Of a DNA stretch of 37,644 nt, positions 1-37,644 are shown one piece after another; within the stretch, counting starts at the first letter, position 1; every line of letters begins with the position of its first letter. The stretch is from Lysobacterales bacterium. Its GTDB lineage: Bacteria; Pseudomonadota; Gammaproteobacteria; Xanthomonadales; Wenzhouxiangellaceae. Location: contig JAKSCJ010000246.1 of assembly GCA_022360675.1 (NCBI GenBank), forward strand, positions 1 through 37,644, given 5' to 3'. The translations under genes and the position numbers were made by a program. The notes under the pieces were generated by a model. The model ran no database searches. It was not told where the DNA came from and was given only the letters and a program-made list of their open reading frames with translations.

Positions 1-123
1 ATGAGGAAGTGAAGGGCACAGTACTTCCGTTTAATGGCTTGATGATGGCGGTTCAATGCACACAGCCATGCCATGGGTTTCCTGCTTAACAACGTCTTTT
101 TCCGTAATTTTGGAAGCACTGAA

Positions 124-1098
124 ATGAAACTGATAACAAAAGAAAGCTTGTTCCTGATCGCTGCGTGTTTGCCACTCACCGTTATGGCGCAAGTGAGTGA
201 AACCTCACAACCCCAGGGCACTCCACAAGTGTGGTCACCTTCCACCAATGGTGGTGTGCCTGCTTTAAGCAATATGTTGTTTGTGGGCACTACCGATAAC
301 AGTATTGACCCCACCTCAACATTGAATGGCGCCTTCGCTGTTGCGCCCGATAGCGGTTCTGCCACGCCTGCCGTACCTACTGGCGTTTGGGGTGCCACTG
401 CCGATATTGCGAATCGTCGGATTTTATATACCCAATCGGGTGGTGATGACTTTGAAGCGGGCACCGACTTGTACGCCATTTCTTATGACGGCGGCGCACC
501 TCAGCTGTTAGGTCAAATTACCGACGTTAATGGCATTCAGCGTATGGACGGTTTGGCCATTGTTGATGGTGTTTTGTATGGCACTGCAGCCGATGGTTTT
601 ACCAATGGCTTTTTTAGCATCGAGATGGATACCTTATTCGCCACGCAGATTGCCCCCTTTGGGCAGGATGTGAGTGTGAGTGGTATCGATGCTGATCCCG
701 ACACCGGTATTATCTATGGTGTTAATGACTCGACCGCCCAACTGGTGAGTATCGCTTTAGATGGCACCATGACCGATGTGGCACCGTATCCGGCGGGCTA
801 TACCGATATCGATGGCTTGGCGGTAGGCGATGGAAAAGCGTTTTTAGTGACCGACGAAGGGTCTGAGCCCATTGCCGTATACGACTTGGTGAACAATGTT
901 TATCTACCAAGTATTGCGTCTCCCTTCACTGGTGAAGACATTTTCTCGGCCGGTGCCTTTGCTGTGGAAGCGGGTATCGATTTACCCGATCCGGTTGAAA
1001 TACCCACAATCAACCTTTGGGGCATGATTTCGATGATTGGTGTGTTGATGTTTGGATCTTTCTTTGTAATGGCAGGACGCCGTAAAGCGGATCGTTAA
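124..1098 (+). CDS. Exported propeller-like protein with IPTLxxWG-type C-terminal sorting tail
   Basis: This 324-residue protein starts with a signal peptide (about residues 1-22, cleaved near VMA|Q). The ATG at 124 is preferred because an upstream in-frame start at 73 would bury that signal peptide. The middle (about 60-280) is rich in repeated 'DGLAIVDGVLYG' and 'DGLAVGDGKAFL' type strands, which suggests a beta-propeller or WD-like fold. The last 34 residues contain IPTINLWGM (about 293-301), a hydrophobic helix and a basic end (GRRKADR). That is the layout of an IPTL-CTERM tail, which in known systems is processed by an exosortase (XrtH type, as I recall). No exosortase is present in this window. 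The gene appears monocistronic, with a terminator overlapping its stop codon. Its specific function is unknown; the call of tail type is fairly firm. Confidence 0.8.
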   Translation: MKLITKESLFLIAACLPLTVMAQVSETSQPQGTPQVWSPSTNGGVPALSNMLFVGTTDNSIDPTSTLNGAFAVAPDSGSATPAVPTGVWGATADIANRRILYTQSGGDDFEAGTDLYAISYDGGAPQLLGQITDVNGIQRMDGLAIVDGVLYGTAADGFTNGFFSIEMDTLFATQIAPFGQDVSVSGIDADPDTGIIYGVNDSTAQLVSIALDGTMTDVAPYPAGYTDIDGLAVGDGKAFLVTDEGSEPIAVYDLVNNVYLPSIASPFTGEDIFSAGAFAVEAGIDLPDPVEIPTINLWGMISMIGVLMFGSFFVMAGRRKADR

Positions 1099-1117
1099 GA
1101 GGCGTTACGGTTTTTTT
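1080..1117 (+). terminator. Rho-independent terminator of the sorting-tail gene
   Basis: CCGTAA at 1080-1085 pairs with TTACGG at 1105-1110, extended inward by GC/GC after one mismatch, and is followed by seven Ts (1111-1117). The stop codon at 1096-1098 lies in the loop. Confidence 0.6.
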
Positions 1118-1343
1118 CATACTTGATAAAGATCTTCAACAGGTGCTTGCATATCTCCAAACGGCCATGATCAACGGACCGGCTTGAGCACTTTGTGAAG
1201 TTATCGTTGAGCTGCACTTTGAGTATGAGTTTTCCTAGCCCTGCTGATACGAAAAGCTGTACTCACCACTTCTAGTTCACACATTAATCTTCCAGGCAAC
1301 CGCGCGTGGTTTGGTGCGGATTCTGCGTGATGGTTTGCGAGTT

Positions 1344-1370
1344 AGCCCTGTGTTGCGCGGGGCTTTTTTT
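1344..1370 (+). terminator. Possible short terminator hairpin in the spacer
   Basis: AGCCC at 1344-1348 can pair with GGGCT at 1360-1364, followed by a run of seven Ts. The stem is only 5 bp and no gene ends nearby. It may end a small transcript or be a backup for the terminator at 1080, or it may be chance. Confidence 0.3.
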
Positions 1371-1783
1371 CGTTTGTTTCTTCCTATCTTTGGCGTTATC
1401 GAGCGCCGCTTCACCTTTTCTTATGCCAGCCCTGGGTGGTGGCAAATGGTGCCTGAGTACAAAGCATTAATTACCTGTTTTCGTGCAGTAGCTCGTGTTC
1501 TTAAAGCACTTTTAGTGCCGCACTGTTACTTTGTTTGGATGCGCTTGGGGGTTCACCTTTTACGGCCTGCTCGGTGGGTATTCACAGTTTTTCCTGGTTT
1601 TGATTTTATTTAACGAGAATGTATGGCCGTAAATGGCCGATATTGTTTGTGCGGCTTGGCTGCTTTATTTAGTGCCGGTAGTGACTTAGTTTTTTGAGAT
1701 AAGCATAAAGAGTGTGAATCACCAGGGTGGCCGTTATTTAATGGCGACCGTTAGCAAAGGGGATCAATGGGTCTTTTTGGTAC

Positions 1784-1792
1784 TGCTATACT
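1784..1792 (+). promoter_or_regulatory. Candidate extended -10 promoter for the envelope operon
   Basis: TGCTATACT provides an extended -10 (TGn plus TATACT at 1787-1792). No good -35 lies 16-18 bases upstream, which extended -10 promoters tolerate. It would give an untranslated leader of about 90 bases before the DUF805 start at 1889. The leader includes a small GGGAG/CTCCC hairpin. Confidence 0.35.
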
Positions 1793-1888
1793 GAATTTTT
1801 CTGGCGAAGGCTGGGGAGGAACGATTTCTCCCAATGGAAGCCGAACTCACGGAAGACCTAATAATTCATCACAACATAGGTCATCAGT

Positions 1889-2425
1889 ATGCAAGAACAA
1901 AATCCGTATCGCGCACCGTCTGCATCGTTTAATGCCAGCGCATTTGACGAGGCTTATGACGAAACCCCGCCATTTTCTCCGGCCGGGCGCTTTGGGCGCT
2001 TGAGTTACTTGGCCTGGAGTTTGGTCTTAGGTTTTGTGGGTGGCATCTCTATGGCGGTCTTTATGCCGGTGATGTTTTCCCTTGATGCCACCGATGCCGA
2101 TATTCTTGCTGGTATGACCAGTGGCGGCATGTTGCTGGCCATGATCCCAATGTTCGTTTTGGGAGCAATTTTCGGAATTCGCCGCTTGCACGATATTAAT
2201 AAGTCGGGCTGGTGGTTGCTTCTCTTTATCGTGCCGATTGTGAATCTCATTTTAGGTTTGGTGCTGACTTTTATGCCGGGTAGCGATGGCGCTAACGATT
2301 TCGGGCCGCCGCGCGAAACCCGTGTTTGGGAAAAGATTTTCGCTTGGCTGTATATCGCTTTAATTGTGCTGGGTATTGTTGCTCAAGTTGCCATGATTGG
2401 TGTGTTGTCTAGTCAAGGGCTATAA
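1889..2425 (+). CDS. DUF805 family inner-membrane protein
   Basis: This 178-residue membrane protein opens with a soluble segment containing NPYRAP, then FSPAGRFGRLSYL at about residues 29-41, which is the usual entry to the DUF805 domain. The family signature RRLHDINKSGWWLL is at 98-111, followed by a membrane helix and GSDGANDFGPP (131-141), also typical. Three to four membrane helices are visible (about 41-63, 80-97, 107-128, 152-174). An AGG ribosome-binding site lies 8 bases before the ATG. It is the first gene of the seven-gene operon, 18 bp upstream of the RDD gene. DUF805 proteins have no established biochemical role; some are annotated YhaH-like. The family call is firm and the function is unknown. 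Confidence 0.9.
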   Translation: MQEQNPYRAPSASFNASAFDEAYDETPPFSPAGRFGRLSYLAWSLVLGFVGGISMAVFMPVMFSLDATDADILAGMTSGGMLLAMIPMFVLGAIFGIRRLHDINKSGWWLLLFIVPIVNLILGLVLTFMPGSDGANDFGPPRETRVWEKIFAWLYIALIVLGIVAQVAMIGVLSSQGL

Positions 2426-2443
2426 ACAAGGACGGTACAGGCT

Positions 2444-3154
2444 GTGGATAAACCAGCAGCACTCGATACTTTTAGTCATTTCGAAACGCCCGAAGGCGTA
2501 GTGCTGACAATGAGTGTGGCCGGGCCAGTGACACGCGCACTGGCTTGGCTAGTGGATGCTGTGATTCGGTATTCCATTGTGTTTGCGATTGCCATTGTGG
2601 GCAGCACTTTGGGCAATTTGGGGAACGGCCTGCTGTTTTTGACCATTTTCTTAATGGAATGGCTGTATCCGGTCGTGTTTGAAGTGCTCAAAGGTGCAAC
2701 CCCTGGCAAAAAGCAGTTGGGTCTGGCGGTGGTTCATGCCGATGGCACACCGCTGACTTGGAGCTCTTCTTTAATTCGAAATTTACTACGTGCGGTGGAC
2801 TTTTTACCCTTTCTCTACGGTTTAGGTCTGCTAAGTATGTTGATTCATCCCCAATTTAAACGCTTGGGCGATATGGCCGCGGGTACCTTGGTGGTTCACG
2901 TTACGGCTAATGGTAAACGACGAGCCATTCCCAAAACGGAACCCTTGCCACTGCAAATGGTGTTATCAGCCAATGAAGAGCGCGCCATTTTAGATTTTGC
3001 CGAACGCAGTGAGCAGTTATCCCCCAGCCGTGCCGACGAGTTGGCCCAGCATGTAGTACAAGCTTTGATCGAGCGCGGGTATGTGAACTCAACAGCGGGG
3101 GAGTCAGCGAGCCAGACCTTGGTTCGTATCGCCAATAGCTTGGTTCGTTCGTAA
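2444..3154 (+). CDS. RDD family membrane protein
   Basis: This 236-residue protein starts at GTG 2444, with an AAGGA ribosome-binding site 11 bases upstream. The RDD domain spans about residues 25-155. It shows R31-ALAWLVD-38, two membrane helices, KGATPGKKQLG (83-93), the RNLLRAVDF segment and RLGDMAAGT (140-148). These are the conserved Arg/Asp positions that name the family. The C-terminal 80 residues are soluble, charged and alpha-helical (LSANEERAILDFAER onward), so they probably lie in the cytosol. In operons of this kind an RDD protein regularly sits next to the SpoIIM-like gene. Some RDD proteins elsewhere have been proposed to act in ion antiport, but I would not assign that here. 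Confidence 0.9.
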   Translation: MDKPAALDTFSHFETPEGVVLTMSVAGPVTRALAWLVDAVIRYSIVFAIAIVGSTLGNLGNGLLFLTIFLMEWLYPVVFEVLKGATPGKKQLGLAVVHADGTPLTWSSSLIRNLLRAVDFLPFLYGLGLLSMLIHPQFKRLGDMAAGTLVVHVTANGKRRAIPKTEPLPLQMVLSANEERAILDFAERSEQLSPSRADELAQHVVQALIERGYVNSTAGESASQTLVRIANSLVRS

Positions 3155-3167
3155 ATGGAAGTGGTGT

Positions 3168-4145
3168 GTGAAGCAACAGCAGTTTGAGTCCCAATACCAA
3201 GCCACGTGGCAGCAGTTTGAAGAGATGCTCGATGAGCTGGAATCGAGTAAGAAAATCAGCCGCAGTATGGCCAGCTTTCCTGCCTTATACCGGGCGGTGT
3301 GCTCGCACTACGCCATTGCCAACGAACGCCATTACAGCTCTGCCTTGTGTGGTGTTTTGCACAGCTTGGCGGTGCGTGGCCAGCGCCAGTTGTATCGCCA
3401 TCGTGGTCATTGGCTATGGCGTTTTGCCCATTTCTTATTATTCGGTTTTCCTGGTGTGGTGTGGCGTCACCGTGGTGTGGTGCTGTTGGCGTTGGGTTTA
3501 TTTTGGCTGCCAGCATTTGCGATGGGTCTGGCGGCTTATTGGTTTCCCGATAGCATTTACATGATCACTGATGGCTACAACGTGGCCCAGTTTGAAACCA
3601 TGTACGATCCGGGCAACGAACATCTGGGACGCCGCGAAAACCGTGCTGCCGAATCCAATTTTGCCATGTTCGGTTATTACATTATGAATAATGTGGGCAT
3701 TGGCTTTCGTACCTTTGCCGGCGGCATGTTACTGGGCTTGGGCAGTATTTTTTTCCTCGTTTTTAATGGCTTACAAATAGGCGGCGTAGCGGGTTATTTA
3801 ACCTGGCGTGGTTATATTGAAACCTTTTGGGGATTTGTTGCTGGCCATAGCGCCTTTGAATTAACGGCAATTTGTATTTGCGGTGCGGCGGGTTTGCTAT
3901 TAGGTAAAGCATTGTGGATGCCGGGGCGCTTGAGTCGTATGCAGTCTTTAAGAGCAGCGGCCAAAGATGCCGTGCAGCTACTTTTAGGCGGTATGTTGTT
4001 ATTGGTGATGGCCGCCTTTGTTGAAGCCTATTGGTCGCCATTAAATAGTGTTCCTGCCTTCGTGAAATATGTGGTGGGTGCCAGCTTGTGGCTGTTGTTG
4101 ATTTTGTATTTTGTTGTGGCGGGAGGATGGCGTGAGTCTCGCTGA
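3168..4145 (+). CDS. SpoIIM-like (DUF95) membrane protein
   Basis: This 325-residue protein starts at GTG 3168, 13 bp after the RDD stop, with GGAA about 8 bases upstream. Residues 1-100 form a soluble charged helix region. The SpoIIM/DUF95 part covers about 100-320 with six predicted membrane helices. The most characteristic stretch is YIMNNVGIGFRTFAGGMLLG (171-190), followed by NGLQIGG and GHSAFELTAI. In Bacillus, SpoIIM belongs to the septal DMP machine of sporulation. In non-sporulating proteobacteria the homologues have no known function but commonly sit with RDD, MoxR and DUF58 genes. The next gene starts inside its last 14 bases, which implies translational coupling. Confidence 0.88.
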   Translation: MKQQQFESQYQATWQQFEEMLDELESSKKISRSMASFPALYRAVCSHYAIANERHYSSALCGVLHSLAVRGQRQLYRHRGHWLWRFAHFLLFGFPGVVWRHRGVVLLALGLFWLPAFAMGLAAYWFPDSIYMITDGYNVAQFETMYDPGNEHLGRRENRAAESNFAMFGYYIMNNVGIGFRTFAGGMLLGLGSIFFLVFNGLQIGGVAGYLTWRGYIETFWGFVAGHSAFELTAICICGAAGLLLGKALWMPGRLSRMQSLRAAAKDAVQLLLGGMLLLVMAAFVEAYWSPLNSVPAFVKYVVGASLWLLLILYFVVAGGWRESR

Positions 4146-5724
4146 TTCGAGTATTCGTATTCGCCCTCGACTGCACTGGGAAGCCCACGACTTAGGCTTT
4201 GTTATGGCGCGGCGTTGGTTTGCGCCCTTAGTGTCTTTATGGTTCATGACTTGCCTGCCCATCGCCGCCAGCTTGCTGTTGACGCTGGGGGCCGATTCCT
4301 GGATTCCTTTCTTGTTGCTGTGGTGGTTGAAGCCCCTTTACGAATGGCCCTTGGTGTATTGGATTAGCCAGCGGGTATTTGCCACAGCGCCAACGATCAA
4401 ACAAAGCTTTACGGTTTTTCGGCCTAAGCAGATTGTTGCTTTGTTGCCTTATTTATTGTGGCGGCGACTTAGCCCCCAACGTACCTTCACCATGCCAGTG
4501 GGTATGTTGGAGGGGCTAAAAGGTGCGCAGCGCAGTCAACGTGTGGATTTGTTAGCCCATAACCAAAGTGCGGCCTCGTGGTTGATTGTGATGTGTTTTC
4601 ACTTTGAGGCAGTGTTGTTGTTAGGGGTGTATCTGGCTGTTCAGTTCTTTAGTGCCGACCCTTTAAATGAAACCGTGATCGGTGGCTGGACCATCGATAC
4701 CATCGCCCCTTGGTTGAACTTGTTGTTCATGGTTCTGGTGATGGCGCTTATCGCGCCCTTCTTTGTGGCAGCGGGCTTTGCGGCCTATCTGGCACGCCGC
4801 ACCCAGTTGGAGGCGTGGGACTTAGAGTTAATGTTCCGCGATTTGGGCCAGCGCTTGCGTAACGAAGTTCGGGATCATCCAGAGGAACCAGCTGCTGCTG
4901 TTCACCCAAATGTAGATACGAGATCGACGACTGCCCAGCACAGTAAAGCCAACTCAGCGACGCTACATAGCTTTTTGCTGGCGGCGCTTGCACCGTTGGC
5001 CAGTGTGGTCTTGGCGTGTAGCCTGTTGGTAGGCCATGTTAATACCGCCCATGCTCAAGATCATGAGCCCGAGCAAGAAGTAACCACCGTTCATAACCGG
5101 GAAGAAGCAAAAGCTTTACTCAGCGAGGTGCTGAGCGATAAAGATTTTGGTGAAGAACTTGTGTTTGAACAATGGCAATACCGCAAAGTTGAAGAAGCGC
5201 TCGAAGAAGAGGAAGAAAATATTCAGCTTCCTTTTGTGAAATGGCTTGCGGTGATCTTAGAGTTGGTGATGTGGGTGTTGGTGTTTGCTTTATTGATTTG
5301 GGGCGGTATTTATCTGGCGAATGCCTTGGGTTGGATCACGCCAAATATGCGCCAAGAAGCGCAAAACGAGGTCTTTCATGCGCAAATAACACCTGAAGAT
5401 AATCACCTCAGCCTGCCCGATGATATCGCCGCTGCAGTGGCCGCCTTGCTACAGGCCGATCAAATACGTGAAGCCTTAGCGTTGTTGTATCGTGCCTCTT
5501 TGCAGCGTTTAGCGAGTTCGGTAACGGTACCCATTCCTGAAAGCGCCACCGAGGGCGAATGCCGCCGTTGGGTGCGAGCGCATTGCCAAGGTCCACAAGC
5601 ACAGTATTTTGATCACTTAGCGAAAGCTTGGATTCAAGCGGCTTATGGCACGCGGCTGCCAGAACGCGCGCGCGTAGAGCAACTCCATGCGTCGTGGTCG
5701 CAATGGTTCGAGGTGAGCACATGA
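4132..5724 (+). CDS. DUF4129 domain membrane protein with internal signal-peptide-like segment
   Basis: I place the start at GTG 4132, because a near-perfect GGGAGG (4121-4126) lies six bases before it. A longer frame from TTG 4111 would read through that site. The product is 530 residues. The N-terminal half has several membrane helices (about 25-85 and 140-230). Around residues 284-308 a hydrophobic stretch ends in AHA|QD, which looks like a signal-peptidase site in mid-protein. An acidic EEALEEEEEN region and another helix (about 365-390) follow. The C-terminal DUF4129 domain (about 440-528) contains REALALLYRASLQRLA and ends with a conserved tryptophan-rich segment. DUF4129 is often found attached to or beside transglutaminase-type proteins in MoxR/DUF58 operons. 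Its molecular role is unknown. Confidence 0.85.
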   Translation: MSLADSSIRIRPRLHWEAHDLGFVMARRWFAPLVSLWFMTCLPIAASLLLTLGADSWIPFLLLWWLKPLYEWPLVYWISQRVFATAPTIKQSFTVFRPKQIVALLPYLLWRRLSPQRTFTMPVGMLEGLKGAQRSQRVDLLAHNQSAASWLIVMCFHFEAVLLLGVYLAVQFFSADPLNETVIGGWTIDTIAPWLNLLFMVLVMALIAPFFVAAGFAAYLARRTQLEAWDLELMFRDLGQRLRNEVRDHPEEPAAAVHPNVDTRSTTAQHSKANSATLHSFLLAALAPLASVVLACSLLVGHVNTAHAQDHEPEQEVTTVHNREEAKALLSEVLSDKDFGEELVFEQWQYRKVEEALEEEEENIQLPFVKWLAVILELVMWVLVFALLIWGGIYLANALGWITPNMRQEAQNEVFHAQITPEDNHLSLPDDIAAAVAALLQADQIREALALLYRASLQRLASSVTVPIPESATEGECRRWVRAHCQGPQAQYFDHLAKAWIQAAYGTRLPERARVEQLHASWSQWFEVST

Positions 5725-6896
5725 GGGCTATTCCTTGGCAGCGGTATTTGCTGATGCTGGTACTGGCGGTGCTAATTGGTGGTGGTATTGCGTGGTTTTT
5801 TTATAACTTCGATAAGGTTGAAACCACGCGCCATGTAGGCTACTCAGCCGAAGCTCGCAATGATCGTTGGTTGGCCATGGCGCGCTTTTTAAGCCGCAGC
5901 GGTGCCGAGGTTCAACGTTTAACCATGAGCGAGCTTTTCGAGCGTGAGTTGCCTTTAGATATCACCTTATTAAGTAATGGTCTACACGAAGTTTTAAGCA
6001 TCGAGCGTCAAGAGCGTATATGGGCCTGGTTAAACGATGGCGGGCAAATGGTGGCTATTGTGCCCCGTTACGAACTTGATGAAGACGAATATATATTCCT
6101 GGGCGGCTTTTACGAAGATCTGGGCTTATACATAGAAGCCAGCCTTGAGGGCGATGATGAGCCTACGGTATTTAGTTTTGATGAAGATGAAACCGATATT
6201 TCCGTGCGCTTTAACACCGGTGAGCACTATCAGTATTTGAGTATGGATGGCACTTTTGAACCATCGGGAAGCTTAGGTAGTGAAGGACGTTTTGATCTTA
6301 TTCAATACGAGATTGGCGATGGCCGCTTAACCGTATTGGCCAGTGGTAGCATGCTGACTAACCATGAGCTGGAAGCCGAAGACCACGCATGGTTTGTGCA
6401 CCAACTGGCCGGCGTGCAACATGGTGCTAAAGTGTGGCTGGCGTATCACCGTCAATGGCCGAGCTTAGGCCAGTGGTTATGGCGGCATGCGTACTGGGTG
6501 ATTGTGCTACTAGCGCTACTGCTGGTGTTGTGGCTATGGCGGTGTAACTTACGTATGGGTACTTTGTTGCAAGACGATACCCAGGAGCGACGCCATTTAG
6601 GTGAACACTTACAAGCCAGCGCCGACTTCTTATGGCGTCATCGCTCGGGCGAGCACATGGTTCAAGCCAGCAAAGATCGTGTGCGCCAGCGTTGGCTACA
6701 ACATCACAGTAAGCTCTGTCAGCTTGAGGTTCAGCAGCAGTGGCAGTGGATTGTGCAGCACTCGGGTTTAAGCACAAGCGACCAGCAAATGTTATGCCAT
6801 GAAGGTCGTTATTCGGAGCGCGATCTCCTGAGATTAACCCAGCTTTTACAGCGTTTAATGTGGATGCCCGAAACCCGGCCATTGGCTGAGCCTTAA
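5721..6896 (+). CDS. DUF4350 domain membrane protein
   Basis: The start is ATG 5721, overlapping the DUF4129 stop as ATGA. A longer frame from 5628 lies wholly inside the upstream gene and is rejected. The 391-residue product has a membrane helix at 8-28, an outside domain (about 30-250) and a second helix at 254-274. The DUF4350 core contains NDRWLAMARFLSRSGAEV (47-64), a TLLSNGLHEVLS strand-helix and WLNDGGQMVAIVP (103-115). This resembles a GATase/ThuA-like Rossmann fold. The inside tail (275-391) is basic and helical. The four-base overlap with DUF4129 suggests the two are made in equal amounts and may form a complex. The function is unknown; family membership is a confident call. Confidence 0.85.
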   Translation: MRAIPWQRYLLMLVLAVLIGGGIAWFFYNFDKVETTRHVGYSAEARNDRWLAMARFLSRSGAEVQRLTMSELFERELPLDITLLSNGLHEVLSIERQERIWAWLNDGGQMVAIVPRYELDEDEYIFLGGFYEDLGLYIEASLEGDDEPTVFSFDEDETDISVRFNTGEHYQYLSMDGTFEPSGSLGSEGRFDLIQYEIGDGRLTVLASGSMLTNHELEAEDHAWFVHQLAGVQHGAKVWLAYHRQWPSLGQWLWRHAYWVIVLLALLLVLWLWRCNLRMGTLLQDDTQERRHLGEHLQASADFLWRHRSGEHMVQASKDRVRQRWLQHHSKLCQLEVQQQWQWIVQHSGLSTSDQQMLCHEGRYSERDLLRLTQLLQRLMWMPETRPLAEP

Positions 6897-6931
6897 GGCG
6901 TGTTGATGGGTTTTAAGCTGCTTAATGGCGA

Positions 6932-6960
6932 TTGAGTTGTTTACACGATACGCCTATGCT
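6932..6960 (+). promoter_or_regulatory. Candidate sigma-70 promoter upstream of moxR
   Basis: TTGAGT (6932-6937), a 17-base spacer and TATGCT (6955-6960) match a sigma-70 promoter at four of six positions in each box. It lies in the only large gap (161 bp) of the operon, about 98 bases before the moxR ATG, so MoxR and DUF58 could be expressed separately from the membrane genes. Confidence 0.35.
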
Positions 6961-6969
6961 TTTCCCTGT

Positions 6970-7014
6970 CACTAAAACCAACCGCTAAAACCAATCACTA
7001 AAGGCAGTCACTAA
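6970..7014 (+). repeat. Short degenerate tandem repeat before moxR
   Basis: The stretch repeats a CACTAAA/CGCTAAA core four times; two copies share CTAAAACCAA. It may be replication slippage or part of a leader, and no function is evident. Confidence 0.45.
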
Positions 7015-7057
7015 ATATTGCGTGACCTCTTTGATTATTAGTTGTGAGCAATAAGCT

Positions 7058-8266
7058 ATGACGGAACAACATCAAGACCCGGCCGACCCTTTCGAAAGTG
7101 CGATGCAAAAACCGGATATCGCACCCAAAGTGACGCCCAAGGTCGATTCAGTTGCGGCAACAACTCAGCCCGCAAGCAAGGAAGAGGTTATGAGCAAGGA
7201 CGATCAAGCACTGGCGCAGGAGGCGGTAGCCGAATCGGCTTCAGTGCCGAGTGAGGCGCAGTTTACCGTGACGGCAACACCGTTGGATTCTGACGCAGCT
7301 GAAGCCGCAGTGGCAGGAGAACCCGAAGCGCAGCTACGAGCACTGGAACGCGAAATTGCACGGGTATTGGTGGGGCAACGGCAAGTGGTACGCCAAGTGA
7401 TTGTAGCCCTGCTAGCTGGTGGCCATGTCTTGGTAGAAGGTCTACCGGGCCTGGGTAAAACCTTACTGCTGCGCAGCTTAGCGCAGATTATCGGTGGGCG
7501 TTTTGCGCGCGTGCAATTTACGCCAGATCTCATGCCCAGCGATATCACCGGTCATGTGATGTTCAATATGCAAGCGCAGCAATTCCATTTACGCCGTGGA
7601 CCGATCTTTTGTCATTTCTTACTGGGTGACGAAATCAACCGCGCACCGGCAAAAACCCAAGCGGCTTTACTGGAAGCGATGCAGGAAAAGCAAGTGACGA
7701 TCGAAGGGCAGAGCCACCCATTACCGCAGCCGTTTATGGTGATGGCGACTCAAAACCCCTTGGAACAAGAGGGAACCTATGCGCTGCCTCAGGCTCAGCT
7801 GGATCGCTTTTTACTGAATGTTTTAATCGACTATCCCAGCATGGCCGAAGAATGCGAGCTCGTTCGCCAAGTCACCTCCGCTCAAGTGGGTGATCAACTT
7901 GATGTATCGGACCTGCAAGTTTTATTTAACCCGGCCACTATTCAAGCTTTGCAGCAGGCGGCCGCTGCCATCCATGTGGATGAAGCCGTATTAGATTACA
8001 TTGTGCGTTTAGTACGCACCACGCGCAGTTGGCAAGGCTTAGATGCAGGAGCTGGTCCGCGCGCGGCCATCGCTTTATTGCGTGCAGCGCGTGCTCACGC
8101 TTTGGCTGAAGGTAACGACTTTGTCACGCCCGATGATGTAAAACAAATGTGTTTGCCTGTGCTACGCCATCGGGTTCAGCTCACACCCGATTTAGAAATT
8201 GGCGGCCATAGCGTAGATGGTGTGTTATTACAGCTGGTCGATAGCGTCGATGCGCCGCGTGAATAA
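7058..8266 (+). CDS. MoxR family AAA+ ATPase with long N-terminal extension
   Basis: The 402-residue protein shows Walker A GLPGLGKT at 128-135, Walker B FLLGDEIN at 187-194 and a sensor-1 region ATQNP at 230-234. The C-terminal lid domain (about 300-400) includes GAGPRAAIALLRAARAHA. MoxR proteins are thought to act as ATP-driven chaperones that activate or assemble partner proteins, usually with a von Willebrand-type partner such as the DUF58 protein 45 bp downstream. The first 90 residues are low-complexity, acidic and alanine-rich, which is unusual for the family. An alternative ATG at 7190 (residue 45) has a stronger upstream ribosome-binding site (AAGGAAGAGG) than the first ATG, so two products or a shorter one are possible. 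Confidence 0.93.
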   Translation: MTEQHQDPADPFESAMQKPDIAPKVTPKVDSVAATTQPASKEEVMSKDDQALAQEAVAESASVPSEAQFTVTATPLDSDAAEAAVAGEPEAQLRALEREIARVLVGQRQVVRQVIVALLAGGHVLVEGLPGLGKTLLLRSLAQIIGGRFARVQFTPDLMPSDITGHVMFNMQAQQFHLRRGPIFCHFLLGDEINRAPAKTQAALLEAMQEKQVTIEGQSHPLPQPFMVMATQNPLEQEGTYALPQAQLDRFLLNVLIDYPSMAEECELVRQVTSAQVGDQLDVSDLQVLFNPATIQALQQAAAAIHVDEAVLDYIVRLVRTTRSWQGLDAGAGPRAAIALLRAARAHALAEGNDFVTPDDVKQMCLPVLRHRVQLTPDLEIGGHSVDGVLLQLVDSVDAPRE

Positions 8267-8311
8267 TGTGCCGGGCTTAATGTTGTTCATGGTGCAAATC
8301 GCAGGCGCTCG

Positions 8312-9664
8312 ATGAGTATGCTGAAAACACGCCAACAATGGGTGCCCGGCCGTGGTTTATTGTGGTTGGGCGTCTGCCTGATTCCGCTAAGTGTGGGGGT
8401 GAGTTTTTTCCCCGCTTATGGTTGGTACTTCCTCTTAACCCTTATTGTGTTGCTATTGGCGTGCCTGATCGACGCTGTACGTTTGGCTCGCACGCCCCTG
8501 CCTGAAGTACAGCGGCAGATGGATGAAAATCTGCCGGTAGCGGTTTGGCGTCAAGTCCAATTGCATCTTAAGCATGAATATCCACGACGTTTGCGTTGTT
8601 TGTTGTTTGATGGTTATCCCGCAGCCTTTGATCTGGGTGCCGAGCTAGGTTCGGGTTTGCCTCAGCGTTTTGAGCTGGCCGCACAAGGCTCGCATACGCT
8701 GAGCTATCAGGTAAAGGCGAAACAAAGGGGCGATTTTGAATTTGCCTTTTGCGATGTATTAATCAGCTCGCCTTGGTCTTTATGGCAGCGTCGCAGTCGT
8801 ATTTACGAGCAGACTCAAGTCAGGGTTTACCCCAATTATGCGGAGTTGAGCCTGTACCTCATGCTGGCCCAACAACAGCGTTTGGATCAATTGGGGATCC
8901 ATCAGTTTTCGCGCCGTGGCCAGGGGGGCGATTTTCATCAGCTGCGCGATTACCGTGGCGGCGATGCCTTGCGGCAAGTGGATTGGAAAGCCACATCCCG
9001 TTATCGTCGTTTGATCTCGCGCGAATACCAAGAAGATCGCGATCAACAATTATTATTGTTGCTCGATTGTGGTCGTCGAATGCGCCACAATGGTTCGGGT
9101 CGCGGGCATTTAGATGATGCGCTCGATGCCATGTTGTTGTTGGCCTTTTCGGCCTTACGCCAGGGCGATGCGGTGGGCATGATGAGCTTTGGTGGCGAGC
9201 AGCGTTGGTTTGCGCCGCGCAAAGGTGCAGCCACACTCAATGGTTTATTAAATGCCGTGTACGATCTCCAACCCCACCCGGTGGCCACCGATTACATGGC
9301 CGTGGCTCAGCAAGTCTTGAAACGCCAACGGCGCCGTTCTTTAATTGTGTTACTGACCAACACCCGCGATGAAGACTATCAAGACTTATTGGCTGCGGCA
9401 CAGTTAATGCGTCGACGCCATCTGGTGGTCATTGCTGATCTGCGTGAAGCGGTGTTAGATCACACTTTGCGCACACCGCCTTCGAATATCGAAGGTGCGT
9501 TAAAGTTTTACGCCACCGACGACTACTTAGCTGCACGACGTTTAGCGCACCAAGAACTGGGTTATCAAGGGGTACACATGCTCGATGTATTGCCCGAGCA
9601 ATTGGCTGCCGCTTTAGTCAACGAATACCATCGCTTGAAACGCTCTGGGCAGCTGGCCGTTTAG
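8312..9664 (+). CDS. DUF58 domain (vWA-like) membrane-anchored protein
   Basis: The 450-residue protein has two membrane helices near the N-terminus (about 13-52). A beta-rich region follows, then the DUF58 signature at 205-240, including GGDFHQLRDYRGGDALRQVD and WKATSR. A von Willebrand A-like fold begins at about 246, with D252 in LLLDCGRRM. The usual metal-binding DxSxS motif is absent (D-C-G-R-R), so the metal site looks degenerate. DUF58 proteins are the standard operon partner of MoxR ATPases. I infer it connects the ATPase to the DUF4129/DUF4350 membrane proteins. No rho-independent terminator is obvious after the stop; the next gene begins 106 bp downstream. Confidence 0.92.
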   Translation: MSMLKTRQQWVPGRGLLWLGVCLIPLSVGVSFFPAYGWYFLLTLIVLLLACLIDAVRLARTPLPEVQRQMDENLPVAVWRQVQLHLKHEYPRRLRCLLFDGYPAAFDLGAELGSGLPQRFELAAQGSHTLSYQVKAKQRGDFEFAFCDVLISSPWSLWQRRSRIYEQTQVRVYPNYAELSLYLMLAQQQRLDQLGIHQFSRRGQGGDFHQLRDYRGGDALRQVDWKATSRYRRLISREYQEDRDQQLLLLLDCGRRMRHNGSGRGHLDDALDAMLLLAFSALRQGDAVGMMSFGGEQRWFAPRKGAATLNGLLNAVYDLQPHPVATDYMAVAQQVLKRQRRRSLIVLLTNTRDEDYQDLLAAAQLMRRRHLVVIADLREAVLDHTLRTPPSNIEGALKFYATDDYLAARRLAHQELGYQGVHMLDVLPEQLAAALVNEYHRLKRSGQLAV

Positions 9665-9770
9665 TGAACACCGTGGTTTGCTGCTCAGTCAGAGCGGCCA
9701 TTAATGCTTAAATGAGCACTTCACCCGCCGCTTGGGTGCTGTCTTAGCGCTCGTAATGACAAAGATGTAA

Positions 9771-12700
9771 ATGAAACAGGAATCGCTTTTTGATGTGGCA
9801 CCCAAAGCCACATCCAAGGCCGTACGCAAGACCATGGAATGGTCCGAGCTTCAGGGTCTGCTAGGCCAGGGTATTACGCTGCTTACCGCCAATAAACGCT
9901 TAGCGCGCATGGTGCTGGAATCCTATGCCCAGTGGCGGGTGGCTCAGGGCGAGTCGGTGTGGGCTCGGGTGGATGTTTTGCCTTGGGGGGCATGGTGCCG
10001 ACGCGCGCTGGACGAACCCCTCAATGAGATGATTCCCCAAGTGCTAAGCGACGCCCAGAGCGAGCGGATTTGGCGTCAGGTAATTAGCGCAGCGCCAGCT
10101 GAATTGGGTGGTGAGCGCATTAATCCGGTACCGGGCCAATGCGTTAAGCCAGCAGGTGAAGCTTGGCGTTTATTGCAGGCCCATGGCTTAGATGAAAGCG
10201 CGCTTTTGGACGAACCCGATGTGGAAGCCAAAGTGCTTGCCAGTTGGATAAGCGCCTACCGACAGCGGCTTGAAGAACTGGGTGCCATCGATCAGGCCAT
10301 GTTGGCCAATCACTTAAACGATGTTTTTGAGCGCGATTTACGCACGCTGCCCGAGCAATTGGTGTTTGCGGGTTTCCACGAGTGGCCGCCGGAATTGGAG
10401 CGTTTGCAACAAACTCTGATCAGTAAAGGTTGTCGCGTTGCTTGCTTACCAGAGCCTCAGCAAGGCTGTGACGATCAAGAAAACCAAGCCGACAGCAGCG
10501 GCATCAACAACACGCAACAACACTCGAGCACTCAAGCGGCGTTAAGTATCGGTCAGCACTCGGTGTTGACGGTGGCAGCAGCCGATGCCGAAGACGAAGT
10601 GCGCGCCGCCGCCAGCTGGGCGCAAGCCTGCTTACGGCGTGAGCCTAAAGCCAATATCGCCGTGGTGGTGTTGGATCTCAATGAACGCCGCCAACTGTTA
10701 GAAAACGTCTTTACCGAAGTGCTCAACCCAAAAGCCGCCTTGCGTGGCCACCACGAGGGCGAGCGTCCGTTCAATATCTCGCTAGGCTGGCCGTTGGCAG
10801 AAGAGCCGGTGATTTTCGATGCACTGCTGGCTTTGCGTTGGATCTTAGAGCCGTTGGATTTTCCGCAGGTCAGTCGCTTGTTGCGCAGCCCTTTTGTTAA
10901 TGTGGACGAAGCCGCCGCCGCTCAGTTAGAAATACGCCTGCGCCAATTAAACCTGGCGCGCCCCAGCCTGGCTCAAGTGCTATTCCAGGCCGGTGGTCAA
11001 AAGGCGACGCCGTGGCGCAGCGCTGCCTGGGCTTCGCGCTGGCGTGAATTTCGGAATTTACTCCGTGAGGCCCCCGACTTTAACGGGCCCGTGGTATGGG
11101 CCGAGCTCATCGCCCAAGCGCTGACCGATTTAGGCTGGGGGCCCGATGAAGAAAGCGCTCAGCAAGCGGGACAAGAAGATACCGACGATGCACTAAACGG
11201 TAGTCGCCATTTTTCTAGCCGTGAATATCAAGCCTTAGGTGCCTTTTACGAATGCTTGGAACAGTTGGCATCTCTAGAGCAAGTGTTACCCCGCTGTTCC
11301 TTGGCTCAAGTAATTCATGAACTCCAGCAGCTGGCTGCGCAACAAATTTTTCAGCCCCAGCAAAATCCAGCCCCGATATTAATCACTGAGCCGCTACAGG
11401 CCTTGGGTTTGTCGTTCGATTACTTATGGTTAATGAGCGCCAGCGATGAAATCTGGCCTGAACCACCGCGCCCTAATCCGTTGCTGCCCCACAGCTTGCA
11501 ACGCCAGCTTGAAATGGCCCATGCCACCGCTTCAGGTGAGTTGTTGTATGCGCAAACGGTCACCCGCTGGCTAGTACATAGTGCGCCGCAAGTGGTGTGC
11601 AGCTGGCCCCGCAGCAGTGGCGATAAACTGCTGCGCCCCAGTCCGTTGTTGTCGGACTACAGCGATATGGGCGACGCACAAACCTGGTTACAGCAGCTAG
11701 GCGCAAGCGATGCCTTGGCCATGCGGCGCGACTTGGAGGCGTTTGCCCAGGCCGAATGTGAAACCTATCACGACGACCAAGCTCCACCTTGGCGGCAAGC
11801 CGAAGTTAGTGGTGGTGCGGGTTTGATTCGTGAACAGTCGGCTTGTCCATTCCGTGCCTTGGCCATGTATCGCTGGCATTTAGAAACACCTGCCAGTGTG
11901 GGTGGTGGTTTAAATCCGCAGCAGCGCGGAATTTTGCTGCACCGTGCCTTACAGCTGATGTACGACTACAGCGATGGCCGTCTGCCACCCCAAGAACATT
12001 GGACCGACGTGGCGGAACGAGCGGTACAACAAACACTGGAACAATACTTGGGCCAGTGGCCTGTGCTGAACGATGAACGCCTACAACAAGCCGAGCACCA
12101 GCGCTTAAACAAAGCGGTGCTGGAATGGCTGGCGGTGGATGAATCTCGCCCCGAAGGGTTCCAGGCCGCTTTGCAGGAATCGGCTGTGGATCTGCAATTA
12201 GGGCCACTGAATTTATCGCTGCGTTTGGATCGTATGGATCATCTACCCGACGGTACCAGTGTGGTGATCGACTACAAAGGCGGGCAAAAGCATTCCATCA
12301 AAGAATGGTTTGGCGAGCGCCCAAAAGAACCCCAGTTGCCCATGTATGCCTTAGCACTGGCCGAGCGCGAGCCCTTGTCGGCCCTGGCGTTTGGTAATTT
12401 AAAACCGGGCTCGCGTGGGTATAGCGGTTTATCGCGCCAAAGCGATGTCATGCCAGGGGTAACGGCGGTGGATCAGGCGCGCGATTTACCCGTGGGCGAT
12501 TGGGATCAACTCCAGCAACACTGGCGCGCGGTGCTGGGGCATCTCGCTCAGCAATTTGCCGATGGCAGGGCGGTGGTGGATCCACGTGATCCTTTGGTGT
12601 GTCAGCATTGTGCATTGATGTCTTTGTGTCGGGTACAAGATTGGCGGGCGCAGGGCCAACAATTGAATCAGCAAGCGAGCGCACAGGGTCAACAGCCAGG

Positions 12701-12773
12701 CGAATCCTTAGAACAAAGCGCCTGGGCGGGTTACCTGCCCGATACTGAGCTGGATACGGGAGAATGGTCATGA
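9771..12773 (+). CDS. AddB-like PD-(D/E)XK nuclease, probable DNA repair protein
   Basis: This 1000-residue protein resembles the AddB-type partner of helicase-nuclease complexes. The inactive helicase-like body spans about 1-680. A RecB-family nuclease domain follows, with an LHRALQ helix, the LDRMD segment and VVIDYKGG, where D834 and K836 fit the PD-(D/E)XK centre. Four cysteines fit an AddB-type iron-sulphur staple: C692 (SACPF), then C944-x2-C947-x5-C953 near the C-terminus. It overlaps the next gene as ATGA, so subunits are probably co-translated. The pair should resect double-strand DNA ends for recombination. The start at ATG 9771 has no strong ribosome-binding site; ATG 9834 is possible. 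It belongs to the proteobacterial group often named only 'probable DNA repair protein'. Confidence 0.85.
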   Translation: MKQESLFDVAPKATSKAVRKTMEWSELQGLLGQGITLLTANKRLARMVLESYAQWRVAQGESVWARVDVLPWGAWCRRALDEPLNEMIPQVLSDAQSERIWRQVISAAPAELGGERINPVPGQCVKPAGEAWRLLQAHGLDESALLDEPDVEAKVLASWISAYRQRLEELGAIDQAMLANHLNDVFERDLRTLPEQLVFAGFHEWPPELERLQQTLISKGCRVACLPEPQQGCDDQENQADSSGINNTQQHSSTQAALSIGQHSVLTVAAADAEDEVRAAASWAQACLRREPKANIAVVVLDLNERRQLLENVFTEVLNPKAALRGHHEGERPFNISLGWPLAEEPVIFDALLALRWILEPLDFPQVSRLLRSPFVNVDEAAAAQLEIRLRQLNLARPSLAQVLFQAGGQKATPWRSAAWASRWREFRNLLREAPDFNGPVVWAELIAQALTDLGWGPDEESAQQAGQEDTDDALNGSRHFSSREYQALGAFYECLEQLASLEQVLPRCSLAQVIHELQQLAAQQIFQPQQNPAPILITEPLQALGLSFDYLWLMSASDEIWPEPPRPNPLLPHSLQRQLEMAHATASGELLYAQTVTRWLVHSAPQVVCSWPRSSGDKLLRPSPLLSDYSDMGDAQTWLQQLGASDALAMRRDLEAFAQAECETYHDDQAPPWRQAEVSGGAGLIREQSACPFRALAMYRWHLETPASVGGGLNPQQRGILLHRALQLMYDYSDGRLPPQEHWTDVAERAVQQTLEQYLGQWPVLNDERLQQAEHQRLNKAVLEWLAVDESRPEGFQAALQESAVDLQLGPLNLSLRLDRMDHLPDGTSVVIDYKGGQKHSIKEWFGERPKEPQLPMYALALAEREPLSALAFGNLKPGSRGYSGLSRQSDVMPGVTAVDQARDLPVGDWDQLQQHWRAVLGHLAQQFADGRAVVDPRDPLVCQHCALMSLCRVQDWRAQGQQLNQQASAQGQQPGESLEQSAWAGYLPDTELDTGEWS

Positions 12774-15700
12774 ACCCGTTTCAGCAAGCGCAGCACTGGC
12801 AACCGGCCGATCAAGAGGCACGCGAACAAGCATTGGATACCGGCCAATCTTTTATTGTGCAAGCGCCGGCGGGCTCGGGTAAAACCGGTTTATTGGTGCA
12901 ACGGTATCTCGCCTTGCTGGCCCAGGTGGATGAACCGGAAGAAATTCTCGCCATTACCTTCACCCGTAAAGCCACCGGAGAAATGCGCGAGCGCGTATTA
13001 CAGGCGCTGCAAAACAGTGTTGGTGACTGCCCGCCCGATGCAGAGCCATTTCAACGCCAAAGTTGGCAGTTGGGCCGCGCGGCCTTGGTGCGGGATGCCG
13101 AACGCGAGTGGTCATTATTGGCGCACCCCAGCCGTTTGCGTATTCTCACTATCGATGCGCTCAATGCCAGCTTAACGCGACAATTGCCGATTCTTTCAGG
13201 TTTTGGTTCTTCGCCGCGCATTACTGATCAATCCCAAGAGCTCTACCGCCAGGCCGCCCGGCGTTGTTTACGAGGTGATGGCCTGGACGAAGAACATTAC
13301 GCAGCGGTGCGCACGCTCATCAGTCACCTCGATGGCGACTACGGACGTAGCGAAGAACTCTTGGCGCAAATGTTATCCCAGCGTCAGCAGTGGCAACTGT
13401 TCCTGCATCTGGATACCAGCGATCGCGAAACCTTAGAGGGCGCGCTAGAACGCGAAGTGGCCGAGCGCTTGCAGCTGTTGGACCGACTATTAAAACCGGC
13501 CAAACAAGTGCTGTGGCATTGTCTGCAATTTGCCGCCGAACATGTGCCCGAAGATAAAGAACCCGATATTGCCCGCTGGGGTTTGCTCGATAGCTGGCCC
13601 GAGGCCGATGCCGACGATTTGCCCCACTGGCATGGCCTTATTCAATTGCTCACCACCACCAGCGGCAGTTGGCGTAAACGCTGGAATAAAAACCAAGGCT
13701 TGCCCACCAGTAAAGAAGGCAAGGAAATCAAAGAAGAACTGGCCCACGTGGTGGCTGATCTGCGCGGGCATCCTACTTTGCTGCAGCACATGGCCTTTGT
13801 GCGTTGTTTGCCGCCTGCGCAATATCGCCACGAGCAATGGCAGCTGCTGGCGGCCTTATTACAGGTGCTGAAATTGGGTTTGGCCCATTTGCAATTGGTG
13901 TTTCAAGAACAGGGCCAGGTGGATCACCCCGAAGTGGCTTTGCGTGCCCTGCAAGCATTGGGCGACGACGACCAACCCACCGACTTGGCATTGAAGCTAG
14001 ATTACCGTATTCGTCATTTATTGGTAGACGAATTCCAAGACACCTCGCGTTCACAGGTCACTTTGCTGCAACGTCTCACCGAAGGCTGGGAACCCGACGA
14101 TGGCCGTAGCCTATTTCTGGTGGGCGACCCGATGCAATCTATTTATCGCTTTCGCCAGGCCGAAGTGGGTTTATTCATGCAGGCCCAGCGCGATGGCTTG
14201 GGGCCGGTGAATTTAGCCGGTATTCAGCTCAATACGAATTTCCGTTCCCAAGCGGCCATTGTGGCTTGGGTGAACGATAGTTTTTCACGCTTATTCCCCT
14301 CGGCCGATGAAGCCGATGCCGAGCAAATCAGCTATAGCGCCAGCGCGGTGGCCCGTGACGATCCAGCAAGTGGCGCGGCAGTGGCTTTGCATCCCTTATT
14401 GGGCGAGCGGGGCGATACCCTGCAACAGGAAGCGGAAAAAGTGGCCCAACTCGCTTTGGCCACGGTGAATGATGGGCAGCATCCCCAAGCCGATGTGGCG
14501 GTGTTGGTTAGGCGACGCAACGACTTACTGGCCATTATTCCCGCCTTACGCCGCGCCGGTGTGGCCTTTGAAGCGGTGGAAATTGAATCTTTGGCTGGCC
14601 AACCGGTAGTGCAAGATCTCTACGCCTTGACCCGAGCCTTAATGCACGCCGGTGATGTTTCGGCCTGGGCGGCCGTGTTACGTGCGCCTTGGTGTGGCTT
14701 GGAGTTAGCTGCCCTCGATACGTGGTTGGGGCCACGTCCGCTACAACCGCTGCACGCCTTGAGTCAACTCTGTGAACGCTTGCCATTGACGCAACAACAG
14801 GGTTTGCCACGGGTATTGCCCATTTTGTTGAAGGCCCATCAACAGCGCCGCCGCTTAGCCTTACGCACTTTGGTGGAATCGACCTGGCGTCGACTAGGGG
14901 GCGCGGCTTGCCTGCGCGATGAACGGGAACGCGCCGATGCCGACGCCTTTTTCCAGCTACTGGAAAGCCTCGATGTAGCCGGTGATTGCGACGATCCGGT
15001 GGCTTTGGTGGAACGTCTCCAAGCCCTCTACGCGCGTCCCGACGCCTCGCCCGAGGCGGGACGGGTGAAGCTGATGACCATTCACAAAGCCAAAGGCTTG
15101 GAGTTCGATACCGTCATTCTGCCCGGCTTGGGCCAAAAAGGCCCTAGCGGTTCCCAAGGCTTATTACTTTGGCAAGAACGTACACGCCCCGGTCAGGGCA
15201 TGGATTTACTTATTGGTCCTTTACAGGCCAAGGGCGATGAGTCCGATCCCATTCAGCAATATATCCGCGCCTTAGATGCTGAACAACAGCGCCAAGAGCA
15301 ATTGCGTTTGTTATATGTGGCCACCACTCGAGCCCGGCGCTGTTTGCATCTACTGGGGGCGGTGAAACCACCCGACGACGATAACGACACCTTAAAGCCG
15401 CCGCCTGCGGGCAGTTTATTGGCGGAGTTGTGGCCCTTAGTGAGTGCCGATTTTGAACGGGCCTGGCATAAACAACAGGCGATTGGTGTAGAAAACCTGG
15501 CGCTGAACCAGAGCCCGGGGCAGGATCAATTAGCCTTGTTTGCTCAGCACGAAATGGCGGCACGACCGTATCGCCGTTTAACCGCCCAATGGCAGCTACC
15601 GCCAGCGCCAGACAGTGTGCATTGGCCCAAACGGCCGAGCCCGGCCAGCTTAGAAGACACCACACCTTTTGCCTGGGCGGGTATGCGCGCGCGCCATATC

Positions 15701-16216
15701 GGCACCGTGGTGCATGCGTGGTTAGAACGGATGGCCAATGAAGGTGTAGAACAGTGGAACGCCGAGCGCGTGCAGCAAGATCACCGAATGATCAGCCATC
15801 GTTTACGTTTACTGGGCGTGCCGCAGCAGCATTTAAGCCAAGCCACATTGCGAGTCTCGAAAGCCTTGCAAATGGTGTTACAAGATGAGCGTGGACGCTG
15901 GGTTTTGCAGCGCCACAGCGAGTCGAGTTGCGAGCTGGCCTTTAATGCCTGGCTCGACGGGCGCTTACAAACCTTGATTATCGACCGCACCTTTGTTGAC
16001 GAAAACAATGTGCGCTGGATAGTCGACTACAAGACTTCGGCTTATGAAGGTGAGCGCTTGGCGCAGTTTATCAGCCACGAAAAAGCACGCTATCAAAAGC
16101 AATTGAATAACTACGCGCGCGTCATGCAAAAACTGGAAGGACGCAGTGTGCGCACAGCCTTGTATTTACCACTAATGCCATTGTTTATTGAGGTAGAGCA
16201 TCTAAAGGCGGTGTAA
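12770..16216 (+). CDS. UvrD/REP-type helicase with C-terminal RecB-like nuclease (AddA-like)
   Basis: The 1148-residue product starts at ATG 12770. This ATG overlaps the upstream stop (ATGA) and lies six bases after GGGAGA; the in-frame ATG at 12764 abuts that site and is less likely. Superfamily 1 helicase motifs appear in order: Walker A APAGSGKT (32-39), TFTRKA, LLVDEFQDTSRSQ (motif II), GDPMQSIYRFRQAE (motif III), VKLMTIHKAKGLEFD (motif V) and LLYVATTRAR (motif VI). The C-terminal nuclease domain carries WIVDYKTS with D1086 and K1088, plus an LNNYARVM helix. With the upstream AddB-like protein it forms a two-subunit, two-nuclease end-resection enzyme of AddAB type. No clear T-rich terminator follows. 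Confidence 0.9.
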   Translation: MNPFQQAQHWQPADQEAREQALDTGQSFIVQAPAGSGKTGLLVQRYLALLAQVDEPEEILAITFTRKATGEMRERVLQALQNSVGDCPPDAEPFQRQSWQLGRAALVRDAEREWSLLAHPSRLRILTIDALNASLTRQLPILSGFGSSPRITDQSQELYRQAARRCLRGDGLDEEHYAAVRTLISHLDGDYGRSEELLAQMLSQRQQWQLFLHLDTSDRETLEGALEREVAERLQLLDRLLKPAKQVLWHCLQFAAEHVPEDKEPDIARWGLLDSWPEADADDLPHWHGLIQLLTTTSGSWRKRWNKNQGLPTSKEGKEIKEELAHVVADLRGHPTLLQHMAFVRCLPPAQYRHEQWQLLAALLQVLKLGLAHLQLVFQEQGQVDHPEVALRALQALGDDDQPTDLALKLDYRIRHLLVDEFQDTSRSQVTLLQRLTEGWEPDDGRSLFLVGDPMQSIYRFRQAEVGLFMQAQRDGLGPVNLAGIQLNTNFRSQAAIVAWVNDSFSRLFPSADEADAEQISYSASAVARDDPASGAAVALHPLLGERGDTLQQEAEKVAQLALATVNDGQHPQADVAVLVRRRNDLLAIIPALRRAGVAFEAVEIESLAGQPVVQDLYALTRALMHAGDVSAWAAVLRAPWCGLELAALDTWLGPRPLQPLHALSQLCERLPLTQQQGLPRVLPILLKAHQQRRRLALRTLVESTWRRLGGAACLRDERERADADAFFQLLESLDVAGDCDDPVALVERLQALYARPDASPEAGRVKLMTIHKAKGLEFDTVILPGLGQKGPSGSQGLLLWQERTRPGQGMDLLIGPLQAKGDESDPIQQYIRALDAEQQRQEQLRLLYVATTRARRCLHLLGAVKPPDDDNDTLKPPPAGSLLAELWPLVSADFERAWHKQQAIGVENLALNQSPGQDQLALFAQHEMAARPYRRLTAQWQLPPAPDSVHWPKRPSPASLEDTTPFAWAGMRARHIGTVVHAWLERMANEGVEQWNAERVQQDHRMISHRLRLLGVPQQHLSQATLRVSKALQMVLQDERGRWVLQRHSESSCELAFNAWLDGRLQTLIIDRTFVDENNVRWIVDYKTSAYEGERLAQFISHEKARYQKQLNNYARVMQKLEGRSVRTALYLPLMPLFIEVEHLKAV

Positions 16217-16347
16217 CAACAAGTGCTGTTGTTGCTTGGCAACCGTGTGTTGGCCTTATGCCTTAGCTTTATGCCTTAGTTTGATGTCCGGTCTGTTATG
16301 CCAAGGTTTTATGCGCGGGCGGTTATATGCGGCTGTTTTGGCTGTAT

Positions 16348-17004
16348 TTAGCGTTTGTTTGTGGATTTGGGTAACGGCAACGAAGGTTCCAAACGCCATT
16401 GGGCACCCCAGTGAAAATCGCCTAACGCCGTGCTGGCTTGATGCAGCTCAAAACCTAAAGCTTGCAGGCTGGGGTGGAGTTCAGTGGCCGTGGGGCGTAC
16501 GGATACATCGGGGCCGCGCGGCGTGGGGATATCTCTACGCCAATGAATCACCGCCAAACGTCCTTGGGGCTTTAATACCCGTTGGGCTTCTTGCAAAAAA
16601 CTGAAGTTATCGGGACCGTGTAAGAGATTAAAAATCAGCACCAAGTCGGCACTGTTTTTGGGTAAGCCGGTGCCGTATTCCACGATATTACACTGCCTAA
16701 CAATGCATTTTTTGCGGCTTAATACTGCTTTGATGAAATCAGTAGGTTGGCTGGCCAATGTGCAGGGGATATTGGCATTGAGTAAAGCTTGCTGGCAGCG
16801 CTGCACCATGGCGGGCTCGATATCGAAAGCATACAAGTGCTGGCAGCGTGAGGCTAAGGGCAGGGTAAAACTGCCATAACCGCAGCCGATTTCGACCACT
16901 GTATCGTGTTGGGCATCGCATGCTAACCAATCGATGATGGCGGGAATATCCATCAACTGATTCCAGTAGTCTTCGTCGGGCATACCGCTGTCGGGGACTT
17001 TCAT
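16348..17004 (-). CDS. Class I SAM-dependent methyltransferase
   Basis: The 218-residue protein has the SAM-binding motif VVEIGCGYGSF at about 36-46, an acidic loop AFDIEPAMVQ, and post-motif segments LVLIFNLLHG and AQRVLKPQGRLAVIHWRRD. It therefore belongs to the Methyltransf_11/25-type Rossmann methyltransferases. The substrate cannot be read from sequence. It stands alone on the minus strand and converges with the AddA-like gene, about 130 bp away. A longer plus-strand frame here (16236-16604) is a shadow. Confidence 0.85.
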   Translation of the reverse strand: MKVPDSGMPDEDYWNQLMDIPAIIDWLACDAQHDTVVEIGCGYGSFTLPLASRCQHLYAFDIEPAMVQRCQQALLNANIPCTLASQPTDFIKAVLSRKKCIVRQCNIVEYGTGLPKNSADLVLIFNLLHGPDNFSFLQEAQRVLKPQGRLAVIHWRRDIPTPRGPDVSVRPTATELHPSLQALGFELHQASTALGDFHWGAQWRLEPSLPLPKSTNKR

Positions 17005-17083
17005 CGCAATTTTATTCGTCGCTTAATCGGGCAGAAATAATAGCCGAGATGGCCCACCCAGGGGTTGAAAAATGCCTTGCTTG

Positions 17084-17126
17084 AAAAATAAAAAAACAGA
17101 TAAAAGGGGAGGCATGAAGCCTCCCC
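17084..17126 (-). terminator. Terminator of the amidohydrolase operon
   Basis: On the minus strand GGGGAGGC and GCCTCCCC (17126-17106) form a perfect 8-bp stem with a 5-base loop, followed by a T-rich tract including seven Ts. It lies about 55 bases after the stop at 17180. Confidence 0.85.
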
Positions 17127-17179
17127 GATACCGTAGCGATAAGATCAACAAGCAATCAATAAAAGATCAACCTTGGGCC

Positions 17180-18469
17180 TTAAGGCTTGATATATTGACG
17201 TGGCATCTCTGGATCTTGTTCCAGGTAGCGATCACGCAGCTTGGTTTGGCGTGACTGCATCGGCATCGACTGACCGCCCATCCATAATGCTTCAGCCACA
17301 CTGGTGATCTCTAAAGGATCGCCGCTCCACAATACTAAATCGGCAATTTGGCCTTTCTCGATACTGCCCACCGCGTCGCCCTGGCCAAAAATTTCGGCCG
17401 GCGTGCTGGTGATGGCAGCCAGCGCGTCTTCCCATTCCAAACCATTGGCCACAGCATTACCGGCCGCTTGGCGTAATTTACGGCTGTTGTGCGCGTCGCC
17501 CAGGCTAAAGGCAATGGTGACACCGGCATCTTGCAATAATTTGGCGTGGTCTAAACGCGCGCCTAAGTGATCGAAATTACCGGGTAGATTGGCCAATGGG
17601 TTGAGAATGACTGGTACCTTGGCAGCGGCGATTTCATCGGCCACCATCCAGGCGTCACTGCCGCCTAAAATAATGGGTTTGAAGTTATTCGCCTTGGCCA
17701 ATTTGATGACCTGCAAAATGTCGGCGGCGCGGCTGACACTGACGAGAACGCGACCGCCTTGTAGGAATTTTGCCAGCACACCACGACCGCGCTTGGTCAT
17801 TAAGCGCACTTCACCATCGAGGCTTTTACGGTCGGCGCGGGCTTCGTCGAAGGCTTGTTCCAACAGCATGTATTGGCCCGCACGGCTTTCGCCCGATAAA
17901 TTCTTGCTGCGTGCGCCTAACTGCATGAATAAGGTATCGCTGCCGCTGATGGCCGGATCATAGCTGCCATCGAAGCGCGCCAACTGGCCCTGACCTGCAA
18001 TTAAGCTGCCACCACCGCTGGCACCCACCATGCCGAAGGTGACGCCTTCCACGCGATTCACCGCAATAGGCGTACTGTGGGGATTATAGGCACGGATAGG
18101 ATTAAACTCGGGTCGCATCACCGGATGCTGATGGGGCGCACCGCTTAAATCCAAGCGCGACTCGGTGGTGCTGTCTTCTGCTGAAACTTCCACTAAACCG
18201 GCAGGTGCTACACCACCAAATAAACCGGGAGTAAGGTGACGGCCAGCGGCGTCGAAGGTGGCCACACCACGCGGAGCGCTAACGCTGGTGCCCACTTCAC
18301 GAATACGACCATCGCGAATCAACACGCGGCCGTTTTCGATCACGCGGCCATCTTGGGCGGTGTGCACCGTGGCATTGGTGATGAGAACATCTTGCGCGAA
18401 GGCTGGAGTGGCCAGGGCGAGGCTTAGCGCCGCACTGCTTAATGCCAAGGCGAGGATTTTCTTATTCAT
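17180..18469 (-). CDS. Exported amidohydrolase-like protein lacking metal-ligand histidines
   Basis: The 429-residue protein has a clear Sec signal peptide (1-26, cut at AFA|Q). The fold is that of the imidazolonepropionase-like amidohydrolases: an N-terminal beta sandwich (INGRVLIRDGRI-like), a barrel and a C-terminal KGQIADLVLWSGDPLE segment. However, the position that should read PGLID-x-H-x-H is PGLFGGVAPAG (81-91), and the usual VHxHR strand is VLVSVSRAADI. The HxH pair and one further metal ligand are therefore missing, although GDAHNSRKLR is kept. It is probably inert or uses another chemistry. Its ATG shares one base with the stop of the upstream, apparently active homologue (TAATG), so the two are translationally coupled. 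I suspect a conserved subfamily rather than decay, since the frame is intact. Confidence 0.82.
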   Translation of the reverse strand: MNKKILALALSSAALSLALATPAFAQDVLITNATVHTAQDGRVIENGRVLIRDGRIREVGTSVSAPRGVATFDAAGRHLTPGLFGGVAPAGLVEVSAEDSTTESRLDLSGAPHQHPVMRPEFNPIRAYNPHSTPIAVNRVEGVTFGMVGASGGGSLIAGQGQLARFDGSYDPAISGSDTLFMQLGARSKNLSGESRAGQYMLLEQAFDEARADRKSLDGEVRLMTKRGRGVLAKFLQGGRVLVSVSRAADILQVIKLAKANNFKPIILGGSDAWMVADEIAAAKVPVILNPLANLPGNFDHLGARLDHAKLLQDAGVTIAFSLGDAHNSRKLRQAAGNAVANGLEWEDALAAITSTPAEIFGQGDAVGSIEKGQIADLVLWSGDPLEITSVAEALWMGGQSMPMQSRQTKLRDRYLEQDPEMPRQYIKP

Positions 18470-19887
18470 TAGCGGTTCTCCTCGGCGCTTTGGCCCAGCA
18501 TAAAGTCAGACAATGGTTGGTAATCGGGATCGTTACGATCGTAAATTAAGGCACCATCAATGAAGACTTGTTGGGCTTGGGCGTAAACGCTGAAGGGATT
18601 TTGATTCCACAACACCACATCGGCCATTTTGCCCGCTTCCAGGCTGCCGGTTTGGTCGTAAATGCCTAAGGATTTCGCTGCGTTACTGGTGATCCAGCGA
18701 ATGGCGCGGGCTTCGTCGATATCCATTCCGGCGCGTTGACCGCGCACCATGGCTTTGGCGGCTTCTTGGTTCAGGCGTTGAATGCCCTCGGCCGAGTCGG
18801 AATGGACGATGGCGCAGCCATTGGCGGGGCGATCAACCAGAGCAATATTTTCTTGAATGCCATCGTAGGCTTCCATCTTAAAGCCCCACCAGTCGGCCCA
18901 CAACGCACCACAGGTGCCAGCTTCGGCTAGTTCGTCGGCAATTTTGTAGGCTTCAACACCGTGATGGAAGGCGGTGACCTGATAACCGAATTCGTCGGCC
19001 ATATCCAAGATGGTCATCATTTCATCGGCGCGATAACAGTGCATATGCACCAAGATCTCGCCATTTAATGCACCGGCTAGGGTTTCTAAGCGTAGGTCGC
19101 GCTTGGGCGCTTTAGCGTCTTCACCTTCGGCCAGTTTGTCTTCGTAGGCTTTGATTTTATCGGCGTATTCCTGAGCATCGATCCAGGCTTGGCGGTAGCC
19201 AGCCACATTACCCATGCGCGTAGAAGGAAAACGCCCTTTCTCGCCGTAAACCCGTTTTGGGTTTTCACCACAGGCCATTTTTAAGCCGTGGGGGGCGTCG
19301 GGAAACTTCATGGCTTGATAACTGGTGGCGGGTACGTTTTTCACGGTGACACCGCGACCGCCCACCAAATTGGCGGAACCGGGCAGAATCATCATGCTGG
19401 TAATGCCACCGGCCAAAGCGGCGGCAAAGCCTGTGTCCTGGGGCCATAACGCGTGCTCGGCCCACACATTGGCGGTGACAGGGCCGGTAATTTCGTTACC
19501 GTCTTGGTGGGCTTTGACGCCCGGACTGGGATACACGCCCAAATGGGAGTGCACATCGATAATGCCCGGTGTGACCCAACGGCCTTCGCCGTCAATAACC
19601 TTAGCGCCAGCAGGCGTTTGTAATTGTTGGCCGACGGCTTGGATTTTGCCATCGCTCATTAATACGTCGGCATTATTCAGGCGCTCGCCGGTGCCAGTAA
19701 GCACGGTGGCGCCACGAATAAGCGTTGTTTCTGAAGCTAAGGCTTGATAAGTGGAGGGGAAGGGCGCTTCGGCGGCCCACGAGGGGGCGCATAGGCCCAG
19801 TGCAATGGCACCGGCCAGAGAAAGCGCGCGCCAACCCAAGGTGCTCCGCAGAGAGGGCGTAGCGGAGGTCGCAACTTGTATGTGCAT
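18469..19887 (-). CDS. Exported amidohydrolase (metal-dependent hydrolase)
   Basis: The 472-residue protein begins with a long N-region and signal helix (about 18-39, cut near WAA|E). It has the full amidohydrolase motif set: TPGIIDVHSHLG with H113 and H115, ILVHMHCYRADEMM, AFHHGVEAYKIADEL and IVHSDSAEGIQRL with the late aspartate. Metal binding and hydrolysis are therefore expected in the periplasm. The closest named families are imidazolonepropionase-like and dipeptidase-like hydrolases; the substrate is not readable. A charged insert (about 235-262, EYADKIKAYEDKLAEGEDAK) interrupts the barrel. It is the middle gene of a three-gene minus-strand operon, 8 bp after the upstream gene and overlapping the next by one base. 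Confidence 0.88.
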   Translation of the reverse strand: MHIQVATSATPSLRSTLGWRALSLAGAIALGLCAPSWAAEAPFPSTYQALASETTLIRGATVLTGTGERLNNADVLMSDGKIQAVGQQLQTPAGAKVIDGEGRWVTPGIIDVHSHLGVYPSPGVKAHQDGNEITGPVTANVWAEHALWPQDTGFAAALAGGITSMMILPGSANLVGGRGVTVKNVPATSYQAMKFPDAPHGLKMACGENPKRVYGEKGRFPSTRMGNVAGYRQAWIDAQEYADKIKAYEDKLAEGEDAKAPKRDLRLETLAGALNGEILVHMHCYRADEMMTILDMADEFGYQVTAFHHGVEAYKIADELAEAGTCGALWADWWGFKMEAYDGIQENIALVDRPANGCAIVHSDSAEGIQRLNQEAAKAMVRGQRAGMDIDEARAIRWITSNAAKSLGIYDQTGSLEAGKMADVVLWNQNPFSVYAQAQQVFIDGALIYDRNDPDYQPLSDFMLGQSAEENR

Positions 19888-19895
19888 GACGTACC

Positions 19896-20663
19896 TTATG
19901 TTGTTGGATTCAGCAAGTCTTGTAATGATTCGAGCAGGCGACGGTGTTGCTCTTGGCTATCACCACCACCAAAAACAATGCCGCCCGAGCTAAAGCTGGT
20001 TCCGAAGGTCTCGGCGGCAGTAAATACTTGCACCACCGCGCTGGCAAATTGCTCGTCGCTGAGTGGTGACAATGGGTGAATAAAAGCGCTCCAGACAATA
20101 CCACGAGCAATGGCATAGCGGGGATCAAGCACCGCGTCGTAATTGGCTTGTAGCATGCGATAGAGTAAATCTTCGTCCAGCTGCTCGGCCTCGGCGATGG
20201 GGCTCATCAAACGCATGCGATCGGCTTCTTTGTCGTACACCAAAAATAGTGGCCGCTCTTGGAACTGAAAGCGCCAACTATTGCCCTGAGCTACGGCATT
20301 GGCATCGATCAGTTGGATAATTTCGCCTAAGCGCTCGGCGGTCATCGCTTTGAGCATAGACGCGTCATCGGCGCTTGGGGTTGATTCGTCGCTATTATTT
20401 TCTTCTGGTTGATCTGGCGACACAGGAGTATCTGGGTCTGCGGTCTCGCCCTTGGGCGCGGCTTGCACGGGCGGATTAACGGCAATATCAGCCTCTTGCG
20501 CCCAGGCGGGATGCACCCATAGCCAGATGAAATTGCATAAGATGAAACTGAGCCAAGCGCGATGAAATGAGCGTTGAGGCCGACACGGGCCCTGTTGGCG
20601 CTGGTGCTGACGCACAGATTTGATGGTGCCGGATGGTGCTGGGGTCGGTTTCATGAACAACAT
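19896..20663 (-). CDS. Exported CesT/YbjN-like domain protein of unknown function
   Basis: The 255-residue protein has a signal or anchor helix at about 34-55 (FILCNFIWLWVHPAWAQ). A proline/acidic linker (56-105) and a C-terminal domain (about 106-255) follow. The domain's alternating helix and strand pattern, with RFQFQERPLFLVYD, MSPIAEAEQLDEDLLYRMLQ and ATGIVWSAF-type strands, recalls the type III chaperone/YbjN fold. That is a fold-level guess. Near the end is a GIVFGGG motif. It is the first gene of the amidohydrolase operon, with an 8-bp gap, so it may help fold, anchor or regulate the two exported hydrolases. The start could instead be the internal ATG at 20654. No secretion apparatus is encoded in this window. 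Confidence 0.7.
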   Translation of the reverse strand: MLFMKPTPAPSGTIKSVRQHQRQQGPCRPQRSFHRAWLSFILCNFIWLWVHPAWAQEADIAVNPPVQAAPKGETADPDTPVSPDQPEENNSDESTPSADDASMLKAMTAERLGEIIQLIDANAVAQGNSWRFQFQERPLFLVYDKEADRMRLMSPIAEAEQLDEDLLYRMLQANYDAVLDPRYAIARGIVWSAFIHPLSPLSDEQFASAVVQVFTAAETFGTSFSSGGIVFGGGDSQEQHRRLLESLQDLLNPTT

Positions 20664-20795
20664 CGTGCAATTCCTTAACTAACTGGGTTCACGGTCATTG
20701 AACGGGCACCAGACTGGGGAGCCGGGCCATACTGTGGCAGTATTGCCTGCCCGCTGTTTGTTACCAAGAGAACAGACCCAACTTCAGGAACTTAC

Positions 20796-21473
20796 ATGAT
20801 GACTTCGCCATTGCCACTGGCCCCTTTGACCGAGTGGGTTGAACGACAGCTGGAATGCGCTAAAACGCCCTGGCAAGTGGGTCATCAGGGGCAATTGCTG
20901 CGCTATCGCGATAACGGCTGGGATTTGGTCATCAAATGCCCGCAGGGGCGCGGTGTACGCGGTTGGTGGAGTCGTGCCAGTTTGCGGCGTGAGCATGCCG
21001 CCTACCAACGCCTGCACGGCGTGGCGGGTATTCCCCGCTGTTACGGCTTGTTGCCCGGTGGTTATTTGGTGTTGGAATTTATCGAGTCGGAAGCCTTTCG
21101 CGGGGCCGATATTGCTGATCGCCAAGCTTGGTTTGCGCGCTTGTTGACGATTGTCGAACAATGCCATCAACGCGGTGTGGCCCATGGCGATCTCAAACGT
21201 AAGGCAAATTTGCTGCTCGACGCTCAAGGCCAGGCGGTGGTGGTGGACTTTGGCACTGCCTGGTTGCGAAAAAGCGGTTTTTCGCCTTTGAATCAAGCAA
21301 TTTTTCGTTATTTGGCACGGACCGATATCAATGCCTGTATCAAGCATAAATATCGTGGTCGTTATGATCAGGTCAGCGCAGACGATGCCCTGCGTTTACG
21401 ATACTCGCGCTTGGAGCGTTGGATTAACCGCTGGCGCCATTGGCGCGAACGCCGCCGCATGCGTAAGCACTGA
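20796..21473 (+). CDS. Small RIO/APH-like kinase (possible lipopolysaccharide kinase)
   Basis: The 225-residue protein has a protein-kinase-like fold. It shows LVIKCP with K47, RREHAAYQRL with E67, a catalytic loop HGDLKRKANLLL (130-141, D132) and VVDFGTA with D151. The short length, and the basic patches before the catalytic loop and at the C-terminus, fit the RIO/KdkA/WaaP-like small kinases. These phosphorylate Kdo or heptose of the lipopolysaccharide core, or act on proteins. The substrate is not provable here. AGGA lies about 7 bases before ATG 20796 (ATG 20799 is equally possible). It is divergent from the CesT-like gene, with 132 bp between them that should hold both promoters. Confidence 0.75.
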   Translation: MMTSPLPLAPLTEWVERQLECAKTPWQVGHQGQLLRYRDNGWDLVIKCPQGRGVRGWWSRASLRREHAAYQRLHGVAGIPRCYGLLPGGYLVLEFIESEAFRGADIADRQAWFARLLTIVEQCHQRGVAHGDLKRKANLLLDAQGQAVVVDFGTAWLRKSGFSPLNQAIFRYLARTDINACIKHKYRGRYDQVSADDALRLRYSRLERWINRWRHWRERRRMRKH

Positions 21474-21570
21474 GGCTAGCCAGCTTAGCTTGCAGGACCA
21501 TTACGGCAAACTCCTTTTGCCTTAAGACAAGGTAAGATGTGGGCTGTTTGTCTGCAAGAAAGTCGGTACT

Positions 21571-22311
21571 GTGGCGCCAGAATTTATTCCCTTTTCTTTA
21601 CCCTATGGCGTTTTAGAACGCCCCTCAGAGCAGGCGGTGGATGTTTGGTTACTGCCCTTAAATGAGTTGTCTCCACCATTAACCTTAAGCTTGCAAGAAG
21701 ATGCCAATCCCACATCGGTGGCGGCCTTGCGCTTAACCCGCAAGATGATGCTGCGCCTGCTATTGGCAGCTTATGTGGGTGTTTCTCCAAGGGAATTAAA
21801 ACTGAGCCGCAGCAGCAGTGGCAAACCTCGAATCAGCGCACCGCTAAACACGGGCTTGGTGTATAGCGTGAGCTATAGTCTGGACTTCATGTTGGTGGCT
21901 GTGGCCTGCCAGGGGCGGTTGGGGATTGATTTAGAACCCCTAAGCCGTTGGGTGAAACAACCCATGAAACTGGCGCGGCGGTATCTGGCACCTGCTGAAC
22001 AAGAAGCCTTGGCCGCTATCGATAACGAAGGCCAACGGCGACGCGACTTTTTACGATTATGGACGCGCAAAGAAGCGCTGGTGAAGGCTACGGGCGGTGG
22101 TATCGTCTCGGGCTTGGATCGCTTTACCGTGGTGGATTCGGACGACCAACCGCAGATTACTGCCATGCAGGGCGAGGATCCTGCGCAATGGCATTTGCGG
22201 CACATCGAGCCCCAGGCAGGATTGGTAGGCACGGTGGCCAGTGATTTCCCCATTCAACAGCTACGAACACGCCGTGTGGCTCCGCCAGGAGCGGTGGCGG
22301 CGTCGGAGTAA
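21571..22311 (+). CDS. Sfp-type 4'-phosphopantetheinyl transferase
   Basis: The 246-residue protein (GTG start 21571) transfers phosphopantetheine from CoA to carrier proteins. The diagnostic motifs are GIDLEPL (118-124) and LWTRKEALVKATGGG (163-177), where the acidic residues bind magnesium. LKLSRSSSGKP (77-86) precedes them. The usual histidine of the N(I/V)SHS motif is replaced: this protein reads YSVSYSL (98-104). The length suits a standalone Sfp-group enzyme that serves polyketide, peptide or fatty-acid carrier proteins. No such synthase is in the window. The downstream phosphoesterase starts 3 bp after the stop, with GGAG at 22305-22308, so the two are probably cotranscribed. Confidence 0.9.
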   Translation: MAPEFIPFSLPYGVLERPSEQAVDVWLLPLNELSPPLTLSLQEDANPTSVAALRLTRKMMLRLLLAAYVGVSPRELKLSRSSSGKPRISAPLNTGLVYSVSYSLDFMLVAVACQGRLGIDLEPLSRWVKQPMKLARRYLAPAEQEALAAIDNEGQRRRDFLRLWTRKEALVKATGGGIVSGLDRFTVVDSDDQPQITAMQGEDPAQWHLRHIEPQAGLVGTVASDFPIQQLRTRRVAPPGAVAASE

Positions 22312-22314
22312 AAC

Positions 22315-23964
22315 ATGAAAACGAAAATGCATCCGATGCACTCAAGCCAGGGTCGTTGGCGTGGTGCTGATTATGTTCTCTTGCTCTTGCTGAGCTTGTG
22401 CCTGCTGCCGAGTTTCGCTTATGCCCAAGGCATCGAGCAGGTCCGTGGTGTGGTTTATCGCGACGATAATCGCAATAAGCAACGCGACGAGGGCGAACCC
22501 GGTATTGCGCGGGTGATGGTAAGTAATGGGCGCGATATCGTACGCACCGATGCCCAAGGCCGCTATCAAATTCCCTTAGCTGCCGCCGACGACAGCATGG
22601 TGTTTGTGATTAAGCCGCGCGACTATGCCCTGCCGGTCGACAGCGAGTTTATTCCGCGTTTTTGGTATCAGCACGACCCCGATGGCAGCCCATCGCGCCG
22701 CTATGCTGGTGCACCCGCCTCGGGCCCCGTACCGGATACCGTGAATTTTGGTTTGATTGCCCAACAAGAACCCGAGCGCTTTACCGTGGCCATGTTGGCC
22801 GACCCCCAAGTTACCGACGAAGACGAAGTCGATTACTATCGCCGTTCGGTTATCAATAGCTTGCAAGCGCATAAAGATGACATTGCTTTAGGCTTTAGCT
22901 TGGGCGATATCGTTAACGATAATCTGGACTTATATCCCAATATCATTCGTGAAACCGCCGCGGTGCAAGTGCCTTGGTTTAATGTGTTTGGTAATCACGA
23001 TATGAACCTGGACGCAACAGATGACTTAGGCTCGGACGATACGTTTGAATCTTTCTTTGGTCCGACCACCTACGCCTTGCAATATGGCCCGGTGCATTTC
23101 ATTTATTTTGATGATGTGGTGCATTGGCTAGATGCTCAGGGTGATGATCGCTACCACGGTGGTTTACGCGACGATCAATTGGTGTTTATTGCCAATTATC
23201 TCAATGCCATACAAAAGCATGAGATGGTGGTGTTATTAATGCATATTCCCTTGGTGGATCGGGAAATGGGCAGCGCTATTGGCGATGAAGATCTGCAACG
23301 CCTGATGAATCTGTTATCGCCGTTTAAAAACAGCGTTTCGATCTCAGGCCACGTGCATATGCAACAGCATTTCTATTTAGATCAGCGCAATGGTTGGCAA
23401 GGCGAGCAGGCCCATTATCACTTTAATTTAGGCGCAGCCAGCGGCAGCTGGTGGAGTGGCCAGTTAGATGCCGATGGTATTCCGCTGACCACCATGCGCG
23501 ATGGCACCCCTAATGGTTATGCCTTAATCGAGTTTAGCGCGCGCGATTACCGCATTAACTATCATGCTGCTCGCAGCAATGAAAAGCTGCGCATCATGGG
23601 CCCTGGTCCGGTGGTGAAAGATAGCTTTCCGCTGTCGGATGTTTACGTCAATGTGTTCAACGGTGAACCCAACGATGTCGTGGAGTATCAGGTTGATGGT
23701 GGCCGTTGGCAGCCCATGCAACGACGCGAAGAAAAAGATCCTTTTGTGCTACAACAAAACTTAGCGCGTTTATTTGGTTTGAATCAGGCCAATAACCATC
23801 GTTTATCGCACGCTTTGCCTTCGACTCATTTATGGAAAGCCAATGTGGGCACCGACTACTTGCCCGGTAGCCATCAGTTGCGTATTCGCCATACCGATCG
23901 CTATGGTCGGGTGTCGGAGCAAAGTGCCCAGTTCGATGTGATCGAGTTGGAGCCCGTACACTAA
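22315..23964 (+). CDS. Exported calcineurin-like metallophosphoesterase
   Basis: The 549-residue protein has a signal peptide (helix about 19-36, cut near AYA|Q). An SdrD-B-like beta domain follows (about 42-100: VRGVVYRDDNRNKQRDEGEP and TDAQGRYQIPL). The catalytic domain has ADPQ (D163), LGD (196-198), FGNHD (225-229), LLMHIPL and SGHVHMQQH, matching the calcineurin-type two-metal centre. The first motif is DPQ rather than DxH, so one metal ligand varies. The C-terminal 150 residues form a beta sandwich typical of this family. It probably cleaves phosphomonoesters or diesters in the periplasm; the substrate is unknown. It is coupled to the phosphopantetheinyl transferase gene and closed by a strong terminator. 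Confidence 0.88.
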   Translation: MKTKMHPMHSSQGRWRGADYVLLLLLSLCLLPSFAYAQGIEQVRGVVYRDDNRNKQRDEGEPGIARVMVSNGRDIVRTDAQGRYQIPLAAADDSMVFVIKPRDYALPVDSEFIPRFWYQHDPDGSPSRRYAGAPASGPVPDTVNFGLIAQQEPERFTVAMLADPQVTDEDEVDYYRRSVINSLQAHKDDIALGFSLGDIVNDNLDLYPNIIRETAAVQVPWFNVFGNHDMNLDATDDLGSDDTFESFFGPTTYALQYGPVHFIYFDDVVHWLDAQGDDRYHGGLRDDQLVFIANYLNAIQKHEMVVLLMHIPLVDREMGSAIGDEDLQRLMNLLSPFKNSVSISGHVHMQQHFYLDQRNGWQGEQAHYHFNLGAASGSWWSGQLDADGIPLTTMRDGTPNGYALIEFSARDYRINYHAARSNEKLRIMGPGPVVKDSFPLSDVYVNVFNGEPNDVVEYQVDGGRWQPMQRREEKDPFVLQQNLARLFGLNQANNHRLSHALPSTHLWKANVGTDYLPGSHQLRIRHTDRYGRVSEQSAQFDVIELEPVH

Positions 23965-24017
23965 GCGTTATCGTATTGTTTGCAGCTATCAAGCTTTGCG
24001 ATATTGACGAAGACACA

Positions 24018-24046
24018 AAAAAGCCCGGCACCATGCCGGGCTTTTT
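24018..24046 (+). terminator. Terminator after the phosphoesterase gene
   Basis: AAAAAGCCCGGCA (24018-24030) and TGCCGGGCTTTTT (24034-24046) form a perfect stem with a 3-base loop and a T-tract. The flanking A-run makes it potentially bidirectional. It lies about 54 bases after the stop. Confidence 0.9.
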
Positions 24047-24228
24047 TTATGGCGCAAGATACGCTTATTGAGACGAGCTTCGTGCTAAGTTTATCGCCGA
24101 AGGATAACCGCATTGTCACCTGTACTTGTTAGGGTGAGCCACGTTTTGCTTATGGCCATGTTGGGCCTTGTTTGGGGCGCTTCGTTGCGCCATGCACCGT
24201 GGTTTTGCAATATGAAAAGGGAAATACA

Positions 24229-26061
24229 ATGAAGCACACCAGCTCGTCTTTGCGCGCTGCTTTATCGGCGGCGGGTCTGTTGACTGCCACCTTGGTGGTC
24301 GCGTTTGCCATACCCTCGGCCAAGGCCGATCCATTAATTCCAGTGAGTTTGCCCAATGGCATCGCCGCCGGCGATGTGGACGCCACCAGTGCGGTGTTAT
24401 GGACTCGCACCATCACACCGGGGGCGGTAACTTTTGAGGTTTCGCCCTCTTTATTTTTTGCGCCGCTGAGTTTCAGCGCCCAGGTTCAGGCCAACGATCC
24501 GCTCTTGCCGGTAAAAACCCAGGCCACCGGACTGCGGGCCGGACAGCGCTATTTTTATCGCGTAAGCGATGAATCGGGCGGGCAGCTCATTGGCACTTTT
24601 CGCACGGCCATGAATGGGCCTTCGCCTGGGCGCTCTTTACGCTTTGGGGTGAGTGGCGACTGGCGCGGAGAGTTGGCGCCATTTCCGGCGATCAGTAATG
24701 TGCCTCGGCGCTTTTTGGACTTCTTTGTGCGCTTGGGCGATACGATTTATGCCGACTTCCCCTCGCCTGATTTACCTATTGCCCAGGCACAAACCATTGA
24801 GGAATATCGCATTAAGCATGGTGAGAACTATGGCTCGCGTTTGGGCTTAAACAGCTGGGGACGAATCCAGGCCACCACGCCCATTTTTAGCACCATCGAC
24901 GATCATGAAGTGACCAATGATTTCGCTGGCGGTGCTCCCGCCAGCACCGACGAGCGTTTTCCCGAAATGATGGGCTTAATCAATCAAACCCAGCTGTATC
25001 AAAATGGTTTGCGAGCCTTTACCGAATATAACCCGCAGCAGTTTGGGCAATACACCAACACGGGCGACGAACGTTTTGATGGTCGCCCCGATTTGTATCG
25101 TCACCAACGCTATGGTGATCTCGCGGCCACCTTTATCTTAGATGCCCGCTCGTTCCGCGATACTGAGCTGCCCGGAGTGAATAACTTGTTAGATAGCGAT
25201 GAGGTAGGAGCGTTTTTGGCCACCTCATTCGATGTTAATCCAGCCACAGGTGAGCCCCTCCCGCGCCGCACCATGTTAGGTCGGCCTCAGCTCGATCGCT
25301 TAAAGAACGATCTACAGGCCGCCCAAGCCGATGGCATTGCCTGGAAGTTTGTCATGGTGCCTGAGCCGGTGCAGAACTTAGGCGTACTGGCCGCTGCTGA
25401 CCGCTTCGAAGGCTATGCCAGCGAGCGGACTGAGTTGTTGTCGTTTATTGATCAAGAAAATATTCAGAACGTGGTGTTTATTGCAGCCGATATTCATGGC
25501 ACGGTGATTAACGATCTCAACTACCAACTGCCGCAAGAATTACTGGCCGCTTTAGCCCAAGGTGATCCTGCGCTGGCACCGCAATACCCCAGCGGGGCTT
25601 TTGAGGTGGTTACCGGGGCGGTGGCTTTTGACGCCCCCTTTGGCCCGACAGTGGTGGATTTGATCGATGGTGTAGCGGTGGATGCGGAAGGGAACACCTT
25701 ACAAGATGTGTTTCTACAAGGCGTGGGTGTTGCCGACGTGGAAACCTTTAACCGCCTGCCTAACAGCGCCCGTAATTTAGCCTTAACCAGCTTGGTGGAT
25801 CAGCAAATTGTGCCCTTGGGCTACGATCCGGTGGGGCTTGAGGACGACGATAACTCAGGCATTGATGCGCGCTTGTTGCGTGGCCAATACACCGCCGTCT
25901 TTACCTATGGTTGGACCGAGTTTTATATCGCCCCGTTTAGTCGCCGTTTGTGGGTGACAACCTTTGGTATTGAACCCTACACGGCAGCACAAGTGGGGCC
26001 AGAAATCTTACTGAGAAAGCCTCGCGTAGTCAGCCAATTTGTGGTGGAAATGCAGCGTTAA
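24229..26061 (+). CDS. PhoD-like alkaline phosphatase / phosphodiesterase
   Basis: The start is ATG 24229, preceded by AAGGGA; a longer frame from TTG 24172 adds a non-signal extension. The 610-residue protein has a signal peptide (about 1-33, cut near AKA|D) without a twin-arginine motif, unlike many PhoD enzymes. A fibronectin-like domain (about 38-128) precedes the catalytic domain, which contains GVSGDWRG (D144), RLGDTIYAD (169-177), FSTIDDHEVTNDF and VFIAADIHG. These fit the PhoD metallophosphatase fold. It probably releases phosphate from esters or diesters outside the inner membrane. It is the second exported phosphatase in a row, but lies after a terminator and so is its own unit. Confidence 0.9.
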   Translation: MKHTSSSLRAALSAAGLLTATLVVAFAIPSAKADPLIPVSLPNGIAAGDVDATSAVLWTRTITPGAVTFEVSPSLFFAPLSFSAQVQANDPLLPVKTQATGLRAGQRYFYRVSDESGGQLIGTFRTAMNGPSPGRSLRFGVSGDWRGELAPFPAISNVPRRFLDFFVRLGDTIYADFPSPDLPIAQAQTIEEYRIKHGENYGSRLGLNSWGRIQATTPIFSTIDDHEVTNDFAGGAPASTDERFPEMMGLINQTQLYQNGLRAFTEYNPQQFGQYTNTGDERFDGRPDLYRHQRYGDLAATFILDARSFRDTELPGVNNLLDSDEVGAFLATSFDVNPATGEPLPRRTMLGRPQLDRLKNDLQAAQADGIAWKFVMVPEPVQNLGVLAAADRFEGYASERTELLSFIDQENIQNVVFIAADIHGTVINDLNYQLPQELLAALAQGDPALAPQYPSGAFEVVTGAVAFDAPFGPTVVDLIDGVAVDAEGNTLQDVFLQGVGVADVETFNRLPNSARNLALTSLVDQQIVPLGYDPVGLEDDDNSGIDARLLRGQYTAVFTYGWTEFYIAPFSRRLWVTTFGIEPYTAAQVGPEILLRKPRVVSQFVVEMQR

Positions 26062-26125
26062 CTGCCTGACTTGTGCCATTAAAATGGTTGCCAGCAGCGA
26101 TTCAACATCAACCATGAAACATAAA

Positions 26126-26150
26126 AAAACAGCCGCATTGCGGCTGTTTT
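26126..26150. terminator. Bidirectional terminator between convergent genes
   Basis: AAAACAGCCGC (26126-26136) and GCGGCTGTTTT (26140-26150) form an 11-bp stem with an ATT loop. T-rich ends on both strands serve the PhoD-like gene (+) and the small membrane gene (-). Confidence 0.85.
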
Positions 26151-26173
26151 GGGTTTTGCGTGGCACAGGCCTG

Positions 26174-26464
26174 TTACGCTCCGGCTTGGGCGGCACGGCG
26201 CTTTTGAATGCGGCGACGAATCAGCCAGCTAATGCTGATGGCCGCGCTAATCCAAGCGGCGATGCGTAAGGCCCAAAATAGCGAGAAGCCGGCCACTTGA
26301 GCTTCTGGTGCCCAGATCTTCACACTGAAGGTGGCGACCAACAGCAAGAACGTAAACGAAGCGGCTAAATAATAGTTTTCGCCTCGGCGTAAGAACAGGC
26401 GGAAAAAAACCACCAAGTGAATAACAAAAATCGCCAGCAAAACGGCGCTTAACCAAGTTGGCAT
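26174..26464 (-). CDS. Small three-helix membrane protein, unknown
   Basis: I choose ATG 26464, about 10 bases after GGGA. It gives a 96-residue protein opening with a membrane helix (TWLSAVLLAIFVIHLVVFF), whereas the longer frame to 26575 adds an arginine-rich, non-membrane stretch. Two further helices (about 33-52 and 60-80) and a basic tail (RRRIQKRRAA) follow. By the positive-inside rule the tail should lie in the cytosol. I recognise no family. It converges with the PhoD-like gene and shares its terminator. Confidence 0.65.
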   Translation of the reverse strand: MPTWLSAVLLAIFVIHLVVFFRLFLRRGENYYLAASFTFLLLVATFSVKIWAPEAQVAGFSLFWALRIAAWISAAISISWLIRRRIQKRRAAQAGA

Positions 26465-26772
26465 AGGGTTTTCCCAAACTAGTCGTGATGCAGATAATGG
26501 GCCTTGGATGCGTGTTGCTTGTAGGCAAGCGTTGGCAGCTCGCCTCCCCTGTGGGCGCGCTGCTCTATGTCCCAATTCTAGCCTCGTTGAAGAGACTGCC
26601 CCCTTAGACGCACATCAGAAAGCTCTGTTATTGGTGAGGTTTCCTTATCGCTCGTGCGCTTGGGGCTCATTATAGGCCAGCTGGAGTGAAAGTGAGAATG
26701 GGAATGACTACGCTTTTAGTTTTTGTGGTGAGCTTAAAAGGCTTTGTTGTGAATAATTGCACAAACTTATAT

Positions 26773-28284
26773 TCAGAATGACTCTGTAATGGGTGGTGGT
26801 TGCATGATGCTGCTGCGAATATGTGCCTCGTCGGCTTGGCTGCGTAAACGTACCGAACTACGACGGGTATCTACACCCAGCGCCGCCAATGCCGGTTCAA
26901 CATCAGGAAAACGGGTGGAGTGGGCGTAACGATCGTAAAGCTCGCTGAATACTGTGGTATCGGCCAGTTGATCCATTTTGCGCATCAGATCCTTGGCGCG
27001 CCATAGTTTTCCGGGATCCATGCAGCAGTCGTGCAGTTGATCGAGTACGGTGTCCACCGTTTGCTGACCATTGCTGCGGCGGCGGAGTTCTACATCGGCC
27101 AAAAACCAAATGGCCGCGCCGCCCCAATACACGCGCATGGTACTCCAGCCGGTTCGGCTGCGAGATTCAAAAGCGCCAGAGTTTTCACGGCGAGTTGCTT
27201 TGATGCCGCGTTGAAAGCCGGCATAGAGCTTGCTCCAGGCGGTGCGTTCGCTAATGCGGCCATCGCGGGCACGCAGCACATTTTGCATGTACGAAGCTAG
27301 ACCTTCCGAGAGCCACGCATCACGCCGACTCACATAAGGGAGTAATAAATGGCTGAATTCGTGGGTGGCGGTCCAATCTTCACTGAATTCACGAAAGGGG
27401 CGGGTGGGGTCGATATAAAACTGTAGCGCCACACTGCCGCCACGTAAGACGCGAGCAAAAGGTACGGCCTCGCCGCGGGGGCCAACGGGCACCACCAAAG
27501 CTTGTGGCATGGGCTGTGGAAAGTGACCATGCACACTTAGTGTGGCTGCGGCGGCTTCTAACACCCATCGCCGGGTGTCGTCCATATTCACGGCTGGCGT
27601 GCTATCGAGCACGGCCAAACGGAGTTGGGTGTTCGCAATATCTAGATATTCCACATGAAAATGGCCAAAGGCCACTTGGGCATCCCAGTTGGCATCGGTC
27701 ATGGCGAGGCGGTAACTGGGGTTGCTGGCGTTTGATGAAGCCGTGTTGGGCATTTCGGGCCAGGGCACGGAGACGGCCACACCGGGTGGTAAATCGAAGC
27801 GAATGCTGATGTTGTCGTCGTGATTGACGGCGCGGCGCGGTTGAATCAACCAATGCTGCGGTTTGGTGACCACATCGCGACCCACACGATAACTGCGGCC
27901 AAAGCTGGCTTTGGATTCATCTAAATCCAAGGCCACTTGGTAGCGTAAACAGGAATGCCTGGCGCTTAAGATCAAACGTTCGCCACGAAAACGCGGACGT
28001 ATACCTTTGCCGTCTACATAAAAATTGCCCTGGAGCTGGCTTTGTAAACGTTTATCGGCGGCCAATTCACGGGGCATGCCCGATTGGAAGCACGCGCGCA
28101 CATCAATACGATCTAAACTCGAGTTAATGCTGACCTTGTACTCGCCGTCGCTGGCGTGACTGAGAGACGACCAGCCCATCAGTAAGGCCAAGCAAAATAA
28201 CAGCGCTTGAAGTAGCGATTGAAGTAATGGCCACTGGCGACTCATCGGGGCGAGTGTATGGCGAGCGCGCGGGTAAATATTCAT
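26773..28284 (-). CDS. Exported M1-like (gluzincin) metallopeptidase
   Basis: The 503-residue protein has a signal helix (about 20-43, cut near SHA|S). The start could be ATG 28284 or ATG 28245, which gives a more typical signal peptide. A beta-rich N-terminal part (45-230) precedes a catalytic region with HEFSH at 308-312 and the second zinc ligand E327 in WLSEGLASYM, 14 residues later. That is a gluzincin layout, as in M1/M61 peptidases. An unusual CC pair occurs in HDCCMD. The length is short for a classic M1 aminopeptidase and the GxMEN exopeptidase motif is not seen, so substrate and mode are open. It lies 330 bp after ubiB and probably has its own promoter. Confidence 0.78.
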   Translation of the reverse strand: MNIYPRARHTLAPMSRQWPLLQSLLQALLFCLALLMGWSSLSHASDGEYKVSINSSLDRIDVRACFQSGMPRELAADKRLQSQLQGNFYVDGKGIRPRFRGERLILSARHSCLRYQVALDLDESKASFGRSYRVGRDVVTKPQHWLIQPRRAVNHDDNISIRFDLPPGVAVSVPWPEMPNTASSNASNPSYRLAMTDANWDAQVAFGHFHVEYLDIANTQLRLAVLDSTPAVNMDDTRRWVLEAAAATLSVHGHFPQPMPQALVVPVGPRGEAVPFARVLRGGSVALQFYIDPTRPFREFSEDWTATHEFSHLLLPYVSRRDAWLSEGLASYMQNVLRARDGRISERTAWSKLYAGFQRGIKATRRENSGAFESRSRTGWSTMRVYWGGAAIWFLADVELRRRSNGQQTVDTVLDQLHDCCMDPGKLWRAKDLMRKMDQLADTTVFSELYDRYAHSTRFPDVEPALAALGVDTRRSSVRLRSQADEAHIRSSIMQPPPITESF

Positions 28285-28614
28285 AGGTGCTTAGTCAACC
28301 AATCCATGGTTCGGTTTTACAAGCTGCGATGAAGTGAGGCGGAATTCGCGATTAACGTCTTATCGGTCAATAAACTCATCGCTATAACGCAGGTTTCCTG
28401 CCCTAATCACAGCGAATGCCAGTATCGGGGTTATACGATACCGACCAACTGATGAAACCATGAGTATACGCAAGCGCTTGTAAAACACAGGTGACTGCCC
28501 GTCGATATGACGAGCAGTTTGTTAATGCGGCATTTGATGTGGCTAATAGACTCGACGATGAGTATCGACAATAAGATCAAATGAGATCAGGCCGTAAGAA
28601 GGCCGTTGCTGGCT
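28285..28614. other. 330-bp spacer between ubiB and the metallopeptidase gene
   Basis: No gene is evident. GTATCG and CGATAC (about 28422-28440) form an operator-like inverted repeat with an 8-base spacer. GGCC-7-GGCC lies near 28590, just after the ubiB stop, but without a T-tract. A promoter for the peptidase gene should be here, yet I cannot point to one. Confidence 0.4.
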
Positions 28615-30261
28615 TTAGCGTCGTTTAAACAGGCGAAGTGCCAGCACGGTGAAACCAATGCTGAGCCAGAGATTGACCGATTGCCAATGCAACTGTTCTT
28701 GCGCGGGGAAGAGCAGGGCTGCGGCAATCAAAGCGCCCGCACTGATGATGCTGCGATTTTGGCTGTGTTGGCGCTGTTCTTGCTGCTCCGACCACTGTTG
28801 CAAACTATTGGGGTCGATTTGCGTGCGCAATTCGCCATGGGCCGCTTGCTTTAAATAACGATGTACTAATGTGGGCATTTCTGGTGTTTTTTCCAACACA
28901 TCAGGCAAACGTCGCAGTAAACCTTCGGCCACTTGGGGCAGGCTGTATTGTTGCCGCATGATGGCTTCAAGCTCAGGTTTGGCTACAGCCCAAATATCCA
29001 GTTGCGGATGTAAGTCGCGGCCTAAACCTTCGATATTCAACAGGGTTTTTTGCAACATGATGAGTTGGGGTTGAATGCTTAGCTTAAAGCGGCGTGCCAC
29101 CTGGAATAATTTACCCAACAGATGGCCAAAGGAAATCTCGTTTAGTGGGCGGGTGAAATTGGCTTCGCAAACGGTGCGCACGGCGGCTTCCATTTCGTCG
29201 ATACGGGTATCAGCAGGCACCCAACCCGCTTCCACATGTAGCTCGGCCACCCGACGATACTCCTGGTTGAAAATAGCCAGGAAGTTCTCGCCAATGTAGT
29301 GCAGATCGGTGGGCGTAAGGCTGCACACAATGCCGAAATCCAGCGCGATAAAACTGGGGTCGTCGGGGTTGTCTGGGTTGACCAAGATATTGCCCGGATG
29401 CATATCGGCGTGGAATAAGTTATCGCGAAACACCATGGTGTAAAACAAACGCACACCGCGCTTGGCTAAGCGCTCCAAATTAAAGCCTTCGGCTTTTAAA
29501 CGTGCGGTGTCTTTAACCGGAATCCCGTGCACGCGCTCCATCACCAAAACCCGCTCGCCGCAGTAATTCCAGTGAATTTCGGGAATATACACATCGGTGG
29601 AACCGGCAAAATTGCGCCGCAACAAGGAAGCATTCGCGGCTTCGCGTTGCATGTCTAGTTCGTCGAAAATTACGGTTTCGAACTCTTTCACCACGGCGGT
29701 GGGGCGCACGCGATGGCCCTCTTCCCAATACCGTTCGGCAACGCTGGCGATGGCGTTGATTAAATCTAAATCGCGCTGAAGTTGCTGGGCGATGTCGGGG
29801 CGCACGACCTTAACGACCACTTCGCGACCATCGGGTAGTTCGGCGGCGTGAACCTGGGCGATGGAGGCTGAGGCCAAGGGCGTGGCGTCAAAGCTGCGAA
29901 ATAGTTCGCTGACCGGCGCGCCCAGCTCCCGCTCGATAATCTCACGCGCTTGCTCACCACTGAAGGGCGGCACTTGGTCTTGTAATAAAGCCAGTTCGTC
30001 GGCGATATCGGGCGGAATGAGATCGCGCCTTGTGGATAACACCTGGCCGAACTTCACAAACACCGGGCCGAGTTCTTCCAGTGCCAGGCGAATGCGCATT
30101 CCGCGCGGGCTGTCGCTGTGTTGCTGGCGGCCGGGTACCAGATTCACCATGAGCTTGGCTGAACGAAACAGCTGTACAGCGGTGACAATTTCGTCCAGGC
30201 GGTAGCGCAGCAGCACAAGACCGATATGAATGAGATGGCGGAGACGGCGCAATGGCTTCAT
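28615..30261 (-). CDS. ubiB: UbiB, ubiquinone biosynthesis ATPase/kinase-like protein
   Basis: The 548-residue protein matches UbiB in length and motifs. These are the KxGQ motif K70-FGQ, the alanine-rich loop ASASIAQVH (130-138), K151 in VVVKVVRPDI, the catalytic NLFHADMHPGNI and the LDFG metal-binding segment. Two C-terminal membrane helices (about 505-545) anchor it to the inner membrane. UbiB is an atypical kinase-like ATPase needed for late ubiquinone synthesis, probably helping extract or present lipid intermediates to the Ubi complex. It follows ubiJ by 72 bp in the order ubiE-ubiJ-ubiB, the usual gammaproteobacterial arrangement. Confidence 0.96.
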   Translation of the reverse strand: MKPLRRLRHLIHIGLVLLRYRLDEIVTAVQLFRSAKLMVNLVPGRQQHSDSPRGMRIRLALEELGPVFVKFGQVLSTRRDLIPPDIADELALLQDQVPPFSGEQAREIIERELGAPVSELFRSFDATPLASASIAQVHAAELPDGREVVVKVVRPDIAQQLQRDLDLINAIASVAERYWEEGHRVRPTAVVKEFETVIFDELDMQREAANASLLRRNFAGSTDVYIPEIHWNYCGERVLVMERVHGIPVKDTARLKAEGFNLERLAKRGVRLFYTMVFRDNLFHADMHPGNILVNPDNPDDPSFIALDFGIVCSLTPTDLHYIGENFLAIFNQEYRRVAELHVEAGWVPADTRIDEMEAAVRTVCEANFTRPLNEISFGHLLGKLFQVARRFKLSIQPQLIMLQKTLLNIEGLGRDLHPQLDIWAVAKPELEAIMRQQYSLPQVAEGLLRRLPDVLEKTPEMPTLVHRYLKQAAHGELRTQIDPNSLQQWSEQQEQRQHSQNRSIISAGALIAAALLFPAQEQLHWQSVNLWLSIGFTVLALRLFKRR

Positions 30262-30333
30262 CGTTTCTGTCGTCTTTCTGAGGCGTCGTTAGTGGCGCGA
30301 GTCATGGCTAGAGGAACGTAGCGAGCGCTGGTG

Positions 30334-30948
30334 TTAGCGCTGAGACTGTAACTGGGCAATGCGCGCGGCGAGGCGCTCGGTGTCGTCGCGAATTTCATCC
30401 ACCGCTTCGAGAAAGTCGTCCAATTCCACTTGCGTAACCAGCAAACCGGATTCTTCTCTCAGATAATCGCCCGTCATGGCGGCGGTATCGGTGCGTGCTT
30501 GGATTAACCATTGGCGCAAGCCTTTCACGGCGGTGGCCAGACGATGGCCAATCACATCACCAAAACGTTGGGCGATCGCTTCTTCCCAGTCGGGATTGAG
30601 TTGTTCGAAAAACTGTTGATAAGCGCGGGCCAATTCGGCATCGCCTTGAATCTGTACGGCCCCCGGCCGTCCTGAGCTGCCCATACCCATGCCCGCCAAC
30701 GCGGTGGGTGTGCCGCGTATCCAGGTATCGGCGTCTTGCTCGCTATGTAAACGCACATCGAATTGCTCGTCGTTGACGCTGAAATAGAGATTAATACTCA
30801 AGCCTTCCAAACCAATACCCAATACCCGGTTTTGTAAAGCAGGCAGTGCGGCTTTGGCCTGGGGGTCAAAATGCAGCGATCGATTCAGCGCCAATTGAAT
30901 GGCACCGGCAAACATTCTGGGAAAAGGGGTCAGATACTGACGGCTCAT
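30334..30948 (-). CDS. ubiJ: UbiJ, SCP2-domain ubiquinone biosynthesis accessory protein
   Basis: The 204-residue protein has an N-terminal SCP2 lipid-binding domain (about 10-125; LEGLSINLYFSVND and a late GDAELARAYQQF) and a C-terminal coiled coil (about 160-204). UbiJ binds ubiquinone intermediates and works with UbiK in the soluble Ubi complex. Its ATG overlaps the ubiE stop by four bases (ATGA), so translation is coupled. Confidence 0.94.
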   Translation of the reverse strand: MSRQYLTPFPRMFAGAIQLALNRSLHFDPQAKAALPALQNRVLGIGLEGLSINLYFSVNDEQFDVRLHSEQDADTWIRGTPTALAGMGMGSSGRPGAVQIQGDAELARAYQQFFEQLNPDWEEAIAQRFGDVIGHRLATAVKGLRQWLIQARTDTAAMTGDYLREESGLLVTQVELDDFLEAVDEIRDDTERLAARIAQLQSQR

Positions 30949-31739
30949 ACCCGATACCCTTTGTGGATGGCGCAGATGCCGTGGCTTAAGTTACGCCAGC
31001 CAACTTGCACCATACCCGCTTTTTCCATCATGGCCGCCAATTCGGCCTGGGGCGGATGTTGGCGAATACTTTCGGCGAGGTATTGATAGCTATCGGCGTC
31101 GTCGGCCACTTTGGCCCCTAAACGGGGCAAAATTTGGAACGAATAAGTGTCGTACAGGCGTGATACCAAGCCGGGCTGTACCTTGGAGAACTCCAAAATC
31201 AAAGCTTTGCCACCGGGCTTTAAGATGCGGTGCATCTCATTGAGTGCGCGCTGTTTATCGGTGACGTTGCGTAAACCAAAGGCCATGGTGATCGCATCCA
31301 CCGATTGATCGGGCAACGGCAGGGATTCGGCGTTGATCAACACATAATCGACTCCGCGAACCGTGCCTTCGTCTTCTAAACGCCGGCGCCCCACATTCAA
31401 CATGGCAGCGTTAATATCCGACAAAATCACCCGGCCCAAAGGCCCCACTTTGCGAAGTAACAGACGGGCGATGTCGCCGGTACCACCGGCTAAATCCAGC
31501 ACCGTAGCGCCAGGGCGAATACCGCTAGTGCCGATGAAGTCGCGCTTCCAAATGCGGTGAATCCCCATCGACATCAAGTCATTCATGATGTCGTAACGGC
31601 CCGCCACCGAATCGAACACCCCTTTTACACGGCGTGTTTTCTCTTCGGGGCTGACTTGTTGGTAGCCAAAATGGGTGGTATCGCCGTCCTGGGTTTGCGC
31701 AGGCTCGGCCGTAGGGCTTGGGTGTTCAAGTTCAGACAT
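30945..31739 (-). CDS. ubiE: UbiE, ubiquinone/menaquinone biosynthesis C-methyltransferase
   Basis: The start is ATG 31739, with GAGAA a few bases upstream; an upstream TTG at 31766 is less likely. The 264-residue protein carries the UbiE/COQ5 signatures: FDSVAGRYDIMNDLMSMG (42-59), the SAM motif DLAGGTGD (82-89) and MAFGLRNVTDKQRALNEMHR with RILKPGGKALILEFS. It C-methylates the quinone ring in ubiquinone (and, where present, menaquinone) synthesis. The first 25 residues are a hydrophilic extension slightly longer than in E. coli. It heads the ubiE-ubiJ-ubiB unit. Confidence 0.96.
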   Translation of the reverse strand: MSELEHPSPTAEPAQTQDGDTTHFGYQQVSPEEKTRRVKGVFDSVAGRYDIMNDLMSMGIHRIWKRDFIGTSGIRPGATVLDLAGGTGDIARLLLRKVGPLGRVILSDINAAMLNVGRRRLEDEGTVRGVDYVLINAESLPLPDQSVDAITMAFGLRNVTDKQRALNEMHRILKPGGKALILEFSKVQPGLVSRLYDTYSFQILPRLGAKVADDADSYQYLAESIRQHPPQAELAAMMEKAGMVQVGWRNLSHGICAIHKGYRV

Positions 31740-33370
31740 GGTTCTCGCGCGTCTTAGCTGGCCCAAAGGCCAATGATCAATCGACCTATTATCTTACGCT
31801 TAGGGTGCGCAAGCTAGTGTATGAGGCCATTCACAGGGTAAATTTCAAACGCTTAGACCGTACGACTCCGTATGTCGGGCACGATTAAGTGCTGCTCCGC
31901 GCCTTATCGACGGCACTAGATAGTATTGCGCGCGAGCAAACTCTGGCGATCAACCAGCAGGCTGTCGGTCAGAAGCGCTGCGGGTGCGGTTGAAAAAATA
32001 CAGCAGTAGGCAACATTCATGTGTTAACTAGTGCAATCGTCAAGCCATAGCTTGGCATCTGGCGTTGGTGCCTTTTATGGGATTATTCAGGGGGCTGCGG
32101 CTTGCGATGTTGAGCGCTTGTTTACGGTTGATGATCTTCTGGTGATTGTCTTATTCATGGTTTTCTATCATCTTTTTTGTTAGTTGCTGCGGTCAGAGTT
32201 TGTTTAACGAATCGTGATGGTTTTTTTGATAGATGAATGATTAAAAGGTGGATGATTTAAAGATAAAGGAACAGGTAAACCAATAGAGTGCGAGTCGACT
32301 CAATGGCGAAAGCCATCAAGACGAATGTCTAATTTTGTGACGGTAATCTCAAAGCTAAAGTTGATGGCGCTTTGGGATATGCAAAATGGTTATGAGTTCA
32401 TTGGTGTATAGCTACGAGATATCAATGAAGTTTTCATGGTGTGTTTTAGCGCTTCTATATGCTGAACTCGGCAAAAAAACTGCAAAATTAAAGGTCCATT
32501 GCCAGTAATGCTAAACAGAGAATGCAATACAGTAACCAAGACCATTAATAAATTTAGGTGTTAGCTATATTTAGCGCGAATAAAAATAAAAAATTGCTGA
32601 TAAAGCTGGCGCTTATCGATAAATGCCATTATCATGCAAGCACATTGTTCATGGATATGAACGGTAAATATTTTGCGGTTTTGCTTTTAGCTGGTGGCGA
32701 TTTTCCTTAGGCATGAATATGCCCATACGCGCAAATTGCATCACTTATCAGCAGCGCTGGCATCGCTAAGGAAGGCGTTATCAATTTTGTATATTTAGTG
32801 CCATCGCACGGCTCGCTCAATTGATCTTCTGTCTCCCCTTTTTACACGGCGCAACATTTTTAGCAAAAATAGTACTTGCGTGATGACGCATAAATGTTTA
32901 TCGTTGATTCCAACATTTAGTTGAGAATGTGAAAAATTAAATGGTTGCATAAGTAACCAATTAATAAGCAACATTCCACAAATGGTGTTTAAGGATTTTG
33001 CTCGAAAGAGCGCTCAGCAGGAACTGATTGAGACTGAAGTAAGTCGCGTTTTTCTACACATCGTTTTGTTCATAGCAATCTTGAAATCGATAGATGTATA
33101 GAAAAGAGCAAGGGAAATATCAGCGCTACTTAGGTGGGAGATTACCCACTGTTAAGACAGATTGGATAGCAAGTCGATATTTCCAAAATTCCATGCAAAC
33201 TCAATACGTGTCGCTCGGTATGGTTCGAGTTAACACAAGCATGGAAGTTATTTTAGTAGCGATTCATCTTGTTGGTGTTTGATTAAAACGAAGCAATCTT
33301 CTTAAAGCAAGGCACTTAATTGTTGCCATTACTATTGAATTTTACAGCGCCGATGTCTTAGGAAAGATGA
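31740..33370. other. A+T-rich non-coding region upstream of ubiE
   Basis: No credible gene is present; the only listed-size frame (33094-33282, 62 codons, +) has no family resemblance. Small perfect hairpins occur, such as ATGGC-GAAA-GCCAT (32303-32316) and GTTCAT-GGAT-ATGAAC (32647-32662), and GAGTCGACTC forms a palindrome near 32292. Their number is not clearly above chance. The ubiE promoter and leader must lie near 31740-31860, where TGGCC-CAAA-GGCCA (31759-31772) forms a leader hairpin. Confidence 0.5.
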
Positions 33371-33470
33371 TCGACGCGTGATACCAGTCCCTCAAACGGG
33401 CCAGGTGTATGACCTCCCTGGTAGCGCACCACCACGGCCCATCAGCGCCATTGCCCTGTGGCGCATGTTA

Positions 33471-33510
33471 GCGGCTGTGGGCAGCCCTCCCGCAGCCGCC
33501 TTTTCTTTTT
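33471..33510 (+). terminator. Strong orphan terminator
   Basis: GCGGCTGTGGG (33471-33481) pairs with CCCGCAGCCGC (33489-33499) across a 7-base loop, with one T-G wobble, followed by C-TTTT-C-TTTTTT. No gene ends just upstream on this strand, so it implies a non-coding transcript or marks an element boundary. Confidence 0.6.
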
Positions 33511-33516
33511 TAAAGC

Positions 33517-33585
33517 GCCAGTCTTGCATGGAACAGTGAGGATGCAAATATTCCCACCGAGCCCATCCATGCATTAGCGACTGGC
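33517..33585. repeat. Interrupted inverted repeat
   Basis: GCCAGTC (33517-33523) plus GCATGG (33526-33531) face CCATGC (33567-33572) plus GACTGGC (33579-33585). The right arm has extra bases, so the folded strand has a bulge. No flanking duplication is apparent. Confidence 0.5.
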
Positions 33586-33662
33586 TTTCCCTCGGGTGGC
33601 TCGCGATTGGTTATAAATCATCGTGTAGATGATCCCACCCATTGCACATTGCCCCGAAACTG

Positions 33663-33799
33663 TTTGTCTAAATAGTGTTATGTAGCGAGCGTCTTATAAC
33701 TAGAGTGCTCGATAAAGCATCTGTTGGATGAAACCGTTGAGGTATCAAAAGCTATACATCGATTTTTTTTAACAGCACTGCGATTACTATTTAGACAAA
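33663..33799. repeat. 14-bp perfect inverted repeat enclosing 109 bp
   Basis: TTTGTCTAAATAGT at 33663-33676 is the exact reverse complement of ACTATTTAGACAAA at 33786-33799. The enclosed 109 bp hold no gene. No obvious target-site duplication flanks the arms. It could be a small transposon-derived element or a paired binding site. Confidence 0.7.
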
Positions 33800-34344
33800 T
33801 ATGAGATGACAAAACTCTAACACAAACCAATCAATTGTTCGATGAAATTGACTGGGCGTAACATTGTCTAGACATACGTACCGTTTTTTATTGCACGCTT
33901 TGTCGAATATCAGGCATCTATTGTTTTTATTTGATGCTTAGAGCATGACTGTTGATGAATAGCCGTTGTTTAGAATGCTTATACTGGCGAGTATCGTTTA
34001 TCACTATTTAAATTATCGATAGTAACTAGTCGATACTTTATGTTTTTTATCTAAAGAAAAGCGCGGCTTGTTCAAACCTACATCACACTTATTGCTTGCT
34101 ATGCTATCAAGCGGTACGAGCATTTGATTATGATCAATGCCCATTAAAATCGCAGCGTTTTAATGAATAGCTTAAGCTGTTGGCCATTGAAGTAATGCGC
34201 TAACTTTGAGTTTAGTGTGATTTCGCAAAAACGTATTGACGCTTGTCAGGGTATCGGAGCGTATTGGTCTGATATCACGGCGTAAGATATCGGGTGGAAA
34301 AGAACAACAGAAAAGATAACTGTGGTGTGAGTTGGCGGCATGCT

Positions 34345-34369
34345 GTTGAGGCAGTAAGTCTGCCTCAAC
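34345..34369 (-). terminator. Hairpin after hslU, without T-tract
   Basis: GTTGAGGCAG and CTGCCTCAAC form a perfect 10-bp stem with a 5-base loop about 30 bases after the hslU stop. On the minus strand it is followed by AGCATGCC, not Ts. It may protect the 3' end or be a weak terminator. Confidence 0.45.
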
Positions 34370-34398
34370 GAATGGATCGATTGGTTTGTAGTAATGCT

Positions 34399-35730
34399 TT
34401 ACAGAATGTAACGACTTAAGTCTTCATTCTTAGCCACGCCATCGAGATGCGCGTCTACATAATTGGCGTCGACATCTAAGTTTTGGCCGTCACGATCGGG
34501 TGCTTCAAAGGAGATTTCATCCAGTAGGCGCTCCATGACCGTATGCAGGCGACGTGCACCAATGTTCTCGGTGGTTTCGTTCACATGCCAGGCAATTTCT
34601 GCCAAGCGCCGAACCGCATCGCTGCTGAAGCTAAGACTTAAGCCTTCGGTACCTAACAACGCGGTGTATTGTTCGGTGAGCGATGCTTTGGGCTCGGTTA
34701 AGATACGCTCGAAGTCCGACACGGTGAGTGAGTGCAATTCAACGCGTAAAGGCAAACGGCCCTGTAACTCGGGAATGAGGTCCGAAGGCTTGGAGAGGTG
34801 AAACGCGCCCGAGGCCATAAATAAAATATGATCGGTCTTAACCACGCCGTGTTTGGTGGAGACCGAGCTGCCTTCCACTAAGGGCAATAAGTCTCGCTGC
34901 ACTCCTTCACGCGATACATCGGCACCGGAGTAATCACTACGACGCGCGACTTTGTCGATTTCGTCGATGAACACGATGCCGTTTTGTTCAACGTTTTGTA
35001 AGGCGCTCTGCTTAATTTCTTCTTCGTTTAGCATATTGGCTGCTTCTTCTTCAGTTAACAGCTTTAATGCATCTTTGATTTTTAAGCGGCGCTTTTGCTT
35101 GCGTGAGCCGGCTACGTTTTGGAACATCTGCTGCAGCTGGCCGGTCATTTCTTCCATGCCGGGCGGTGCCATAATTTCCACACCCACATTGGCACTGGCA
35201 TCGATCTCGATTTCGCGCTCGTCTAAATCGCCATTGAGTAACTTGCGGCGCATTTTTTGACGCGATTCGTTATCGGTATCGTCGGCTTGATTATGGCTTT
35301 CCCAACTGTTGGGAGCGCTGGGTAGCAGGTAATCTAACACGCGGTCGTAGGCGGCATCTTCTGCCCGTGGACGCAGCTTTTCGATGGCTTGTTCGCGGGT
35401 CATTTTGACTGAGATATCCACCAAATCGCGAATGATGGATTCCACATCTTTGCCGACGTAGCCCACCTCGGTGAATTTGGTTGCTTCAACCTTTAAAAAA
35501 GGCGCGTTGGCCAAGGCCGCCAGGCGACGAGCGATCTCGGTTTTGCCCACACCCGTAGGGCCGATCATTAAAATATTTTTCGGGGTGATTTCGTTACGCA
35601 GTTCAGCATCGACCTGTTGGCGCCGCCAGCGATTACGCAGTGCAATGGCTACGGTACGTTTGGCATCGGCCTGACCAATAATGTGTTTATCCAATTCTTG
35701 GACAATTTCCCGTGGTGTCATTTGTGACAT
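34399..35730 (-). CDS. hslU: HslU, ATPase subunit of the HslVU protease
   Basis: The start is ATG 35730, one base after the hslV stop, giving 443 residues, the same length as E. coli HslU. A longer frame to 35796 only adds hslV-overlapping sequence. The protein shows Walker A GPTGVGKT (57-64), the [17 protein letters not shown] segment, an intermediate domain (about 105-240), Walker B IVFIDEID and the C-terminal SRYIL tail that docks into HslV. HslU is a AAA+ unfoldase that feeds substrates to HslV in the cytosol. Translation is probably coupled to hslV. Confidence 0.97.
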
Positions 35731-35731
35731 A

Positions 35732-36274
35732 TCAGCGGCTTTCCAGAGTTTCGATGGTGAAATGGCTATTGGTATAAATACAAATATCGGCGGCAATGCC
35801 CAGGCTTTCGCGCACGGTGGCCTCGGCGTCGAGCTCGCTGTGGCGCAACAAGCTTAATGCTGCCGCCCGTGCGAATTCGCCACCGGAACCAATGGCAATT
35901 AAGCCGTGTTCGGGTTCGAGTACGTCGCCGTTACCAGTGATAATTAAAGAGGTTTGATGATCAGCTACTGCCAATAAGGCTTCTAGACGGCGTAGTGCGC
36001 GGTCGGTACGCCAGTCTTTGGCAAGCTCGACGGCGGCGCGAACTAAATGGCCGCTGTGTTTTTCCAGCTGGCCTTCAAAGCGCTCGAATAAAGTAAACGC
36101 ATCGGCGGTGGCGCCGGCGAAGCCCGCTAAGACTTGGTCGCGGTATAAGCGACGCACTTTGCGTGCGTTGGCTTTCATAACCGTGTTACCTAAAGTGACT
36201 TGGCCATCGCCGCCCAGTGCCACTTGATTGCCCCGGCGAACCGAGACAATGGTGGTGCCGTGATATTGTTCCAT
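35732..36274 (-). CDS. hslV: HslV, proteolytic subunit of the HslVU protease
   Basis: The start is ATG 36274, with AGG about 7 bases upstream; a longer frame to 36358 lacks homology in its extension. The 180-residue precursor reads [15 protein letters not shown] short propeptide is therefore expected to be removed to expose the catalytic threonine (T7). [10 protein letters not shown] and [11 protein letters not shown] are family signatures. HslV forms a double hexamer capped by HslU. A sigma-32-like promoter lies about 40 bases upstream. Confidence 0.97.
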
Positions 36275-36310
36275 GTGATGCCTGTGTAACAGTCTGTATT
36301 CAACATCAAG

Positions 36311-36338
36311 AGTGGGGGCGAGGGCGCTGATTGCAAGG
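36311..36338 (-). promoter_or_regulatory. Candidate sigma-32 heat-shock promoter of hslVU
   Basis: On the minus strand CTTGCAA is followed, after 12 bases, by CCCCCACT. This is close to the heat-shock consensus CTTGAAA-N11-16-CCCCATnT. Transcription would begin about 30 bases before the hslV ATG. The E. coli operon is known to be heat-induced, which supports the reading. Confidence 0.5.
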
Positions 36339-36409
36339 TGTAAAGCCCTGCTGGCCATGCTTTAAGGCGCACCTTTAAGTGGTTGAAAAGCGACTAGTCT
36401 TCGGTGTGT

Positions 36410-37339
36410 TTACGGGCAACACTGGTTGGCTACACGTTCCCCTTGGGCAATGGCGCGTTGTAAGCTTTGTTGATCCAAAGTGGCGGCAATATCGTTTAAA
36501 ACTTGTGGGATTTTTTCATTACTGTTGACCAAGTCGGCTGCATATAAATATGCATAAGCCTGGACGGGATCTTGTGCTGTTAACACGCCATCCCAATAGG
36601 CACTGCCTAAGCGCCCTAAGGCATCGGGAATGCCTGCATTAGCGACCTGATGCAAATACTGCATGGATTCACGTTTGTATTCGGTAATGGCTTCGGACTG
36701 GCGAATCATCGCTAGATCTAGCGCTTCGCCTGGTCGTGGTCTGGGTGCTGCATAGGTAGCAAACTCTAATTGGGCATGAAGATTACCGGCGCGCGCGGCT
36801 TGAATGATTAACTCGCGGGCTTTGGGTGAGCGCAAATTTATCTTTTCGAAACCTTCACAGTAATCGTATAGCTCGTAGAGGGTCTGAATGCTTTGTTGCT
36901 GCTCGACGCTGCTTAAGGCCTCGTCATATTGAATGTTCACGGCCACTTGTTCCAGATCGCCCCGTGTCGGAGGCGCGCCAAAGCAACGTCGACTGGCTTG
37001 AAACAGATGAAAAGCAGCGTCGCCGTCGCCTTCAGCAATGGCGGCGTTTAAATCGTCGAGGTAACTGATGATGGGTTGATTGGGCAGTACCTCGGGCTCG
37101 TTGTGCCAGATTTCGTAACCACCTTGCATAGGCTCGGTGGAATTGGCCTGGGCTGCTTGGGCTTTGGCTGTAATCTCTTGCTGAATAGTGGTGGCGGGAG
37201 GTTTGTCGCGCTCAACCGAAGCGGTGCTGACTGTAGCCCCGCTGGCTTCGAGCTGGGCATCAAGAGCGGATGATGTTGATGAGTGTTGCCACCACCACAG
37301 GACAAGGGCGGCAAGAATCGTGGCCACAAAAAAACGCAT
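36410..37339 (-). CDS. Membrane-anchored Sel1/TPR-like protein
   Basis: I choose ATG 37339 (309 residues), which begins MRFFVATILAALVLWWW, an N-terminal anchor or signal helix. ATG 37357 and 37420 are in frame and possible. A variable Ser/Ala/Gln linker (about 20-75) follows. The helical part (about 85-309) contains YLDDLNAAIAEGDGDAAFHLF, then ARELIIQAARAGNLHAQLEFA and VANAGIPDALGRLGSAYWDG, which are Sel1/TPR-type repeat units. It ends in a CC pair. Such proteins usually scaffold envelope complexes. It precedes hslV on the same strand but is separated from it by a promoter-like element. The function is unknown. Confidence 0.75.
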   Translation of the reverse strand: MRFFVATILAALVLWWWQHSSTSSALDAQLEASGATVSTASVERDKPPATTIQQEITAKAQAAQANSTEPMQGGYEIWHNEPEVLPNQPIISYLDDLNAAIAEGDGDAAFHLFQASRRCFGAPPTRGDLEQVAVNIQYDEALSSVEQQQSIQTLYELYDYCEGFEKINLRSPKARELIIQAARAGNLHAQLEFATYAAPRPRPGEALDLAMIRQSEAITEYKRESMQYLHQVANAGIPDALGRLGSAYWDGVLTAQDPVQAYAYLYAADLVNSNEKIPQVLNDIAATLDQQSLQRAIAQGERVANQCCP

Positions 37340-37420
37340 AGGAACAACCCTGTTCATAAGCTGCACAAAGTACGGCATGGTTATGCATACAATCAATACC
37401 GCTCGCTGCAACGTTGTCAT

Positions 37421-37644
37421 AGGCCCCTAGCCGATCGCAGAGCCCGCATCCAAAGCTTAAGCGGCTTTGGTATATAAAGTTTTGATCTCAAACCTTTGGC
37501 GCGCAAGATCATGCGGCTTGGGCAGCAAGCCATTGACGCTGGCTAATGAGTTTGCCACAACGCTGTGGATGAATCGTGGATTACCACAGCGAAAAGCACG
37601 CTCTTCATCACGCAGCAGTATTTACTCTGAGGTTTTTTTCTTAG
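37421..37644. other. Window end: no complete gene
   Basis: CGCTGTGG (37561-37568) and CCACAGCG (37584-37591) form a perfect inverted repeat. An open frame starting at ATG 37569 runs off the window end (25 codons seen) but lacks a clear ribosome-binding site and shows no known motif, so I do not call it. Confidence 0.35.

Follow-up and report, generated by a model that had tools for sequence, protein, structure and literature searches.

A candidate plus-strand small-RNA gene with predicted CCCU loops in the gap between ubiE and hslU

The window analysed here is the whole stretch of 37,644 nucleotides, which belongs to a 3.9-Mb draft genome (518 contigs, 97.5% complete, G+C content 52%). It contains a long gene-free gap between ubiE and hslU, and a G+C-rich island lies inside this gap. 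The features of the region are as follows.

30945-31766, minus strand: ubiE, flanking the gap, with its start at 31766
31767-34398: gene-free gap between ubiE and hslU, 2632 bp
33341-33368, plus strand: weak promoter-like site TTTACA-16-AAAGAT (8 of 12 positions; not above chance; missed by the consensus scan), a possible start of the transcript
33371-33511, plus strand: candidate small-RNA gene, with a probable 3' end at about 33505-33511 and a probable 5' end at about 33340-33395
33398-33440, plus strand: predicted hairpin 1, apical loop UCCCU (33415-33419), -18.3 kcal/mol alone
33410-33472, plus strand: 20-codon ORF, MTSLVAHHHGPSAPLPCGAC then stop, which enters the terminator stem; considered as a leader peptide or small protein
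33445-33464, plus strand: predicted hairpin 2, apical loop UGCCCU (33452-33457), -11.5 kcal/mol alone
33471-33511, plus strand: intrinsic terminator, stem 33471-33499, apical loop CAGCCCU, tail CTTTTCTTTTTT, -21.7 kcal/mol
33516-33585, no strand assigned: imperfect hairpin that follows the terminator, present in a single copy, -25.3 kcal/mol when folded alone
34399-35796, minus strand: hslU, flanking the gap, with its stop at 34399

Comparisons within the genome were made on a sample of 297,730 bp, composed of the window and 20 further stretches. The ubiE-hslU gap is the longest in this sample between ORFs of at least 100 aa. Its G+C content without the island is 0.400, and as the other long gaps are mostly at 41-44%, an A+T-rich spacer is normal in this genome. 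In a search with HslU and UbiE, hslU followed by ubiE on the same strand, at most 5 kb apart, was found in 6 of 37 relatives (G002, G003, G007, G037, G041 and G043). This shared order and orientation argues against a false contig join and renders the join believable. Among these relatives the spacer is shortest in G043 (about 70 bp) and longest in G002 (about 4 kb), so its length varies freely, and unrelated protein ORFs occupy it in G003 and in G002/G007, which suggests that it is a place of DNA gain and loss. The genes present in the spacers of G002, G003 and G007 (L092, L094 and L093 respectively) differ from genus to genus; judged by eye, they encode repeated-domain surface-type proteins in G002 and G007 and a TPR-like protein in G003.

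The earlier note described a 230-bp G+C-rich patch in A+T-rich DNA. The island is real, but its core covers only about 140 bp (33371-33511): the G+C content is 0.596 over 33371-33600, 0.624 over 33371-33511 and 0.551 over 33512-33600. When 140-nt segments were slid along the gene-free gaps of at least 300 bp in the 297,730 bp sampled, 33367-33506 had the highest G+C content (0.636) of all 1903 intergenic segments (mean 0.43, sd 0.063). The C content of the island stretch is 36%.

The terminator is strong: its stem of 11 bp includes 9 G-C pairs and is closed by a loop of 7. It is also one-sided, the T-run being present on the plus side only. Terminator-like sites were counted in the same own-genome sample (99 in total, 32 within ORFs and 67 intergenic), and this one ranks seventh by hairpin energy among the 67 intergenic sites. 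The textbook terminator lacking an upstream gene that had been noted before was confirmed: the gene immediately upstream, ubiE, is divergent, and the nearest co-oriented gene end lies about 7.4 kb upstream. Among the stronger sites, only L144 4413-4439 has no co-oriented gene end within 500 bp, and it is a symmetric terminator (T-runs on both sides) read in reverse, located 65 bp behind a gene of the opposite strand. The orphan state is not unique, as some weaker orphan terminators also occur in the sample. One mark of a small-RNA gene, an intrinsic terminator that does not belong to an upstream gene, is present here. Orphan terminators are an accepted predictor of small RNAs (PMC2573895), and candidates supported by the same class of evidence, an intergenic terminator with no flanking co-oriented gene, are described for Sinorhizobium meliloti in that report; those candidates were in addition scored by promoters and conservation and were detected experimentally, whereas the searches found no conservation for the present one.

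RNA folding places three inverted repeats in the core (33398-33440, 33445-33464 and 33471-33499), to which the imperfect one at 33516-33585 is added, so that the several inverted repeats previously reported do exist. For the segment 33371-33515 the folding energy is -56.9 kcal/mol (z -2.99), and 1 of 200 dinucleotide shuffles was as good; with a second shuffle set, 7 of 1000 were as good for 33371-33511. Once the terminator is removed the fold is weak to moderate: z is -1.07 for 33371-33464 (130 of 1000 shuffles as good) and -2.34 for 33395-33470 (27 of 1000). The terminator thus supplies much of the fold stability of the island, and a structure more stable than chance, which is another mark of a small-RNA gene, is found with the terminator and is weak to moderate in its absence. 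Stable folding is also predicted for 33510-33640 (z -2.86).

Seven 5' ends in the range 33331-33392 were tried. All three hairpins were predicted with each of them, and the CCCU motifs of the three loops were unpaired with a probability of 0.98-1.00 in every case, except for the last base of the third motif (0.83). A fourth CCCU, 5'-terminal (33389), is partly paired with some 5' ends. Four mainly unpaired CCCU motifs were obtained in 1 of 1000 shuffles, a figure that concerns a motif chosen after it had been seen; any 4-mer with four unpaired copies was obtained in 93 of 1000. The CCCU pattern is only modestly unusual, in a stretch that is C-rich as a whole.

No good promoter above chance was found around the island, where 1 promoter-like site was observed and 6.4 were expected by chance, and no sigma-54 promoter was found near it. 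A coding relic was considered and rejected, as no match was obtained with Pfam for the 12 gap ORFs scanned or with PHROGs for 10 gap ORFs, and among 6266 segments translated from the retrieved loci tblastn found nothing convincing, its one match being trivial (26 residues). A 60-aa ORF of the minus strand had no match in plasmids.

The island is single-copy in its own genome by BLASTN, the four other matches being 18-24 nt long (E 0.02 to 0.6), and covariance models of each half, built from one sequence given twice, recovered only the island itself from this genome. In the family, BLASTN (E up to 1e-4) matched 1 of 43 genomes, which is the source genome, and none of the 42 others; the covariance-model search gave one further match, with E 0.8. 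In the order, 398 genomes drawn from a larger group were searched and the best two scored candidates per listed genome were considered; among the matches listed, the source genome was again the only one, with none in the 397 others. With a looser threshold (E up to 0.01), matches of 23-29 nt appeared in 5 of 60 other genomes, and three of these are the purA matches discussed below. The 40 flanking loci of relatives gave four weak model matches (E 0.74-3.8), two of which cover little beyond the terminator, and 80 named ubiE loci gave none. Phages and plasmids contained no match for the island or the gap, and viral contigs no exact match of two short patterns. No Rfam family was found in the window at gathering thresholds, and with E up to 5 only two implausible eukaryotic matches, far below threshold, were obtained; a tRNA/tmRNA search was negative. 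The literature search for a small RNA between hslU and ubiE returned only unrelated work on Cupriavidus.

Conservation or covariation in relatives, which supports a small-RNA gene but is not obligatory for it, was consequently not observed, and with no homologue found there is no covariation to lean on. According to the earlier note, the lack of a transcript and of both conservation and additional copies would count against its proposals. On the sequence side this lack was found, but it is weak evidence, because the searches yielded no other genome of its genus. A young or fast-changing small RNA is moreover expected to have no detectable homologues, so their absence decides little.

Five other explanations were weighed against a small RNA. 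The island might be a non-functional leftover, that is, a fragment of average G+C content, once coding or foreign, that persists in a decaying intergenic region with functionless hairpins and terminator. The gap is the longest sampled and has nothing recognizable inside, the G+C content of the island is only slightly above the 52% of the genome, gap content and length vary among the relatives looked at, and the family and order searches gave no sign of conservation. However, decay does not leave behind stable hairpins that lead into a strong and intact terminator with a one-sided T-run, and neither sequence nor protein searches matched the island to any source; we regard a leftover as rather unlikely. 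That the stretch serves as a small-protein mRNA or a leader peptide, the His-rich 20-codon ORF being translated and the hairpin at its stop acting as a terminator or attenuator, is improbable. Its ATG is preceded by AGG a few bases upstream, and its stop codon and the outermost base pairs of the terminator stem overlap, an arrangement like that of attenuators; yet the start codon and first codons are buried in the stable hairpin 1 of the predicted fold, DNA searches found no homologue, and an attenuator was rejected because there is no plus-strand gene downstream that it could act on, hslU being encoded on the minus strand.

The repetitive extragenic element suggested earlier, or a MITE-like element, would fit the intergenic setting and the G+C-rich hairpins. 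The candidate is also flanked by 12-bp near-direct repeats (33340-33351 and 33508-33519), but by estimate chance alone would give about 0.5 pairs of this kind in 701 bp. A repetitive extragenic palindrome is present in many copies per genome, whereas BLASTN against the whole of this 97.5% complete genome and the covariance models of both halves found one, and the 42 other family genomes have none; we abandoned the repeat reading as very improbable. Equally hard to sustain is a CsrA/RsmA-sponge RNA or another element of the minus strand. The minus strand of 33371-33640 carries seven GGA motifs, and the minus strand also folds (z -2.44), but Rfam gave no Csr/Rsm match even with E up to 5, and the island's terminator acts only in the plus orientation; no terminator was found in the island on the minus strand, which carries the GGA motifs. 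Finally, purA of three other genera resembles a 25-nt piece of the island (92% match), all three matches (in L006, L007 and L008) lying within the conserved VVRYQGGHNAGH stretch of the gene, which raised the idea of an antisense regulator of purA. The organism's own purA has diverged at this place (GTAGTGCGCTTTCAAGGCGGACACA versus GTGGTGCGCTACCAGGGAGGTCATA), so pairing would be worse in the organism itself, and when one chance match falls in a conserved gene, it reappears from genome to genome. Since its own purA is less similar than those of other genera, the three matches are ascribed to chance and the antisense idea, which had next to no likelihood, was ruled out.

The combination of an orphan, strong, one-sided terminator with a structured G+C-rich stretch devoid of coding content is a classical hallmark of stand-alone small-RNA genes and is best fitted by a small RNA, and 33371-33511 is probably a stand-alone plus-strand small-RNA gene. 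Of the two readings put forward in the earlier note, a plus-strand small RNA ending near 33510 is plausible and is the better fit. Transcription would start from a putative promoter just upstream (about 33340-33395) and, as the sequence supports, end at the intrinsic terminator 33471-33511. The predicted RNA of about 110-170 nt would begin with a short 5' stretch that is largely open, followed by three stable hairpins. The third of them is the terminator, and each of the three apical loops would expose an unpaired CCCU; the U-rich tail could also bind Hfq.

This layout resembles that of sX13 of Xanthomonas, a transcribed, structured and active RNA whose C-rich loops repress mRNAs carrying G-rich motifs at their translation starts (PMC3771888). 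By analogy, we propose that the candidate represses mRNAs through its CCCU loops: these would pair in trans with G-rich, Shine-Dalgarno-like stretches (AGGG or GGGA) near mRNA start codons, and this pairing would block translation as sX13 appears to do. Possible targets exist, since of 211 sampled start regions 15 contain AGGG and 14 contain GGGA, but the low number with AGGG counts against the proposal. Such a mechanism is a tentative suggestion; for the proposal taken as a whole, a lineage-specific plus-strand small RNA whose CCCU loops repress mRNAs, we see the case as evenly balanced.

Both sX13 and the candidate are single intergenic small-RNA genes. In both, the 5' stretch is open, three stable stem-loops have apical loops rich in C, and pairing with G-rich motifs near translation starts is predicted; for the candidate the structure, too, is a prediction. 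They differ in location, sX13 being encoded at the polA locus and the candidate lying between ubiE and hslU, and in their loops, which contain 4, 4 and 5 C in sX13 and 3 C (CCCU) in the candidate (PMC3771888). Rfam with E up to 5 gave no sX13-type match, which is telling only if Rfam includes an sX13 model. Membership of the sX13 family is not claimed, because of the different locus and the lack of an Rfam match. In Mycobacterium, C-rich apical loops of 6C/B11 pair with G tracts in the 5' regions of mRNAs, a regulation like that proposed here; 6C/B11 has two C-rich loops and is actinobacterial, whereas the candidate has three and no Rfam match (PMC10470900). Staphylococcus aureus RNAs with UCCC loops, such as RNAIII, are also named in the sX13 report (PMC3771888). 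The UCCC of their hairpin loops is aimed at ribosome-binding sites, similarly to the mode proposed for the candidate, which has no Rfam match. The latter belong to an unrelated organism, and their size and layout are other than those of the candidate.

The origin of the small RNA in this lineage might be independent of those of sX13, 6C and alpha-r7. It would then be a convergent C-rich-loop regulator at a new locus, hslU-ubiE, whose three CCCU loops could reach the Shine-Dalgarno regions of many mRNAs, a view that we hold as a doubtful possibility. If transcribed, the candidate adds one lineage-specific small RNA and possibly another independent origin of the C-rich-loop design; such an origin, if true, would bear on the ease with which C-rich loops evolve as an anti-Shine-Dalgarno tool. 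The candidate is plausibly of an ordinary kind, a good candidate and no surprise.

Close to the start of ubiE, at 31857-31996, the gap includes another patch of raised G+C content (58%), weaker than the island and with no coding or RNA match. The gap also contains a perfect 14-nt inverted repeat, TTTGTCTAAATAGT (33663-33676) and ACTATTTAGACAAA (33786-33799), whose arms are 109 nt apart and which might serve as a pair of operators or form a cruciform; with two exact copies in the genome and one at 1 mismatch, it is not a multi-copy element. Another long gap of the same genome (L140, contig C423) contains short ORFs at about 14960-15120 (minus strand) and 15388-15750 (plus strand), with leader-like N-termini and, for one of them, a Gly/Pro/Cys-rich C-terminus. 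They give the impression of small RiPP precursor peptides that fall below ORF length cut-offs.
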